Part shown: piece by piece, positions 1 through 59,414 of the stretch
How positions within the stretch are numbered: position 1 is the first letter of the stretch
Layout: each line of letters begins with the position of its first letter
IMG/VR virus record: IMGVR_UViG_3300025009_000114
Span: 1 to 59,414 of that record
Strand: one strand, 5' to 3'
DNA: 59,414 bases
Source: a virus
Made by a program: the position numbers and the translations under genes
Notes under the pieces: model-generated
The model's database searches: none
What the model was told of the DNA's origin: nothing
The model's input: only the letters and a program-made list of their open reading frames with translations

Positions 1-240
1 CTATCAGGCTTTCAGGCTAATAGCCTGATAGCCTGATAGCCTGATAGCTACGGATAGGTACAGATAGCCTGATAGAATCCTGATAGCCTGATAGCTACAG
101 ATAGGTACGGATAGCCTGATAGGTACAGATAGGTACAGATAGACTGATAGCCTGTTAGTAGCTCTATTAGGTAAGGATATGATAGATACTATTAGTATAT
201 ACTATTAGTATATATTAGATACTAATAGGCTGATAGGCTA
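1..240. repeat. Tandem GATAGCCT-type repeat tract and CTATTAG palindromes
   Basis: The first 180 bases are built from degenerate units such as TAGCCTGATAG, GGTACAGATAG and GGTACGGATAG in near-tandem order. Positions 180-240 hold palindromic CTATTAG/CTAATAG blocks around TATATAC. The tract lies between the two divergent gene arms, which is where a replication origin, packaging site or divergent promoters would be expected. The iteron-like look is only suggestive. Confidence 0.7.
16..141. repeat. 126-bp direct terminal repeat, left copy
   Basis: Positions 16-141 are identical to 59289-59414. The match breaks at position 15 (g versus a at 59288) and runs to the contig end. This is either the overlap left by assembling a circular or circularly permuted genome, or a real short direct terminal repeat. 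The unit-length genome would be about 59,288 bp if the copy is an overlap. Confidence 0.95.
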
Positions 241-722
241 TTACCTTGTAGCTGATCTGATAGACTTCCAGGCTAAAAGTAGATTAGTTAAAAATAAGTG
301 TTGCATATAGTCTCAGGGTAGGGTATACCTGTGTCTGATAGTTGAGTACATGTTTACCTTATGAGCTGCTTAGCTCACCTGATTGGTAAAGTTTAGCTGA
401 CGCTAGTTCTTTAGTTAGCTTTGATAACTCCGATCAGATCTAGCCTTGACATTAGGTGTTTCAGTAGTTAAGGTTCTTTTTATAGCTTCTAGTTAATAAC
501 TAGACTCCTAGCGGTTCAGGGTGACTATCTCTGATAGAATCCAGCTAGATAATAACTTTAGCAGAGCTGCTAGTTTGCTTTTGTGGCTTTGCTATTAGGA
601 GTCACGCTGACGCTTTGACTTGTTCTAACAGTACAAGTATCTCTGACGGGATACTCCTAACAGCAAGTCTACAAAGCATAGCGTGCAAGTTAATATTAAT
701 CATTCAGCTAACAGGTGCTAAA
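241..722. other. Gene-free leader of the plus arm
   Basis: I see no convincing gene before the ATG at 723. A TTGACA hexamer at 446-451 followed 17 bases later by TAAGGT at 469-474 is a weak sigma-70-like promoter candidate. Several TCTGATAGAATCC-like repeats recur here and again near 1866. The region probably carries the promoter and leader RNA of the plus-strand arm. Confidence 0.4.
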
Positions 723-926
723 ATGGCTAACATGACTCAAGTAATCAAAGTAAATGGATCTAACTGTACCCTTTCAAGGTTCAACAGTGCTAACAGATCA
801 TTAAGTATCGTTTCCCCTTCTTTCGGTCCTGGTATCATCTACCTGGACAAAGGAACAACTAAAAGAGGTATGTTGAATTATCGTGATTATGATGGAAAGT
901 ATAGAGCTGTTGAGGTGCAATTATAA
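723..926 (+). CDS. Small hypothetical protein, first gene of the plus arm
   Basis: A 67-residue protein starting MANMTQVIKV. The open frame extends upstream to 615, but the ATG at 723 is preceded by ACAGGTGCTAAA, an AGGTG Shine-Dalgarno form also seen before 1918 and 17521, so I start there. The sequence is soluble-looking with a basic C-terminal half and no motif I recognise. It is followed at once by a stem-loop/GAGCG element. Confidence 0.6.
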   Translation: MANMTQVIKVNGSNCTLSRFNSANRSLSIVSPSFGPGIIYLDKGTTKRGMLNYRDYDGKYRAVEVQL

Positions 927-967
927 GTGCGCTAGCACTTTTGAGCGTAGCGACAGTGAGCGAATTG
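925..967. repeat. Stem-loop plus GAGCG...GTGAGCGAAT element, copy 1
   Basis: The AAGTGC/GCACTT hairpin overlaps the stop codon of the preceding gene and is followed by TTGAGCG...AGTGAGCGAATTG. Closely similar elements sit at 49613-49653 and 55842-55882 (same plus-strand orientation), with shorter forms at 1048-1086 and, inverted, at 1787-1826. Confidence 0.6.
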
Positions 968-979
968 TTTATCTGCTAG

Positions 980-1004
980 AGTCTACTAGTCCGCCTAGTA
1001 GACT
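980..1004 (+). terminator. Perfect 10-bp hairpin, possible terminator
   Basis: AGTCTACTAG (980-989) pairs with CTAGTAGACT (995-1004) across a 5-base loop, followed by a short TTT. It lies between the first two plus-strand genes. The weak T-run makes intrinsic termination uncertain. Confidence 0.4.
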
Positions 1005-1086
1005 TTATGAAGCTAAACAAGTGAATAAGTTGTTTAACAATTAGATTCAATTGGCTTGTCCAATTGTTGAGGAGCGAAGCGACGAT

Positions 1087-1485
1087 ATGAAAGAGAATAA
1101 TACTCATTGTATAGATCCTAATAATAATAACAAATGGTCAAAAAGTATATATACAAAGGAACAAGCTAAAAAGCATTTCAAGAGTCTGATAGATTGCAGT
1201 GATTGCAGTGATTGCAGTAATTGCAGTAATTGCAAGTATTGTAGTAATTGCAGTGATTTTAATAGGAACCCTAACAGGTACACTGGTAATCCCATAGGAA
1301 GCCGTAATAATCAAACGACTACATATTGGTTACCTGACAATATCCAGGTAGTGTGCGGATATTTTAAAGGGAATCTCTCAGCCTTTAAAGAAGCTGTCGC
1401 TTCCAAACATAAAGGCAATCAGCACGAACAAGAGTACCTACAGTACATAAAGATTGTAGAAACCATTATATCTATGGAGGTATAA
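1087..1485 (+). CDS. Hypothetical protein with a Cys-x-x repeat
   Basis: A 132-residue protein starting MKENNTHC. The frame is open from a TTG at 1051, but GGAGCGAAGC just upstream favours the ATG at 1087. Residues about 37-57 contain seven or more cysteines spaced every three residues (C-S-D, C-S-N, C-K-Y), encoded by a near-tandem 9-bp repeat (GATTGCAGT type). The C-terminal half (WLPDNIQV, YFKGNLSAF) looks like a separate small domain. The repeat could bind metal or form a small solenoid, but I cannot assign a function. Confidence 0.65.
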   Translation: MKENNTHCIDPNNNNKWSKSIYTKEQAKKHFKSLIDCSDCSDCSNCSNCKYCSNCSDFNRNPNRYTGNPIGSRNNQTTTYWLPDNIQVVCGYFKGNLSAFKEAVASKHKGNQHEQEYLQYIKIVETIISMEV

Positions 1486-1488
1486 GTT

Positions 1489-1788
1489 ATGCGAAAGACA
1501 ATAACCCTATACGACTTCCGTAATGACTTTCAGGCAATTAGACCTGGACAGTTCAGCTATAAAGGTCTCGCAGCTCTCTTTGAATACTTCGAAGATCTTG
1601 AGTCGCAAACAGGCGAACAGATGGAGCTAGATGTTATAGCTATCTGTTGTGAGTATACAGAATATGAGGACCTTGAATCATTCTGGCAGGACTATGATAA
1701 AGATGAGTATGCCAGTATTGAAGATATCCAGGAAGCTACTACTGTAATTATGGTAGATGAGAAAAGGTTTATTATACAGCAATTCTAA
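1489..1788 (+). CDS. Conserved hypothetical phage protein
   Basis: A 99-residue acidic protein with a good Shine-Dalgarno (TGGAGG, 9 bases before ATG). The pattern FSYKGLAALFEYFED ... LDVIAICCEYTEY ... TTVIMVD ... FIIQQF matches a widespread small protein family known from many phages and bacterial genomes, whose function I do not know. It lies four bases after the preceding gene, so the two are probably co-translated. Its TAA stop begins the element at 1787-1826. Confidence 0.75.
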   Translation: MRKTITLYDFRNDFQAIRPGQFSYKGLAALFEYFEDLESQTGEQMELDVIAICCEYTEYEDLESFWQDYDKDEYASIEDIQEATTVIMVDEKRFIIQQF

Positions 1789-1826
1789 TCGCCTAACGGC
1801 TCAACAATTGCACAGCAATTGAGTTA
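1787..1826. repeat. Post-stop CGC...CTCAA plus hairpin element
   Basis: The TAA stop is followed directly by TCGCCTAACGGCTCAA and a CAATTG-cacag-CAATTG hairpin. In coding orientation this is the same arrangement as after the capsid gene (49613-49653) and terL (55842-55882): TAA, a CGC...CGCTCAA block, then a hairpin. A 3'-UTR stability or termination signal is my inference. Confidence 0.55.
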
Positions 1827-1917
1827 ATAGCTTCTACAAGAGGTGTAAAGATCCTGTTTATACCTCTGATAGAATCCATTAGTTCAATTAACAACCAATC
1901 ACTCAAAGAGGTGCTAT

Positions 1918-2394
1918 ATGCCATATCTCGGCACAAGAGACTTAGAGAGGCGAAGAGAAGAGTTGCAAGACGAGTTAGATAGCTTAAAAGAATCTCTTGC
2001 AGAAGCTACAGAAGCATACGAAGAAGCTGCAAGTGAATACAGGGAAGCTAGTACAGATGAAGAAATAGAAGAAGCTCAAAACTTCATGGATCAAAAGGGA
2101 GATGACAGAGATGATGCTGCTACTGATCTTCACGAATGGCAAGAAGAGAATCAAGAAGAGTTAGACGAATTGACTTCTTTGTCAGAAGAAATTAGCGAAT
2201 GGCAAGACGGTGCAACTCTTATACCTGAAGATGAATTTACAGAATACTGTCAGGAGCTGTTAGAAGATACTGGAGACTTACCGAAAGATATACCTCATTA
2301 TATCGTGATCGATTGGGAAGCTACAGCCAATAACCTGAGGGTTGATTACACTGAAGTAGAGTACCAGGGGACAACTTACCTCGTAAAAGATTAG
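1918..2394 (+). CDS. Coiled-coil protein with a conserved phage C-terminal domain
   Basis: A 158-residue, very acidic protein. Residues 5-90 form a long Glu/Lys-rich coiled coil. The C-terminal 60 residues (TLIPEDEFTEYCQELLED ... IDWEATANNLRVDYTEV) match a domain common in phages and plasmids that is sometimes labelled antirestriction-like. I am confident of the domain but not of its role. The start follows AGAGGTGCTAT. A strong terminator follows at 2425. Confidence 0.7.
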   Translation: MPYLGTRDLERRREELQDELDSLKESLAEATEAYEEAASEYREASTDEEIEEAQNFMDQKGDDRDDAATDLHEWQEENQEELDELTSLSEEISEWQDGATLIPEDEFTEYCQELLEDTGDLPKDIPHYIVIDWEATANNLRVDYTEVEYQGTTYLVKD

Positions 2395-2424
2395 CACCTA
2401 ACAGTCCAACCAGCACCTACCAGC

Positions 2425-2462
2425 CCCCGATAGTGTCTCTTGTATACTATTGGGGTTTTTCT
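2425..2462 (+). terminator. Rho-independent terminator
   Basis: CCCCGATAGT (2425-2434) pairs with ACTATTGGGG (2446-2455, one G-T pair), followed by six T residues. This is a textbook intrinsic terminator closing the first plus-strand gene group. Confidence 0.85.
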
Positions 2463-2502
2463 TTGTAAATTAGAGACTTAATATGATTCTACTAACTAAG
2501 AT

Positions 2503-2724
2503 ATGATAACAGCACTAGAAGTTTTAACAGAGCTGCACAAAACTTGTTGTTTTCAAACAAGAGAAGGAAAGAAAGTAGGCAAGGCATCTAACTCCGAATT
2601 AAGAAGATGGATAAAAAATGGTGCTGTTATTGTGAATGGGAAAAAAGCTATCTTTGGTGATCCAATACAGTACCCGATAACTTCTTTTTTATTGTTTCCG
2701 AATAAACCCATAACTCTTTTTTAA
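2503..2724 (+). CDS. Conserved small phage protein, S4-like RNA-binding look
   Basis: A 73-residue protein. The pattern SNSELRRWIKNGAVIVNG ... PITSFLLFPNK is shared by a small conserved phage family and resembles an S4-type RNA-binding motif (helix, then a basic glycine turn). The Shine-Dalgarno is weak, so translation efficiency is uncertain. The RNA-binding role is inference from the pattern. Confidence 0.6.
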   Translation: MITALEVLTELHKTCCFQTREGKKVGKASNSELRRWIKNGAVIVNGKKAIFGDPIQYPITSFLLFPNKPITLF

Positions 2725-2736
2725 AAAGGAAAGAAC

Positions 2737-2907
2737 ATGCAAGTAATCACCATTAAGAAATCTGACAGAGCTAAAAGAGCAAATGAGAGAAGACAAAAGG
2801 ATCTTTGCTTGTCGTTAGTAGAGTCTCGGATAGCTGAAAGGAATAAAAAAGCATCTTTCAGGAAAGAGTTTTACAGGGTAGGTTGTATCAACTACAGTCT
2901 TGCTTAA
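2737..2907 (+). CDS. Small basic hypothetical protein
   Basis: A 56-residue, strongly basic protein starting MQVITIKKSD with many Arg/Lys and a C-terminal YRVGCINYSLA. AAAAAGGAAAGAAC directly precedes the ATG and is an excellent Shine-Dalgarno. Its charge suggests nucleic-acid contact. No family recognised. Confidence 0.55.
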   Translation: MQVITIKKSDRAKRANERRQKDLCLSLVESRIAERNKKASFRKEFYRVGCINYSLA

Positions 2908-2988
2908 TCGGTTCAAAGAACAATTACAAATTGTAAAGTTGTTTTTCAACTTTTTGAGCATACAAAGTATGCGAATGGGGTTTTACAA

Positions 2989-3183
2989 ATGAGTGAAAGC
3001 AAAAGTAGTCCTTCCGGTGGTGCTAGTTTCTGTAGTCTTCTTACTGTCTTATTTATAGGATTAAAGCTAACAGGGTACATTACGTGGTCTTGGTGGTGGG
3101 TATTGTCTCCGTTGTGGATTTCTTTTATTATATTAATTTTAGTTATCATTGCGGTAGGTATTTTAACCAATTGGAGGTTTTAA
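2989..3183 (+). CDS. Small inner-membrane protein, Tmemb_185A-like
   Basis: 64 residues with two hydrophobic segments. The central LTGYITWSWWWVLSPLW matches the short proteins named transmembrane Fragile-X-F that are widespread in phages and bacteria. The membrane location is clear from the sequence; the function is unknown. The start lies 9 bases after a GGGG-containing ribosome site. Confidence 0.7.
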   Translation: MSESKSSPSGGASFCSLLTVLFIGLKLTGYITWSWWWVLSPLWISFIILILVIIAVGILTNWRF

Positions 3184-3184
3184 C

Positions 3185-3331
3185 ATGCAAAAAGCAATAG
3201 TAATAGGAACCCTGATAGCCGAAAAGAAAATCCCTTCCTACAAGATCCCCTGTAAGGTTCCTTTCGGATCTATCCTTCGAAAGGCTCTTAGCTCTAAACA
3301 GATTCCAGTTAATCGTGCTGGAAGGTCATAA
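3185..3331 (+). CDS. Small hypothetical protein
   Basis: A 48-residue basic protein starting MQKAIVIGTL. TTGGAGGTTTTAAC gives a strong Shine-Dalgarno immediately before the ATG, and the gene starts two bases after the membrane-protein stop, so the two are probably coupled. No recognised family. A structured RNA follows directly. Confidence 0.5.
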   Translation: MQKAIVIGTLIAEKKIPSYKIPCKVPFGSILRKALSSKQIPVNRAGRS

Positions 3332-3333
3332 GA

Positions 3334-3441
3334 CCAGGAAGCCACCTATTAGCCTCTGTAAGTAACAATCAGACTAAAAGGTTCTACCCTACGTGGTAGG
3401 TGCTGATCGTTGCTTACAGGTCAAATTAGACCCCTTCCTGG
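3334..3441 (+). ncRNA. Multi-helix structured RNA element 1
   Basis: Three nested helices can be drawn: CCAGGAAG (3334-3341) with CTTCCTGG (3434-3441); CTGTAAG/AAC/ATCAG (3356-3372) with CTGAT/GTT/CTTACAG (3403-3419); and CTACC with GGTAG (3384-3399). The 3' strand of the outer helix abuts the GGAGG ribosome site of the gene at 3454, so pairing could hide it. The 3' flank TTAGACCCCTTC recurs in the element at 4662. This is either a cis-regulator or a small RNA. Confidence 0.5.
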
Positions 3442-3453
3442 AGGTATTTTAAT

Positions 3454-3552
3454 ATGCCAATAAGTGAGCGAATAAACTTTGTAGTAATGTTGGTTGTATT
3501 TATAGGCATTCTTCTTTGTGCTACTTGCACTGAAGAGGGTGAAGAAAGTTAA
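3454..3552 (+). CDS. Tiny single-span membrane protein
   Basis: 32 residues: a short polar start, a hydrophobic segment VVMLVVFIGILLC, then a short acidic tail TEEGEES. TGGAGGTATTTTAAT precedes the ATG. The size and topology fit tiny phage membrane proteins, but I cannot assign a role. Translation may be controlled by the upstream RNA structure. Confidence 0.5.
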   Translation: MPISERINFVVMLVVFIGILLCATCTEEGEES

Positions 3553-3654
3553 CTTCTATCGGAGCCTGTTAGATAACTAACAGGTTCTAATAGGTGTTAA
3601 GTTTCAAATGAAAGTGAAAAGGACTAAAAGCGAAACCTAATAGGAGGAAAAACA

Positions 3655-3858
3655 ATGAAATTGTTTTGTAAGTGCAATCAGACAGAAAGGTGGTTTGAAG
3701 AAGGGCATCCCCTCACAGGTGCTCAGATTTTACTCTGTGAGGTGCAAAAAGATCCTATCTTTCGAGGTGATGATTGTCCCAAGTGTAAGCTGTATTATTG
3801 GTATGATCCTTGGTATGAGAACATGATGTATGACCTGAAAGAAGCTAATAGGTGCTGA
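3655..3858 (+). CDS. Small zinc-binding hypothetical protein
   Basis: 67 residues with CKCNQTERW near the start and CPKC in the second half, the spacing of a zinc ribbon. TAGGAGGAAAAACA precedes the ATG, a strong ribosome site. Rich in Trp and Tyr (YYWYDPWYENMMYD). No named family. Confidence 0.6.
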   Translation: MKLFCKCNQTERWFEEGHPLTGAQILLCEVQKDPIFRGDDCPKCKLYYWYDPWYENMMYDLKEANRC

Positions 3859-3896
3859 AGACTAGTAGAATAGTTAATTGAAAAAAGGGGGTGTAG

Positions 3897-4214
3897 ATGT
3901 ACATTCAATTAGTAGATAAAGATAATTTCCATTCACCTGTTCTCTACATTCACGATGATGTAGATGAGTTTAAGAAGTTTATAGATAAATATGTGGAAGA
4001 GTTAAAAGAATGGACTAAGACGACTGTTTATTCTGGTATGCCACTTAGTCGTTTTGAACCAGATTGTGTGATGGTAGATTTACTCCATAAACTAGCTATT
4101 TACTATGATGAATCGTCTATGTTCAGAGAAAAAGGAAGAATCCTTGGTACTCTGAGAATTATGAATGAATCAGATGTTAGTGGTGAGGATATTATAAGAA
4201 TTAGGCTGAATTAA
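3897..4214 (+). CDS. Hypothetical protein
   Basis: A 105-residue acidic, probably globular and mostly helical protein starting MYIQLVDKDN. AAAGGGGGTGTAG precedes the ATG. It sits 38 bases after the zinc-binding gene and 13 before the next. I do not recognise the family. Confidence 0.55.
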   Translation: MYIQLVDKDNFHSPVLYIHDDVDEFKKFIDKYVEELKEWTKTTVYSGMPLSRFEPDCVMVDLLHKLAIYYDESSMFREKGRILGTLRIMNESDVSGEDIIRIRLN

Positions 4215-4227
4215 AGGGGATGAGAAT

Positions 4228-4590
4228 ATGCGAATGTGGATGGTAGACCCTAAATTGCTTTGTAAGAAGCATCTTCAAGGGGAACACTTTGAGATTCACC
4301 TTCACCTTCACCTTCATAACTTTCAAAAGCACCATTCAGTCACTGGCAGAGTATCACCTGTAGTGCTAATAGAACCTGCCTCTATGAAGTCCAGGCATGA
4401 TCTATTAGCACAGGAGATGCTTGCCAGAGGTGGAAAGCATAATAGTCCTTACGAACAACCTGATATCAGCTATTTGCCTGATTGGCAACAAGAGGTGAAA
4501 GCTGATATTAGCTACAATTTAAAAGACCTAACAATGAGGTGTGAAGAGTGTGCAAAGAGAATAAATACGAGCGAAAGAAGCCAATCTTAA
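4228..4590 (+). CDS. Pyrimidine-dimer glycosylase-like protein
   Basis: 120 residues. MWMVDPKLLCKKHLQGEH ... SRHDLLAQEMLARGGKHNSPY ... MRCEECAKRI matches the phage family annotated as pyrimidine-dimer DNA glycosylase (T4 endonuclease V-like), which would start repair of UV-damaged DNA. A His-Leu repeat HLHLHLH lies at about residues 25-31. Another reading frame stays open past the stop to 4654 with protein-like sequence (KEANLKEDDRATQVEYP), so the C-terminus may be cut by a frameshift near 4570. The family call rests on pattern memory. Confidence 0.6.
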   Translation: MRMWMVDPKLLCKKHLQGEHFEIHLHLHLHNFQKHHSVTGRVSPVVLIEPASMKSRHDLLAQEMLARGGKHNSPYEQPDISYLPDWQQEVKADISYNLKDLTMRCEECAKRINTSERSQS

Positions 4591-4661
4591 AGAAGATGAT
4601 AGGGCAACACAAGTAGAGTATCCAGAGAACTTTTACACCTATGAGGAGGAATAACGCTTAG

Positions 4662-4758
4662 AATGACCTGTAAGCTCATTTCACAGTGCAACCATCCTAC
4701 CCTACCAGCCCCTACATGATCGTTTAATGTAGGGGCAAATAGACCCCTTCTAGGTCAT
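4662..4758 (+). ncRNA. Structured RNA element 2
   Basis: ATGACCT (4663-4669) pairs with AGGTCAT (4752-4758) and encloses a perfect 10-bp hairpin GCCCCTACAT/ATGTAGGGGC (4708-4736). The 3' flank AATAGACCCCTTC is close to the flank of the element at 3334, suggesting two related structured RNAs. A further hairpin CTGGTAG-gtg-CTACCAG follows at 4774-4790. Confidence 0.45.
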
Positions 4759-4982
4759 ATTGCGTAGTAGGGTCTGGTAGGTGCTACCAGCCCCCCTAGA
4801 AAAACCCCGAGTTCGGGCATGTCTCTAAAACAAGTTACAAAAACTCTCTATTAGATATACTATTAGTATATACTAATAGGTGCTAATAGCCTATCAGGTG
4901 TCTATCAGCCTGATAGGTTATCTAACGATAACTATATTTACCTTATACTATCAGGTGCTAATAGCCTGATAGACTTCTGCTA

Positions 4983-5063
4983 GGGCTAATAGCCTTCTCA
5001 TAGTCATATAGAATTTGTATTTAACTATATGTATTTATCTATGAGAGTCTATTAGCCCTTTTT
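4983..5063 (+). terminator. Composite hairpin with T-run
   Basis: GGGCTAATAG (4983-4992) pairs with CTATTAGCCC (5049-5058), with an inner stem CTCATAG (4997-5003)/CTATGAG (5039-5045), followed by TTTTTG. It would work as an intrinsic terminator for the plus strand, although the internal loop is long. Confidence 0.55.
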
Positions 5064-5160
5064 GTTTTTCTATAAGTCTAATTGTCCCTGTAATAGCTTT
5101 TAGGCTAACTGAATCTAATCACTTCTGTTAGCTCCTTTTAGGTGATAATTGATTCATATA

Positions 5161-5193
5161 AGCAGTATAAGACCTTGGTGGGTCTTAACTGCT
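5161..5193 (+). promoter_or_regulatory. Strong hairpin without T-run
   Basis: AGCAGT-a-TAAGACC (5161-5174) pairs with GGTCTTA-ACTGCT (5181-5193): 13 pairs with one bulged A and a 6-base loop. No T-run follows, so an RNA processing or regulatory role is more likely than termination. Confidence 0.45.
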
Positions 5194-5424
5194 ATATAAG
5201 GATATAGTTTGTTCTACTAGTTATTTTACACCTAACTGGTGCTGTTTGTATCCTATTAGTATATATAGTCCAATTAGCATCTGATAGGCTAATAGAATAC
5301 TCTATTATTCTATCAGATTCTACTTGCCCGCACCTTTCCTTGAAAGGGGCAAGGCTCCCGCCGATTGAGGGGAATCAAATAAATGAAACAATATCCTTAT
5401 AGATCTTATAGGAGATAACATAAG

Positions 5425-5637
5425 ATGAGACATTTAGCAAGAGATGCTGGTAATCACCCTGATGAGGTTTACATGGCTAACTATGATCTATCTAGGGGTG
5501 AAGATCCTTGTGCTCTTTGTAATATTAGTCATAACTGTTTTGGTTATTCTGGATTCTATTGTGCTTTAAATGATCCCGATGAAATCACAGACGATCAGAC
5601 CAGAGTCTATAAGCTCCTCAAGAGGAAAGAATTATGA
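5425..5637 (+). CDS. Small Cys-rich protein ending LKRKEL (relay-cassette family)
   Basis: A 70-residue protein with CALCNISHNC, the spacing of a small zinc-binding motif, and a C-terminus VYKLLKRKEL. The AAGAGGAAAGAA that encodes the last codons is also the Shine-Dalgarno of the next gene, which starts inside this stop codon. TAGGAGATAACATAAG precedes the ATG. It groups with the genes at 5634 and 5879 (CxxC plus a KxLKRKE tail) and with the replication-region cassettes. Confidence 0.65.
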   Translation: MRHLARDAGNHPDEVYMANYDLSRGEDPCALCNISHNCFGYSGFYCALNDPDEITDDQTRVYKLLKRKEL

Positions 5638-5879
5638 TGCTAATAGAGTTCGAAGGGGATCTTTATATAAAGAAATATCAGACAGGTAGGAACTGTGATG
5701 GGTGTTGCTTTAGATCTACAAGATGTGCACATCATTCTTGTTGCCTTGAGTTCGAAGAAGGACAACCTATTAGTCTTATCTTCTTGAAGCTTAGGAGAGA
5801 TAATACAATTGTCAGGTATACAAAGATAATAATAAAACATATCCTTATAGGGTCTAACAACCAGTGGAGGAAATACTAA
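5634..5879 (+). CDS. Small Cys-rich protein, cassette family
   Basis: 81 residues. The ATG overlaps the previous stop (ATGATG), showing translational coupling. CDGCCFRSTRCAHHSCC is a dense Cys/His cluster that suits zinc binding. The tail WRKY is encoded by TGGAGGAAATAC, which supplies the ribosome site for the gene at 5879. Function unknown. Confidence 0.6.
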   Translation: MMLIEFEGDLYIKKYQTGRNCDGCCFRSTRCAHHSCCLEFEEGQPISLIFLKLRRDNTIVRYTKIIIKHILIGSNNQWRKY

Positions 5880-6077
5880 TGAGACAACTAGAATACTGTA
5901 AGCCACTAAAGATTGTTCTGATCGGGGGTAGAACCAGAACAAAAGGGACTATGTTATGGTTGTGTTATCTATGAGAAACAAGTTGGTAATTTCTATCGTT
6001 GTTTCGAAGAAGACGGTTGTTCCGTAGAAGGTGGTCTGCAAGTTAATTTCAAACCATTAAAAAGAAAGGAGCTATAA
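5879..6077 (+). pseudogene. Frameshifted Cys-rich cassette gene
   Basis: The ATG overlaps the previous TAA. The frame runs MRQLEYCKPLKIVLIG and then meets GGGGG at 5924-5928; read as written it stops after 31 codons. With one G fewer it continues VEPEQKGLCYGCVIYE ... LQVNFKPLKRKEL and ends at 6077, giving about 65 residues with the family CxxC and LKRKEL tail. This is a real 1-base insertion, an assembly error in a homopolymer, or +1 frameshifting. Confidence 0.55.
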
Positions 6078-6079
6078 TA

Positions 6080-6187
6080 GTGCTAATAGACCTAATATTA
6101 TCTGTAGTGTTATTAACTTTCACTTTGTACTTGATTACTACTAGGTGCAAAGATGGTTCTAATGTTCCTGGTAGTTTCTGGATATAA
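6080..6187 (+). CDS. Tiny membrane protein
   Basis: 35 residues from GTG. One hydrophobic span (DLILSVVLLTFTLYLI) is followed by a short polar tail. AAAGGAGCTATAATA precedes the GTG and is part of the LKRKEL codons of the upstream gene. Role unknown. Confidence 0.5.
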   Translation: MLIDLILSVVLLTFTLYLITTRCKDGSNVPGSFWI

Positions 6188-6223
6188 ATACTGTCGGAAC
6201 AAGTACTATAAGGGTGGTTCTAT

Positions 6224-6439
6224 ATGAAAGTTACATTGGAAAACAAAGAACATAATACGAAAGCTGAACTCCAACTAAGAGAAGATATTATCCAGCCAGG
6301 GGTCTATAAGGACTTAAAGAAGCACTTGTGTAAATGTGGTGGTAAGTGTGGCTGTCAGGAGCTAGGACATACACACTCCTCACATCATATTTGCACTTGT
6401 CGGGATACTCAAGGGGAAACATATGGACTTGTCAGGTAA
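6224..6439 (+). CDS. Small Cys/His-rich hypothetical protein
   Basis: 71 residues. The C-terminal half has CKCGGKCGCQ followed by HTHSSHHICTC, a dense potential metal site. The ribosome site AAGGGTGG is about 8 bases from the ATG. Function unknown; metal binding is inferred from the residues only. Confidence 0.55.
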   Translation: MKVTLENKEHNTKAELQLREDIIQPGVYKDLKKHLCKCGGKCGCQELGHTHSSHHICTCRDTQGETYGLVR

Positions 6440-6605
6440 GAAGATACTGATAAGGAATGAAAAAGAGGGTAAGAAAGTACAGTACCTCTTGTTTCTGTTT
6501 GGGTACTGTTGGTGGTCTATGAGATCTGATAGGAGGTGGCAGTACAATGATATTGAATATATACGAGCATATATTTATCTGGGACCAATGATGAAAAGCT
6601 GTTGA
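6423..6605 (+). CDS. Small hypothetical protein, low support
   Basis: 60 residues, overlapping the previous gene by 17 bases, with AAGGGGAAACAT before the ATG. It is basic at the start and then has a hydrophobic YLLFLFGYCWW stretch. Its end overlaps another possible gene start at 6547, so one of the two readings may be wrong. Confidence 0.35.
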   Translation: MDLSGKKILIRNEKEGKKVQYLLFLFGYCWWSMRSDRRWQYNDIEYIRAYIYLGPMMKSC

Positions 6606-6688
6606 GGTACTGTAGATCTGATGACAGGATTGCAGACAGATTAGATGAAGTAACTATTGACCAACTAATAAAACACAAGGAGTTATAA
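6547..6688 (+). pseudogene. Possible frameshifted small gene
   Basis: AGGAGG lies about 9 bases before the ATG at 6547, but that frame stops after 14 codons. A neighbouring frame from about 6570 to the TAA at 6688 reads like protein (TNDEKLLRYCRSDDR ... TIDQLIKHKEL) but has no start of its own. A single-base indel near 6565-6575 would join them. Confidence 0.3.
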
Positions 6689-6691
6689 ATA

Positions 6692-6925
6692 ATGACTGAA
6701 TGGTTCGGGATCGATACTGCTTTGGTTTTGTTAAACAGAGCAGAGAAGACAGGAGAGGGTGTAACTACCTTTAAGGGGTATGGCAGAAACCCTAGAGTAT
6801 TTGCAGCTAAGGTTGTTAGAACACCAACAGAAATGAAAGTGTTCATAGATAATAAATTCAAGAAGAGTTGTACTATTGAGAGTCAGGTAATTGATTTGCT
6901 TGTCGAAGAGGCTGAGAAATTTTAA
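6692..6925 (+). CDS. Hypothetical protein
   Basis: 77 residues starting MTEWFGIDTALVLLN. AAGGAGTTATAAATA precedes the ATG and overlaps the end of the preceding frame. Mixed alpha/beta pattern, no recognised family. Followed by a repeat-containing spacer (TTTCAAATGAAAC) before the ATP-grasp gene. Confidence 0.55.
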   Translation: MTEWFGIDTALVLLNRAEKTGEGVTTFKGYGRNPRVFAAKVVRTPTEMKVFIDNKFKKSCTIESQVIDLLVEEAEKF

Positions 6926-6985
6926 CTATTAGTTTCAAATGAAACTAAAAGTATCTAAAAGTGAAAGTTTAAGCGGAGCGAAACG

Positions 6986-7780
6986 ATGAAAATAAGAATA
7001 CTCAGATATGGTGCAAGTGATTCTCTCAACAGGCTGGTAGATATCCTCAAAGAAGATGGTCATAATGTAAAGAAGCTCCTATTAGGTGAAGATAGCACCT
7101 ATCGTGGTCATAATTCACATCTTGTTATAAATTGGGGTAGTTCTGACAGGGCTAAAGTGATCAGGGGGGTTCCTATGCTCAATGATCCTGCCGCTGTTAA
7201 GATAGTATCAGATAAACTTAAGACCTTCCAGACCCTCACAGACTCTGGCTTTGCTGGTAGGATACCTGATTGGACTGTGAGCAAGGAAGAAGCTAAAAGA
7301 TGGATCACTCAGGAATATTGTAGCGTATATTGCCGCACTATTCTTAGAGGCTCACAGGGTCGTGGTATTGTGGTTGCTTCGACGATAGGAGACCTTGTAG
7401 ATGCTCCTCTGTATGTGAAAGGTGTCCCTGTAGATAGAGAGGTCAGAGTACATGTATTCAAAGAAGAGGTAATAGACTTCTCTCAGAAGAAAAAGATCAA
7501 TAAAGAGAGAAGAGAAACTGAAGGTATCGTTGTTAATGAGGATATTAGAAATCTCTCTGGTGGGTGGGTATTTGCCAGACAGGGGGTAACAGTTCCTGAC
7601 AGTGCCAAAGAGTTAGCTGTTAGTGCTGTCAGGGCTGTTGGTCTTGACTTTGGTGCTGTAGATATAGTTTTGCACAATAATGTACCTAAAGTGCTGGAGA
7701 TTAATTCAGCCCCTGGTATGGAGGGTACTACCCTGGAGAGTTACTTTAATGCCATCAGACGATACATTCAGAACCTTTAG
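6986..7780 (+). CDS. ATP-grasp ligase (RimK-like)
   Basis: 264 residues with ATP-grasp features. The N-terminal domain ends near GHNSHLVINWGSS, the central lysine/Gly loop is RTILRGSQGRGIVVAS, and the C-terminal metal-binding strands are VDREVRVHVFK and VLEINSAPGME. The family activates a carboxylate with ATP as an acyl phosphate and joins it to an amine. It overlaps the amidoligase gene (7752), with a class II amidotransferase downstream, so the three probably form one modification pathway making or attaching an amide-linked peptide or amino group. Known families support the chemistry; the substrate is unknown. Confidence 0.8.
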   Translation: MKIRILRYGASDSLNRLVDILKEDGHNVKKLLLGEDSTYRGHNSHLVINWGSSDRAKVIRGVPMLNDPAAVKIVSDKLKTFQTLTDSGFAGRIPDWTVSKEEAKRWITQEYCSVYCRTILRGSQGRGIVVASTIGDLVDAPLYVKGVPVDREVRVHVFKEEVIDFSQKKKINKERRETEGIVVNEDIRNLSGGWVFARQGVTVPDSAKELAVSAVRAVGLDFGAVDIVLHNNVPKVLEINSAPGMEGTTLESYFNAIRRYIQNL

Positions 7781-9692
7781 TTTTGAAAGGTGGTCTGCTG
7801 AGTATGAGAGATACGTTGCAGAAGAGGTGAGGATAAGACAAAGAGATTTTGAAGATAGATGTAGAAGAGAATATCTAGAAGGAACTCGTGCCCTTCAAGA
7901 ACCAATTCCGCAATTCAATTCAATATTCCAACAGCACGATAGAAACCAATCAGCACCTCGTTACACCTACCAACCAAACCAACCACAGGAGAATAATATA
8001 TCCATGAGTCCTCGCACTACTACGTCCAGCCCCACTGTTCATTGCCTTATTTGTAGTTCTGTTATTACTGACGAATACCTGAAGTACCAATATTACCAAG
8101 AAGAATATCCCGATATTCTGATAGGACCGTATTGTCCTACTTGCTTTCAAAATATCAGGGTCTGTTCGGGCTGTCAGAAACCTTTCACTAAAGATCATGG
8201 AATCAAGTATTACAAAAAAGGATTGTGGTACTGTGACGACTGTGCTTCTGACCTTACTACTTGCACTGTTTGTAATTCTATAGTGCATACAGTGGTTGAT
8301 ATTGATGGGGAAAAAGTGTGCCCTAGTTGTGTATCAAGCAAGTACTTTCATTGCAACTATTGTAATAAGTATCACAAGGCTGATCAGAATGTGTACAGAG
8401 ACGATGGTCGCCCTACAAGGGTTGGTGAGTCTTCTGACTCCGAACTGAACAAAGCTAAGTGGCCAACAGTATACTCAAAGTACAATGGACAACTGTGTGC
8501 TGAAGGATTCCGATCAGTTACAGCTACTATCAAACCCAAAGAGATAGTCAGATGTAAGAACTGTCAGACCCTGAAAGCAACTGATGACATGCAGACAGAA
8601 GAGTATTGCAAAGAGTGCTATTCTACTTTTAAGAAGTGCTCTATTTGCAGCAAAAAGCACCCTACAGTGCGTACCACCAAGATAGATGGTAAGACTACCA
8701 GCCTCTGTAAGAACTGTTTGTCTAGAGTCTCTACGTGCGATTATTGCGGAAAGCACACTAATAAGGTGCATACTATTAAAGGTGGTGTTAGCACCTATAG
8801 GATCTGTTCTGTATGTCATGATTCCTATCCTAACATCAACGAGTGTCCTATTTGCCTGTCACTTCAAGCAGGTATGGTAGGTGAGAATTGCATAATGTGC
8901 AGTCAGACCTACATCAACAACAAGTGTCATTGTGGTTCTGTACAGGATTTCAATGGCGATTGTAGGGCTTGTGGGGGCAGACAGGATACTGTCTACAATT
9001 ACTCAACTAAACCTAGACTCTTCTTTAATTATCTGAAAGGGGAAAGAGGAGAGTTGTTCTTTGGTATTGAAAATGAAATGACCTTTTCAAATGAAGATAC
9101 GATGAGGAAATCTTTAAAATCATTGTACAAGATGTTTGATCCTACAGTACTTCTCGCCAAGGGTGATGGGTCTATTAGTGGTCCTGGATATGAAGTAGTT
9201 ACACAACCAATGACTCTTAGCTTCTTTAATAAACTTAATGTAGCTGGTTGGTTTGGGTCTGCTGTTAGATCCTCTTCTTGCGGCATGCATGTGCATATGC
9301 AGAGAAAGTCTTTTATCTCTGAGGTGCATCTGTATAAGTTTATTAACTTTATTCACGATAACGAGAAGTTCTGTGACAAGATCGCTGGTAGAAGCTACAC
9401 CAATTACAATACCAAACTGGAGAATAAGCCTAGTAGGGCTGTTAAAAAGGGGTCTTCTTCTAGATACTGTAGAGTCAACACCAGTGGTGAGCACACCATA
9501 GAGATTCGTATGTTTGCTGGTTGTATCTCAGAGTTTGAGTTGAGATATCGAGTAGAGTTTCTTCATGCTTTGTGGATGTTCTGCAAAAGTGTTTCGATTA
9601 GTCAGTCGGTTTCCTTGGAAACCTTTAAGAAGTACGCACAGAATAACGAGAAGGTATACTATAACCTCAGTAAGTTCCTGCTTGGTGTATGA
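7752..9692 (+). CDS. Zinc-ribbon amidoligase
   Basis: A 646-residue protein. I start at the ATG at 7752 (MPSDDTFRTF, GGAGAG 9 bases upstream) rather than at 7680, because the latter frame lies deep in the ATP-grasp gene. Residues about 100-400 hold at least eight CxxC pairs (CLICSS, CSGCQK, CDDCAS, CTVCNS, CNYCNK, CDYCGK), a chain of LIM/ribbon-like zinc knuckles. The C-terminal 220 residues (FFGIENEMTF, GDGSISGPGYEVVTQPM, CGMHVHM, IEIRMFAG) match COOH-NH2 ligase-type amidoligases related to glutamine synthetase. The knuckles may present a protein or nucleic-acid target. Confidence 0.8.
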   Translation, partial: PSDDTFRTFSFERWSAEYERYVAEEVRIRQRDFEDRCRREYLEGTRALQEPIPQFNSIFQQHDRNQSAPRYTYQPNQPQENNISMSPRTTTSSPTVHCLICSSVITDEYLKYQYYQEEYPDILIGPYCPTCFQNIRVCSGCQKPFTKDHGIKYYKKGLWYCDDCASDLTTCTVCNSIVHTVVDIDGEKVCPSCVSSKYFHCNYCNKYHKADQNVYRDDGRPTRVGESSDSELNKAKWPTVYSKYNGQLCAEGFRSVTATIKPKEIVRCKNCQTLKATDDMQTEEYCKECYSTFKKCSICSKKHPTVRTTKIDGKTTSLCKNCLSRVSTCDYCGKHTNKVHTIKGGVSTYRICSVCHDSYPNINECPICLSLQAGMVGENCIMCSQTYINNKCHCGSVQDFNGDCRACGGRQDTVYNYSTKPRLFFNYLKGERGELFFGIENEMTFSNEDTMRKSLKSLYKMFDPTVLLAKGDGSISGPGYEVVTQPMTLSFFNKLNVAGWFGSAVRSSSCGMHVHMQRKSFISEVHLYKFINFIHDNEKFCDKIAGRSYTNYNTKLENKPSRAVKKGSSSRYCRVNTSGEHTIEIRMFAGCISEFELRYRVEFLHALWMFCKSVSISQSVSLETFKKYAQNNEKVYYNLSKFLLGV

Positions 9693-9904
9693 TTGTTAAA
9701 CTGGTTAGGCACGATGGGTTAAACACCTCTGAGAGAAATCTAAAAACATACTCCAGATCTCTGATTATGTTTGAAGAGATAGATGAGAATGGTAGTGGTC
9801 TTGTCTATATAGATCCTACAGAGGTGTGTGCCAATCGTGGAACTATGATTAACGGCACTTGGGTCAATAAGAAGATGATCCTTTTAAAACGTAAGGAGAT
9901 ATAA
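9689..9904 (+). CDS. LKRKE relay-cassette protein between amidoligase and amidotransferase
   Basis: 71 residues; its ATG overlaps the amidoligase stop. The C-terminal part reads GTWVNKKMILLKRKEI, and its codons AAACGTAAGGAGATA carry the Shine-Dalgarno for the amidotransferase at 9910. It shares only the W...LKRKE tail with the other cassettes. Function unknown. Confidence 0.6.
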   Translation: MIVKLVRHDGLNTSERNLKTYSRSLIMFEEIDENGSGLVYIDPTEVCANRGTMINGTWVNKKMILLKRKEI

Positions 9905-9909
9905 GCACT

Positions 9910-10707
9910 ATGTGTATTGCAATATATAGACCAGCAGGGAAGAATATCTCGGAAGAGGTGCTGAAAGAGTGCTTCGATAGTAATAAAGATGGTTGTGGGT
10001 TTGCTTACATAAACACAGACATTTTTGGAATTAGAAGACTGAAGATCTATAAGAGCATGAAGTTTGAACCTTTCTACCACCAGTACAGAAGGGCAGTTAG
10101 GTTTAATCCAGAATCCCCATTCATTATTCATTTCCGAATAGCCACTCATGGCACTGTGGATAAGTTCAACTGTCATCCTTTCTTCATTAATAAAGACACT
10201 GTGTTTATTCATAATGGTATCATCTCAGGTGTTACAAAAGACGATAAGAAGTCTGACACTCAGATGTTTAATGAGGAGTTCTTACAGCACATAGATACGG
10301 AACTATTAGTGCAAGAAGGACCAGTTAAGAAGCTGATAGAGAAGTTCGTAATAGGCTCTAAGTTGGTTGTTCTGAATGTGGAGGGCGATGTTCAGATTTA
10401 TAACGAATCTTCTGGTAATTGGAACGATGGTGTGTGGTACTCTAACCACTCTTGGGAACCAAGAACAAGTGCGGTAACCACCTACCATGGAAGTGCAAGG
10501 AGACAACTGACAGAACTCTCTTATCAGAAGTGTGATGATTGCGGAACCTACCATGCTATTAATACTATGAGGTGCTATAGGAAGGGAATTAGTATTGAAC
10601 TTTTTTGTAAAGATTGCTCTAAAAAGGTACTAGAGAAGTACAAGATGAACGAGGTGAGTATCTTACAGTTCATAGATTACAACAATGAATTGGTTATGTT
10701 TCAATGA
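9910..10707 (+). CDS. Class II glutamine amidotransferase
   Basis: 265 residues. Cys2 right after the start Met (MCIAIYRPAG) is the N-terminal nucleophile of Ntn-type glutaminases. DGCGFAYIN, FIIHFRIATHG, NCHPFF and FIHNGIISG are the usual class II positions. It should release ammonia from glutamine for a partner synthetase, most likely the amidoligase/ATP-grasp pair upstream. A C-terminal zinc ribbon (CDDCGTYH, CKDCSKK) is an added domain. It overlaps the next cassette by four bases. Confidence 0.8.
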   Translation: MCIAIYRPAGKNISEEVLKECFDSNKDGCGFAYINTDIFGIRRLKIYKSMKFEPFYHQYRRAVRFNPESPFIIHFRIATHGTVDKFNCHPFFINKDTVFIHNGIISGVTKDDKKSDTQMFNEEFLQHIDTELLVQEGPVKKLIEKFVIGSKLVVLNVEGDVQIYNESSGNWNDGVWYSNHSWEPRTSAVTTYHGSARRQLTELSYQKCDDCGTYHAINTMRCYRKGISIELFCKDCSKKVLEKYKMNEVSILQFIDYNNELVMFQ

Positions 10708-10901
10708 TCAATATGGTTCTCGTAGAAAGCTCTAAAGATGATTATGACGATCCCCTGAGAACCTTAGCTCTTGTAGAGATGGAAGAAAGATTTATATCTG
10801 GTGATGCTTATTTTTACAACAAGATCTGTTGGTCAACAGAGGGCGGGCATTGGGGTACTGAGTGGAAGGAGAGAATGAAAGTACTGAAGAGGAAGGAATA
10901 A
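10704..10901 (+). CDS. LKRKE relay-cassette protein
   Basis: 65 residues; its ATG overlaps the amidotransferase stop (ATGA). The C-terminus WKERMKVLKRKE is encoded by CTGAAGAGGAAGGAA, which is also the ribosome site for the gene at 10904. A Trp-rich middle (WSTEGGHWGTEW) recalls the cassettes at 13910, 15193 and 15423. Unknown function. Confidence 0.6.
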   Translation: MINMVLVESSKDDYDDPLRTLALVEMEERFISGDAYFYNKICWSTEGGHWGTEWKERMKVLKRKE

Positions 10902-10903
10902 CT

Positions 10904-11107
10904 ATGCGAATGATGTTACCAACAAAATATGATGAGCAGTACAATCGTATGCTCACCTTAGTGGAGGACTTTAAAGACCCTGACAGGGTAAATTCTTACA
11001 GGTTTACAATGCCTTTTTGTGGTCATTGGTCCGATTACTTTGTAGAGGAACAAAGTATAATTCTTCGGAGAAAAGAGAGAGGCAATGAAGAATCGTGCTT
11101 GTCCTGA
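10904..11107 (+). CDS. RRKE relay-cassette protein
   Basis: 67 residues from the ATG at 10904, starting MRMMLPTKYDEQ. The tail reads SIILRRKERGNEESCLS; CGGAGAAAAGAGAGAGG in this tail is the Shine-Dalgarno for primase, which starts at 11085 inside this gene. It is therefore coupled both to its upstream neighbour and to the primase. Unknown function. Confidence 0.6.
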   Translation: MRMMLPTKYDEQYNRMLTLVEDFKDPDRVNSYRFTMPFCGHWSDYFVEEQSIILRRKERGNEESCLS

Positions 11108-12707
11108 GTGCCGCAAGATCAATCATGACAAGACAGGAGATCATCTTTTCTTAATGTCTGATGGTCTCACATGGGCTTGCCTTAAACCATACCATAAGCC
11201 CTACTATGAGCGTGATGGTATGGAAGTAGAAAATAACGGAACTATTCACTTAACTGTTGCAGAAATTAAAAAACTCCCTATAGTAGCTAATAGGGACCGT
11301 TGTATCTCTGAGTTGGTTATGAAGAGATTCAGAGTGCGAACAGGGTTCTCAGAGGAGACAGGAGCAGCTAACAAACTCTATTACCCTGAGACTCACAATG
11401 GAGAGCTGATGGGCTACAAGGTGAGAAGACTACCGAAAGCATTCTCGGTAATGTCAGACCCTAACTTTGCTGGTAAGGTTCCTGACTTCTTTGGACAGCA
11501 TTGCTCTCCTAGGGCTGGCAAGACTATTGTCATCTGTGCAGGAGAAGAGGATACTCTTGCAGCCTATCAGATGCTTTACAACTACAAGCCTGATTGGGAT
11601 TGGGCTGTTGTTGGGTTACCAAGAGGTGAGGAGAGTTCTGTTAATGTTGTGGCTGAACATCTTGGTTTCCTGTCAGGGTTCAAGGAAGTTATTGTAGCCA
11701 CTGATATGGATGTGTCTGGCAGGAAAGCCCTAGCAAAGATAGTACCAGTGATAGGGGATACTGCCAGAACTATAGACATCTCCGAGAAAGATATCTCTGA
11801 TATGTTAGTCAAGGGAAAGCACAAAGAATTTATTAATGCTTTCTTTAGCTGCAAGGAGTACAGACCCTCTAGTATCGTTCAGGTTTCTGACGTACTAGAA
11901 GCTGCTATTAGCCCCGTAACGTGGGGATTAGACTATCCTTTCCCATCATTAACTAGACTCACATATGGGCTAAAGGAGAATGGCGAGATCATTGGTCTTG
12001 GTGCCTCTCCTGGTGCAGGAAAGACCCTGTTCCTTCAGCATATACAGAAGCACCTAATCTTTAATCACAAACAACAAGTGGCTATCTTCGATATAGAAGA
12101 GGGACCAGTAATAGGCTTAAAGAAGCTAATAGGCTCAGAGATGAGACTCCCTATCCACCTACCAGACTGCCAGTATGACGTAGAGAAAGCAAGGGAGATT
12201 GGTAAAGCATTTGAAGGGTTGGCTCATTTTTATGGTGGTGACTCTGAGAATTGGGCAGAAGTAGAAGACTCTATCAGATACTTTGCCAGTAAGGGCATAA
12301 GATTCTTCTTTATTGACCCACTATCAGCCCTAGTAGAACACTTAGATGCGTCTTCAGCCAACACAGAGCTTGGTAAGATTATGAGAGCTATGAGAAAATT
12401 TAGGAAGCATCAGGGGCTAACCTTTTTCCATGCTAATCACTTGAATAACCCCAATAGCGGAAAGGATCATGGAGAGGGAGGTGCTGTTAGGGGTGGTCAG
12501 TTCTCTGGTAGTAGAGCGCAATGGAAATACTCTACCCTTCTAATGGGGCTAGAAGGGAATCAATTAGCAGAGACAGAAGAGGAGAAACACAAGAGAAGAT
12601 TAGTGGTCTTGAAGGATAGACTTGGTGGTAATACAGGTTATGTTGACTTGAAGTATAATCCAAAGACAGGGGTACTAGAAGAGGATGTCTTCAGAGAAAT
12701 CTTATAG
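11085..12707 (+). CDS. Primase-helicase, T7 gp4-like
   Basis: 540 residues. An N-terminal zinc finger (CPECRKIN ... WACLKPYH) recognises priming sites. The Toprim part has KTIVICAGEEDTLAAYQ and VIVATDMDVSGR, the metal-binding acidic residues. From about residue 280 a RecA-like helicase follows with Walker A GASPGAGKTLF, Walker B RFFFIDPLSAL and an ANHLNNP switch strand. It unwinds the fork and makes RNA primers for the family A polymerase downstream. Length is close to T7 gp4 (566). The start overlaps the preceding cassette. Confidence 0.9.
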   Translation: MKNRACPECRKINHDKTGDHLFLMSDGLTWACLKPYHKPYYERDGMEVENNGTIHLTVAEIKKLPIVANRDRCISELVMKRFRVRTGFSEETGAANKLYYPETHNGELMGYKVRRLPKAFSVMSDPNFAGKVPDFFGQHCSPRAGKTIVICAGEEDTLAAYQMLYNYKPDWDWAVVGLPRGEESSVNVVAEHLGFLSGFKEVIVATDMDVSGRKALAKIVPVIGDTARTIDISEKDISDMLVKGKHKEFINAFFSCKEYRPSSIVQVSDVLEAAISPVTWGLDYPFPSLTRLTYGLKENGEIIGLGASPGAGKTLFLQHIQKHLIFNHKQQVAIFDIEEGPVIGLKKLIGSEMRLPIHLPDCQYDVEKAREIGKAFEGLAHFYGGDSENWAEVEDSIRYFASKGIRFFFIDPLSALVEHLDASSANTELGKIMRAMRKFRKHQGLTFFHANHLNNPNSGKDHGEGGAVRGGQFSGSRAQWKYSTLLMGLEGNQLAETEEEKHKRRLVVLKDRLGGNTGYVDLKYNPKTGVLEEDVFREIL

Positions 12708-12870
12708 AATACTTATAGATGGTTTGAAGAGAAGTGAGTGTGACTTCCCAGAGTTGAACAGATCACTAGTTGTTCTGTACGGAGGTGAGCAGCCAATAGA
12801 TAATGATATACTCCTTAAGAAGAAAACAAAAATAGCGGAGCCATTTTATGAGAATGTTCCTAAGGGGTGA
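12685..12870 (+). CDS. Relay-cassette-like small protein
   Basis: 61 residues starting inside the primase gene after AGAAGAGG. It carries LLKKKTKI near the end, then AEPFYENVPKG, so it resembles the LKRKE genes with an extended tail. The next cassette starts inside it at 12848. Unknown function. Confidence 0.5.
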   Translation: MSSEKSYRILIDGLKRSECDFPELNRSLVVLYGGEQPIDNDILLKKKTKIAEPFYENVPKG

Positions 12871-13027
12871 TAGCTTCAAAGAATCTTCTTATCCCGATTG
12901 CTGTGGTTGTATTGTGATAACAACCGAGCAATTAAGGATTATTGTAGATTCTTATCCACAATACAGAGGAAGAGGGAGTATAAATATAGAGTATCCAGGC
13001 TTTAAAGAACTAAAAAGGAAAGAATGA
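12848..13027 (+). CDS. LKRKE relay-cassette protein before polymerase
   Basis: 59 residues: MRMFLRGDSFKES ... CCGCIVITTEQ ... GFKELKRKE. The last codons CTAAAAAGGAAAGAATGA are the ribosome site of the polymerase, whose ATG sits inside this stop (overlap of four bases). It starts inside the previous gene. Short, so easily missed, but the coupling at both ends and the family tail support it. Confidence 0.6.
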   Translation: MRMFLRGDSFKESSYPDCCGCIVITTEQLRIIVDSYPQYRGRGSINIEYPGFKELKRKE

Positions 13028-13725
13028 AACTAGTCTTCGACACAGAGGCTAATGGTCTTCTCTTTGATGCTGATACTATTTGGTGTGTAGCGTGTAAAGA
13101 CAGGCTAACAGGTGCTGTCAGTCAGTTCACACCTGACAGTATCTCAGAGGCTATTGAGTTTCTTATGTCAGCTAAGATGCTGATAGGGCATAACATCTCT
13201 CAGTATGATATCCCCCTGATAGAAAAACTATCAGGGGTAAATCTCTTCGATCATTGCACTATTAGGGATACTTACTGTATGTCTAAGATGTTCTATCCTG
13301 AGAGGCTATCACACTCCTTAGAGTCTTATGGTGAGCAATTTCAAAGAGCAAAGCCAGTGCATGAAGATTGGTCTCGTTTCACTTCGGAAATGCTACACAG
13401 ATGTACAGAGGATGTTGAGATAAACGATCTGACATATGCTTGGTTAGTCCAGGAGAACTGTCAGGATTGGGATTGGATACTGTCATTAGAACTGGAGCAG
13501 GAGTTTGCATATAATCAGGGGCTACAAGAACTAGCGGGTGTGGATATAGATCTTGATGTCTGCTATAAGATCGTGAGAGATATAGACAAAGAGGTAGATG
13601 AGATAGATGCTACTATCAGACCCTTGTTGCCTAAAAGGGTAAAGAAGAAAGGAGAGACTGTGAAGAAACCTTTTAAGATAAACGGAGAGTACACTAAGGC
13701 TGTACTGGAATGGTTCTCTATTTAA
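13024..13725 (+). CDS. DNA polymerase I family, N-terminal fragment (3'-5' exonuclease)
   Basis: 233 residues. KLVFDTEANGL (ExoI DxE), LIGHNISQYDIPLIEKL (ExoII) and the helical region to KKPFKINGEYTKAVLEWF match the first third of T7-like family A polymerases. The frame then stops after only two further residues (SI), while the rest of the enzyme is encoded separately from 14097. The polymerase is thus split at the end of the exonuclease/thumb linker, with two cassette genes in between. Two polypeptides that reassemble is my inference. A perfect hairpin CCCCTGATAG/CTATCAGGGG lies in the gene at about 13212-13236. Confidence 0.85.
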   Translation: MKLVFDTEANGLLFDADTIWCVACKDRLTGAVSQFTPDSISEAIEFLMSAKMLIGHNISQYDIPLIEKLSGVNLFDHCTIRDTYCMSKMFYPERLSHSLESYGEQFQRAKPVHEDWSRFTSEMLHRCTEDVEINDLTYAWLVQENCQDWDWILSLELEQEFAYNQGLQELAGVDIDLDVCYKIVRDIDKEVDEIDATIRPLLPKRVKKKGETVKKPFKINGEYTKAVLEWFSI

Positions 13726-13913
13726 CTAATACTTATAGCTTTAGTGATGAGGATTGGGACGAAGATGAACAGGAGTACGATTACTTAAGATCTGTAATGA
13801 AAGAAGACGGTAATACGAGTTCTTTTATTCAGGTGCTTAAATTAGGAGGAGGAAGAAACTCTTTTCACTTTTACCCAAGAGAGTTGATAAAACTAGAGAG
13901 GAAAAAGTTGTGA
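13710..13913 (+). CDS. Relay-cassette protein inserted in the polymerase, first
   Basis: 67 residues starting inside the end of the exonuclease fragment. Very acidic N-terminus (SDEDWDEDEQEYDY) and a tail LIKLERKKL encoded by CTAGAGAGGAAAAAG, the ribosome site for the GTG at 13910. It belongs with the LKRKE family by position and tail. Unknown function. Confidence 0.6.
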   Translation: MVLYLTNTYSFSDEDWDEDEQEYDYLRSVMKEDGNTSSFIQVLKLGGGRNSFHFYPRELIKLERKKL

Positions 13914-14104
13914 AAGATTTAGTCATCTTAGGTAAGCTATACAATGGAAATACACTTAGTATACAGCAAGGAGATTTTAGAAGGATCTTTTACCAACACA
14001 ATCCTTCTGATAATTGGATAGAACCTGTTGGTGGTGGTATCTCTTGGTCGATACCACTAAGCATGGTCATTAGGCTAAAACGAAAGGAGACTATATGTGC
14101 ATGA
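13910..14104 (+). CDS. LKRKE relay-cassette protein inserted in the polymerase, second
   Basis: 64 residues from GTG, overlapping the previous stop. It ends IPLSMVIRLKRKETICA; CGAAAGGAGACTATAT in this tail is the Shine-Dalgarno for the polymerase C-terminal fragment at 14097. Contains the Trp-containing DNWIEPVGGGISW typical of this group. Unknown function. Confidence 0.6.
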   Translation: MKDLVILGKLYNGNTLSIQQGDFRRIFYQHNPSDNWIEPVGGGISWSIPLSMVIRLKRKETICA

Positions 14105-15191
14105 TGTAACTACAGTAGCTGGCCCTTTTAGCCGAATAGAATACTTAGATATAGACCTGAACTCTACCACTCAGGTTAAGGACTATCTACTGTCTGTTGG
14201 GTGGCAACCCACAGAGTGGAATAAGAGTAAGACAGACGGCAGAATAACCTCTCCGAAACTAACAGAGGATTCTTTTGATTCTATTGAGGGTGACTTAGGG
14301 AAGCTGATAGCACGAAGAGGTATCTTACGGCACAGAAGGAACTCCGTACAGAATTATGAAGATCCTGATAACAAAGGGATCATAGCACAGGTAAGATCTG
14401 ATGGGAGAATGGAAGCTGGTGGTATAACCTGTGGGACACCAACTGGTAGAACAACTCACAGGGGTATTGTGAATATCCCTAAAGCTAAACCCAAGATAGT
14501 GTATGGTAAGGAGATGAGATCTATCTTCTGTGTGAGAGAACCTTACATCATGCTAGGTGCTGACTTAAAGCAGATAGAAACTGCTGTCTCTGCACACTAT
14601 GCATCTCTATTTGATGGTGGGAAGTTCATCAAGATCCTTGAGGAATATGGCAGCATACATGATTATAATGCTACTCTGATAGATCGAGATAGAGATATTG
14701 CTAAGTCTTTTCTTTACGCAATTATGTACGGAGCCAGAGCACCTAAGTTATCTAGTATTCTGAATTGTTCTATAAAGAAAGCTGAGAAATATATAGCTAC
14801 TTTTTGGAATGGTAATCCAGGTCTGAGAGATCTTGTTGACTACTTGGTAAAGTACTTCAAGAAGTATGGATTTATAAAGGGGCTAGATGGTAGGAAGATC
14901 TTTATCAGAGCTGAATACAAGTTACTCAATAGCCTTATTCAAACAGCAGCAGGTATTCTTTTTAAGAAGTGGGGATGTATATGCAACAAAGATCTTAGGA
15001 GAGAGAATATCCAATGTTATCAGATACTTGCTATGCATGATGAATATGACTACAGGTGTCACAAAGACCATGAGGAGGATGCTAAAATGACTATAACAGA
15101 TTCAGCTTTAAGAGCTGGAGAATACTTTAAACTAAATGTACCTATACTTGTAGATGTAAAATCCGGTGCTAATTGGTCCGAGGTGCATTGA
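14097..15191 (+). CDS. DNA polymerase I family, C-terminal polymerase fragment
   Basis: 364 residues from GTG. VAGPFSRIEYLDIDL followed by TEDSFDS and TCGTPTGRTTHRGIVNIP are T7-like landmarks. Motif A is GADLKQIETAVSAH, motif B RDIAKSFLYAIMYGA, motif C MHDEYDY. All palm and finger residues needed for catalysis are present. The fragment begins a few residues after the point where the exonuclease fragment ends, so nothing substantial is missing. It would be translated independently through the cassette-borne ribosome site. Confidence 0.9.
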   Translation: MHDVTTVAGPFSRIEYLDIDLNSTTQVKDYLLSVGWQPTEWNKSKTDGRITSPKLTEDSFDSIEGDLGKLIARRGILRHRRNSVQNYEDPDNKGIIAQVRSDGRMEAGGITCGTPTGRTTHRGIVNIPKAKPKIVYGKEMRSIFCVREPYIMLGADLKQIETAVSAHYASLFDGGKFIKILEEYGSIHDYNATLIDRDRDIAKSFLYAIMYGARAPKLSSILNCSIKKAEKYIATFWNGNPGLRDLVDYLVKYFKKYGFIKGLDGRKIFIRAEYKLLNSLIQTAAGILFKKWGCICNKDLRRENIQCYQILAMHDEYDYRCHKDHEEDAKMTITDSALRAGEYFKLNVPILVDVKSGANWSEVH

Positions 15192-15192
15192 A

Positions 15193-15426
15193 GTGGATCT
15201 ATACCTATTAGACAATAAGATACCTCTAGGAAGTGAGGGTTCTTTCGAAGAAGGTCATCACGAAAGTCCTGGGTGGTCTTCACAAATGTCCCTTCAGAAT
15301 AGGGGATTAAGTTTGATTCTCCCTTTCAATAGGGGGTATGGATATATACACCCTCGTAGTGGTTGTGGTGTGGGTTGGAACTACAGAGACACTTGGGTGA
15401 AGAAACTAAAGAGGTTAGAGAGATGA
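15193..15426 (+). CDS. LKR-tail relay-cassette protein
   Basis: 77 residues from GTG at 15193, one base after the polymerase stop, with GAGG about 8 bases upstream in the polymerase 3' end. It has GYGYIHPRSGCGVGWNY and the tail WVKKLKRLER, whose CTAAAGAGGTTAGAGAG gives the ribosome site for 15423. The frame is open to 15166, but that start lacks support. Confidence 0.55.
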   Translation: MDLYLLDNKIPLGSEGSFEEGHHESPGWSSQMSLQNRGLSLILPFNRGYGYIHPRSGCGVGWNYRDTWVKKLKRLER

Positions 15427-15644
15427 TAGATCTTTTCTTAGTGAAGGAGCTTAGCCAAGGCACACCAGACCCACGTGGTATTGGTGTAGATACTGCGATG
15501 GAAAGAGATAGTAGGTCTGTGATGATATTTAAGCATGATTATGGATATTATGTAAGGTTAAATTATACAGATCGTCATGACGATTGGTGTTATGATTATA
15601 ATTGGGTTATCAAATTGAAAAGGAAAGAATGCAGTCAGATCTGA
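15423..15644 (+). CDS. LKRKE relay-cassette protein before the sigma-like gene
   Basis: 73 residues, its ATG overlapping the previous TGA. The tail YNWVIKLKRKECSQI is encoded by AAATTGAAAAGGAAAGAA, the Shine-Dalgarno of the sigma-like gene that starts inside it at 15629. YGYYVRLN and DDWCYDYNW are similar in style to the cassette at 15193. Unknown function. Confidence 0.6.
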   Translation: MIDLFLVKELSQGTPDPRGIGVDTAMERDSRSVMIFKHDYGYYVRLNYTDRHDDWCYDYNWVIKLKRKECSQI

Positions 15645-16195
15645 AAGACCTAGTAGAAAACCATTACCAAGTAGTTGAGATAATAACAGACAAACTTCTA
15701 AAGAATCCAGGATACAAAGAGTACAGAAGGTTCAGAGAGGATCTGATAGGTGTTGGTAGTATAGCTCTTGTAAGATGTGCTGAAAGGTTTGACCCTAATA
15801 GGGGTGTTAAGTTTGTAACCTATTGCTCTCGGATAATCAAAGGAGCTATCAGGAACTACATAGAAAACAAACTGTACAATCAGCGTCATATAGAGTGTGA
15901 TATAGACTCTATAGACCTTGATAGGTACACAACAGAAGAACAAGATGATCAGGATGAGGAGGAAGAATATGTTGAGGGTCTTGTAGATATGTTCGCACCA
16001 AAGACACAGATACAAAAAGAAGCATACTATAGATTGATACTTGGTTGCGAGTCTATTGGTGAGGTTGCAAAAGATCTAGGTGTATCTATTGGCACTATGA
16101 GGCAGATTAAAGGCAGGTTAGTTAAGAAATTACGTAGTTTGAAAGATACAGTTAAACGAGAAGATCTTATTATAAAGGAGAAACATAATGCCTAA
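15629..16195 (+). CDS. Sigma-70-like transcription factor
   Basis: 188 residues from ATG 15629 (an upstream in-frame ATG at 15602 lies before the cassette ribosome site). Residues about 35-75 (DLIGVGSIALVRCAERFDPNRGVKFVTYCSRII) match sigma-70 region 2 (core binding, -10 melting). A Glu/Asp-rich linker follows, then CESIGEVAKDLGVSIGTM, a region 4-like helix-turn-helix. No phage RNA polymerase is visible, so this protein probably steers host RNA polymerase to phage promoters, as known for phiEco32-like phages. Which promoters it uses is unknown. Confidence 0.8.
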   Translation: MQSDLKDLVENHYQVVEIITDKLLKNPGYKEYRRFREDLIGVGSIALVRCAERFDPNRGVKFVTYCSRIIKGAIRNYIENKLYNQRHIECDIDSIDLDRYTTEEQDDQDEEEEYVEGLVDMFAPKTQIQKEAYYRLILGCESIGEVAKDLGVSIGTMRQIKGRLVKKLRSLKDTVKREDLIIKEKHNA

Positions 16196-16679
16196 ATGTA
16201 AAGGCAAAGCAATGTGGGCATTTCTTACCAAGACTGATGATAAGTATCAGTCTTGCTGGAGAATCACTGTCTGTATGGATAGTACAGAGGCTGCAAAGCT
16301 GATTGAGTTGGGCTTGAAGAAACAAGTTAAACGAATTGACCCTCTTACTAATCCTGAGGAAGCAGAACTCGGAGAGTACAAGATGAAGTTTGTACGCTAT
16401 TTGGATAAGAGGGGAGCTGCTGTTGGTAAAAACCCTGCACCCGCTCTTATAGATGCTGATAATGAACCATTCACTGATATTGTTGGTAATGGTTCTGATG
16501 TGGTTGTTAAGTTCAGGCCTTACACTTGGGCGAATAAGAAGTTTGGTACTGGTGTTGGTGCCGATCTTGAAGGTGTAAAGGTTATTAACTTAAAACCCTA
16601 TGAGCCTAAAGTAGCAGATGATCAAGAAGAGGAAGAAGTAGCAACGGTAGGTGCTAATACTGACGACGATAAGTGGTAA
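16188..16679 (+). CDS. Single-stranded DNA-binding protein, gp2.5-like
   Basis: 163 residues with a mixed beta domain (WAFLTKTD, RYLDKRG, VVVKFRPYTW) and a strongly acidic C-terminus DDQEEEEVATVGANTDDDKW ending in an aromatic residue, as in T7 gp2.5. That tail normally docks polymerase and primase. Its place after the replication genes supports the call. The start overlaps the sigma-like gene, with AAAGGAG upstream. Confidence 0.7.
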   Translation: MPKCKGKAMWAFLTKTDDKYQSCWRITVCMDSTEAAKLIELGLKKQVKRIDPLTNPEEAELGEYKMKFVRYLDKRGAAVGKNPAPALIDADNEPFTDIVGNGSDVVVKFRPYTWANKKFGTGVGADLEGVKVINLKPYEPKVADDQEEEEVATVGANTDDDKW

Positions 16680-16694
16680 TCTAAAGGAGAGTAA

Positions 16695-16934
16695 ATGAGC
16701 GAAGAGAAATTTAAAGAAATGGCCACTGCTGCTAAAGTAGCGATTGAAGATTTCAACGATTTTTCCGATGACCGAGCTATCTCGTGGGCATACGACGAGA
16801 TATGTAGACTACAAGCAGTGATAAGAGAAATCGCTACCACAAAGATAGCGTATTGCGATGGCTATCTTGTCGCCTACCAATTCAAGAAAATGGCCCAAGA
16901 ACTACTAGAGGAGCATAAAAATGAAAACGAATGA
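16695..16934 (+). CDS. Hypothetical helical protein
   Basis: 79 residues, acidic and mostly helical (FKEMATAAKVAIEDF, EICRLQAVIREI). AAAGGAGAGTAA precedes the ATG. It overlaps the next gene by 14 bases, with GAGGAGC near its end serving the next start. No family recognised. Confidence 0.55.
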   Translation: MSEEKFKEMATAAKVAIEDFNDFSDDRAISWAYDEICRLQAVIREIATTKIAYCDGYLVAYQFKKMAQELLEEHKNENE

Positions 16935-17196
16935 GCAATTACAAGAAGAGTTTCAAAAACTAGCACAGTGGATGCTTAAAAACTACCACCCCCACACCCA
17001 CGTTTATGTTGACAATGGACACGCTGAAATTTCTGAGGGACTGTGTGTCATAAATTCAACCAGAACGAGGTGCAAGGAATGTGTTTCGTGGGGAAACACC
17101 TGCGGGCCAGATAACTACCCTGCGTACATCAACGAACCTGATCATTGTGAATATTTTGAATTACCTTTAACCCATCTGAAGGGTGAGAGAAGATAA
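16921..17196 (+). CDS. Small Cys-rich protein
   Basis: 91 residues. An N-terminal helix, then CVINSTRTRCKECVSWGNTC and HCEYFEL: a CxxC...C...C pattern typical of small phage zinc-binding proteins. Function unknown. Confidence 0.55.
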   Translation: MKTNEQLQEEFQKLAQWMLKNYHPHTHVYVDNGHAEISEGLCVINSTRTRCKECVSWGNTCGPDNYPAYINEPDHCEYFELPLTHLKGERR

Positions 17197-17211
17197 TAGT
17201 AGATTATAACA

Positions 17212-17236
17212 GACCCTGATAGAAACTATCAGGGTC
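17212..17236 (+). terminator. Perfect 11-bp GACCCTGATAG hairpin
   Basis: GACCCTGATAG pairs with CTATCAGGGTC around an AAA loop. No T-run follows. The same CCCTGATAG/CTATCAGGG stem occurs inside coding sequence near 13212 and as separate arms near 23160-23212, so it belongs to a dispersed motif family and may or may not terminate. Confidence 0.45.
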
Positions 17237-17269
17237 AAAGTATCAACTCCTACAAAGAGGTATAATTAA

Positions 17270-17524
17270 TTGTCAAATCATGAAGGAAAATGGAGTGGTA
17301 CTTTTCAGTGGTGGGATGTTTATCCTCCTGGTGAAATTAAGGTACTAGATAAAGAGGATCTTGGTTATTATGAGTCAACATATACACATCAGTTCAACTA
17401 CCTGAGAGAGAAGGGGTGGACTAGAGAAGGTGGTAAGTGGGTTTCTCCTTGTAAAAGTAGAAGTTTCTCTAAGGTTGTAGATGCTTATAACTATCAAAGG
17501 TATTTCATAGAGGTGCTAAAATGA
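17270..17524 (+). CDS. Small Trp/Tyr-rich hypothetical protein
   Basis: 84 residues from a TTG start (MSNHEGKWSGTFQWW) with AAAGAGGTATAATTAA upstream. Aromatic-rich and probably a small beta domain. It ends four bases into the next gene, with GAGGTGCTAAA providing that ribosome site. Confidence 0.5.
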   Translation: MSNHEGKWSGTFQWWDVYPPGEIKVLDKEDLGYYESTYTHQFNYLREKGWTREGGKWVSPCKSRSFSKVVDAYNYQRYFIEVLK

Positions 17525-17712
17525 AAATAGAATTTGAAATAAAACCATCACAGGATACTGATGCTGGTTTTCTGTTCCTTGGAGATACTATCACCCTATC
17601 AGTAGAGAGTGGGTTTCCTGGTGGTTCTCCTGGTGAGTTTGAGGACCACATGCTTGACTCGTTGAAAGAATGGTATGAACCTTATAAGGTGCGAATAGTT
17701 TCTATTAGATAA
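17521..17712 (+). CDS. Small hypothetical protein
   Basis: 63 residues starting MKIEFEIKPS, with a Gly/Pro loop GFPGGSPGEF. Coupled to the previous gene by an ATGA overlap. No family recognised. Confidence 0.5.
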   Translation: MKIEFEIKPSQDTDAGFLFLGDTITLSVESGFPGGSPGEFEDHMLDSLKEWYEPYKVRIVSIR

Positions 17713-17728
17713 CTAAAAAGGAGATATT

Positions 17729-18514
17729 ATGACGACCTTATCTAATATTGATTTGGACATAGCTGTCTACATGATAGGATCTGTGTGCGATAATAAACAC
17801 TGGGTCTATAAGGGTCAGAAGTACGATAGTAAAGTACAACTCAACAAAGAACTCAAGAGAGATGGTGTAGACGATAGTTGTATAGTGTGCAAGAAGGAGC
17901 CAGAAGAGTGGGATAAGGTCAGAGAGACTGCTATTACTTTCTATGAGAACCTTATAGCCTATCTTGATTGTGATGCACAAGGACACATATCTGGTAGGGG
18001 TAACTTCAGATATGAGATAGCAACCATTCAGCCCTATAAGGGGAATAGAGATGGTGTAGAGAAGCCTTTCCACTACGATGCACTTAGGCAATTCTATGTG
18101 GATGCTTATGGAGCTAAGTTTTCTGTAGGGATGGAAGCCGATGATGCTATAGGTCTTGCCCATGACCCTGAGAAAGATATTATTGCAACTACCGATAAGG
18201 ATCTTGATTGCATCCCTGGTATTCATTTCAATTGGGATAAGGCTAGTTGTTATTATATTTCTGAGGTAGATGCTAATAGACACTTCTTCAAACAGGTGCT
18301 GATAGGAGACACTACAGATAATATCTTGGGTCTGTTTGGTGTTGGGAAGGACTCACAGCTAGTAAAGAATATCTATAAGATGTCTGATGTGAATGACATG
18401 AGGGAGTTAGTAATAGGTGAGTATAGAAAGAGATTCGGATCTCATTGGGAATTGTTTTACAATGAGACTGCTGATTTGGTGTGGATCTTACAGAAGCGAG
18501 AGTGTCCAAAGTAA
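17729..18514 (+). CDS. 5'-3' exonuclease, FEN/PIN-like (T7 gp6 role)
   Basis: 261 residues. IDLDIAVYMIG at the start, GMEADDAIG, IIATTDKDLDCIPG and GDTTDNILGLFGVGK are the acidic metal-binding clusters and helix-3-turn-helix of the flap nuclease family. It would remove RNA primers and degrade DNA 5'-3' during phage replication. AAAAAGGAGATATT precedes the ATG. Coupled to the following gene. Confidence 0.85.
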   Translation: MTTLSNIDLDIAVYMIGSVCDNKHWVYKGQKYDSKVQLNKELKRDGVDDSCIVCKKEPEEWDKVRETAITFYENLIAYLDCDAQGHISGRGNFRYEIATIQPYKGNRDGVEKPFHYDALRQFYVDAYGAKFSVGMEADDAIGLAHDPEKDIIATTDKDLDCIPGIHFNWDKASCYYISEVDANRHFFKQVLIGDTTDNILGLFGVGKDSQLVKNIYKMSDVNDMRELVIGEYRKRFGSHWELFYNETADLVWILQKRECPK

Positions 18515-18719
18515 TGAAGTGTAACAATTGTAGTGCATCTTTCGATGAAGAGAAACTATTAGGTATACTGATGTCTAAAACTGTAAGAGGCATATCAGCC
18601 AGAGATAGTAGTCCATTTTTACTATGTGTCCTTCATGTGATGCAGAAACTATCAGGGACTGCAAGGGTGCTTGTAGTCACTTATATAAAACCTATTTGTT
18701 TCTGGTGCAAAAGAAATGA
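18514..18719 (+). pseudogene. Frameshifted zinc-ribbon gene
   Basis: MKCNNCSASFDEEKLLG ... GISARDSSPF reads in frame until TTTTT at 18616-18620. In the next frame the sequence continues TMCPSCDAETIRDCKG ... YKTYLFLVQKK to a TGA at 18717. The joined product is a clear paralogue of the next gene (MICSNCRS ... TVCPNCSEK ... NYLFLKQKKD), so a missing T, an assembly slip or -1 frameshifting is likely. Unshifted, the frame runs on to 18729 with a different, unconvincing tail. Confidence 0.6.
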
Positions 18720-18904
18720 TATGCTCTAACTGTAGAAGTAGGTTTCAAAAGGAAGGACTAAGAGGGCTGTTAGTCTTTAAGGGTGATGATAGATACGGTA
18801 GTATCTATACTGTCTGTCCTAATTGTAGTGAAAAAGAAGATAGTAGCTACAAGGAGGGGTGGTTTGCTTTGAACTATTTATTCTTAAAGCAGAAGAAAGA
18901 CTAA
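18716..18904 (+). CDS. Small zinc-ribbon protein
   Basis: 62 residues with CSNC and CPNC, about 33 residues apart, making a likely four-Cys zinc site, and a C-terminal ALNYLFLKQKKD. The start overlaps the end of the paralogous gene upstream (restored frame). Function unknown. Confidence 0.6.
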   Translation: MICSNCRSRFQKEGLRGLLVFKGDDRYGSIYTVCPNCSEKEDSSYKEGWFALNYLFLKQKKD

Positions 18905-18940
18905 TGGTATGTACTAACTTTACAAGGAGTGAGATACAAG

Positions 18941-19399
18941 TTGGGTTATAAGAAAACAAAGATTCATCCGTATAAAAGCACACTAGAATATAAATTAGCA
19001 AAGGAGCTATCAGGATATACATACGAACCACCAGAAATAAAAGTATCCTACTCTGTCCATCATCATTATGTCCCTGACTTTGTGCATCCTGATAGCACTG
19101 ATATCCTATTAGAAGCTAAAGGTTATTTTATCAAAGGACACAGTGACTGTCAGAAGTACCTCGCAGTAGTAAGAGATAATCCCGACAAGGAACTTATCTT
19201 TATCTTTTCAGATCCCAATAAGAAAGCATATCCACAGTGTAGAGTCAGAAAGGATGGTACTTTCCTGACACTAGGTGACTGGTGCAGACAGAATAACATA
19301 TTGTGCTTTAAGGTGGGAGAGATGCCAGAAGATCTTATTAAAGGCGCTTGGAGGGTTGAAGATGCTAGGAAATTCAAGGAGGGGCTGTATGGGTGCTAA
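18941..19399 (+). CDS. Endonuclease I-like Holliday junction resolvase
   Basis: I use the TTG at 18941 (AAGGAG 11 bases upstream) rather than the GTG at 18929, which overlaps the ribosome site; 152 residues. STLEYKLAKEL, VSYSVHHHYVPDFV, DILLEAKGYF and LIFIFSDPNKKAY follow the T7 gp3 layout, with the catalytic E, D and ExK. It would resolve branched DNA and break down host DNA during replication. LGDWCRQNNI matches the family's C-terminal region. Confidence 0.8.
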   Translation: MGYKKTKIHPYKSTLEYKLAKELSGYTYEPPEIKVSYSVHHHYVPDFVHPDSTDILLEAKGYFIKGHSDCQKYLAVVRDNPDKELIFIFSDPNKKAYPQCRVRKDGTFLTLGDWCRQNNILCFKVGEMPEDLIKGAWRVEDARKFKEGLYGC

Positions 19400-19417
19400 T
19401 AGGGGAGGTAATGTTAA

Positions 19418-21070
19418 TTGACAAAACGTTTTAACAACTGTCGGGTTTTAGTTCTTTCAGATACTCACGCTCCATATCATCACAAGGGTACTCTTGACTT
19501 TCTATCTGCTGTTAATGCAGAGTACAACCCTGATAGGGTTGTCCACGCGGGCGATTGCGGAGATATATACTCGATTTCCGAGTACCCTAAAGATTTGGAA
19601 CATAGAGATACATGGAGTGATGAGATAAAAGGTCTTAGGAAGTTTGTAAAAGAACTTGGATCTTTATTTCCAAGGGTAGATCTTCTTGAGAGTAATCATG
19701 ATTGCTTTGACAGAGAGACAGAAATATTAACAAGGTCGGGTTTTATTCCTTTTGAATCTCTAGAAGATGGTGTGGAGGTAGGTACACTTAATTTATCTAC
19801 TAATGAAATTGAGTATCAGTTTCCAACAAAAGTTACTAGAGACTTTTATAGTGGAGATATGGTTAGGATTAACGGAGCCACTTCTATTGATCTACTAGTA
19901 ACCCCAAACCACAGGTTGTATGCATCCAGGCAAACCAGAGGACACTTTAGGATGCAAACAGCAGAGGAGCTATTGAACAGCAAGTGCAATAAGCTTTTCA
20001 CAAAAGATGCAGGTGTAAATAACAAACCAGAGTACGATATAGATGACGAAACTCTAAAGTTAGTTGGTTGGTATTTAACAGATGCTTCTTTCAGAGGAAA
20101 TACTATTGTGTTCCTACAGAGGAAATCTAACTACAAAAAGATAACAGATCTTTTAGATTGTAAAGGGATTCCCTATAAGCTGTACGAAAAAGATTCCTCA
20201 AGGATTACACATATTTGTGGTAAGGAATTAAAGAAAGTCCCCGAAAACCAAATGGTAATTTCTATCAAGGCTAGTGAACTTAACCATCTAGTTCCTAACA
20301 GATACAAGTTACCAGATTGGTTGTACAATCTTTCTAAGAGACAAGTAGATATTCTACTTAGTGTTCTTATAGATGCTGATGGATCTACTTACACTCAAAA
20401 CAGGAAGGCTCTTGTATTGTACGGGACGTATGATTTTGTTGATCAGGTTCAAAGACTTCTTCTCCACTCTGGATATAGAGCAACTATAAGATGTTATAGA
20501 GGTAAGGATTGGAAGTTAAACATCACAGAAAGAGTAGAATCTTGCTCTTATAAGTTCAAGAATCATATCAATACTCAAGAGTATACAGGACCAATCTATT
20601 GTGCAACCGTACCAAATGACACTCTTATTGTAAGGAGAAATGGAAAAATATCTATCACTGGAAACTCAAGACCGTATAGAAAGTCTGTAGTGGCTGGCAT
20701 TCCAAGAGAGTTTCTAGTCAAGTACCTAGATGTGATAGGTGCTCCACCAGACTGGAAGATACACTCTTCTCTGAACATTACAGTAGATGCTGACAGATCT
20801 AATTGGACAATGGTCCATAGTTTTGGGGGGAGCAATGCTCTAAATGTAGCGAAGCACAAAGCCACTAACATAATTATGGGCCACCACCATAGTCGAAGTG
20901 GAATAGCATCCTTCAACAATGGAAAAAAAGTGGTGCACGGAATAGATACTGGTTGTCTTATCTCAGACTCTGGTTCTCCATATCGCTACAATCGTCTTGA
21001 TATTGGAAGACCTATTAGATCTGTTGTGATGATCATAGAGGGTGTACCACAGATTATACCTATGAGGTAA
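19418..21070 (+). CDS. Metallophosphoesterase interrupted by an intein
   Basis: A 550-residue precursor from TTG (GGGGAGG upstream). Extein residues 1-95 and 417-550 form a calcineurin-like phosphoesterase: LVLSDTHAP (DxH), HAGDCGD (GD), ESNHD (NHD), and after the intein IIMGHHHSRSG (GHxH). The intein inserts directly after the NHD motif, inside the active site, so the enzyme should work only after splicing. The mature extein would be 229 residues. Substrate unknown; such phage enzymes may act on phosphodiesters or 5' ends. Confidence 0.85.
   Translation: MTKRFNNCRVLVLSDTHAPYHHKGTLDFLSAVNAEYNPDRVVHAGDCGDIYSISEYPKDLEHRDTWSDEIKGLRKFVKELGSLFPRVDLLESNHDCFDRETEILTRSGFIPFESLEDGVEVGTLNLSTNEIEYQFPTKVTRDFYSGDMVRINGATSIDLLVTPNHRLYASRQTRGHFRMQTAEELLNSKCNKLFTKDAGVNNKPEYDIDDETLKLVGWYLTDASFRGNTIVFLQRKSNYKKITDLLDCKGIPYKLYEKDSSRITHICGKELKKVPENQMVISIKASELNHLVPNRYKLPDWLYNLSKRQVDILLSVLIDADGSTYTQNRKALVLYGTYDFVDQVQRLLLHSGYRATIRCYRGKDWKLNITERVESCSYKFKNHINTQEYTGPIYCATVPNDTLIVRRNGKISITGNSRPYRKSVVAGIPREFLVKYLDVIGAPPDWKIHSSLNITVDADRSNWTMVHSFGGSNALNVAKHKATNIIMGHHHSRSGIASFNNGKKVVHGIDTGCLISDSGSPYRYNRLDIGRPIRSVVMIIEGVPQIIPMR
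19703..20665 (+). mobile_element. Intein with LAGLIDADG homing endonuclease
   Basis: 321 residues from Cys1 (CFDRETEILTRSGF, block A) to GN followed by extein Ser. Block B-like DLLVTPNHRLYAS, endonuclease motifs LVGWYLTDASF and LLSVLIDADGS, and C-terminal VPNDTLIVRRNGKISITGN are all visible. Two oddities: the penultimate residue is Gly instead of the usual His, and the first endonuclease motif is less canonical than the second. Cys1, the terminal Asn and the +1 Ser needed for splicing are present. Confidence 0.9.
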
Positions 21071-21072
21071 CA

Positions 21073-21141
21073 ATGAAACCCTTTGAGAAGGCTATCATGG
21101 TTCTTATGGCAACTCTTATTATCTCTTATGTTCTGTTTTAA
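21073..21141 (+). CDS. Tiny hydrophobic peptide
   Basis: 22 residues (MKPFEKAIMVLMATLIISYV...), a single membrane span, starting two bases after the phosphoesterase stop with TGAGGTAAC upstream. It overlaps the larger frame at 21083. Only one of the two may be real, although overlapping membrane proteins are common in phages. Confidence 0.35.
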   Translation: MKPFEKAIMVLMATLIISYVLF

Positions 21142-21313
21142 ACTCTATTGCGTAGACGAGACAATAATAACTTCCCCTCCTATAGCTCCTAACAATCCTA
21201 ATCACTCTTATAATGATAGGAGTATATGGAAAGACATACACAGGTTTTGTACTGGTCTTGTAAAGAGAGATAAGAGTGTGTTGAGATATTCAATAATCAC
21301 TATCAGGGATTAA
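21083..21313 (+). CDS. Small protein with hydrophobic N-terminus
   Basis: 76 residues from TTG (or a shorter form from the ATG at 21128). A signal-like hydrophobic stretch (WFLWQLLLSLMFCFKLYC) is followed by a polar, Pro/Asn-rich linker and a basic tail. It could be exported or membrane-anchored. The start codon is uncertain and there is no clear Shine-Dalgarno. Confidence 0.35.
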   Translation: MRRLSWFLWQLLLSLMFCFKLYCVDETIITSPPIAPNNPNHSYNDRSIWKDIHRFCTGLVKRDKSVLRYSIITIRD

Positions 21314-21316
21314 CCA

Positions 21317-21496
21317 ATGGATAAATCAGTACGAATATATCTCATATGGTCAGAAGAGAGAGACCCTATAGGTACTAACAGAGTCCGCTCATTTCCCCAC
21401 ATAGGTGCTCTAGAAGACTTCCTATTAGCCCTAGACAGCACCAATGTGAAGTCTGTTAAGATACTAAGTGGTATTCTTCTAGAAGAGAGGGAATGA
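21317..21496 (+). CDS. Small hypothetical protein
   Basis: 59 residues starting MDKSVRIYLIWSEERD and ending SGILLEERE. The end codons GAAGAGAGGGAA supply the ribosome site for the next gene, whose ATG overlaps this stop, an arrangement similar to the LKRKE cassettes. No family. Confidence 0.5.
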   Translation: MDKSVRIYLIWSEERDPIGTNRVRSFPHIGALEDFLLALDSTNVKSVKILSGILLEERE

Positions 21497-21687
21497 GCAA
21501 GGGAGGCTACTGTGGACGTATCCTTACAGTGATTAATAAGAATCATAAAGAATACGTCCTAGTCCAAGCAGGAAACTATTACACAACTATTTCTGAGTGT
21601 GACTTTGAGAAGTCATTAGATATGTGGATGGAAGATACAGAAGAGAATAACATTTATCAACTATGGTGGAACAATGATCTGGTATAA
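21493..21687 (+). CDS. Small hypothetical protein
   Basis: 64 residues starting MSKGGYCGRILTVINK, acidic C-terminus ending YQLWWNNDLV. Coupled by an ATGA overlap to the upstream gene; the next gene starts inside its end. No family. Confidence 0.5.
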   Translation: MSKGGYCGRILTVINKNHKEYVLVQAGNYYTTISECDFEKSLDMWMEDTEENNIYQLWWNNDLV

Positions 21688-21790
21688 AAGATTCTGGATG
21701 TGGATTAAAGCACTGTTCGGTGTGATAGATAAGATAGAACCTGTTATTGATAAGGTGCAAGAGGTTTCTAAAAGGGTGAGTAAGAAATGA
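21674..21790 (+). CDS. Tiny basic amphipathic protein
   Basis: 38 residues: MIWYKRFWMWIKALF then an amphipathic helix VIDKIEPVIDKVQEVSKRVSKK. Starts inside the previous gene and overlaps the next start by four bases. A membrane-surface helix is plausible; no function assigned. Confidence 0.45.
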   Translation: MIWYKRFWMWIKALFGVIDKIEPVIDKVQEVSKRVSKK

Positions 21791-22035
21791 GCTACACTAG
21801 AACCGAGGAGATTGTGGTTTATGAAACACTTACTTGTATAAAATGTGGTAAAAGATTTAGATTTACTAATAACGAAAGTGAATATGCTAAAAGCAAAATG
21901 AAAGAGCACACCTTACAGTGTGATTGTCTGCATGATTGGTCAGATTGGAGTACATTTAATATAGGTACATGGCCAGATTATGAACCATACTCAGTAAGGT
22001 ATTGCTCGAAGTGTAATAAGAAAGAGGTAAGATAA
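21787..22035 (+). CDS. Small zinc-ribbon hypothetical protein
   Basis: 82 residues with CIKCGKRF, CDCLHDW and CSKCNKKEVR, likely a zinc-ribbon protein. The start overlaps the previous stop. Function unknown. Confidence 0.55.
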   Translation: MSYTRTEEIVVYETLTCIKCGKRFRFTNNESEYAKSKMKEHTLQCDCLHDWSDWSTFNIGTWPDYEPYSVRYCSKCNKKEVR

Positions 22036-22040
22036 AAGAA

Positions 22041-22355
22041 ATGAAAGTAACTGTCGATATCTTTGGATGTGATTGGTGCCCATATAGAGAGTATATTCCA
22101 GAGTACCAAAGTGGACCTTGCTGTAACCACCCACAAGGAAGTCCAAAGATTATTGGATACGATTTAATACCAGACGATTGTCCAGAAAAGATCATGCAAG
22201 AGTTGGAAGGAGAGAAAATGATTGAGATCCTAGTGAAGGAGTACAAAAGTCTTTTAGAGTCTCAAAAGGCTCTTGATGCACTTGAAGCTGCTGGTGTAGA
22301 TAATTGGGAAGGTTATGAGGACGCTGTAGCTTGGCTAGAAGAGGATGAAGAATGA
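22041..22355 (+). CDS. Hypothetical protein, Cys-rich N-terminus
   Basis: 104 residues. FGCDWCPYREY ... PCCNHP ... PDDCPEKI near the start forms a CxxC...CC...C cluster. The rest is helical and acidic, ending WLEEDEE. Overlaps the next start. Confidence 0.5.
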   Translation: MKVTVDIFGCDWCPYREYIPEYQSGPCCNHPQGSPKIIGYDLIPDDCPEKIMQELEGEKMIEILVKEYKSLLESQKALDALEAAGVDNWEGYEDAVAWLEEDEE

Positions 22356-22567
22356 TAAGAATAAATTGCAGTAAGTGCAGTAAGCCCATTGAAGTAACTA
22401 CTCTCTCCACAGAGGGACCATATGATCTTTACGATCAACCTAGTATTCCTTATTGGGTAAAGGTATCTCTTGATGGGACTATGATTATCTGTGGGTGCTG
22501 TAAGCACCAGAGTAGGTTTGAGTATGATCATGTGTATGATCAGCTGGAGGTTGTAAATGAAAGTTAA
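22352..22567 (+). CDS. Small zinc-ribbon protein
   Basis: 71 residues with CSKCSKPI and CGCCKHQ, a four-Cys zinc site. Ends 11 bases into the dUTPase gene, with CTGGAGG providing the ribosome site. Function unknown. Confidence 0.55.
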   Translation: MIRINCSKCSKPIEVTTLSTEGPYDLYDQPSIPYWVKVSLDGTMIICGCCKHQSRFEYDHVYDQLEVVNES

Positions 22568-22970
22568 ACTTATCCATCCAGACGCTATAGTCCCTACCAG
22601 AGCCACACCTTGGAGTGCTGGTTGGGATCTGTATGCAGTGGAAGACACTCTTATTATTCCTGGTGCATCTGAAGTTATCCTCCTTGGTATAGCAGTAGAT
22701 GTTGGTAGAGATAACTTTGGGTTACTTACTCACAGATCTTCTTTTGGTTTTAAGTTGGACACCATTTCTTCCTTCGGGGTTATAGATGCTGATTATACCA
22801 ATGAAGTTAAAGTAAAATTATTTAACTTAGGGGTTGATGGGGTACATATCAAGAAGGGTGATAGGGTTGCTCAGTTGCTTGTAGTCCCTGTAGATATGAG
22901 AAGCGTAGAGGTGGTAGAAGAGTTAGAGGAAACCACTAGGAAGGGGGGTCTAGGCTGGTCTGGAAAATAA
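22557..22970 (+). CDS. dut: dUTPase
   Basis: 137 residues with all five trimeric dUTPase motifs: SAGWDLYA, HRSSFG, GVIDADYTNEV, KKGDRVAQLLVVP and a C-terminal RKGGLGWSGK (the P-loop-like arm, slightly divergent). It converts dUTP to dUMP and pyrophosphate, keeping uracil out of DNA and feeding thymidylate synthesis. This fits the ThyX-like gene and ribonucleotide reductase downstream. Confidence 0.93.
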   Translation: MKVKLIHPDAIVPTRATPWSAGWDLYAVEDTLIIPGASEVILLGIAVDVGRDNFGLLTHRSSFGFKLDTISSFGVIDADYTNEVKVKLFNLGVDGVHIKKGDRVAQLLVVPVDMRSVEVVEELEETTRKGGLGWSGK

Positions 22971-22973
22971 CTA

Positions 22974-23231
22974 ATGGTTAATGGAAGAAAAGTAAGAACA
23001 TTTTGTGCTAATAGAACCTGTGTGGTCCGCACTTGCTCTCGTAACCTGTGCCACCACACAGGACGCTATTACCGCAACACTAATTGGATACGACTGGGCC
23101 CACTAGACTGTGAGCTATATAAAGGATTGGAAAGATATGCCTCCTTATTTGAAAAGGATATCCCTGATAGTCCTGATAGTGTGGATGAGCTTGATGAACT
23201 ATCAGGGCTATCAGATGCAGAAGCAGATTGA
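22974..23231 (+). CDS. Small Cys-rich protein
   Basis: 85 residues: FCANRTCVVRTCSRNLCHH near the start, then NWIRLGPLDC and an acidic tail. The Shine-Dalgarno is weak. It overlaps the next frame out of phase from 23110. The N-terminal cysteine pattern supports it as coding. Confidence 0.45.
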   Translation: MVNGRKVRTFCANRTCVVRTCSRNLCHHTGRYYRNTNWIRLGPLDCELYKGLERYASLFEKDIPDSPDSVDELDELSGLSDAEAD

Positions 23232-23328
23232 CCAGCAAGGAGAAGCACTTCTACAAGTGTCTAGTGCTACAGTTAATAATATGTTTGATATTGCAAGACT
23301 GTCAGAGGAAAGGAGAAGGGGTCTATGA
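23110..23328 (+). CDS. Small membrane-anchored coiled-coil protein
   Basis: 72 residues from GTG, or 63 from the ATG at 23137 (AAGGATTGGAAAG upstream). One membrane span (ISLIVLIVWMSLM) is followed by a coiled-coil/amphipathic part (QMQKQIDQQGEALLQ ... LSEERRRGL). It overlaps the Cys-rich gene. The topology would suit a spanin- or holin-like accessory, but that is a guess. Confidence 0.45.
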   Translation: MSYIKDWKDMPPYLKRISLIVLIVWMSLMNYQGYQMQKQIDQQGEALLQVSSATVNNMFDIARLSEERRRGL

Positions 23329-23480
23329 GCACTAAAGAACCTTGCGACCATATGATAGGGTATAAGATCATAGAAGATGAAGACTATGGGGAGGAGATCT
23401 ATATCCCTGTGTATACATCTGATGATGAATTTCCGGACGAAGAATTTACCTATTGTCCACACTGTTCGGAGAAACTGTGA
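23325..23480 (+). CDS. Small acidic zinc-binding protein
   Basis: 51 residues: MSTKEPCDHMIGYKI ... EFTYCPHCSEKL. A C-terminal CPHC plus an N-terminal CDH could bind one zinc. Linked to both neighbours by ATGA/GTGA overlaps. Confidence 0.55.
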   Translation: MSTKEPCDHMIGYKIIEDEDYGEEIYIPVYTSDDEFPDEEFTYCPHCSEKL

Positions 23481-23662
23481 TACATTGGTTTACTTATAGT
23501 TGGTGGAAATATCTTCTTGCTGCTAAAGCTGATGAAGGGATTAGTTGGTTTACTACTATTCATTGTAGATCTACTGGTCATAGATGTGGTCCTGTGTATT
23601 ACAATCCAACAGGACTTGAGCCTGACATGACATGCAAAAAATGTGGGGATGACTTGGGGTGA
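23477..23662 (+). CDS. Small zinc-binding protein
   Basis: 61 residues from the GTG that overlaps the previous stop (CGGAGAAACT upstream). CRSTGHRC and CKKCGDDLG make a likely zinc ribbon. The frame is open from 23453 but the GTG fits the local coupling pattern. Confidence 0.5.
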   Translation: MIHWFTYSWWKYLLAAKADEGISWFTTIHCRSTGHRCGPVYYNPTGLEPDMTCKKCGDDLG

Positions 23663-23811
23663 GTGTAACATTATATCTTATATGCGTTTCTTGTGGCGCT
23701 GTATTTGACCTCTATCTTCCAATCGACATATGCAATCAATGTGGTGGGGAATTGTATACAGATACTTATCCACTGAAGAAAGAGAGAGTTGAGATTCAGG
23801 AGAAAGACTAA
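23659..23811 (+). CDS. Small zinc-ribbon protein
   Basis: 50 residues from GTG overlapping the previous TGA. CVSCGAVF and CNQCGGELY are a compact rubredoxin-like knuckle pair. The tail EIQEKD is encoded by ATTCAGGAGAAAGAC, which serves as the ribosome site for the next gene. Confidence 0.55.
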   Translation: MSVTLYLICVSCGAVFDLYLPIDICNQCGGELYTDTYPLKKERVEIQEKD

Positions 23812-24065
23812 TGGCCATATACATGTACGTGTGTGAACACTGTTACCTAAAATGGGAAGACATTCAACCCATAACCCTACGAGATCTCCCCACCACACTA
23901 CCATGCCCTCGTTGCCAGGAGTATGAGGTGAAAAGAGTACCTGCTAGGGTGAGCTTTGTGGTGAAAGAAGGTGCTTGTGGAAATGCATCTACAGGATATA
24001 GCTCAACAGTGGGCGATGCTGAACGCTTCAAGGCTAAAAGTGAAGGGAGGAAATCAGAATACTAA
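23811..24065 (+). CDS. FmdB-like zinc-ribbon protein
   Basis: 84 residues: MAIYMYVCEHCYLKWE ... LPCPRCQEYEVKRVPA is the FmdB/CxxC-CxxC zinc-ribbon layout known from many bacterial and phage proteins. It has a flexible C-terminus. Role in the phage unknown. Confidence 0.65.
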   Translation: MAIYMYVCEHCYLKWEDIQPITLRDLPTTLPCPRCQEYEVKRVPARVSFVVKEGACGNASTGYSSTVGDAERFKAKSEGRKSEY

Positions 24066-24397
24066 TGGTGATAGAAGCTAAGTGTAGTGAGTGCGGAACT
24101 AGGTATGATTCTAACAGTATAGTGTGTTGCCCTTATTGTCATAGTGTTACTATTGTTAATGAGGATACCTATAAGGAAAAGGCTTTGAACCCATTAGATA
24201 TCCAAATCCAAGGAACTCATTATAAGAGTTACAAGATTCAACCTACAGAATACAATCAGCTTAATAAGATCCCTTGGTGTGAGGCTAATGTTATTAAGTA
24301 TGTAACTAGGCATAGAGATAAGAATGGTCTAGAAGACTTGAAGAAAGCTAAGCACTATATAGACATACTTATAGCCCTTGAGTATAGAGATAAATAA
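24065..24397 (+). CDS. DUF3310 protein with zinc-ribbon N-terminus
   Basis: 110 residues. A zinc ribbon (CSECGTRY ... CCPYCHS) comes first, then IQIQGTHYKSYKIQP and CEANVIKYVTRHRDKNGLEDLKKAKHYIDILI, the signature of the DUF3310 family, often called SaV-like and annotated as a nucleotide-kinase-related phage protein. The biochemical role is not established as far as I know. Confidence 0.75.
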   Translation: MVIEAKCSECGTRYDSNSIVCCPYCHSVTIVNEDTYKEKALNPLDIQIQGTHYKSYKIQPTEYNQLNKIPWCEANVIKYVTRHRDKNGLEDLKKAKHYIDILIALEYRDK

Positions 24398-24498
24398 TGT
24401 TCTTTACTGAATTGTATTTCTTCTTTAAGTGTGTTGGTATCTTTATTATGATGGGGCTAGTTGGTTTCCTTCTTTATCTGAATATTAAGAACAATTGA
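24397..24498 (+). CDS. Tiny membrane protein
   Basis: 33 residues, MFFTELYFFFKCVGIFIMMG ..., essentially one membrane span with a short polar tail. The start overlaps the previous TAA and the stop overlaps the TTG of the next gene. Confidence 0.45.
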   Translation: MFFTELYFFFKCVGIFIMMGLVGFLLYLNIKNN

Positions 24499-24998
24499 GA
24501 CCCTATCAGAACCACTTAGGGCTATCAGCTATTAGATCTAAATGTATCCTAATAGCTGATGGTCCTTCCAAAGAGATTATCCTTTCAGATCCTACCATAG
24601 TTACAGAAGAATATTCAGTGGCTGTAGTTAATCAGGTAGGGCATCGGTGGCCTCACAGAAAAGACTATTGGTTCTCCTTGCACCCTGAGTTTCTACCAGA
24701 GTGGAAGAAGAATGCAGAGAACCTATTAGGGTGTGTCTTCGTAGGTTTCAAGAATCCACATTTAGACTTATCGCCTGATATCTACAGAAACACCAACTAT
24801 CGTATCTTCACTTGAGGTACATCTGCTTTATTCTCTGTAGAGAATCTAATAGCTATTGGGTACAAGGAGATCCATATGTATGGTGTGGACCTTAATGTAC
24901 ATCCTTACTTAAATCATAGGAAGATCTGGAAGGGGTTGTTTGAAGACTTGAAAGAACTAGATGTGAAGTTGATAAACAAAGGGGGTATATGGATATAA
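24495..24998 (+). pseudogene. MptE/DUF115-like protein with in-frame TGA
   Basis: From TTG 24495 the frame gives CILIADGPSKEI ... VAVVNQVGHRWP ... NTNYRIFT and then TGA at 24813. The same frame continues GTSALFSVENLIAIGYKEIHMYGVDL ... KGGIWI to 24998. The two halves together form a known fold: a Rossmann-like domain resembling DUF115/MptE-like and sialyltransferase-like proteins, where a GTSAL helix is conserved. TGA is a normal stop elsewhere in this genome. This is therefore a nonsense mutation, readthrough or an error; without it the protein would be 167 residues. Confidence 0.6.
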
Positions 24999-25189
24999 GT
25001 AAAGTAGAGAAAGATATAATTCAAATGGAAGATGGATACTATTATTTCTGTCCTGGGAATGGTGGTGGAATTTCTTCAAAAGAGTTGAGAGAAATAGCAG
25101 ACTACCTAGACAAGAAGAATTCTGATTGGGATGATAAGTTCAAAGAGTATTGGAAAACAATAAAGTTAAACTCAACAACGAGCTTATAG
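24989..25189 (+). CDS. Conserved small phage protein
   Basis: 66 residues. MEDGYYYFCPGNGGGISSKELREIADYLDKKNSDWDD resembles a short conserved phage protein family with a GYYYFxP...S..LR.IAD.L pattern. Function unknown. It starts inside the end of the preceding frame. Confidence 0.6.
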   Translation: MDISKVEKDIIQMEDGYYYFCPGNGGGISSKELREIADYLDKKNSDWDDKFKEYWKTIKLNSTTSL

Positions 25190-25332
25190 AAATGATAGAT
25201 CATATTAGCTACGATAAAATAAAAGAACTTCTTCCAGATGGTCAGATCTACGATTTAAGACTAGATCTTGCAGATGTTTTAAACTATCTGATAGATAAGA
25301 TAAACAAAGAACTAGAAGACAAGAAGAAATGA
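25150..25332 (+). CDS. Small helical hypothetical protein
   Basis: 60 residues from TTG, or shorter from the ATG at 25192 (MIDHISYDKIKELL). Lys/Asp/Leu-rich helices ending NKELEDKKK. It overlaps the previous gene by 40 bases if the TTG is used, so the later ATG is also likely. Confidence 0.45.
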   Translation: MENNKVKLNNELIEMIDHISYDKIKELLPDGQIYDLRLDLADVLNYLIDKINKELEDKKK

Positions 25333-25523
25333 TAGAAGAAACAATAGGCTATCTGGATCTGAATGGGAAGATGTTTAAGCACAAAGAGGTAGCTATAGAG
25401 TCTAGCCTACAGTCTTTAATTATGTCTGATATTGTACCTGAAGAGTCTTTCTTTTCTATTAGTCAGGTTAGAAAGAACAAGAAGAAGATTATAGAACTGT
25501 TGGAGATGTTAGATGAAAGTTAA
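25329..25523 (+). CDS. Small hypothetical protein
   Basis: 64 residues starting MIEETIGYLDLNG, with an ATGA overlap to the upstream gene. Charged C-terminal helix (VRKNKKKIIELLEML). The next gene starts inside its end with TTGGAGATG. Confidence 0.5.
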   Translation: MIEETIGYLDLNGKMFKHKEVAIESSLQSLIMSDIVPEESFFSISQVRKNKKKIIELLEMLDES

Positions 25524-26034
25524 AGTTCTAAAAGAAGCAGGGTTCGATGAGGCTTTGTTTGGTATCTCTCTGAGTTATAAGTCAACACCAGACAAGAAGG
25601 TTGCTGACAGGCTTGCTTGGAAACAAGGTGGACACAATAAGTTCTTAGAGAGCATAATCGTATGGTTAGACGTAACAGCACCTAGATATTGGTGGCAAGA
25701 AGCAGACACTTACAGATTAACCAGCAAGCAATCAGAAGCTACTATCCATACAATACAAAGAAGAACCCTAACAGCAGATGACTTTGTAGATGGAGATATA
25801 GACTCTGTTATTCTCTCTAGGTTGAATGATATTATCTTAGAAGGTAACTTACTTAAAATCAAGAGGAATTTACCTGAAGGGTTCTTACAAAGGAGAGAGT
25901 GGAGATTAGACTACAAGACCTTACAGAATATGTGTATGCAAAGGAAGTCTCATAGGTTGCCAGAGTGGCAATTGTTTATTAGTTCCTTACAGGAACAGTT
26001 GGCACATCCTTACTATGTGGTGAGGCCAGAATGA
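25513..26034 (+). CDS. ThyX-like phage protein
   Basis: 173 residues: MKVKVLKEAGFDEAL ... GGHNKFLESIIVWLDVTAPRYWWQEADTYR ... SEATIHT ... LPEGFLQRREW ... QRKSHRLPEW. This matches a phage family related to flavin-dependent thymidylate synthase (the RxxR/SEAT-like positions are recognisable). I cannot see the full ThyX catalytic set, so activity is uncertain. Its neighbours (dUTPase, ribonucleotide reductase) fit nucleotide metabolism. Confidence 0.6.
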   Translation: MKVKVLKEAGFDEALFGISLSYKSTPDKKVADRLAWKQGGHNKFLESIIVWLDVTAPRYWWQEADTYRLTSKQSEATIHTIQRRTLTADDFVDGDIDSVILSRLNDIILEGNLLKIKRNLPEGFLQRREWRLDYKTLQNMCMQRKSHRLPEWQLFISSLQEQLAHPYYVVRPE

Positions 26035-26345
26035 TAGGTGCTATCAGAGAGCTATGTAAGAGAATAGATCCTAATAGATCCCCTCTCTGGCCTACAGTGC
26101 GTAAGGAAGTGATAGCCCGTGATAGGTTCTGTAAGGCTTGTGGAAAGAAACATAACCTTCAAGTACACCACATAGTTCCTTTCAGGGTACTGCCAGAAAG
26201 AGAGTTAGATAAAACAAACCTAATAACCCTATGTGGAAGATGTCACCTGATGATAGGGCATCTAGATTATTGGAAAGCATACAATCTCAGTGTGGTTGAG
26301 GATGCTAATAGGGTACTGATGAGGATAAGGAGGAGAGCTGTTTGA
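26031..26345 (+). CDS. Free-standing HNH endonuclease
   Basis: 104 residues. RDRFCKACGKKHNLQVHHIVP ... NLITLCGRCHLMIGH is a complete HNH motif with two zinc knuckles. It overlaps the ThyX-like gene and the reductase gene (ATGA-type overlaps). It may be a homing endonuclease acting on the neighbouring reductase locus, or a general phage HNH enzyme. Confidence 0.8.
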   Translation: MIGAIRELCKRIDPNRSPLWPTVRKEVIARDRFCKACGKKHNLQVHHIVPFRVLPERELDKTNLITLCGRCHLMIGHLDYWKAYNLSVVEDANRVLMRIRRRAV

Positions 26346-29180
26346 GCGTAGAGGAACAATTATCGAACTATATTTATCTCAGCAAGTATAGCCGTTGGAG
26401 AGAGACACTAAAAAGAAGAGAGTGTTGGGAAGAAACTGTAGATAGATATATTACGTTCTTCCAGGGACATTTAGGACTCGCAGAAGTTGATGAAATCTTA
26501 GAGGAACTGCGAGGAGCTATCCTGAACAAAGAGGTAGCACCCTCAATGCGGTCTTTGATGGTAGCTGGTAAGGCTCTTGAAAGGGACCACGCAGCTTCTT
26601 ACAATTGTGCAGCTATTGCTATCACACACCCACGATGCTTCGATGAGATTTTCTATTTACTTATGTGTGGTTAGTACAACAGCCTCACAATAAAAACCAT
26701 GTTAATTGCTGGAAACTCCTAACGTAGAGTCGAGGACAATCAGCAGCCAAGACGGATGAAGCCGTAAGGTTCAACGACTAGATATACACAATAAAATTAT
26801 AGGGGTACATTATGCACCGGCCTAGTTATAGTAGAACACCAAAAGAAATAAGGGGAGCTTTGGTTGGAACATTGCTTGGAGATTCTTTTATCTCCAAGGG
26901 GAGAACCTTCTGTTGCGAACAGAAGTCTCTCAATCTTGTTAAGCTAAAAGCTGAGTTGATATCTCATTACACTAGAAATTACCCGAAGATAACTTACAGA
27001 GAACCTAGAGATTCTTTTATAGGGGGTAAGGTTATAAGAGGAAGTGGGACATTCACTGTTCAGGGAGATCACGATACTTTTAAAAAGTGGTCGAAGATTT
27101 TTTACATGTTCGGTGAAAGGCAAATAAGAATGTCTTTGCTTCGGCAACTTTCAGATGAGGGTCTTGCCTTGTGGATCATGGATGATGGTTTTATGTATTA
27201 CACAAAATCAAACTCCACCAGAAGACTAATACTCTGTACAGATGCTTATAGTGAACTTTCCCATAAACTCATGGTAAATTATTTTCAAGAGTATTATAGT
27301 GTTTCTCCAAAAATAATAAAGCATAAATCGAGAAAAGATGCTAAAGAGAAGTTGAGATTAGCTTTCAATGCAACAGACACTCAAAAAATAATAAGCATTG
27401 TGTACCCTTATGTGCTTGATGAGTATTTGTACAAAATCGATATGCATTATTCAGACAAAAGTCTTAATTCTCAAAGGTGTTCAGATGCTTATAAAGAAGC
27501 ATATGAGTGTATATCACAACGCATGGCAGCTAGTACTAACTAGTTGAAGATATAGTCTAGTCCTTATAGAAATATAAGGTATCCACGTGTGGAGTAGGAT
27601 TCTCAGTAGAAAGACAGTACATCGCAAAACTCCCTGTAGTTGCTGAGAATTTTTATGAAACTGATACAACTCTCAAAGTGCAAGATTCAAAGATTGGTTG
27701 GGCCAAAGCCCTTAAGGAACTTATTGCACTCCTGTATAATGGCGATATTCCTAAGTGGGATCTTTCATCTGTTAGACCTGCTGGTGCTCGACTTAAAACT
27801 TTCTCAGGCAGAGCCTCTGGGCCTCAGCCCCTCGACTCTCTTCTTGATTATGTGGTTCGCCTTTTTCGTCGCGCTGCGGGTAGAAGACTCACTTCAATAG
27901 AAGTCCATGATACACTTTGCAAGATAGCTGATACCGTCATAGTAGGTTCTGTCAGAAGAAGTGCGATGATCTCCTTGTCGAACCTTACTGACTTGCGTAT
28001 GGCATCTGCTAAATCAGGTTCCTGGTGGGATAAGAACCCTGAGAGGTCTTTAGCTAACAACTCAGTTGCCTATACCGAGAAGCCTGACCTTGATAGTTTC
28101 CTCAGAGAGTTTAATAGTCTCTATCAAAGTAAGGCAGGAGAGAGGGGCATATGTAATAAAGTAGCTCTTAGAAAGAAAGCTGAGAGTTGTGGAAGAGAGT
28201 ATGATGGGGATTACCTACCCAACCCCTGTTTCGAGGCTTTGCTCAGAGACTCTGGTGGTTTCTGCAACTTAAGTGAAGTTATAATAAGACCAACAGACAC
28301 CCTAGAAGATCTCAAGAAGAAGGTAGAGTATGCAACTATCATAGGTACTCTACAATCCACCCTGACAGATTTTAGATATCTAAGAAAGATCTGGAAGGAC
28401 AATGCAGAAGAGGAGAGACTATTGGGGGTGTCACTCACAGGGATTATGGATCATCCTGTAATGAGTGGTAAAACTGTTTGGAAGAACCTAGCAAACAAGA
28501 ATACGCACTCTTATTATAATCTTTCTGAGATCCTAACAGAACTCAAGCAAGTAGCCGCAGAGACGAACAAAAAGTGGGCTGAGATCCTTGACATTCCAGT
28601 ATCAAAGCAAACAACATTAATAAAACCATCAGGAACAGTAAGCCAACTCTGCAACACGTCTAGTGGTATTCATCCAAGGTTCTTCCCGTTCTATCTTCGT
28701 AGGGTAACTCAAGATCGTAAAGACCCCCTGACAGATCTCTTGATATCACAAGGAGTTCCTTATGTTCTGAGAGGAGAGAAAGCAGTGTTCTCCTTCCCAA
28801 TCAAGAGCCCAGAGGGTGCTATCTGCGCTAGAGATATAGGTTCTATTAGCCAACTAGAACTCTGGAAGACATATCGCGATTATTGGTGTGATGGCAATCC
28901 AAGTCAAACCATTTACTACACTGACGATTCTTTCTTAGATGTACAATCTTGGGTCTGGAAGAATTGGGATTCTATCGGGGGTTTGTCTTTCTTCCCGCTT
29001 GATGATACAATCTATGATAAAGAAGCCCAACCTTACTTGGAGATAACTAAAGAGGAATATGAGAAGTATCTATCTGAATTTCCTGAGATTAATTGGAGTA
29101 TACTTTCAGACTTCGAGAAAGAGGACACCACACAGATGCAAACAGAGTATGCCTGCTCTGGGGGGAAGTGTGAACTTTAG
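26342..29180 (+). CDS. nrdJ: Class II (B12-dependent) ribonucleotide reductase, split by a group I intron
   Basis: Exon 1 is 26342-26671 (TTG start after AGGAGGAGAG) and exon 2 is 27588-29180; joined they encode 640 residues. The junction reads FYLLMCG-CGVGFSVERQ, the conserved class II loop. Other landmarks: RLKTFSGRASGPQPLDSL, NPCFEALL (active-site Cys), TTLIKPSGTVSQL and a C-terminal CSGGKCEL redox pair. The monomeric RTPR-like layout suggests it reduces ribonucleotides to deoxyribonucleotides with adenosylcobalamin and no separate small subunit. It supplies DNA precursors to the replication genes. Confidence 0.88.
26672..27587 (+). mobile_element. Group I intron in the ribonucleotide reductase gene
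   Basis: 916 nt. Conserved core: P AATTGCTGGAAACTCC (26704), Q AATCAGCAGCC (26738), R GTTCAACGACTAGA (26769), S AAGATATAGTC (27547), with P7 from GACTA/TAGTC. A P9 hairpin CCTTATA-GAAA-TATAAGG ends at 27579. P1 pairs exon GTGTGGT with intron GCCTCAC with the usual U-G at the splice site, and the intron ends in G at 27587. The endonuclease gene lies between R and S, in the P8 region. Confidence 0.93.
26812..27543 (+). CDS. LAGLIDADG homing endonuclease (intron-encoded)
   Basis: 243 residues. Motif 1 RGALVGTLLGDSFI and motif 2 EGLALWIMDDGFM carry the catalytic acidic residues in both copies, and KKWSKIFYMFG-type helices fit the family. ATAGGGGTACATT precedes the ATG. The stop lies three bases before the S element, so the gene avoids the ribozyme core. 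It would cut intron-less reductase alleles and drive homing. Confidence 0.88.
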   Translation: MHRPSYSRTPKEIRGALVGTLLGDSFISKGRTFCCEQKSLNLVKLKAELISHYTRNYPKITYREPRDSFIGGKVIRGSGTFTVQGDHDTFKKWSKIFYMFGERQIRMSLLRQLSDEGLALWIMDDGFMYYTKSNSTRRLILCTDAYSELSHKLMVNYFQEYYSVSPKIIKHKSRKDAKEKLRLAFNATDTQKIISIVYPYVLDEYLYKIDMHYSDKSLNSQRCSDAYKEAYECISQRMAASTN

Positions 29181-29285
29181 CTACTAGATTATAATTTTCT
29201 TCTTTACATCTCCTCGTATAAGGGTTATTCTTTAATCGTAACCTAACAGCCAACTAGAAACAATTATATGATAGGAGGTTTAAAG

Positions 29286-29552
29286 ATGGCAGCTAGAAAA
29301 CAAACAGCACAGGGAAGTGTAAGTGGTACAGTTTACAACAGAAGGAAAGTAGATCAGGAGCCTAAGAGCACCTTTGAGGTCAAGAAGAAAGTAGTTGAGA
29401 TAGAAGTAGACATCAAAGGGTACTCTTTTGTGCTGACAGACGTAGAGGTCAGGCAGCTTCTGAAGATGCTGGTAGATGCTATTCACAAAGAGGGTACACC
29501 TAAGCTCGATAGGTTGCCTATGAAAAGAATCAAACGAGAGTTAGCTACGTAA
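29286..29552 (+). CDS. Small basic hypothetical protein, last gene of the plus arm
   Basis: 88 residues from the ATG at 29286 with ATAGGAGGTTTAAAG upstream (the frame is open from 29268). A basic, flexible N-terminus (MAARKQTAQGS) is followed by VVEIEVDIKGYSFVLTDVEVRQLL. No family recognised. It ends just before the bidirectional terminator. Confidence 0.6.
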   Translation: MAARKQTAQGSVSGTVYNRRKVDQEPKSTFEVKKKVVEIEVDIKGYSFVLTDVEVRQLLKMLVDAIHKEGTPKLDRLPMKRIKRELAT

Positions 29553-29565
29553 ACCTTAAAACAAA

Positions 29566-29614
29566 AATAGCCCTGAGAGAATCTAACTGGTTCTGTCAGG
29601 GCTATTAGTTTTTT
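29566..29614 (+). terminator. Bidirectional terminator between convergent arms
   Basis: AATAGCCCTGA (29566-29576) pairs with TCAGGGCTATT (29596-29606), followed by TTTTTT on the plus strand and preceded by an A-run on the plus strand (a T-run on the minus strand). It sits between the stops of the plus-arm and minus-arm last genes and should end both transcripts. Confidence 0.85.
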
Positions 29615-30320
29615 ACTGAGGACAGTTGGCTATATCTTCACTAGAATATCCATAGTCCTTTGTAAGACAAGCATTGTATTCATCAGGAGTTGCACTCCCT
29701 TCTTTGGTTGTTCTACAATCAACTAAATGAATCTGCTCAATCTCACAGGCTGAAGTCTTCCCTTTGCTTTCTGTTCTTCCAGCATCTGCTTTGCTCTTAT
29801 CATTAGCAACTGCTACTGTGTCATTATCTTCTTTATGCACAGACACTTGGGCATTATCAGATGCAGAAATCTTATCTCCTACCCTCCCCATAACAGAATC
29901 TGCAAATCTGACAGCACCAGTGGTTACAATACCGAAGGTGGCTACACTCTTGAGATCCGAAGAGTATTGTCTTTTTGTTATCTCTTCTTCCTTCTTAGCC
30001 ACTATGTAAGCGTCCCACCCATTAGTCCCTGGTCTACAAACCTCAGACTCCTTCCCCCACACACTCTTAATCATTGACATTGTATCTCTGTGCATAAGAG
30101 CGTATGCTTTGTCTTCTTTAGATAAAGACTCGTATTGCTGTCTTTCGGCAGCTTCCTTTTCTTTCATCCACTCGTAGCACTTATTGATTTCTTCTTGATT
30201 TGGATTCATAGAGACACCAGCAGCAGATGAGAACTCTTGTGGTGTTCCAACAGAAACACACCCACCAGTTCCGAAAAGGAGGAGCAGTGAGAGTGCTATC
30301 AGGGGTATTAGTTTTTTCAT
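29613..30320 (-). CDS. Putative lipoprotein
   Basis: 235 residues. MKKLIPLIALSLLLLFGTGG-C is a clear lipoprotein signal with Cys at the lipobox. The middle contains a coiled coil and a second weakly hydrophobic stretch (VATFGIVTTGAVRF). Six or more Cys suggest an exported, disulfide-containing protein. As the last gene of the minus arm it could serve lysis (outer spanin role) or superinfection exclusion; neither is shown by motif. Confidence 0.7.
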   Translation of the reverse strand: MKKLIPLIALSLLLLFGTGGCVSVGTPQEFSSAAGVSMNPNQEEINKCYEWMKEKEAAERQQYESLSKEDKAYALMHRDTMSMIKSVWGKESEVCRPGTNGWDAYIVAKKEEEITKRQYSSDLKSVATFGIVTTGAVRFADSVMGRVGDKISASDNAQVSVHKEDNDTVAVANDKSKADAGRTESKGKTSACEIEQIHLVDCRTTKEGSATPDEYNACLTKDYGYSSEDIANCPQ

Positions 30321-30435
30321 AGTTTTCTATTTGGTTGATATTAGTTTCAAAATCAGTCAGCCGCGTTTCAAAAGTTTTCGCCAGATCCTAACATCGCACA
30401 GGGCAACTGCGACCATAAAATAATTATCGATATTC

Positions 30436-32316
30436 TCATGGCTTCAACACCCTGTCGGCTCTGATAATTCCAGTCGCGTCAAGGCCAGGATTCCATATTG
30501 CAATCCCCCTATCTCCGAGCCTGGTGTTTGCCGTTGCGGTCAGGGTGGACAGATCGACGGCGGCGTTATTCGTCCACTCAGTAATTCCCTGGAAACTCGG
30601 CCCCAGCGGAGCGGTCACGGTCAGCGCTGGGTATTCGGTGCCTGCGGTTACTATGAGGTCACGGCGGAGTGGGCCAGGATACATGAGCGGTTGCCAGAAT
30701 ACATCCCCGACCATATCTGACCAAATTGTTGCGATTGCATCGGCCACCAGTCTGGCAGCAAATGCGTAGCCAGCATCACTATAATGTAGCCCGTCTACGC
30801 TCGCATATGCGGTAGCCAAGTTATCTGTGCCAGTTGCCACCATTTCCGGGTAAACATCCAGAACGGTTATTCCATTCTCTGACCCATAGGATAATAGCCA
30901 GCTATTATAGGATTCCGTTGCAGATTGCCCAGCCTCAGACCACCATTCTGACGAGCCGAATGGGGAAATCGTGACCAGAACCATATCAATATTTGCCGCT
31001 GTAGCCAGAGCAACAATGGCCTCGATATTTTCGGCCATTGTGCTAACCGGGACACCGGTCAAAATATCATTTATGCCAATTGGCATAAAACAGACATCGG
31101 GATCAATGGCAACCACATCTGCATTAAACCTAGCCAATACCTGAGCGGTAGTGTTGCCGTTTATACCAGCGCCGATACAATACGTATCTGGAAAATATTG
31201 TCTTAAATATGGTATTTGCGCGTTAGTCAAACTGTGCCCAATACCGCAAATCACACCTCCCTGAGCATTAATATTTGATGTGCGAGCAGGCACCCTAGCA
31301 GCAGGCGTTTTGGGTGGTGCGTAGCCATGGCCGGAAGATGTGCCGCTACACAGATGGATGTTTTTAATCAGGCACCCACTCCCGATGCCAGACAGATACG
31401 CAGATCCAGGCCAAATAAAAAATCTAACGGTGGATGTCCCGATAATGAAATCAGTTCGGGTGATCTCGACAACGGTGTCCACTGTTTCAGATAATCCTGT
31501 TATTTCTGGAGCACCCGTGCCATTATGTTTTTCTGCCGTGCCTGGCCCAGAAACAATAGTGATGTCCTGATTTTCATATGATTCTGTCCAGCCGATATTG
31601 ACAGGATTTTCCTGTCCAGGCAGCGCGCGCAATGTGGCTCTGACGGTATAATCTGTGCGCGTGGCGAGATCATCAGGGATTAGTACGAGAGATGATATTC
31701 CGATGGCCCAATGAGCACTGACTAGATGGGTTAATGTCCAAAATCCATCAACCGTTTCAGCCACCCCCACCTCATCTGTAGCTACGGGGCCAGCATCGCA
31801 CAGGTTTTCCCGCATAGAGTAACCTGTATCATTTATGTAGTCGGTCCCGGTGCCGTCCAATCGCTCAGTGATCGTCGTAGTCGTTAGCGCAGTGAGGTGA
31901 TGCTCGTTCCCAGATGCGTCATACTCGATGGTTTTTCCAACGTTGATCCCCGGCCAGTAGGCCCACAGAACCCCGGCGCGATGCACGTAAATGTCCCATC
32001 CGTCAAAATCAGCGCCAAATGTCAGTGTGCCATCAACGGCGCAGGTCGGCACATCCCCTGTCGAGGTGATGGTATCGGTGGTGAGTAGGCCGGTGACGGT
32101 CGCAGATCCAGCCCCGACAAATCCGGAGCCTTTGACCTGCTGCATTGTTGCGTGGGCGTTTGCCGGGATTGATGATCGCAGTACGGTTAATTCGCCGATA
32201 GTGCCAGTCAAATCTGGTATCATATCCTTAAATACTAACCCACCTGACGGCAGTCTCAGCCCCCCACCTGTCAGCACCCTTCGAAATAAATTCCTATAAG
32301 TTTTTCTATTGCTCAT
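30436..32316 (-). CDS. Tail spike/fibre with SGNH hydrolase domain
   Basis: 626 residues. The N-terminus is short and basic. The middle (FDGWDIYVHRAGVL, NEHHLTALTTTTI, carbohydrate-binding-like beta part) precedes an SGNH/GDSL hydrolase: GIGHSLTN (block I), GAGINGNTTAQV (block II), FMPIGINDIL (block III GxND) and DGLHYSDAG (block V DxxH). Such domains deacetylate surface polysaccharides. Base composition is clearly richer in G+C than its neighbours and lacks the dispersed CTATTAG motifs, suggesting recent transfer as a host-recognition module. Confidence 0.8.
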   Translation of the reverse strand: MSNRKTYRNLFRRVLTGGGLRLPSGGLVFKDMIPDLTGTIGELTVLRSSIPANAHATMQQVKGSGFVGAGSATVTGLLTTDTITSTGDVPTCAVDGTLTFGADFDGWDIYVHRAGVLWAYWPGINVGKTIEYDASGNEHHLTALTTTTITERLDGTGTDYINDTGYSMRENLCDAGPVATDEVGVAETVDGFWTLTHLVSAHWAIGISSLVLIPDDLATRTDYTVRATLRALPGQENPVNIGWTESYENQDITIVSGPGTAEKHNGTGAPEITGLSETVDTVVEITRTDFIIGTSTVRFFIWPGSAYLSGIGSGCLIKNIHLCSGTSSGHGYAPPKTPAARVPARTSNINAQGGVICGIGHSLTNAQIPYLRQYFPDTYCIGAGINGNTTAQVLARFNADVVAIDPDVCFMPIGINDILTGVPVSTMAENIEAIVALATAANIDMVLVTISPFGSSEWWSEAGQSATESYNSWLLSYGSENGITVLDVYPEMVATGTDNLATAYASVDGLHYSDAGYAFAARLVADAIATIWSDMVGDVFWQPLMYPGPLRRDLIVTAGTEYPALTVTAPLGPSFQGITEWTNNAAVDLSTLTATANTRLGDRGIAIWNPGLDATGIIRADRVLKP

Positions 32317-32318
32317 AG

Positions 32319-32696
32319 TTAATCAATAAGGTAAAGAATTACTTTTACCTTTGCAGAGTTAGTTGTGTTTCCAGTTACAGTAATAGAACCTCCACCAACT
32401 ACAGCCACATTAGCATCTAACAGTCCCCTGCCAGTACTTGCAGTGATAGGACCAACAGTATGTATAGTTAATCCATACCCATCTTTAGTTAAACATGTAA
32501 GACTATTAGGTGGTGTGGTTCCATCGAACACAACACTAATATCAGATATCATTCCTGCAAAATCAGATGGTAAGCTATACACAGGGAAGAGTGCATCGGA
32601 TGCATCAGCAGTTAGAGATACTTCCCAAGCTTTTGTATAGCTAAGTGTCCTATCTACAGTTCCTGTAATTAGTTTTCCTACAGCAGTTCCTGCCAT
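32319..32696 (-). CDS. Small virion/tail-fibre protein
   Basis: 125 residues of beta-type sequence (GTVDRTLSYTKAWEVSL, GGGSITVTGNTTNSAKVKVILYL), probably an exposed trimeric structural protein. AGGAGAGATAAT precedes the start. Lies between fibres in the minus arm. No named family. Confidence 0.55.
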   Translation of the reverse strand: MAGTAVGKLITGTVDRTLSYTKAWEVSLTADASDALFPVYSLPSDFAGMISDISVVFDGTTPPNSLTCLTKDGYGLTIHTVGPITASTGRGLLDANVAVVGGGSITVTGNTTNSAKVKVILYLID

Positions 32697-32717
32697 TTAT
32701 TATCTCTCCTTATAAGA

Positions 32718-32746
32718 AGCACCCTAATAAATTCTACTAGGGTGCT
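32718..32746 (-). terminator. 9-bp hairpin AGCACCCTA/TAGGGTGCT
   Basis: A perfect stem with an 11-base loop between the genes at 32756 and 32319. There is no clear T-run on the minus strand, so it may act as a partial terminator or processing signal. Confidence 0.4.
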
Positions 32747-32755
32747 ATCATATTT

Positions 32756-32947
32756 TTACAGTTCTTTAGGTTCTTCTATACTAACAGCACCTGTCATCTC
32801 TCTTAACTCTTCAAGCGTAATACCTTTCTCTTCTTGCTCTGCAATCAGCAAGTCTAATAGGGCTATAGCCCCTATAGTTTGATGGTACACAGAGAAAGCA
32901 TTATCTCTTTGAGCTATAAGGTTCTGACGTTCTTTCTTAAGATCCAT
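32756..32947 (-). CDS. Small coiled-coil protein
   Basis: 63 residues, MDLKKERQNLIAQRDNAF ... AIALLDLLIAEQEE, one long helix typical of small fibre-associated or chaperone-like phage proteins. The stop of the preceding fibre gene overlaps its start region. Function inferred only from place and helix. Confidence 0.55.
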   Translation of the reverse strand: MDLKKERQNLIAQRDNAFSVYHQTIGAIALLDLLIAEQEEKGITLEELREMTGAVSIEEPKEL

Positions 32948-33795
32948 TAACTTTCAGTCCTATTAGTAGAGGCATTTGTAACCATAAGATAATAAGGAGT
33001 CCCACCCTCAGTAACTATCTTAATAGAGTGAGTCATAGACTCGGTAGTATGAGCGCAGAACAACCCACCAGCCTCAGCGGCTACATTAGGCACACGCATA
33101 AGGTTATTAGACTTCTTAGTATTCGTGTTAGTGAAACGTAAGAATGCGAAGTTAGTTGGTACAGTTACTGCCGTGTCAAAATCAGTATCAACTTGGATAA
33201 CAGCACAAGTACCCCCAATATTAGTAGATGCAGCAGCTATACCGAAAGTAGCTCGAAGTGCATTAGCGGCACCACTGACAGCAGCGCTAGCACCAGCAGT
33301 GCCGAAAGAAATATGAGCACCATTTACAGTACCACCAGTAGCTACGGATACGTTATTAACAGTAGCCATAGTTCTAAATGCTTCACCAGAACCACCAGCA
33401 CCTGAGAAGTACAATCTCAAGTACTCCCCTCTCATATCTCCGGTAGTGTGGGTAGAGTCTAGGTAATATTCTTTTGCATTATCAGCAGTAGCCCCAAGAG
33501 CATATGCAGATCCAGAAGCACCACAACCAATCAGAAGACCGGAGTGTGCATCTTTAATTGTAATAGCACCTTCCGTAGTTATATTTCTAAGACCTGTGAT
33601 ATCTTTATTAGCATCTACAACAACACCCTTAGACGCTGCTACAGTTCCCGCCGTAACATTATCAAGTACATTCAACTCAGCAGCACTGGCGGTTGTAGTA
33701 GTACCAGCAGTGGCATAAAGCTCAGTGAAGTTATCATTGATCTTCTTACGGTCGCTAGAGTTGATGCTTACAGATTTCAATACTTGTTTCGCCAT
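32947..33795 (-). CDS. Tail fibre-like protein
   Basis: 282 residues from the ATG at 33795 (AAGGGGAATTTTAAA upstream); the frame is open six codons further. The N-terminus MAKQVLKSVSINSSDRKKINDNFTELY matches in style the N-terminus of the protein at 33892, suggesting a common virion-attachment motif. The rest is Thr/Ala/Gly-rich repeats (AAELNVLDNVTAGT, a common fibre repeat) and a beta C-terminus. Confidence 0.7.
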   Translation of the reverse strand: MAKQVLKSVSINSSDRKKINDNFTELYATAGTTTTASAAELNVLDNVTAGTVAASKGVVVDANKDITGLRNITTEGAITIKDAHSGLLIGCGASGSAYALGATADNAKEYYLDSTHTTGDMRGEYLRLYFSGAGGSGEAFRTMATVNNVSVATGGTVNGAHISFGTAGASAAVSGAANALRATFGIAAASTNIGGTCAVIQVDTDFDTAVTVPTNFAFLRFTNTNTKKSNNLMRVPNVAAEAGGLFCAHTTESMTHSIKIVTEGGTPYYLMVTNASTNRTES

Positions 33796-33891
33796 TTTAA
33801 AATTCCCCTTCAATAAGATTTATTCTACTGCTTTTTCATTCGGCTATCAGTCTAATAGCCCCCACCTAATAGAGACAGCCCCTATTAGATA

Positions 33892-34602
33892 TTATTTGAC
33901 TCCTGCCTGTCTGGAGCCTATCGTGTCTATTTGGTAGTGTATGTCAAACTCCTTAACTAATACATCCCCTATCAGCACATTATCTTCCCTGTATAACTGC
34001 ACATCCATTAGCCAAGATAACCCGGTTATACTTGTTCCACTTATACTTGGAAATAATAACTTATTCTGAATAGTTCCTGAAGTATATGTAAATACCGTGT
34101 CTGTTGACGTTATAGTTGTGAAAGAAGGTACAGCACTTCCTAGTGTATACATTCGGTACTTCACCTTGAACACTGGGAGTGTAGATGAGGTCTGAATGAA
34201 ATGTAAGTGAGGGTGCAGATCAGTACCTAGCTTGTAACAGTGTGGTAGTTGAATAATAAAATACACTATCTCTGTTGGATCATTCTGCGGAAACAGAAGA
34301 CCATTATCCGTATAGTCATAATCTGGCTTACCTAGAGCACCAACCCTAGTTCTTTCTACAGGAACTCTGAGATCATCCCAAACAGGTTCTTGTAGAACAG
34401 CAGTCTTATTAGTTCCACAATCTATAGTTAGATCACCTACTGATTCTACTTCCTCAGTAATTATCTTTTGACTTCCAAGGTTTACAGCACTAGTAGCTCC
34501 AGTATAAGGAACTTTATCGGAATACAGATCCTTAAAGTTCTCGTTGATTACTTTACGATCTAAGATATTGATACCAGTGGATTTTAAGAATCTTTGTGTC
34601 AT
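33892..34602 (-). CDS. Fibre-related structural protein
   Basis: 236 residues. MTQRFLKSTGINILDRKVINENFKDLY parallels the start of the fibre at 33795. The central part (PYTGATSAVNLGSQKI) is a common tail-fibre repeat and the C-terminus is a beta domain (LHPHLHFIQ, LSWLMDVQLYRED). Probably a receptor-binding or fibre-tip subunit. Confidence 0.65.
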   Translation of the reverse strand: MTQRFLKSTGINILDRKVINENFKDLYSDKVPYTGATSAVNLGSQKIITEEVESVGDLTIDCGTNKTAVLQEPVWDDLRVPVERTRVGALGKPDYDYTDNGLLFPQNDPTEIVYFIIQLPHCYKLGTDLHPHLHFIQTSSTLPVFKVKYRMYTLGSAVPSFTTITSTDTVFTYTSGTIQNKLLFPSISGTSITGLSWLMDVQLYREDNVLIGDVLVKEFDIHYQIDTIGSRQAGVK

Positions 34603-34910
34603 GCAAACTTACCGAATAGCCACATAACTATTGGAGATATAAACACTAAGAACCCACATATAGTTGTGGCTTTAATTACGAACTTAGAGTTCTCATTTGT
34701 TACCTTATCTTGTGTTGAGTTATAGTCCTTTAGCTCCTTTAGCATCTTAGCTACGTTCTCATTGAACCTTTGAAGTTCTAAGATATTCTCAGAGAGTCTT
34801 GCTAACATCTCTCTTTGATCTTGTTGATGGTCTGTTAGTTTACTTGTAGTATCTCTCAGTTCTTTTATCATTTCTATTGAGTACTCATGTGCTTCACATT
34901 TAGACACCAT
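34599..34910 (-). CDS. XhlA-like membrane protein (holin accessory candidate)
   Basis: 103 residues from the ATG at 34910 (AAGGGGATAACA upstream). A long coiled coil (EMIKELRDTTSKLTDHQQDQ ...) is followed by one C-terminal membrane span (ICGFLVFISPIVMWLFG). This is the XhlA/hemolysin-type layout seen in phage lysis modules. It overlaps the structural gene start by four bases. Confidence 0.6.
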   Translation of the reverse strand: MVSKCEAHEYSIEMIKELRDTTSKLTDHQQDQREMLARLSENILELQRFNENVAKMLKELKDYNSTQDKVTNENSKFVIKATTICGFLVFISPIVMWLFGKFA

Positions 34911-34934
34911 TGTTATCCCCTTAGAGCTAGGCAT

Positions 34935-35049
34935 CTCTATATGCCTCTAGAAAGCTCACAATTGACCTGTATTGAAAATCTACTAGTACCCTAGTAGGGT
35001 AGGATAGGTTGTACTAGAAATTCAAATACAGGCCATCCTAGACACTTTT
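34935..35049. other. Intergenic hairpin region
   Basis: CCTGTATT near 34970 can pair with AATACAGG near 35025, enclosing the small palindrome TACCCTAGTAGGGTA. This gives a long imperfect hairpin between the PLA2-like and XhlA-like genes. No T-run is obvious. Confidence 0.35.
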
Positions 35050-35325
35050 CTATGTGTCTGCCATTTCCCTCGCTCGTTTGTATTTCAGATAGGGCTTCCA
35101 GCCCCCGACAGTAACTCCTAGCCAATACACCAGACCAACTAGTGGGTGTCCTTTCTTCGAGATGCACCAAGCAAGTCTAGCATCTGCTGTCCACTTACCT
35201 TCACCCTCTACGTAGTCGTAGTCATGACGTACACAACAGTCATGCCAGTTACCTTCTGGAGATGAAGAACACTCCCAATCTGTTAACTTCTTGAGTTGAC
35301 TAATTATTTCCTCTTTTGTAGCCAT
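35050..35325 (-). CDS. PLA2-like protein
   Basis: 91 residues. WHDCCVRHDYDYVEG ... ADARLAWCISKKGHP contains the CCxxHD core of phospholipase A2, with further Asp and Cys in the expected order and a C-terminal hydrophobic WLGVTVGGW. If active it would hydrolyse phospholipids, for lysis or genome delivery. It lies between the ejection proteins and the XhlA-like gene. The fold call rests on the motif only. Confidence 0.55.
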   Translation of the reverse strand: MATKEEIISQLKKLTDWECSSSPEGNWHDCCVRHDYDYVEGEGKWTADARLAWCISKKGHPLVGLVYWLGVTVGGWKPYLKYKRAREMADT

Positions 35326-35511
35326 ACAGTATCCTTATAGTATATACTAATAGTATATCTAATAGGCTATTAGATGTCTAATAGCCTATCAGCCTATTAG
35401 GATAAGTTAAATAATTAATATACTATATACTAATAGTATACCTAATAGGCTATCAGCCTAATAGAATATTAATAAATTAATATTTATATTTATCTATTAG
35501 GCTATTAGATC
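35326..35511. repeat. CTATTAG/CTAATAG repeat tract
   Basis: About 186 bases that contain repeated CTATTAG, CTAATAG and TATATACTAATAG palindromes, like those at 180-240, 4850-4930 and 58910-59015. It separates the 1702-residue protein gene from the PLA2-like gene and could hold a promoter or terminator. I see no gene. Confidence 0.6.
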
Positions 35512-38500
35512 CTATTTGTTCTCTCTCCTCTTAGCCTGTAAGAGACTCTTTGTTGTTATAGGTTCCTTCTTGTTTCTCCTAGCCCACTGATTGTATTCTC
35601 TTATCTCTTTAGAGTACTTAGAGATACTATCACCACTCTTAAAGCCATCTACTATTCTTTTCTTTAACTTCCTATTATCACTCTCTTCAGGTTTATCAGC
35701 GAACCAATTGTATGGTAACTTACCCCAAGGAAGATTCTGGACTGTCTTCCAATCAGGATCTCCTTTGAAGGTATTGTAGATATCTGACAGTGGATCATCT
35801 ACCAGTCCTGTAGGTGGTATTAAGATATCCTTAATCATAGTCTCAAAGAAACCTTTTTGAAATCCTTGATCTAAGGTGTACCTACTCATGAAAGCTATCT
35901 TAAGGAGGTTGTTATGTACATTATCAGAGAAGCTATTAGCACTCTTACCAAGCAAGAAGTCTTTTAACTCATCAGCACTAGCACCTGCTATTACCATCAT
36001 AGTTATTAACTTACCTGTTTGAATAGCTGCTGTTCTTCTTTCACCATTATCCTTAGCTGACTTCCACTTATAGACAGATTCTCTGTAGATATTATTAAGA
36101 GCTTTGATATTGTAACTCTTAAGTGCATACCATATCCTACCATTACCACCAGTAAGATACTTAGTTGGCATCTCCATTAGGCTAATAGGCTGCCAGTCTG
36201 ATAGTTCATTAAAGACAAAGAATCTAGATAACTCAGAGTTCTTACCTTCCTGAATATCCTTATAGGTTCTTTCAGTATCCTCTCCAAGTATGTACTCATA
36301 TTCCTTCTTGAAGTCTTTCAGCTTAAGTTCTTTAGCCCTCATAAGAGAAGCATTGATAGAGATGTTCTTAGCAAAAAGATCCATGTACTTTAAGCCTGAT
36401 AGGGTGAGAATATTATCTAACCACTTAGCTGTACCCTCTGTTTGAAACTCCTTCATAGAGTGCTCTAAGTCTAGATCTTCTGCTCTTATAATCCTATCAC
36501 CAAACATAGCCCTAATAGTGTTCTTAGGGCCACTTCTAAATACTGTGAATGCAAAGTCACCTATTTGCGTAATAGCACTAGTAGGACTACCAAGAGATGA
36601 CATAAGAGATATATTTCTAAGTGTAGCCCAAGCACCGTTCATTCCTTTCTGAGTTAGTCTGGCTCTAATTACATTCAAAGCTAGACGAGCATCTTTAGGA
36701 TTCATATTGGGTGCTTCTTTAACTAAGATAGCATCTAGTTTATCGAATGATTTCTCTTTATCTTTCAAGAAGGATTCGATAGATTCTATCTCAGATATTG
36801 CTAACTTCTTTGCATCATCTTTCAACTCTTTATTCTCTAACTTCTTGTACAAAGAATCTCTTTTCTTAACTAACTTATTCCTATTGGGGTTATCGGAGAA
36901 CATCCTATGAGCAGCTATAAGTTCATTGTTCTCATAGATATGATTCAATAGGGCTTCTGGTGTATCTTCATAGAAGTTCTTCCACTCTGAGGATACTACA
37001 AGGATCTTTCTCTTCTTACCTGAAGTCTCCTTAAGAAATGCAATAGCAGGAAACCTACCAGTATTGATAAGAGATTTTACTAAGTGTTCTTTATCTTCCT
37101 GAGATGCTTTATCTTCAAGCTCATCTAACTCTGCTTGGATCATATTGTACTCAGGATCTTCTTTCATCTTCTTAATAAGACCATCTAGATCCTTTACCCT
37201 ACGAGGGAAATAACCTTCTATTGCACCGTAGTCATTCAGACCTAATTGCTCTTTAGCCTGGAAGATATCTTTCAATAAAGACTCTACTTGGCTGTAAGAT
37301 CCTTCCATCTTGTACTTCTTTAAGATCTCATTTCTCTTAGTGATATACTCTGGTTCTGTGTTACTCAGAGTGAGCCACAAGAGGTTTCTGTCATCTAAGG
37401 ATAGCTTCTTATACTTATCCATGAAGTCTTGTATCTTAGCTCTAGCAGCTACGTTAGACTCTGCTATCTGCATCTCAAAGGTTCTCATGGGCTTGAGCAG
37501 TTTAGGGTCTATTCTCCTAAGAACTTCAGATGCAGACTTGACAGTGTCTCTAACTACATCCTTAACCATAGACATGACCTTACCACTAGTAGTCTCTGTC
37601 TTTCTCATCTCTTTGGCTCTGTCTTCCCAAGATTTAGTTGACTTTCTTTGCTGCTTTAGTTTAGTAGAGGTTGTAAGGGATGGGCTAACAGTACTATCAG
37701 TACTTACAGCACCTTCTTGCATCATAAGCTCTGTACTTAACCTAAGAGACTCATCAAGAGCAGTGTAAGAATCATTAGATAAACCAAGCACTTCTCGCAC
37801 TAAGTTAACAAACTTATCCCATACAGTTCTGATAGAACCTTTAGGCTTCTCTAGTCTCACACCAGTCAGTGCTTTCTGAAACTCATAGCTGCTGAAAGTC
37901 TGTGCTAAGAACTCCTTTTCATTCAGTAAGCCATAGTAAACTTCTGTTGAAAACCTAGTGAACTCCTTATCGAATTGCTCTCTACTCTGATTGATCCTAA
38001 TGGGGTCAAACTTGTACTTACTTTCAAGCAAAGAGAGTTCTTCAAGGGTTAGTACATCTTTTCTAACAGTATCTAATAGGTCTGTTACCTGCTTCTTGAT
38101 TGCAGGATTAGCTTCCATCTCTTCTACTGTCAGACCATGGGCTACTTCATGGATGATAGTTTCTTCTAGGCCCTTTGAGTCTTTTCGTGTAGAAAAGTAT
38201 TCTTTATCTAAGTATATCTTACCCTTAGAGTAATATGCCTTTAAGGATCCAGTAGGTGATGTCTTAATATTCCCTTTACTTTCAGATACATCCACTGCCT
38301 TTATATTAGGAAGTTTCTTCTTAGCAACTGAAAGGATATGGTCTATTAAGTTCTTAATATTACTATGAGCTTTAGCACCACCGAGATGCTTATCAGCAAA
38401 CTCAGATACTCGGAGGAGCTTATCTGCACTGTCAGCTCTCTTAAGGAACTCACGCTTATAGGCTACTGTTTGCTCTGGTGATACGGTGCTGTCAGGGTTG

Positions 38501-40620
38501 AGAGATGGAGAGGATTCTTTCTTACTCTTAAAGTCACTCATCTTCACTACAACACCAGGGCTACTGATGACCTTATTAGAGTTCACTAAGATGGTATCTC
38601 TACTGTCCTTACCGTCCTCTACAACTCTGTAGATAGTTTCTTTAACAGTGTCGTTCTTTCTAGCAATCCCCAATCTTGTTTCATTCTTCTTTAGCAACTC
38701 ATCGTATCTAGTTGAGTACCAATCTAGACTCTTATTTCCATCTATCTGCTCTTTAGAGGCTTGCTTAGATAGCTCTGATCTTATATCCTTCCAAGTAGAG
38801 AATGTAGGAGTATCGACTACACGGACCTTCTTTATAATACCAGTCCTAAGAGTTCCCTTATCATCTCTCCAACTTACCTTCTCACCTTCTACTTTACTGT
38901 TATCTCCAAGAGCAGGACTAATAGCTTCTGATTTCTTTATCTTCAAGATGTCTTGCTTTCCAGTCTGCTGAACTTTACTGAGTGTAGGACTAGCAGGTGT
39001 GCTTTGTACAACACTCAACTGCTGCTTCATATTTTGCAGTACGCTCTTAGCACCATTCAGCTTCTGAGTTGCTACATTTCTTTCCTTCAGGTTGGTAGTT
39101 TGTTTAACTACTTGCTGCAACTCATTGACTTCTTTCTGCTTCTGCATGATCTGAGTAGAGATCTTAGACACTTCTGACTCTTTACTATCAGGTGGAAAGT
39201 TCTTATCGATTTCTTTCTGAGCTTCTATCTTTCTCTTAACTTCCCTATCAGTGTTATACTGTGCATCAATTACAGGTTCAGCTACTGGTATGTCTCTTTG
39301 AAGAGTGGTTCCTTCTTGATTAGTTGTGAAAGATACATCCCTAAAGTCTTCTTCAGCACTAGGAGGAAAGGCTTCATCTATGGTCTTCTGTGCTTCTATC
39401 TTCCTTCTCACTTCAGTATCTGCAAGATACTGAGGGTCACCTTCTACAACACTCGTAGGAATATCTCTAGGAAGTGCTGTAATAGGTTCTTCTGGAGCTA
39501 CACTAGTTGTATCTACTTCTGGCACTTGAAGATTAATATCAGGTGCTTTAGCATCTTGAGAAGTATCAATACCAACACTCTGAAGAATCTCCTCTGGTCT
39601 TTCTGTCAGAACTTTCTTCTGTTCTTCCCTGACAGCCTGAAGAGTGTCTTGCCAATTAGTACTTGGGGTGTCTTCTTTTACTGCTTGTTCTTTCTGCCCA
39701 TAGATCTTCTCATAGGCTCTAGAAGAACCACCAAATATACCACCTAACAGAGCACCAGCAGCACCAGACTCTAAGAGCCTATTAGCACCTTCTTCCGTAG
39801 AGAGAAGATCACCTATAGTAATCTCAGGATCTATACCAGCTTCATGTGCAATGGTAGTTAACTCCTGTCCTACTTCCTGACTAGCCTCTTTAAAAGAAGT
39901 AGCAAAGATACTCTTACCTGTTGGTAGCTTACCAGCAAGCATTCTATCTACAGGAGACAGCAATGTGAGTGCAGCACCTACAGCACCAGTAGCGAAAGCA
40001 GCAGCAGGGTTAGCCTCATCACCACCTCTCTTCTCGTAGTCGTAGAGGTAAGACTGACCGGCCATTTGACCACCCTCAAAGCCAGCTACACCAAGCATAG
40101 CTCCGGTGTCACCAGCAGTCTTCTTGATGGCTGCTTTGTATAACTGATCTTTAGTGAAACCTTCTCCAGCTTCCTGGGTGAGTTCTTTCAGGTTCTTGGT
40201 GAATGCTTTATGGGCAAAGTGCTCTACAGTCTTAGAGACTACTGGACTTCCCGATAGGGCTTTAAGTCCAAACCTAGTTGCAATGCCAGAACCTCCACCA
40301 CCTATCATTGATGGGAGGAAGTCTACAGCAGTCTGTGCTACCCACTGACCAGCCTCTATTGGGTCTGATATCTCAGTGAACTTTACGTTTACTAACTCTT
40401 TGTCTGCTGCTTCCTGAAAGAGCTCTTTAGCCCTATTAGCTGTCCAATCCCTAGCCTTCTCTAATCCTACAGTATCTGCTGCTGCACTAGCAAGTCCCCA
40501 AAGAGAACCAAATGTTTCTTGGAGTCCAGCTTCAAATCTATCGGCTGGTCTAAATTCCCATTCAGACTCTTCTGATTGCACTTGAGGTGCGTTATCTAAG
40601 AAACCCCAATCGAATGCCAT
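35512..40620 (-). CDS. Very large internal virion/ejection protein with zinc-protease motif
   Basis: 1702 residues. N-terminal 300 residues hold Gly/Ala-rich amphipathic or membrane-inserting stretches (FLPSMIGGGGSG, AAGALLGGIFGGSS). Residues about 380-600 are low-complexity, coiled and contain a near-duplicate segment (EVRRKIEAQKTIDEAFPP and EVKRKIEAQKEIDKNFPP). Near residue 823 ETIIHEVAHGLTVEEM is a zincin HExxH motif. The C-terminal 600 residues are helical. By position and size it is the T7 gp16-like protein that would enter the host with the DNA. The protease activity is inferred. Confidence 0.75.
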   Translation of the reverse strand: MAFDWGFLDNAPQVQSEESEWEFRPADRFEAGLQETFGSLWGLASAAADTVGLEKARDWTANRAKELFQEAADKELVNVKFTEISDPIEAGQWVAQTAVDFLPSMIGGGGSGIATRFGLKALSGSPVVSKTVEHFAHKAFTKNLKELTQEAGEGFTKDQLYKAAIKKTAGDTGAMLGVAGFEGGQMAGQSYLYDYEKRGGDEANPAAAFATGAVGAALTLLSPVDRMLAGKLPTGKSIFATSFKEASQEVGQELTTIAHEAGIDPEITIGDLLSTEEGANRLLESGAAGALLGGIFGGSSRAYEKIYGQKEQAVKEDTPSTNWQDTLQAVREEQKKVLTERPEEILQSVGIDTSQDAKAPDINLQVPEVDTTSVAPEEPITALPRDIPTSVVEGDPQYLADTEVRRKIEAQKTIDEAFPPSAEEDFRDVSFTTNQEGTTLQRDIPVAEPVIDAQYNTDREVKRKIEAQKEIDKNFPPDSKESEVSKISTQIMQKQKEVNELQQVVKQTTNLKERNVATQKLNGAKSVLQNMKQQLSVVQSTPASPTLSKVQQTGKQDILKIKKSEAISPALGDNSKVEGEKVSWRDDKGTLRTGIIKKVRVVDTPTFSTWKDIRSELSKQASKEQIDGNKSLDWYSTRYDELLKKNETRLGIARKNDTVKETIYRVVEDGKDSRDTILVNSNKVISSPGVVVKMSDFKSKKESSPSLNPDSTVSPEQTVAYKREFLKRADSADKLLRVSEFADKHLGGAKAHSNIKNLIDHILSVAKKKLPNIKAVDVSESKGNIKTSPTGSLKAYYSKGKIYLDKEYFSTRKDSKGLEETIIHEVAHGLTVEEMEANPAIKKQVTDLLDTVRKDVLTLEELSLLESKYKFDPIRINQSREQFDKEFTRFSTEVYYGLLNEKEFLAQTFSSYEFQKALTGVRLEKPKGSIRTVWDKFVNLVREVLGLSNDSYTALDESLRLSTELMMQEGAVSTDSTVSPSLTTSTKLKQQRKSTKSWEDRAKEMRKTETTSGKVMSMVKDVVRDTVKSASEVLRRIDPKLLKPMRTFEMQIAESNVAARAKIQDFMDKYKKLSLDDRNLLWLTLSNTEPEYITKRNEILKKYKMEGSYSQVESLLKDIFQAKEQLGLNDYGAIEGYFPRRVKDLDGLIKKMKEDPEYNMIQAELDELEDKASQEDKEHLVKSLINTGRFPAIAFLKETSGKKRKILVVSSEWKNFYEDTPEALLNHIYENNELIAAHRMFSDNPNRNKLVKKRDSLYKKLENKELKDDAKKLAISEIESIESFLKDKEKSFDKLDAILVKEAPNMNPKDARLALNVIRARLTQKGMNGAWATLRNISLMSSLGSPTSAITQIGDFAFTVFRSGPKNTIRAMFGDRIIRAEDLDLEHSMKEFQTEGTAKWLDNILTLSGLKYMDLFAKNISINASLMRAKELKLKDFKKEYEYILGEDTERTYKDIQEGKNSELSRFFVFNELSDWQPISLMEMPTKYLTGGNGRIWYALKSYNIKALNNIYRESVYKWKSAKDNGERRTAAIQTGKLITMMVIAGASADELKDFLLGKSANSFSDNVHNNLLKIAFMSRYTLDQGFQKGFFETMIKDILIPPTGLVDDPLSDIYNTFKGDPDWKTVQNLPWGKLPYNWFADKPEESDNRKLKKRIVDGFKSGDSISKYSKEIREYNQWARRNKKEPITTKSLLQAKRRENK

Positions 40621-40626
40621 TTATTA

Positions 40627-41730
40627 TCACCTACTTTTAATTAGTTCTGCCAGTTTATCATTATAAAATCTATTTGTCATTCCTGGGTATTTCTGACGAA
40701 GTTTAGACAATTCAGATTGTTCATCTATAGTATCTCTCTGAGAAAAACTTACAGCCTTTTGTAACATACCAGGTTCGTTTTTTGCTTTCGGTGATTTCAG
40801 TAGATCATTATAGACAGACTCGTAAGGAGTACCTTTAGTTTTCTCTCTTATCTCACCTAAAGATAGCTCACCAGACTTGTAGGCATTTTGGATATTGATA
40901 GACTGTTGTGGATCAAATACAATCTGCTTTCCCTCTTGCTTCGGTTGTTGTTGTTGACCCTTGCCAGTTGATTGCATGATCTTCTCTAAGTTCATCCTTC
41001 CCATTACACCAGCAGCCTCAACATCTGTAAAAGACTGTCCAAACTCTTTCTTAAGTGTCTTCTTGAAGTCTGTTTGCTGATCTTCACTTAGATTCTCATA
41101 GTATTGCTTTTGTCCACTTTCAATAGCTAGTCTGGCTTGCTCGACTGGAAACTCTCTTTGATTTGCCTTAACAGATTCTATATAGATCTTTGCCATTTCA
41201 GGCTGCACAATGCTCATCTCTATCAGCTTCTTCTCTTCTGGAGACGCACCATTAAACATTTCAGTTGATCTTATTTCTTCTAACTTCTCTGCTCTCTTCT
41301 TCTTATCTAAATCAAAAGTTGCATTAGCAATAGCCACTGCTTGGTTCACAGCAGCTCCTTGCTTTATACCAGCTTCTGCTTGCCACATTTTAGTCTTACC
41401 AGCAATTGCTTCATCAGAATACTCATCTCTGGCTCTTTGTCTGGCAAGATCATCAGCATATTTAATATCAGCATTACGGTCTTCTTTCTCTATACCGTAT
41501 CTTTCAATCTGAAACTCATTCTGCTGTCCTTGCCTCTTAGTTGCTAGATCATCAGCATACTGAGTGTTTGCTCTTTGATTCTGCATTCGAAGAGACTCAA
41601 GAGACTTTTCTCTTTCATATCTGATAGACGCTTGTTTCTCCTGCCAGTCCATCTTAGATTTTTCATTCAGTAGTTGGCTGTAATCTTGAAGACCACTGCC
41701 AAGTCCTGCCATAGCCCCTAGCATACCCAT
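40627..41730 (-). CDS. Coiled-coil internal virion protein
   Basis: 367 residues: a Gly-rich start (MGMLGAMAGLGSGLQDY), then long helices with a twice-repeated ADDLARQR/ADDLATKR pattern and a Gln-rich segment. By position it fits an internal core or ejection protein (T7 gp15 role). No enzyme motif. Confidence 0.6.
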   Translation of the reverse strand: MGMLGAMAGLGSGLQDYSQLLNEKSKMDWQEKQASIRYEREKSLESLRMQNQRANTQYADDLATKRQGQQNEFQIERYGIEKEDRNADIKYADDLARQRARDEYSDEAIAGKTKMWQAEAGIKQGAAVNQAVAIANATFDLDKKKRAEKLEEIRSTEMFNGASPEEKKLIEMSIVQPEMAKIYIESVKANQREFPVEQARLAIESGQKQYYENLSEDQQTDFKKTLKKEFGQSFTDVEAAGVMGRMNLEKIMQSTGKGQQQQPKQEGKQIVFDPQQSINIQNAYKSGELSLGEIREKTKGTPYESVYNDLLKSPKAKNEPGMLQKAVSFSQRDTIDEQSELSKLRQKYPGMTNRFYNDKLAELIKSR

Positions 41731-41733
41731 AAT

Positions 41734-42336
41734 TTAGCGCCCTCCTCTTGGCATCCCCTGCTGTTGTTTCTGCATTCGCTGCCTAGCATAGGCTTCCATT
41801 GCTGTTAGTTGTCCAGGAGCTTCTGGTAGTCCAGAACGTTTAGTTGCCTCTATCCCTAATGACTTATGTTCCTCTGTCATTAGGGGCTCTACTTTCTTCT
41901 GAAGTTCAATAGGATCTAATGACCCATCTTTCAAACCCTTCTCAATGTACATCTGCATGGTGTTCTTCAGAATAGGAGCTACTTGTTCTTCAGACTCTAT
42001 TTGGAAAGTACCTACAGCATTCCCCATCTCAATTAGATCACCTACAAGAAATTGACTAGCAGCTACAAGAACCTCAAGGGATGGTTTCTTTCCCTTTCCT
42101 TTCACTGCTTGTTCCATCTGATCGTTAATCATAAGAGCTACTTGTGGGATTAGCTTCTCAGGATCTCCTCCAGACTTAAGCATAGAGATAACTTGGGGTT
42201 GTGTCTTCTGCCCATGAAGAATCTTACTAAGACCCATGACATATGATTGAACTTCTTGTTCAGTTTGAGGGTCTACGGTAGATTCTTGTCCTGTTTGTTG
42301 TTCTTCCATTGTACTATTAGGATTGACTGTCTTCAT
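41734..42336 (-). CDS. Internal virion protein
   Basis: 200 residues, Gln/Glu-rich start, helical middle (VSYVMGLSKILHG-like, LMINDQMEQAVKG) and a Gln/Arg-rich end. Overlaps its upstream neighbour by 20 bases. Probably part of the ejection core; no family recognised. Confidence 0.55.
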   Translation of the reverse strand: MKTVNPNSTMEEQQTGQESTVDPQTEQEVQSYVMGLSKILHGQKTQPQVISMLKSGGDPEKLIPQVALMINDQMEQAVKGKGKKPSLEVLVAASQFLVGDLIEMGNAVGTFQIESEEQVAPILKNTMQMYIEKGLKDGSLDPIELQKKVEPLMTEEHKSLGIEATKRSGLPEAPGQLTAMEAYARQRMQKQQQGMPRGGR

Positions 42337-43165
42337 ACTTTCCTTTACCTACCATCAAAGAGTTAAGAATATCTTGCATCTTCGCAGATCTTTCATTATA
42401 CTTGCTGTGTATATCATCCCACTTCTCCTTATGCTGCTGCTTCAACCCTGCAAGAGCACCCTCAGCCTGAGAGATCTGTGCATCATAACCTGCAAGCTCC
42501 CCTTTAACTGCACCTAATTGGTTAGCAGCAGAACTAAGTTGACCACTAGCTATTCCTAGCTCTGCTGCTATTTGCGTTTGTGCCTTGTTTCTATATTCAG
42601 ATTCGAGAGTAGCAGACGAAGACCTAAGGGGTTCATGAACTTCAGCGTTCCTGTAGTTCTTTGCCATTACGTTTAGAACTGTATTATCGTTCTCCCAAGA
42701 AGCAAAAAGACCTCTTTGACCTACTAACGTATTAGCAGCGTCTTTCGGGAGATAGTAGGTAGCCTCAATAGTGTCATTCGGTCCTATAACTCTAATAGGT
42801 GTTAAAGTGCTTTTGAAACTTCCCCATGCCTTATCAACAGCAGTGTTAAGTTGTGGAAGTTTAGTACCTGCAAGTTGTGACTCCCTAGACCCTAACTCCC
42901 CATAAGCTGAGTTTAACTTACCCCTAGCATCAGCAACTCTAGATTCTTGTTCTGCTACTTTAGATCTCCAATCAGCCTCTTCTTTTCTAATCTGATCTGC
43001 TGCTGGTCTTGTAGTTGAAATACCAAGATCTTCGTAGTAGTTAATAAAAGATCCTCTACCTATGTGTTGCTCTCTTTGAGGATTATTAGCCGTACGAAGA
43101 GCACCTTGTCCGGTATCTACAGTTTCTCTTTGCGATCTTAAACCTGAGTTTCTAATATCCACCAT
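42317..43165 (-). CDS. Internal virion protein
   Basis: 282 residues, two long coiled-coil regions (KVAEQESRVADARGKLNS, GQLSSAANQLGAVKGELA) around a small beta domain (TPIRVIGPNDTIEATYYLP). Located within the T7 gp14-16-like block. Confidence 0.55.
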   Translation of the reverse strand: MVDIRNSGLRSQRETVDTGQGALRTANNPQREQHIGRGSFINYYEDLGISTTRPAADQIRKEEADWRSKVAEQESRVADARGKLNSAYGELGSRESQLAGTKLPQLNTAVDKAWGSFKSTLTPIRVIGPNDTIEATYYLPKDAANTLVGQRGLFASWENDNTVLNVMAKNYRNAEVHEPLRSSSATLESEYRNKAQTQIAAELGIASGQLSSAANQLGAVKGELAGYDAQISQAEGALAGLKQQHKEKWDDIHSKYNERSAKMQDILNSLMVGKGKYEDSQS

Positions 43166-44025
43166 TAGACTACCGCCTGCTGTTGAAGCTGCTGGTCTAT
43201 AGTCGGATAGAGTGCTTTCTCCTGTTGAGTAACTTGTTGGTCAATACTAGGAGGAGCACCCTTAAGAGTTCCTTTTCTAGCAGCTACAGCATTCTCAATA
43301 GCAGATGCTTGTCTTTGTCTCATCTGCTCTGTAAGCTGGTTGTTCACATTATACTGTCTGGTCTGCTCGTCTAGTTGCTCTCTCCCAAGTTTGTATTGGA
43401 GTGCTGAATTAGACTTAGAAGTTTCTGATTGCAATGCAGCAATAGACATCTGAGTTCCATTGTTCATGGAGTTTAATCTTTCTTGAAGTTCCCTATTAGC
43501 TTGCTGCTGTCTCTCAGCAGCTTCTAGCTCTTTGTTCTTCATATCTTCTAAGGCTGATCCTTCCATTCCCTTACCAGCCATATTAACAAGTGCTGGACCC
43601 ATACCTGAGAGAAGGCCAGAAGTAGAATCTTTAAGAACACCACCAATAGACGATAATGCACCTCCACCGCCACTAGCACCTGCCCCTCCAGTTACACCAG
43701 CAGATCCACCGGCACCTGCTTGAATAGTTCCTTGAGCCGCATTCTCAGAAGCTGATACGGAAGTGGCGAGACCAGAACTAGCACCTGCACCACTAATCCA
43801 ACCCCCAATACCACCCATTACAGCTCCGCCAACAGCACCAAATAGTATTCCTTTACCTATCGAACCACCAGTAATAGCTGCTGTGAGACCACCAATAGCT
43901 GCACCTACAATAGCACCACCAACCATCCCAGCAGCTATTGCACCTAATGTAGTTGCCGTAACTGCGGCTGCTGTAGTTCCACCAATAGCAGCTATAACAG
44001 CAGCCCCTATACCTACTACCGCCAT
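43165..44025 (-). CDS. Gly/Ala-rich membrane-active internal virion protein (gp14-like)
   Basis: 286 residues. The first 90 are almost all Ala/Gly/Ile/Val (GIGAAVIAAIGG, GAIVGAAIGGLTAAI), glycine-zipper-like segments typical of ejection proteins that insert into the host envelope. The rest is helical and Gln-rich. It matches the T7 gp14 role by position and composition. Confidence 0.65.
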   Translation of the reverse strand: MAVVGIGAAVIAAIGGTTAAAVTATTLGAIAAGMVGGAIVGAAIGGLTAAITGGSIGKGILFGAVGGAVMGGIGGWISGAGASSGLATSVSASENAAQGTIQAGAGGSAGVTGGAGASGGGGALSSIGGVLKDSTSGLLSGMGPALVNMAGKGMEGSALEDMKNKELEAAERQQQANRELQERLNSMNNGTQMSIAALQSETSKSNSALQYKLGREQLDEQTRQYNVNNQLTEQMRQRQASAIENAVAARKGTLKGAPPSIDQQVTQQEKALYPTIDQQLQQQAVV

Positions 44026-44438
44026 ATAACATCCTCCTCAGTTACCGCATAAAGAAGTTCTCTTGTAGCTGGCAACTCACATAGTTTTTTAGCACCTATA
44101 GACTTCAGAAAGAATCTTAGATCTAATCTCTTCTTATCTATAAAAGCCAAGAAGACTACCATAGGTGTGTTCTCTTTCATCCAGAACCCCGAACTAATAA
44201 AGAAATCTTTCATATCTGTATCCCTAGTAGTCCCGAATGTATGTATCTGACACCTGTCAGCACCTATAGGTTCGAATAGGATAGCATGATTATTGTACAA
44301 AAACCATTTATGACCTAGCGGGTTTCTATCTACAAGATCATTACGTATCTTCATATACAATGAGTCGCTTTCGCCATACATTGTAGTGGCTAGTTCATAT
44401 AGCTTTGAAAGATCTAATATAGTGCAAGGCTTATTCAT
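44016..44438 (-). CDS. gp13-like internal virion assembly protein
   Basis: 140 residues. The end LDLRFFLKSIGAKKLCEL and middle GHKWFLYNNHAILFEP recall T7 gp13 and other GNAT-like small proteins of this locus (internal core assembly). Overlaps the next gene by 10 bases. Moderate confidence, from pattern and order. Confidence 0.55.
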   Translation of the reverse strand: MNKPCTILDLSKLYELATTMYGESDSLYMKIRNDLVDRNPLGHKWFLYNNHAILFEPIGADRCQIHTFGTTRDTDMKDFFISSGFWMKENTPMVVFLAFIDKKRLDLRFFLKSIGAKKLCELPATRELLYAVTEEDVIWR

Positions 44439-45370
44439 TATTTAGTAATCGTTATAGGCTCTAAGTAAGTGTCTACAAAGTCAGAAAGATCTACACCAGA
44501 AGATGCACCAATAAAGTTAATACTATTGGATGCAAGTGTTTGTAATTGAGAGATCGTATTCTGCAATGCAGTTTCACCTAAGTTAAGAAAATCAGGGTCA
44601 GTCATAAGATTCTCTACAGAGATCTGATAGTTCTGCATAATACTAGATGCTTGTGTTCTTATACTCGCAGCCTTTTCAGCACTGATACTTTGATTCTGTA
44701 GGATGGCTTGATGCTGCCTATCTAAGTCCGATTCAAATGTAGTGTGCTGCTGCTGAAGATCTTGTAGCCACGTCTTAGACTGGTCAGAAGCTCCTTGCAT
44801 TTTAGAAGTAAATGCATTCTGAATATCCTGTTGTTTCTGCTTGATAGCAGCGTTCTGTTCTGCTAATCCTCCAGATACAATTGCCTCCACTTGTACATTC
44901 TGTGCATTATATTCTGCATCTTGCTTTGACTTAGCAAACTGATTGTACATCTGAGCATCCTGTTGGGCTATTGGTAATGCACCTTCTATAGCTGCTCTTC
45001 TTCCAAACTCAACTGCTAGCCCACTATTGATCAAACCCCTAGATCCTGCTTTCTCTACAGCCTTTTGTTCTTGCTGTTTTAAGTATGGGCTGTCAGACGC
45101 TAGCAGACTCTGTAATTGTCCTGCTACCGTCTGCTTTGCTGTGTCTATGTACGATCCAGAATCCTTGAAGGATATATTATTACTAAGAGCACTACCGACC
45201 TTATTAGCATCATAATCTTGGAAATCAGTAGCCCCTCTCTCAGCTTCAGTCTTAGAGATGTCACTATATGCAACTCCTTGAGCTTTAGCTACATCTTGAG
45301 CAGACTGAGATATTGTGTTTGGAGTTGTAGTAGTAACAGCCCCTATATTGTCTAAAGCTCCGTTTGCCAT
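44438..45370 (-). CDS. Virion structural protein, helical
   Basis: 310 residues, mostly helices rich in Gln/Ala/Ser (TAKQTVAGQLQSLLASD ... EKAGSRGLINSGLAVEFGRRAA). The SGLAVEFG-type segment is common in podovirus internal proteins. The stop overlaps the next start. Confidence 0.55.
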   Translation of the reverse strand: MANGALDNIGAVTTTTPNTISQSAQDVAKAQGVAYSDISKTEAERGATDFQDYDANKVGSALSNNISFKDSGSYIDTAKQTVAGQLQSLLASDSPYLKQQEQKAVEKAGSRGLINSGLAVEFGRRAAIEGALPIAQQDAQMYNQFAKSKQDAEYNAQNVQVEAIVSGGLAEQNAAIKQKQQDIQNAFTSKMQGASDQSKTWLQDLQQQHTTFESDLDRQHQAILQNQSISAEKAASIRTQASSIMQNYQISVENLMTDPDFLNLGETALQNTISQLQTLASNSINFIGASSGVDLSDFVDTYLEPITITK

Positions 45371-45894
45371 TATTCCCCCGCTAAGAATGCTTCTTTAAGA
45401 GCTTCTTTCTTTAACTCTCCAGCCTTCCAGTTGTCTTTCTTGAATTGTAAGTATGCTAATGCCAACCCTTGGATACCTGTTTTATTAAGGGTGACTTTCT
45501 TATTCTTAACACCATCAGTATCCTTCTCCGCTGTCTTCCACTCCTCTGTAAAGTTTGATGGAAGTAAAGGAAGTACAGAGAAGATACCCTGAATAAACTC
45601 AGTGTCTGGATAGTATAGGTTTCCATTAAAGCTAAATGGTTGTTTATCAGCCTCTTCAACCTCACTATCGATTGCTTTTAGATTTTCTTCGAGATTTACT
45701 ACGTTACTAGTATCCCCTGTTAAAACTAAAGATGGGGTTTGATTGTTCCAACTGATAGAGTAAGTAAAAGACTCATTGAAGCTATTTAGATTACTTTCAA
45801 AAAAAACTTCATCCGGTCTTTGTAGCCACCTTCTACTTGAGATAAAAGACGGTACAGTGTCTCCTATGTTTTTATACCAAACTTTTATTATCAT
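45370..45894 (-). CDS. DUF4376-like tail protein
   Basis: 174 residues. The C-terminal half (FSFNGNLYYPDTEFIQG ... NFTEEWKTAEKDTDGV ... GIQGLALAYLQFKKDNW) follows the DUF4376 pattern found in tail or fibre-assembly proteins. It lies directly downstream of a fibre gene, which supports a fibre-associated role. Confidence 0.65.
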   Translation of the reverse strand: MIIKVWYKNIGDTVPSFISSRRWLQRPDEVFFESNLNSFNESFTYSISWNNQTPSLVLTGDTSNVVNLEENLKAIDSEVEEADKQPFSFNGNLYYPDTEFIQGIFSVLPLLPSNFTEEWKTAEKDTDGVKNKKVTLNKTGIQGLALAYLQFKKDNWKAGELKKEALKEAFLAGE

Positions 45895-47031
45895 TTACGG
45901 TAAGCTCCACACTTTAAGATCAGCATACACCTCAGTTCCTTGTGAAATAGCTGTTCCGAAACCATTAGTAACAGCACTTACTGTATAGTGCCTTAATTCT
46001 AATTCTGTTTGTACTAATAGGGTTATTTTTCCTGATATTACAGACGGAACATAGGCCAGATTATCAACAGTTCCTTCTAGGATATAAGAACTACCTGTTA
46101 CATCATATAACCTAAGTTTACTGCCTTGCACGTTAGCACCTAAAGTACCAATACCTTCTATATAGTAAGTACCAGCAGGTAGTGTAACTTTATTGCTTGC
46201 AAGAGATGCACCTGATATTTCATTTGTTAATACAGTATTAAGAACCCTAGTGTTTATACCAGCAGAGCTATTAGCCCCATTGGTTCCTTGAGTTCTTTGA
46301 TCTTGTACGTGGAGCAACTTAATTGACACTTGAACAGGAGCATTAGCTATGACAAACGCAGTAGTTGCTATTTGAGTTGTATTAGTCCCAGGAGAGGCTG
46401 TTGGTGCTGCTGGTGTACCTGTAAGTGTTGGAGATGCTAGAGGTGCCTTAAGATCCAGGGCAGATTGTGTAGCAGTACTAACAGGTTTATTAGCATCGCT
46501 GGTATCATCTACATTACCAAGACTAACAGTGCTTTTAGTTATAGATATTACAGGATTATGAGGATCTGTATTATCGACACCAGTACCTGTGAGTGTCTGA
46601 AGTCCAGCAGATGCTTGAGCCTTTGCAGCCCAATGTTTAGCCGAATACTTGCCAGTGGTTACAGGAACATCTTCTGACTCTTCAGCCCACTGCTCTGCAA
46701 GAGCAGCTTTTGTAGTTGCTGTGCTTGCTGCTGTGCTTGCAGTAGAAGCACTACTAGTTGCGCTACTTGCGCTTGCAGTAGCTGAAGCCCTATCAGAACC
46801 TGTTTGTACTCTATCAGCAGCGGTTTGGGTTGCATCAGCTTCAGCAGAATCTGCATGACCCTCAGCAATACCAGCCCAATAAGTAGCATCACCGCCTGCT
46901 GCAACTATGTCTGCTTCTGCTAATTGGAATGCAGCATCTACTGCACTGTTAATTGAATTAAGGTCATCTGCGTAGGCAATATCACCATCGGAAACTTCCT
47001 TTCCACTAGAATTATAATATGTAGAAGCCAT
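45895..47031 (-). CDS. Tail fibre protein
   Basis: 378 residues. N-terminus MASTYYNSSGKEVSDGDIAYADDLNSIN is a typical fibre start. Residues 50-130 are Ala/Ser/Thr-rich coil (ASSATSSASTASTAA, AEQWAEESEDVPV). Then comes the repeat PLASPTLTGTPAAPTASPGT and a C-terminal beta tip (GTYYIEGIGTLGA). It probably forms a trimer contacting the host surface. Confidence 0.8.
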   Translation of the reverse strand: MASTYYNSSGKEVSDGDIAYADDLNSINSAVDAAFQLAEADIVAAGGDATYWAGIAEGHADSAEADATQTAADRVQTGSDRASATASASSATSSASTASTAASTATTKAALAEQWAEESEDVPVTTGKYSAKHWAAKAQASAGLQTLTGTGVDNTDPHNPVISITKSTVSLGNVDDTSDANKPVSTATQSALDLKAPLASPTLTGTPAAPTASPGTNTTQIATTAFVIANAPVQVSIKLLHVQDQRTQGTNGANSSAGINTRVLNTVLTNEISGASLASNKVTLPAGTYYIEGIGTLGANVQGSKLRLYDVTGSSYILEGTVDNLAYVPSVISGKITLLVQTELELRHYTVSAVTNGFGTAISQGTEVYADLKVWSLP

Positions 47032-47037
47032 AGTTAT

Positions 47038-48639
47038 TTATAGTTGCCTGCCACAAAGTTGAAAATCTGTTATGAGGTTTTGGACTGTATGTTGTCTTTT
47101 GTAAGCCTCACTAGTTCTTATAGTTACACTCATATTTGCAGCTAATCCGTTTATAGGATACTTGATCATATTAGTATTCTCAGATCCACTATATCTCATA
47201 GTTCCCCACACGCCCTCTCCGTATCTTGCACCAGCACCTGTGAGGTCTATTTGCATAATACCAGATCTCGGTATGTACCCTGATACGTAATCAAAAGAGA
47301 ATCTAATGTTCACCGTAAGATCACTAATAGATGCTATCTCAAATGTAACTTCTTTAAATCTCTTCCAGTTTCTAGGAGACTTGTAGTGATAGAAAGCTGT
47401 ACTCATAAGGGTATCAATAGCAACTCCATCAAAAGATGTCCCTATATCCATCTGATATACATAACCATCTGTAGATGTAAAGAAGATAACTATATCTCCA
47501 TTAGCATCTTCACCTTCTGTAACTGTTAGGACTGGCTTAATGAAATCTATTACTGTTACTCCTCGTAGTTTCTTATTGAGAAATGAGAAGTAAAGAGCAC
47601 CACCATTAGAGAAGTAAAGTCTATATTGGTTTAAACTACGAGACACAACAGAACAAGCGATAGATTGCTTGTTGTTCTGTAAGGTCTTCTGGACTCTCTG
47701 TGAGAGACTATTAGACTTGAAGTCACCAAATTCTTGTGCAGCTTCTAGACTAGTTACGCCCCTATCATCCATAAAAATAACAGTACCGAAGACCCTCTGA
47801 GCGGTGTTACTGTATGCGCCTGAAAAGTTTGAGTAAGACTCTACAACGAAATCTTCTGCTGAATATCCGTTTACAATTTTGATAGCTTCGTCGCAGAAGA
47901 CTATCAGAGTATTCCCAACACTAGCGATAAGATTAGTTATCTCTCTACCCATACCAAACTCACCGGCAGATGTAGTCCAATCTGCAGGATCACCAGCAGT
48001 AGAGTACTGTAAAGAACCTCCTACGTACGCCAACCAGAGTCTATCATTATGTGCTATCAGGTTAATTGGTTTGTCATCAGCACCCATACCTGCATTAGAA
48101 ATAACAGTAACTGTAGTCCCATCAAAAGCCCTGGTAGCGTTCTCTCCGTCTACCCAATACATAGAGAAATCATTAGGATCTCCAGTAAAGTTGTAATTAA
48201 AGAACTTATAGTTACCATCAGGTTCTAAAGGATCACCACTAGTGTCTATCTCATCCCAACCAGTTGCAGTGGCTACAAACATTGCTGCTGTAGCTCCTCC
48301 CTCTGCATTTCTAAATGCGTATACCTTACCTTCAAATATATGAACACCAAGCACATTACCAGAACCTGGAACTTCAGTAATTAGTTCTCTAGCTGCATCT
48401 TGATCTACATGATCGTCATCAGTAGCTCCGATAGAAGATGGTTTCTCTGTACCATCAAATCTCTCATATCCGGCTACTGAGATGTAACCACCCTGAGATC
48501 CCTCGACTAACTGATAGTTATAGCCAGCTATTAACTCTCCACCTTTCAATTCAATGGAACTTACGTTCTCATTGAGACCTCCGTCCATAATAACTGGCTC
48601 TGATCGGACAGAGGAGAACCTTAGTCTTCTATTCTTCAT
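47038..48639 (-). CDS. Tail nozzle/stabilisation protein (gp10 or gp12 role)
   Basis: 533 residues of repeated beta-blade sequence (SVGNTLIVFCDEAIKI, TVIFMDDRGVTSLE, IVIFFTSTDGYVYQMD). The pattern resembles the propeller-type head-completion/tail nozzle proteins of podoviruses (P22 gp10, T7 gp12). Next to the adaptor gene at 48639, as expected. Its stop overlaps the adaptor's region by one base. Confidence 0.7.
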   Translation of the reverse strand: MKNRRLRFSSVRSEPVIMDGGLNENVSSIELKGGELIAGYNYQLVEGSQGGYISVAGYERFDGTEKPSSIGATDDDHVDQDAARELITEVPGSGNVLGVHIFEGKVYAFRNAEGGATAAMFVATATGWDEIDTSGDPLEPDGNYKFFNYNFTGDPNDFSMYWVDGENATRAFDGTTVTVISNAGMGADDKPINLIAHNDRLWLAYVGGSLQYSTAGDPADWTTSAGEFGMGREITNLIASVGNTLIVFCDEAIKIVNGYSAEDFVVESYSNFSGAYSNTAQRVFGTVIFMDDRGVTSLEAAQEFGDFKSNSLSQRVQKTLQNNKQSIACSVVSRSLNQYRLYFSNGGALYFSFLNKKLRGVTVIDFIKPVLTVTEGEDANGDIVIFFTSTDGYVYQMDIGTSFDGVAIDTLMSTAFYHYKSPRNWKRFKEVTFEIASISDLTVNIRFSFDYVSGYIPRSGIMQIDLTGAGARYGEGVWGTMRYSGSENTNMIKYPINGLAANMSVTIRTSEAYKRQHTVQNLITDFQLCGRQL

Positions 48640-49310
48640 TAAGCTATACCAGTTATGATAATATCTTTCTTAGGTAAGTACCTACGCAACAAGGAACCAT
48701 ACAACTTAGCGTGGTCGTAGGAATACTTATCGTACAATTCAGGAGAGCTAATAGCAGCACAATACTTCGCTATAGCCTCATAGACTATCAGGAGATGAAA
48801 ATGTGATGGCATCTCAGGTACAGAACTGTCAGTAGTTAACGTCTGTGGTTTTTTCTGATAATCTAACGTGATAGTATAGATGCTATCAGGTCTATTAATA
48901 CAGATAGCATCGTCTTGTGGCCTGATAGTAAACTCACTTATTTTTTGATTAACCGAATCGTTTATGTGACGATAAGTGAAAGTATCATAGTCAACATAGT
49001 TATCTAAATACTTACTAGATGTGCCATCTGAGAAGTAGAAAGAACCTTTCTTCCACCTACCAAGCCTATGTGAAGATGTACCAAATATTGTAGAAGGCAG
49101 ATACGTAGTAGTTCCTACAACGGTATTGAATGAAACTCTATCTCTCAACCATACCCAATCTTCTCTAGCATTCTGAATGTCTGTATAAGCATCAGATACC
49201 ACATTAACTAGATCAACTTCAGCCCCCATAGCACCTGAAATAGAGGCTGGACCTGTACCTGACATTCCTACTCGGCTTCTAACAGCCCTTACAAGTTCTA
49301 TGAAGGTCAT
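48639..49310 (-). CDS. Head-tail adaptor protein (gp4/gp11-like)
   Basis: 223 residues, helical start MTFIELVRAVRSRVG ... VVSDAYTDIQNAREDWVWLR, then a beta domain and a helical end (HLLIVYEAIAKYCA). The WVWLR segment is typical of P22 gp4/T7 gp11-type adaptors that bind the portal. Position after the capsid gene agrees. Confidence 0.7.
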   Translation of the reverse strand: MTFIELVRAVRSRVGMSGTGPASISGAMGAEVDLVNVVSDAYTDIQNAREDWVWLRDRVSFNTVVGTTTYLPSTIFGTSSHRLGRWKKGSFYFSDGTSSKYLDNYVDYDTFTYRHINDSVNQKISEFTIRPQDDAICINRPDSIYTITLDYQKKPQTLTTDSSVPEMPSHFHLLIVYEAIAKYCAAISSPELYDKYSYDHAKLYGSLLRRYLPKKDIIITGIA

Positions 49311-49315
49311 CTATA

Positions 49316-49534
49316 TTACTCTTTCTTTGCTGATTTGGGTGCGTATTTAACTACAGGTCTTGAAGTATGAACCTCTGGTTTCTCTTCGTTCAGGTTGAGT
49401 TCTTCGAGCACTGATGGTTTCTCAGGTACAACTGTCTCCCATTCACCTGGCTCTTTACGCAACTTGATCTCTCCGATTACGTAGATACCACCATTCTTAA
49501 TGTTTCTTACAGTGAACATCTTTTCATTTCGCAT
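49316..49534 (-). CDS. Small basic/acidic hypothetical head protein
   Basis: 72 residues, MFTVRNIKNGGIYVIGEIKL near the start then a disordered Pro/Glu/Lys tail. AAAGGAAATAAAC lies about 9 bases before the ATG. Between capsid and adaptor genes, so possibly a head decoration or linker protein. Confidence 0.5.
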   Translation of the reverse strand: MRNEKMFTVRNIKNGGIYVIGEIKLRKEPGEWETVVPEKPSVLEELNLNEEKPEVHTSRPVVKYAPKSAKKE

Positions 49535-49560
49535 ACTTGTTTATTTCCTTTAGATATAAG

Positions 49561-49601
49561 AAAGGGTCTATCAGTTTCTGATAGAACCTAATAGACCCTT
49601 T
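49561..49601 (-). terminator. Hairpin downstream of the capsid gene
   Basis: AAAGGGTCTAT pairs with ATAGACCCTTT (11 pairs, plus inner CTATTAG/CTGATAG pairing), and a T-rich TTTCTTAT follows on the minus strand. It probably limits read-through after the highly expressed capsid gene. Confidence 0.6.
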
Positions 49602-49612
49602 AGTTTAAGTTA

Positions 49613-49653
49613 AAGTGCAAAGCACTGTTGAGCGAACGTTAGTGAGCGAATTA
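49613..49653. repeat. Post-stop CGCTCACTAACG...CTCAA plus hairpin, capsid copy
   Basis: On the minus strand the capsid TAA is followed directly by TTCGCTCACTAACGTTCGCTCAA and then the hairpin AGTGC-ttt-GCACT. The same block follows terL (55842-55882), with one base difference in the core. A shorter version follows the gene ending at 1788. Confidence 0.65.
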
Positions 49654-51712
49654 GCCAGCAATGATAACACTCTCTACAAGTGCTACTGGCTGAATTACTT
49701 CACGACCGTAGACCGAAAGTCCTCGCATATACTGACCGAAACTATCAGGAATCATTAAAGATTCGGTCTTGGTTAATTGCAGTGCGAAGGTAATAGCCTC
49801 TTTAGTTCCTGCAAGCGCATAAAACAACTCAGCAGTACCCTCAGTTGCATGATAGAGGTTATTAGTTTGAATGACCTTCATCCTGTCAATCATACCTACC
49901 ACTCCTGTTCGAAGAACACCAGTAGAATCCCCGGTAATATCAGCAGACTTAAGGTCACCTTTCTTCAGTCGAGCCACAGCCCAAGCTGGCAAAAGAACCC
50001 AACGATTCTCACTTGGGATATTTTGCTCATCAAGTACAACGTTCATATCAACAATAAGATCCGTTGCATTGTCAGAGGTAAGAGACACTGCATTAGATCC
50101 ATTAGAACCACCAGCAGCACCGAGTGCAATGTTAGACAGAACACCAGCGGTATTACCACGGTTGTTACTGTCAGCTTTGCCAACTACATAAGACAGTACA
50201 TCAGCATCAATAGCAATCTTCAGACGCTCACCAGCATCGGCAGCAAACTTATTCATCAGATCGAGATCAGTTTGAACTGCGTCAATGTCGTCGATTTTAA
50301 AAGACCAGCTCTTAGCTTCAGTGATGTTAAGGGTCTTGTTTGCTTTCTCAGGAACTTCGTAAGAAAGCGTACCACCGACAGTGTAATCGCTGATGGTGAT
50401 AGCAGGGATAGTACGGATAAGTACCTGATCTCCCTGACCTTTGCATAAATCTTAAAGATTTCGGACTATTACTTATCCTTTCGGATACTCTCTGTTTAGT
50501 CTCTGCTGCTTGCGTATATTATGTAATTCAAGTATATCTTGTATTAGTGAGTATTTCTTTTCGTGCATTATATAGGATCTTATTTTCTCCAGAAATGGCA
50601 CAGCAAATGAAGCGTCCCCATATCCAAGATTTCTTTCCCAATCGCACCAAGATCTTATAGAATAAATATTCCCCTTGAAGTCTCTTTTAAATAACTCTAA
50701 TAAATGCTTATCATCAGCACTCTGAGTAATTTTTAACCTCATTTCGTAGAAATCTTTATTCTCTCTTTTACTCAACTTTATACATCCATTTCCAGCTATA
50801 ACACCTGCAACATAAGACCAAGATAAGTGCTTTGGCATTTTTAACCATCTACTGTTTTTTCTTGAACACTGACAATAAGCCTTTAGTTCTTCGATAATAT
50901 TTTGTGAAATATCTTCAACATCTTTATGTTGATCTGATATCCATATCATATTATCAAGATGTGTAGCTTTTAATCTCATATGCTTTCCAATCCTGTTGAA
51001 AAGTATACGAGTTTCTTTGTCCCTCATAGTCCAAGTACAGGTAGAAGAGGTATTCTCACCGTCTTCTATTTTGTAGTACAAAGATCCAATATTATAAAAA
51101 TCTCTTAAGGATCTTATTACTTCAAAATCTTGATCGTTAGTTGCAGATTGTGTTAAACTTAATGTTACACTTACTCGTTGTTTTTCTGAAGTTCTAGTCT
51201 TGTAGAAGAATAGAGAAACACAACCATCAGTATCTACAAGACCTGCTAGATATTTGTTTAGTTGTTCTGAATGCACTCTGTTCTTTTTCAATTGACCGCT
51301 CAGAAGTTTATAAGCAAGTGTTGATGTGTTATACTTTGAAAAATACATAAGTAACTCCTGTGTTAATTTGGAGTCACACATTGCATCGAGTTTTACCTCG
51401 TTATTTAAGAGAGTTACGAGACCAAATTAGTTAATCTCGCCTTGATCAATGTGGACTATCATTTTATCTTTCGACTTTAGACCGTTTAGTCTCTGCGGGT
51501 GCTAAAAGCTTCCCTCGGATTTTACTCCGTTATTTAGGTCTAATTAAACTGATCATCAAGGTATTTTAATCAGTATTAGCGATCTCTCCAAATACAGTAG
51601 ACAGATAGAAGTTTTTTAACATCTTCGAGGACCATACAATAGGAGTAAATTTGCTAGTCCCATCAGATGCATAGTCTTTATATCCAGAGGTACGAGTTAC
51701 GCCATTAGCCAT
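49651..51712 (-). CDS. Major capsid protein, split by two group I introns
   Basis: Exons on the minus strand: 51712-51568 (145 nt), 51446-51434 (13 nt) and 50443-49651 (793 nt), joined 951 nt and 316 residues. AAGGAGAAGTAAAA precedes the ATG. The join reads GEIANTD-YQGEI-KGQGDQVLIRTIP, matching the NTDYEGEIK..GD segment typical of HK97-fold capsid proteins. Each intron is fixed by P1 and P10 pairing. Without splicing the frame stops right after NTD. The gene follows the scaffold and forms the shell. C-terminal region LKIAIDADVLSYV and GRE/VIQP agree with the family. Confidence 0.9.
50444..51433 (-). mobile_element. Group I intron 2 in the capsid gene, 990 nt
   Basis: P1: exon CGAGAT with intron GTCTCG (six pairs, U-G last). 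P10: intron TTTG with exon 3 CAAA, adjacent to the guide. P3: ACTCTC with GAGAGT. R GCAGAGACTAAAC (50506-50494), P8 TATCC-GAAA-GGATA, S AAGTAATAGTCC (50474-50463), P9 AAATC/GATTT, terminal G at 50444. The endonuclease gene sits in the P6 region and runs on into R, P3 and P8. P5 loop and R are nearly the same as in intron 1, so the two are related. Confidence 0.92.
50473..51348 (-). CDS. LAGLIDADG endonuclease in capsid intron 2
   Basis: 291 residues from the ATG at 51348 (CAGGAG 7 bases upstream; the frame is open to 51381). Motif 1 LNKYLAGLVDTDGCVS is canonical, while motif 2 SYVAGVIAGNGCIKL has Asn where the catalytic Asp is expected, so one active site may be lost (a nickase or maturase is possible). 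The last 15 codons overlap the ribozyme R, P3 and P8 segments. Confidence 0.85.
   Translation of the reverse strand: MYFSKYNTSTLAYKLLSGQLKKNRVHSEQLNKYLAGLVDTDGCVSLFFYKTRTSEKQRVSVTLSLTQSATNDQDFEVIRSLRDFYNIGSLYYKIEDGENTSSTCTWTMRDKETRILFNRIGKHMRLKATHLDNMIWISDQHKDVEDISQNIIEELKAYCQCSRKNSRWLKMPKHLSWSYVAGVIAGNGCIKLSKRENKDFYEMRLKITQSADDKHLLELFKRDFKGNIYSIRSWCDWERNLGYGDASFAVPFLEKIRSYIMHEKKYSLIQDILELHNIRKQQRLNREYPKG
51447..51567 (-). mobile_element. Group I intron 1 in the capsid gene, only 121 nt
   Basis: P1: exon CTGATT with intron GATCAG (U-G at the splice site). P10: intron CCTTGAT with exon 2 ATCAAGG, 7 perfect pairs, directly next to the P1 guide. P3: TTAGACC (51543-51537) with GGTCTAA (51483-51477). 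P5 CGGA/TCCG, P6 GGG/CCC, R GCAGAGACTAAAC, S ATGATAGTCC with P7 GACTA/TAGTC, a tiny P8 with GAAA loop, terminal G at 51447. No open frame. I recall group I introns as usually above about 200 nt, so this is unusually small. Confidence 0.85.
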
Positions 51713-51733
51713 TTTTACTTCTCCTTATAATTT

Positions 51734-52699
51734 TTATCCGACTATCCTTCCTTCCTGGAAGGCTTTATCGAATTTAGCTTCAATTAGGTTTGCTTCTTTT
51801 TCTTTTCCTCTATATTTACCCCTAGTAAGGTCGTTCATAAACTTATTGTACTCTTCGATAGTATAGGTTCTTTTAGTGTCCTTATCCATATCTACAGCAG
51901 TGCCTTTAGTCCCGACAGGAGTGACCTTCTTACTAAGGATGTCGTCCTTCTTAGGAGATCTCTGAGCCTTATAGTCCAAATAGAATCCAGCCAGTGCCTT
52001 TGCAGATCGTGATTGCACAGCAGACGAAAAGAGTTGCTTACGTGGTACTGAATCTACTTCATCTATTTCTTCAAGATAGTTGATAAACCCCGGATCTACA
52101 TCTATCTCTTGCCAATCATCCACCAGAGTGCTAAGTTTTACTTTAAGGTGGTTGAAAGATTCCTCTTCAACAGTCTCTTGTTCTTTCTTAAGCTGCTTAA
52201 TCTTCTCTTGCTTAAGTTGTCGAATCTCTTCTTTCAGTCCTTTCAGATCCTCAGATTCTTCTGATTGGGGTGCAACTTTCTTTACAGCTTTCTTGAAGAT
52301 ATTAATAGCGTCAGATCCAAGAAGATCTTCGTCTTCCTGGGTGAAGATATTATTAAAAGAATCTTCTTTCTTTTGTTTCGAGATCTGCTTCTTGATATCT
52401 ACCAGTTCAGAAAGAATTACTTCGTTCTTCTCTGTAAGAGACGCTAGATCTGATTTCAAAGCTGCATTGTCTTTACGAAGTTGAAAGATAGTGTTATCAG
52501 CAGTAGCCTTAAAGTTAGTGAACCTTTTCTTCCAGTCCTCCTGCGGAGGTTGTTCCTCTTGCTGCTTTACTTCTACAGCAATAGGCTCTGGAATTACTTC
52601 TTGTTCAACTACTTCATCCACTACTTGCTCTTCTTCAGCAGATCCAAAGAGTAATTTCTCAGCTTCTTGTTCTTCTTTTGCTAATTTCTCAAAGATCAT
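51734..52699 (-). CDS. Scaffolding protein
   Basis: 321 residues from the ATG at 52699 (GGAGGACATTA upstream; frame open to 52717). Very acidic N-terminus, then a long coiled coil (LRKDNAALKSDLASLTEKNE, LKGLKEEIRQLKQEKI) and a basic C-terminus (TRGKYRGKEKEANLIEAKFD). Location between portal and capsid is typical for the internal scaffold that is lost on maturation. Confidence 0.75.
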   Translation of the reverse strand: MIFEKLAKEEQEAEKLLFGSAEEEQVVDEVVEQEVIPEPIAVEVKQQEEQPPQEDWKKRFTNFKATADNTIFQLRKDNAALKSDLASLTEKNEVILSELVDIKKQISKQKKEDSFNNIFTQEDEDLLGSDAINIFKKAVKKVAPQSEESEDLKGLKEEIRQLKQEKIKQLKKEQETVEEESFNHLKVKLSTLVDDWQEIDVDPGFINYLEEIDEVDSVPRKQLFSSAVQSRSAKALAGFYLDYKAQRSPKKDDILSKKVTPVGTKGTAVDMDKDTKRTYTIEEYNKFMNDLTRGKYRGKEKEANLIEAKFDKAFQEGRIVG

Positions 52700-52730
52700 T
52701 AATGTCCTCCAGTGCAATAAGATATATGGT

Positions 52731-52768
52731 CCCTATTAGTTTCTCTTGGCCTTGAGGAACTAATAGGG
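52731..52768 (-). terminator. 11-bp CCCTATTAGTT hairpin
   Basis: CCCTATTAGTT pairs with AACTAATAGGG across 16 bases between the 63-residue gene and the scaffold gene. No T-run on the minus strand. It is built from the dispersed CTATTAG motif. Confidence 0.4.
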
Positions 52769-52814
52769 GATATTCTATTACAGGTTGTTGGGGTTTTGCT
52801 ATCTAAGGAATCTC

Positions 52815-53006
52815 TTAGGCTAGCAGGGTTAAAAGAGTGGAAAGCACTTTAGCTCTCCCTCTAAGTTCTTGAACTTTATCCATCGGAAAGGTGATCAGAC
52901 TATCTTTAGTAGTCTCCAGATCTTTCCTGATAAGTTCTTTTATAAAAGCCAGATCACCAGACTTTATTCGCTCTTTGTCTGGTGCTTTTAAGTTATCTAA
53001 AATCAT
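52815..53006 (-). CDS. Small helical head-module protein
   Basis: 63 residues, MILDNLKAPDKERIKSGDLAF ... GRAKVLSTLLTLLA, all helical and overlapping the portal stop by four bases. Small helical proteins at this place are common in podovirus head modules; function unknown. Confidence 0.55.
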   Translation of the reverse strand: MILDNLKAPDKERIKSGDLAFIKELIRKDLETTKDSLITFPMDKVQELRGRAKVLSTLLTLLA

Positions 53007-55309
53007 TGTAAGTTGTTCTCATCCTGTCCATTAGTTTGAACAGACAGAGCAATGTTTTTATTAGTATCTCTATCCTTCTGCGCTGCATCTATTTGAGCCT
53101 TAGAAAGTGTAGTAGTACTCTTAGACACTACCTCCTGTAGCTTCTGTTCTAACTCTTTCAGCTTCAGTTGCATCTTACCGAACTCTATCTCAGCTTTCTG
53201 TTGCAACTCTTTCTCTTTCAGAAGTGCATTGCGTTGTGAAGCCATCTCAGCTTGTTCTACTTGCATCTGTACTTGCTGTACACCAGCAGAAGTTTGAGCT
53301 TGTTTGTTCTGCTGCTCTGCTTGTACTTGCTGCTGCTGTTGGGCTTCTTGCTGTTTTAACTTACGCTTCAATTCAATACGAGAAGGTACGATATTAGTAC
53401 CTAGTCCAAGAGATGCTGCCATCTCTCTAAGTATCTCAGCAAGCCCCTCTACACCAACTATCTGGAGATAAGTCTGATTACCAAGGATCTGTAAGAACTC
53501 ATTACGCCTCATCTCCTGAGCACCTTTCATTGTAAGTGCCTGGGAGCCTTTAGCTATAACTTGAATATCACCAGAGAACTGAAGATCCTGATTGGTGATC
53601 ATATTCCAGTAGAATTGATATTCTACACGTGGCTTAATCAGACCATCGTCTATGTGCCTAATAGCGTCTTTAATACCCTTAGAGGCTGACTCAAGCAACA
53701 TAGACAAACCACTAGCAGTTGTAGCTGCACCACCACTTCTTTCATTTCCATAGGCATATCTCGGAATACTAGTCGCATCATCTGCTCTTAGTTCAAACTC
53801 TTTGTATACTGCCAGCAACTCCGAAGCATTGCTCGATGGTTGCCAGAATTGAACAGCCCTTCCACCAGCACCTGTAGGGTCTGTAGTTACCTGCCACATC
53901 TTGAAGGGGTAGATACTCTCAAGTTCTTCATCTGCTGCTAGACGATCTATATAGACCTCTATTTGAGGGCCAGCAGCAATACCCATGTTATTACTAAGTG
54001 CTCTGGCAGTTGCATTACATATACGCTGAATGTCTCTCATCAACTCTGGTAAGGAACGACCCCACCAGGAACCTGGGATATTCTGGAAGCAAGCCTTGTA
54101 GTATGGCCTGCGAAGAAGAGGGTCATCGTTGATCATGCACTTAATTACACGATCACCCACAAGGATAGCCTCTACTTCAAACTCTTTATTTGTATCTTCA
54201 CCGATCTCTGAATTAGGTACTCCCCAATCAGATAACAGACTATGTGGAGCTGAACCAAAGAAATGAATACCATGATAGACATCCCTATTAGCTGCATAGG
54301 TATCCCCTCTGTATTCCTCTATTGCTTTCTCTTCTTCGATCTCAGAGTCTAATAGGTCAGGTGAGTTACCTAATGGTGTATTATCAAGAAGCTCTCTGAT
54401 GTATTCTTCTGAGTATCCTTCTACACCTATTAGCCCATACAAGTCCTTACGAGATAATCTTATGTGCTCACAGAGATCACCCTCATCTATCTTGGTTGCT
54501 GATGGGGATGGGTAGATATCCAGTGGGGCTACTCGTCTGTTTAAGTAGCAGTACTCTTCAGACACTAAAGGTTTCCCCTTGTCCCAAGTCATTTTCTTCT
54601 TCTTGGTGATAATTGGACCCTTCATAATAGCTGCCTGGAAGACACAGAAGTCTTCTATAAACTCTGATAGGGCTTCTTCCCAATCACCTTCATCTAATTG
54701 GTCAGCTACGATATCTTCAAACTTCTTTACTTCAGTTTCTGCTAGCTTATAGATCTCATCGGCTATAGCTTCTTCTATATCTATCCTAAGTTGATTGAGT
54801 TCTTGTACACCAGCAGCAGCACCCTCTAAGGAGCCATCACCACTCTCTTTTAACTCAGAGGCCATCTGCTCTATTCGTTGTCTAATAGTGCTAGATACTT
54901 CTTCTGGAAGGTCAGGAACTGTAGTTGGCGAAAAGGACCAAGCCTTTTCTTTAGCTGACATAAGAATATCTCTTATCCAAGACATTGCAGCCCTACATTT
55001 CGTAGGTGTCAGGTTCATATAGATCTGAGAGCCACCAGTTGCCTTGATCTTACTAAGATCTTCAGGGTCATATCGACCATTGTAGGCTCTTAGTGATTGA
55101 AGTAGCTTCTCTTCTATACCTGATGTCTGTCTAGCGTCTTTGTTTCTCTGAAACACGCTCATAATATGAGAAGTTAAAGAAGATTGGAGCCTTTCATGGT
55201 CTATTTCTTTCTCTAATTCCTCTCGTTCTTTGAGGAATGCATCTTCCATTGCCATAACTTCACTGGCAGATGCTATTAGCACTCCTGGTTTGTCATTAAC
55301 TGTATCCAC
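53003..55309 (-). CDS. Portal protein
   Basis: 768 residues. TPTKCRAAMSWIRDILMSA, RRVAPLDIYPSPSATKI, GSWWGRSLPELMRDIQRICNATARALSNNM and the C-terminal Gln-rich coiled coil are features of long podovirus portals. A dodecamer of this protein forms the DNA gate and binds terminase. The preceding lysozyme gene lies 38 bases upstream. Length is above the T7 portal (536) and closer to P22-like portals. Confidence 0.85.
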   Translation of the reverse strand: MDTVNDKPGVLIASASEVMAMEDAFLKEREELEKEIDHERLQSSLTSHIMSVFQRNKDARQTSGIEEKLLQSLRAYNGRYDPEDLSKIKATGGSQIYMNLTPTKCRAAMSWIRDILMSAKEKAWSFSPTTVPDLPEEVSSTIRQRIEQMASELKESGDGSLEGAAAGVQELNQLRIDIEEAIADEIYKLAETEVKKFEDIVADQLDEGDWEEALSEFIEDFCVFQAAIMKGPIITKKKKMTWDKGKPLVSEEYCYLNRRVAPLDIYPSPSATKIDEGDLCEHIRLSRKDLYGLIGVEGYSEEYIRELLDNTPLGNSPDLLDSEIEEEKAIEEYRGDTYAANRDVYHGIHFFGSAPHSLLSDWGVPNSEIGEDTNKEFEVEAILVGDRVIKCMINDDPLLRRPYYKACFQNIPGSWWGRSLPELMRDIQRICNATARALSNNMGIAAGPQIEVYIDRLAADEELESIYPFKMWQVTTDPTGAGGRAVQFWQPSSNASELLAVYKEFELRADDATSIPRYAYGNERSGGAATTASGLSMLLESASKGIKDAIRHIDDGLIKPRVEYQFYWNMITNQDLQFSGDIQVIAKGSQALTMKGAQEMRRNEFLQILGNQTYLQIVGVEGLAEILREMAASLGLGTNIVPSRIELKRKLKQQEAQQQQQVQAEQQNKQAQTSAGVQQVQMQVEQAEMASQRNALLKEKELQQKAEIEFGKMQLKLKELEQKLQEVVSKSTTTLSKAQIDAAQKDRDTNKNIALSVQTNGQDENNLQ

Positions 55310-55346
55310 CTCGATTCACTCCTTCGGAGTTCAAAAGCCTATCGGC

Positions 55347-55820
55347 TTATACGTTATAGTTTAGTAACTTCCTCTCTAACCTTCGGCTTCTTAAGTGTGG
55401 TTCATCTCTATTAGAGTTCCAAAGAACAAAATCTCTATGCCACTTAGAGTCGATTAGTTCCCTAGCAGCTTCTTTTATCCTGCCTTTTGACATATATAAG
55501 ATAAACTTCTTGAACTTCTGTAGCCTAGTTAGTCCTAAGTTGAATACTAATTCTATTAGCACCTCTTTCTCTGTGTCTGTAGGCTTATAAGGCCACTCAA
55601 AAATTAACCAATCAGTATCTTGAGTTGCAATAGAGAGGTCATTAGCTAGTTGCTTAGTCCAGTACTCTCTCTTTTCCTTCTTAGACCACTTAGGGTTGAA
55701 GAAAGACCAGTCTTTAGGCAGCATCATGTGACCATAACCACCTGTCCAGATACCTTTAGTATCCTTATAGGGGTCTGATCGGTATCCTTCAGAAGCTATT
55801 ATGTCGTCTATTAGACTCAT
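55347..55820 (-). CDS. GH24 lysozyme (endolysin)
   Basis: 157 residues from ATG 55820 (ATAGGTGCTAAAG upstream; a GTG at 55829 is also possible). IIASEGYRSDPYKDTKGIWTGGYGH has the E...D/T and GYGH pattern of T4-type muramidases, and QKFKKFILYMSKGRI follows the family's later region. No signal sequence, so a holin is needed for release. Its place between terL and portal is unusual for a lysis gene; it might also serve as a virion enzyme. Confidence 0.85.
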   Translation of the reverse strand: MSLIDDIIASEGYRSDPYKDTKGIWTGGYGHMMLPKDWSFFNPKWSKKEKREYWTKQLANDLSIATQDTDWLIFEWPYKPTDTEKEVLIELVFNLGLTRLQKFKKFILYMSKGRIKEAARELIDSKWHRDFVLWNSNRDEPHLRSRRLERKLLNYNV

Positions 55821-55841
55821 CTTTAGCACCTATATCGGTAT

Positions 55842-55882
55842 AATCACGCAAGTGATTTTGAGCGAACGTTAGTGAGCGATTA
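55842..55882. repeat. Post-stop CGCTCACTAACG...CTCAA plus hairpin, terL copy
   Basis: On the minus strand the terL TAA is followed by TCGCTCACTAACGTTCGCTC and an AATCAC-ttgc-GTGATT hairpin. Nearly identical to the element after the capsid gene. Confidence 0.65.
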
Positions 55883-57295
55883 GACCCACATGAACCTTGC
55901 AGTTTTAATAGGACGCTTAGTGAAATGTCTGGATTTCCCTTCGTAGACAGCATCTGCAAATGTCAACGAGAGTGAATCAGCGATATCAGGTGACTCGTAG
56001 CCTAGTTTTTTTAGATCCTTTTTGGCTAGGAGCTGGATCTGCATTTTGTTCGTATAGAAGAACTCCATGCTGGTCAACTGAGCTGATAAATTAGACTCTC
56101 TGTCTCTACTATAAGTGGGTAAACTTGCACCATTCCCTAACCAATCTCTCATTTTACCCCATAATTGGGAGCGTAAATTAGCGTATACATTAGGCTCTGT
56201 GCTTTTATTAGATACAATAACCTCTGCAACTGGTAGCTTTAAGTCTTTGCACCTGTCATATGTACCGGCACCTATACCAATAGAGTCAATAAAGATCTTA
56301 TTGAACTTGTAGATACCATTAAATTCAGCCACCTTAGAGGCCACTTCCATAGTATCTAGACCCTTAAAGCACCTATATTCCAGTACTTTTGGTCCCTGCC
56401 TGGCTAAGAGAATAGAAGAGTCGTTTCCGAACCTGGCCACATCTACGCCTCCGAGGACAGGAAAGTTACTATAAGCACTGGGGTGTAGTGGATTATTAAT
56501 AGCCGCTGTAACAACATCACCTGAAATAAACTGAGCGATACCTACTCGGGGAAAAAGACCCTGTACCCTCATTCGGTACAAGTCGTTATCCTCACCATAA
56601 GTTTCTTTCATCTCAGCTATCCACTGCGGATTAACATTCGGTGAATCAAACGCACTAAAGAACAACTTAGTCCAACCCGGAAGATCTCTAGAAAACACTT
56701 CAAAGAAGCGTCCCGAGCTACGCACTGGATTACTTACTAATATAAATCTACCACCAACACCAGTACTTAGTGTACCAAGCAAGATATCAAAAACTTCCTC
56801 TCCGATACCAGAGGCCTCGTCGCCAATCACACAATACGAGTAACTGTGGCCTCCTTGCAATGATTCTTTGTTCTCTACGCTTGCTGTTACTAGGTTTGCT
56901 ACGTGCAGGTATTTGCTCGTTCCTTTGTATTCTATCTTCTCTCTAGTTAAAACAAACAGATCTTGAAGTTGTTCTGGCATTCTTCTGTACATCTTAGTTA
57001 TCTCAGCGTACATAACACGCTGTAACTGAGAGAATGAAGGAGATGTCAGTAAAATCCTACAATCTGGAAGGATCATAAGATACAATAAAGTCATCATAGC
57101 TAGACAGCAAGTCTTCCCCGTTCCGGTTGCGGAACTAACAGCAACGCGAGCTGTAGGGTTATCTGCTGCTCTTACCAGTGACTTCTGTTGCTCTGTTAGA
57201 GATATATCAAAGATACTCTCTAAAGCCTCTACGTGATCTGCACTCCATACTTCAACTAGGTTGGAGAACTCTTCTTGAGTTAACTTCCTACTCAT
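55880..57295 (-). CDS. Terminase large subunit
   Basis: 471 residues. Walker A ATGTGKTC (about residue 56), Walker B YCVIGDEASG, coupling motif FILVSNP, and the nuclease centre GGVDVARFGNDSS plus later Asp residues (KIFIDSIGIG, SPDIADSLSLTFAD). It cuts concatemers and pumps DNA through the portal. The HNH gene overlaps its start by eight bases. Confidence 0.92.
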   Translation of the reverse strand: MSRKLTQEEFSNLVEVWSADHVEALESIFDISLTEQQKSLVRAADNPTARVAVSSATGTGKTCCLAMMTLLYLMILPDCRILLTSPSFSQLQRVMYAEITKMYRRMPEQLQDLFVLTREKIEYKGTSKYLHVANLVTASVENKESLQGGHSYSYCVIGDEASGIGEEVFDILLGTLSTGVGGRFILVSNPVRSSGRFFEVFSRDLPGWTKLFFSAFDSPNVNPQWIAEMKETYGEDNDLYRMRVQGLFPRVGIAQFISGDVVTAAINNPLHPSAYSNFPVLGGVDVARFGNDSSILLARQGPKVLEYRCFKGLDTMEVASKVAEFNGIYKFNKIFIDSIGIGAGTYDRCKDLKLPVAEVIVSNKSTEPNVYANLRSQLWGKMRDWLGNGASLPTYSRDRESNLSAQLTSMEFFYTNKMQIQLLAKKDLKKLGYESPDIADSLSLTFADAVYEGKSRHFTKRPIKTARFMWV

Positions 57296-57938
57296 TGTAT
57301 TTCTCCAAGTAAGCTATTGCCTTTAAAAGGGTGTCTTTATCTTCCTTAACATAACCAAGAACTAAGTTACACTCATTACAGAGTAACCCCCTAATAGCAC
57401 ATGTCGTATGATTATGGTCAACAGCGTAGAATCGTTTACTATCTGGTTTCACTAAAGAGTCTCCACAAACCTCACAACATCCTTTTTGATTGTTCATCAT
57501 TTGCACCAACTCATCTTCTGTTAGTTGGTAATTGTGAAGTACATGATTCAATCTAGTCTTTGCCTTAGCACTTGGTGTTGCTTTATATTCTCTACTAACC
57601 TTCCGAACCTTCTCTCTGTTTCTATGTGTCCACTCTCTTTTTGCTTGTTGTCTTTTGTAGGAGTTGTCATACTCTCTAGTACACTCTTTGCATTGGGATG
57701 CAAATCTAGTTTTCTTTTTATTATTAAAGTAGAAAAACTCATTTGTAATTGGAAGCTCTTTATTACACTTAGTGCAAAACTTATGTCCTTCCTTTGGTAT
57801 CTTCACATCTGTTTTTATTGGGCATCTACAATTTCTACAAACCGAATCAACACCAAACTTACCTCTGCTTTTTCTATAAAAGTATTCAGTAGTTGCTGGA
57901 AACTCTTCTTTACATTTAGTACAAATCTTCGTATCCAT
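57288..57938 (-). CDS. Endonuclease VII-like HNH enzyme between terS and terL
   Basis: 216 residues. Two N-terminal zinc-knuckle repeats (CTKCKEEFPATTEYFY and CTKCNKELPITNEFFY), a basic helical linker, then CCEVCGDSL ... YAVDHNHTTCAIRGLLCNECNLVLGYV, the endonuclease VII-type ββα-metal motif. Genes of this type between terminase subunits are often homing endonucleases. Confidence 0.85.
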   Translation of the reverse strand: MDTKICTKCKEEFPATTEYFYRKSRGKFGVDSVCRNCRCPIKTDVKIPKEGHKFCTKCNKELPITNEFFYFNNKKKTRFASQCKECTREYDNSYKRQQAKREWTHRNREKVRKVSREYKATPSAKAKTRLNHVLHNYQLTEDELVQMMNNQKGCCEVCGDSLVKPDSKRFYAVDHNHTTCAIRGLLCNECNLVLGYVKEDKDTLLKAIAYLEKYNE

Positions 57939-57968
57939 TTAGTTCTCCCTTTAAACTCTCCCTTAAAA

Positions 57969-58036
57969 AGATAAGCTAAAGGAAAAGGATAAGGGAGTTC
58001 TCCTCTTGTCGAGTTGCAATCTCTATCCTTTAGCTA
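57969..58036 (-). repeat. Inverted repeat between terS and the HNH gene
   Basis: AGCTAAAGGA and TCCTTTAGCT arms about 46 bases apart enclose AAGGATAAGGGAG-type sequence. A T-run (TCTTTTTAAGG) follows on the minus strand. It could end or process the terS transcript. Confidence 0.4.
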
Positions 58037-58041
58037 ACAAT

Positions 58042-58803
58042 CTAATTCAATTCCACAATCTCAGCTTTAGAGGCTCGTTTAAGGATGCGGTCCAAAGCGT
58101 CATCCGAGGAAATGTTATCAACAGTTATCTTCTCCTCGAATGCTCCGATAGACTTCCCAAGTAATTCGATACTCTTGAGAAGAGAAGCAGTGCTTCGAGA
58201 ATCTGAACTATTCCTTAGCTTCTCGACGAGGGCGAGGAGTTCGGCCTGAAGATGTGTCTTACCGTTCTCCATAGTTACAACTAATTTCTTTCTTATCTCA
58301 TTAAGATAAGCTGCCACATTGGGCTTACGTCTCAAATAAAAAGCCCTTAGCCTGACAGCTTCTTTATAAGTAACAGGGTCTCTTTTATTCAGACCCACAT
58401 GCAGTCCGGCTTCTTCCACTGCTTGTAACTCATCTCCGTTGTTCACAAATAGTTCACAGAAGATCATCTCTGCATCGGTTAGCACATAGCTATCAGGTTC
58501 TGATAGCGCATCAAGAAATGCTTGATTAATTCTAGAAGAGTCGATATGATCAGACTTTAGCTGAAGAAAGACATCAGGTCTTTTCTGAGTGGCTAATAGG
58601 GTCTTAGTCTCTCTGACATTCTGAAACTTCTTATAGGTCTCTTGCACAGTAGTCTCGACAGTCTTAACTGAAACCTGATACTTCTCAGCTATGTCATTGT
58701 TAGATAACTTACACTGCAAGTAGTCTTCGATTATCTTCCATCGCTTAGCTATATCTAGGCTCTGAGTTGTCTGACGGACTATTGGTTTTAAAGATGTAGT
58801 CAT
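58042..58803 (-). CDS. Terminase small subunit
   Basis: 253 residues, first gene of the minus arm. An N-terminal helix-turn-helix (KLSNNDIAEKYQVSVKTVETTV) for DNA recognition, a central region LTDAEMIFCELFVNNGDELQAVEEAG resembling terminase small-subunit HTH domains, and a coiled C-terminus. It would select the packaging site and load the large subunit. Position before terL supports this. Confidence 0.8.
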   Translation of the reverse strand: MTTSLKPIVRQTTQSLDIAKRWKIIEDYLQCKLSNNDIAEKYQVSVKTVETTVQETYKKFQNVRETKTLLATQKRPDVFLQLKSDHIDSSRINQAFLDALSEPDSYVLTDAEMIFCELFVNNGDELQAVEEAGLHVGLNKRDPVTYKEAVRLRAFYLRRKPNVAAYLNEIRKKLVVTMENGKTHLQAELLALVEKLRNSSDSRSTASLLKSIELLGKSIGAFEEKITVDNISSDDALDRILKRASKAEIVELN

Positions 58804-59288
58804 GTAAGCTATTGGTATTATTATTTATCTTAATATTAGTAGAAAGAATGATTTTCTTTGGGTGGCTTCTGTGTATCTATATCCATCTATATATGACAAA
58901 TATGTGATTCTATTAGATATTCTAGGCTATTAGCCTGATAGTCTAATAGACTGGTAGTATACTAGTAGTATACTGATAGTATATCTATTAGTATATAAAA
59001 GATACTATTAGGTGCTATCAAGCAACTTACTGTGTTTACTAGGATTTTTAAGATACGATGGGACTCCTGATAGGGGGACTATTAGGTTCTGTAAGTATAT
59101 GATATGTGGCTGAAAGGGTACACCCCCGCCAGAACCTACCAGGGTGCTAGCAGCACCTGACAGGGGGTACGGGCAGGTGCTAAAAGGCATACCCCCGACA
59201 GGCTGAGAGGTGCTGAAAGGCTGTGAGGTGCTAAGAGACAGGCCATTTAGATAGCTGAAAGAAAAATCATTTAGCTGCTGATCCCCAA
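58804..59288. other. Gene-free region upstream of terS with repeats
   Basis: Between terS and the contig end I see no gene. 58910-59015 carries dense CTATTAG/CTGATAG/TAGTATAC repeats, and 59030-59280 has GGTGCTA, CCTGACAGG and GCTGAAAGG-type repeats. Joined to 1-722 this makes an approximately 1.1-kb divergent intergenic region, the most likely place for origin, packaging site and leading promoters of both arms. Confidence 0.5.
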
Positions 59289-59414
59289 GCTAATAGCCTG
59301 ATAGCCTGATAGCCTGATAGCTACGGATAGGTACAGATAGCCTGATAGAATCCTGATAGCCTGATAGCTACAGATAGGTACGGATAGCCTGATAGGTACA
59401 GATAGGTACAGATA
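59289..59414. repeat. 126-bp direct terminal repeat, right copy
   Basis: Exact copy of 16-141. It consists of GATAGCCT and GGTACAGATA units. See the left copy for interpretation. Confidence 0.95.

Follow-up and report, generated by a model that had tools for sequence, protein, structure and literature searches.

In phages of the Twort type, a single gene reportedly houses several group I introns, as a title cited in PMC11878797 indicates. The group I intron in a tail gene of mycobacteriophage BAKA measures 265 bp (PMC3706429), the Jug phage introns average ~206 nt (PMC12363816), and fungal introns of 56–81 nt have been described, a 67-nt one of them being reported as active in vitro (PMC3160393); these fungal mini-introns keep only P1, P7 and P10 together with a middle/3'-exon pairing (PMC3160393). 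The locus presented here belongs to a podovirus, the major capsid gene of which is interrupted by an insertion of 121 nt at 51567..51447 (minus strand) of the window, i.e. of the whole stretch of 59,414 nt that was analysed. Judging from its sequence, the insertion is very probably a natural minimal group I intron that would be removed by the two-step guanosine pathway.

The capsid gene, its exons and its introns

The capsid gene starts at 51712 on the minus strand and meets an in-frame stop directly after ...IANTD, at the start of the insertion. Once 51567..51447 (121 nt, intron 1) and 51433..50444 (990 nt, the LAGLIDADG-bearing intron 2) are taken out, the invariant capsid stretch EIANTDYQGEIKGQGD is regained, the resulting 316-aa protein containing EIANTDYQGEIKGQGDQV and matching phrog_267 (major head protein) with E 5.5e-54. 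The parts of the gene are as follows:

51568..51712, minus: major capsid exon 1 (MANGV...GEIANTD plus the T of the Tyr codon), from the phrog_267 match and the intact relatives L004–L007
51447..51567, minus: intron 1, HEG-less group I, 121 nt, starting with AAAATACC and ending with CCACATTG (...CATTG, terminal G being G51447), from the left-out covariance model
51434..51446, minus: micro-exon ATCAAGGCGAGAT of 13 nt, separating intron 1 from intron 2, its frame giving ANTDYQGEIKGQGD as in L004, L005 and L007
50444..51433, minus: intron 2, 990-nt group I of the same family, P1 GAGAT/GTCTC, P10 CAAA/TTTG, ending ...TTTATG, with the LAGLIDADG gene in the P6 loop
50473..51381, minus: ORF of the LAGLIDADG homing endonuclease/maturase type in intron 2 (Pfam LAGLIDADG_1, E 2.1e-12)
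49651..50443, minus: major capsid exon 3, from protein homology

Among the aligned capsid homologues, the motif E-I-A-N-x-D-Y-x-G-E-I-K (EIAN(T/V)DYxGEIK) is invariant, and in those from L004, L005, L006 and L007 the stretch is uninterrupted, without introns at these two sites. Since the intron-less homologues keep the capsid stretch, the intron boundaries are supported by protein homology, beyond RNA folding. The bounds of intron 1 (51447–51567, 121 nt) are exactly those given by an earlier sequence-only reading, which had also called for a comparison with phages devoid of the introns, now available in the empty sites of L004–L007. A DNA search against phage records gave no match, and tblastn retrieved distant capsid proteins only.

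Concerning intron 2, the alternative boundaries ...AAC|TAAT / CAAAG|GTCAG were dropped in favour of GAGAT|TAAC / TTTATG|CAAAGG, because with the latter the conserved Lys is regained, the terminal G is kept and P10 is formed. Its LAGLIDADG protein has VAGVIAGNG as the second motif, with N in the position occupied by D in the aligned relatives; because it is the catalytic D that is replaced, cleavage by the protein may be impaired though the frame is kept, and it may be a nickase, a maturase only, or a decaying enzyme. As for the micro-exon, 12 of its 13 nt pair: the first seven (nt 1–7) engage the P10 strand of intron 1, the last five (nt 9–13) the guide that forms P1 in intron 2. An exon on which P10 of intron 1 and P1 of intron 2 both draw offers a clean system for studying splicing order and the co-homing of a passenger intron.

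Elsewhere in the window, a metallophosphoesterase ORF (19418..21070, plus strand) has internal Hint_2 and LAGLIDADG_3 matches and is probably interrupted by an intein. At 26812..29180 (plus strand), a LAGLIDADG_2 endonuclease ORF immediately precedes a ribonucleotide reductase ORF whose family match begins only at position 188 of 701, and this gene, too, may be interrupted.

Fold, covariation and relatives of intron 1

The elements of intron 1 and of its flanking exons are the following:

51568..51574, minus: P1 5' exon strand (7 bp, ACTGATT/GATCAGT, from guide pairing), its last U (51568) pairing with G 51554 at the splice site
51548..51561, minus: guide CCTTGATGATCAGT, P10 strand at 51561..51555 and P1 strand at 51554..51548, from the 14/14 pairing
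51537..51543, minus: P3 5' strand TTAGACC (7 bp), partner at 51483..51477, with four double compensatory changes relative to L009
51516..51529, minus: P4 hairpin CGGA-GUAAAA-UCCG (4 bp), the hexaloop standing in place of J4/5 and P5, from the alignment and the Rfam consensus
51497..51514, minus: P6/P6a GGG-AA-GCU-UUU-AGC-A-CCC (3+3 bp), 18 nt, the HEG position in family members, from the core alignment
51487..51493, minus: P7 5' strand G-A-GACUA, A 51492 bulged and G 51493 pairing with C 51453
51477..51483, minus: P3 3' strand GGTCTAA, from the core alignment
51466..51475, minus: P8 GUC-GAAA-GAU, 3 bp, from the core alignment
51453..51458, minus: P7 3' strand UAGUCC
51440..51446, minus: P10 3' exon strand ATCAAGG (7 bp, CCTTGAT/ATCAAGG), from guide pairing

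The guide is the reverse complement of the junction ACTGATT^ATCAAGG except for the G opposite the splice-site U, and all its 14 positions pair with the spliced junction, as they do with no other place in the window; when the first 44 nt of the intron were shuffled, pairing of this extent arose once in 200,000 shuffles. The helices P3, P4, P6 with P6a, and P8 keep the group I order, and P7—5 bp (GACTA/TAGTC) plus a G-C across the bulged A—is the G-binding helix that makes the pseudoknot with P3. Unconstrained MFE folding of the 121 nt yields P3, P4, P6, P6a and P8. The linker between P1 and P3 has four nt (UUAA), leaving no P2, and the P7 strand UAGUC is followed by seven nt, CACAUUG, the last one being the terminal G, which leaves no P9; there is no ORF. 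The sequence-only reading had thus correctly recognised P1, P10, P3, P6, P7, P8 with its GAAA loop and the terminal G, as well as the lack of P2, of a P9 extension and of an open frame. The helix that it had taken for P5 (CGGA/UCCG) is, however, P4, since it immediately precedes P6 on the 5' side and its alignment to the Rfam consensus places it on the P/Q elements. In that consensus, as aligned to L031, P4 runs via an A-rich J4/5 into P5, both usual in group I introns; in the phage family they are absent and P4 is capped by GUAAAA, the adenosines of which would take over from J4/5 the role of keeping the U.G pair of P1 in place. The description of the ribozyme as apparently complete holds at the level of the core helices. 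The absence of P5 is treated here as a structural variant, not an exclusion from group I, the remaining core topology being intact.

Intron 1 is structurally a group I intron lacking one usual element, and it is not recognised by Rfam: RF00028 gave no group I match in the window at the gathering or relaxed thresholds, even at E 10, while the positive control, a classical group I intron (L031 1465..1694), scored 60.5 bits. It should be pointed out that an RF00028 match is a detection aid and not a defining group I trait. Annotation based on Rfam thus misses a covarying phage intron family, so that metagenomic capsid genes can look broken though they are probably spliced.

Fifteen HEG-trimmed cores of the family align nearly gap-free. 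On the pseudoknotted structure, 96.8% of their cells are paired and 17 of the 23 pairs show double changes, with a covariation score of 0.714 versus at most 0.105 when the partners are slid (0/500 shuffles). P3 covaries at all its pairs, P4 and P6 show double changes and P8 covaries. Because the structure had partly been drawn from these sequences, the covariance model was rebuilt without either intron-1 ortholog; it gave 85 bits (E 2.2e-17) for intron 1 of the window and 84 bits for the ortholog from L009, the E-values of such short-calibrated models being rough.

This ortholog (L009, IMG/VR) occupies the same capsid site, is 118 nt long (L009 1229..1346) and is likewise followed by a 13-nt micro-exon and intron 2. 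An intron at this site is thus present in only two independent phages, the window and L009, since L009–L012 represent essentially one phage. The exons 3 of the two share ~75% DNA identity, the exon differences being mostly at the third codon position (25/19/53 over 270 nt), and eight of the 14 core differences between the small introns are accounted for by four compensated P3 pairs. The boundaries, helices, covariation, orthology and empty sites are evident at the sequence level. That intron 1 derives from intron 2, as suggested earlier, is not borne out: the similarity of its unpaired core columns is 98% to the L009 site-A intron and 84% to intron 2, albeit in a comparison that is weak, the core being short.

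The same core, its P6 loop housing a LAGLIDADG gene, occurs at many capsid-gene sites, and most family members have the HEG; besides intron 2 of the window, these relatives come from IMG/VR L002, L003, L014, L019, L021, L022, L031, L032 and L042. The other HEG-less members are of ~135 nt (L029), 152 nt (L014), 170 nt (L009 site A) and ~190 nt (L121), the 3' ends in L029 and at site A of L009 being approximate, as the codon frame and the terminal G disagree. L002 has a HEG at the site where the L009 intron is without one, which is consistent with HEG loss. The full covariance model, run on 564 kb of sequence surrounding 74 further capsid loci, matched HEG-bearing members only, in L042 and in L041, the latter sharing its contig with L019; because the scan added just these, the P5-less family appears restricted to few phages. 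In viral_contigs, a strict DNA pattern for the R-P3'-P8-S block had no match, and core DNA patterns had none in GTDB genomes.

Several of these capsid genes are rich in introns. L009 has a further classical-looking group I intron at 2882..3626 (RF00028, 42.4 bits, E 1.3e-7), which brings its capsid gene to a total of four; the capsid gene of L031 (300..3500) combines two LAGLIDADG introns of the P5-less family with one classical Rfam group I intron; and the capsid genes of L014 and L121 have at least three introns each, HEG-bearing ones mixed with HEG-less ones.

Splicing, persistence and alternative explanations

In the proposed pathway, an exogenous G would dock in P7 and attack after U 51568, which the guide strand holds in P1; the freed exon 1 would then attack after G 51447, with the micro-exon aligned by P10. 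We infer that intron 1 is spliced in vivo. Its persistence is probably due to splicing making the insertion harmless, and also to intron 1 being carried along when intron 2 homes, since co-conversion around the target would copy intron 1, located 13 nt away.

Catalysis by intron 1 alone may be weak, because P5, P2 and P9 are missing and P8 has 3 bp. That the RNA of 118–121 nt self-splices free of protein, with the GUAAAA loop on P4 replacing J4/5 and P5, is a tentative proposal; if true, we know of no smaller natural group I ribozyme in which the P3-P4-P6-P7-P8 core is full, and a P5-less intron family specific to capsid genes would have it as founder. A case coming close to an even chance can be made for a degenerate group I intron, which would follow group I splicing in vivo but could not fold alone, needing the LAGLIDADG protein of intron 2 as a maturase, or else an RNA chaperone from the host; such an intron would still be a sub-case of the minimal group I intron and not exclusive of it. 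All six HEG-less members detected (window, L009 twice, L014, L029 and L121) lie beside a LAGLIDADG-bearing sibling in the same capsid gene, an arrangement that fits help in trans but is equally explained by co-homing. The missing P5, P9 and P2 also point to dependence, as do the shortened lichen introns, which require factors and did not self-splice when tested (PMC8527467), and the LAGLIDADG protein of the window, which has lost one catalytic Asp while its frame is still open. On the other hand, the core helices and the guide are conserved and covary, which argues for a catalytic fold under selection.

The sequences stem from metagenomic contigs, and one might suspect an assembly error, or a capsid gene in decay with a dead insertion; either is very improbable in view of the same-site ortholog with compensatory changes in another phage and of the exon differences falling mostly at third codon positions. 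Least credible is translational bypassing of the T4 gene 60 type, without any splicing, since—even though the insertion begins with GAT TAA and finishes with GAT CAA, so that the GAT ahead of the stop TAA and the one ahead of CAA could serve for take-off and landing—it was rejected for giving ANTD-QGEI, with deletion of the Tyr invariant in all homologues seen, where splicing gives ANTDYQGEI, and it leaves the P3/P4/P6/P7/P8 covariation and P10 unexplained.

Comparison with known group I introns

Taken as a minimal group I intron, intron 1 resembles the classical phage introns (RF00028) in the P1 U.G pair, P10, the P3/P7 pseudoknot, P4, P6, P8, the terminal G and the location in a structural gene. 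It differs from them in being about half their size, in the lack of P5, P2 and P9, in a P4 of only 4 bp with its GUAAAA loop and in falling below Rfam detection. A literature search, poor in that it returned mostly p53 papers, did not turn up any account of a group I family without P5, so that a precedent may exist.

With the 67-nt PaSSU intron and its relatives from Phialophora and lichen fungi (PMC3160393), intron 1 shares the extreme size reduction and P1, P7 and P10; those introns, however, are located in rRNA and lack P3–P6 and P8, and PaSSU ends in U. A degenerate mini-intron of the PaSSU type was therefore rejected as an identity for intron 1, which possesses P3, P4, P6 and P8 and ends in G. 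Its size is no record, because the 67-nt fungal intron with in vitro activity has been published, albeit with most of the core absent. The earlier statement that intron 1 is among the smallest is consequently true only if restricted to introns with a full core, in view of the fungal ones of 56–81 nt (PMC3160393). A natural RNA of a length accessible to synthesis nevertheless makes the lower size limit of a core-keeping group I ribozyme directly testable.

Among the closest systems are also the LAGLIDADG-bearing capsid introns, having the same core, the P5-less P4 hairpin and the same R and S elements; they differ in housing the endonuclease gene in the P6 loop, where intron 1 has its 18-nt P6/P6a. 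As in the Twort-type phages, several introns share one gene, but here the exon between two of them measures only 13 nt, 12 of which are engaged in P10 and P1.
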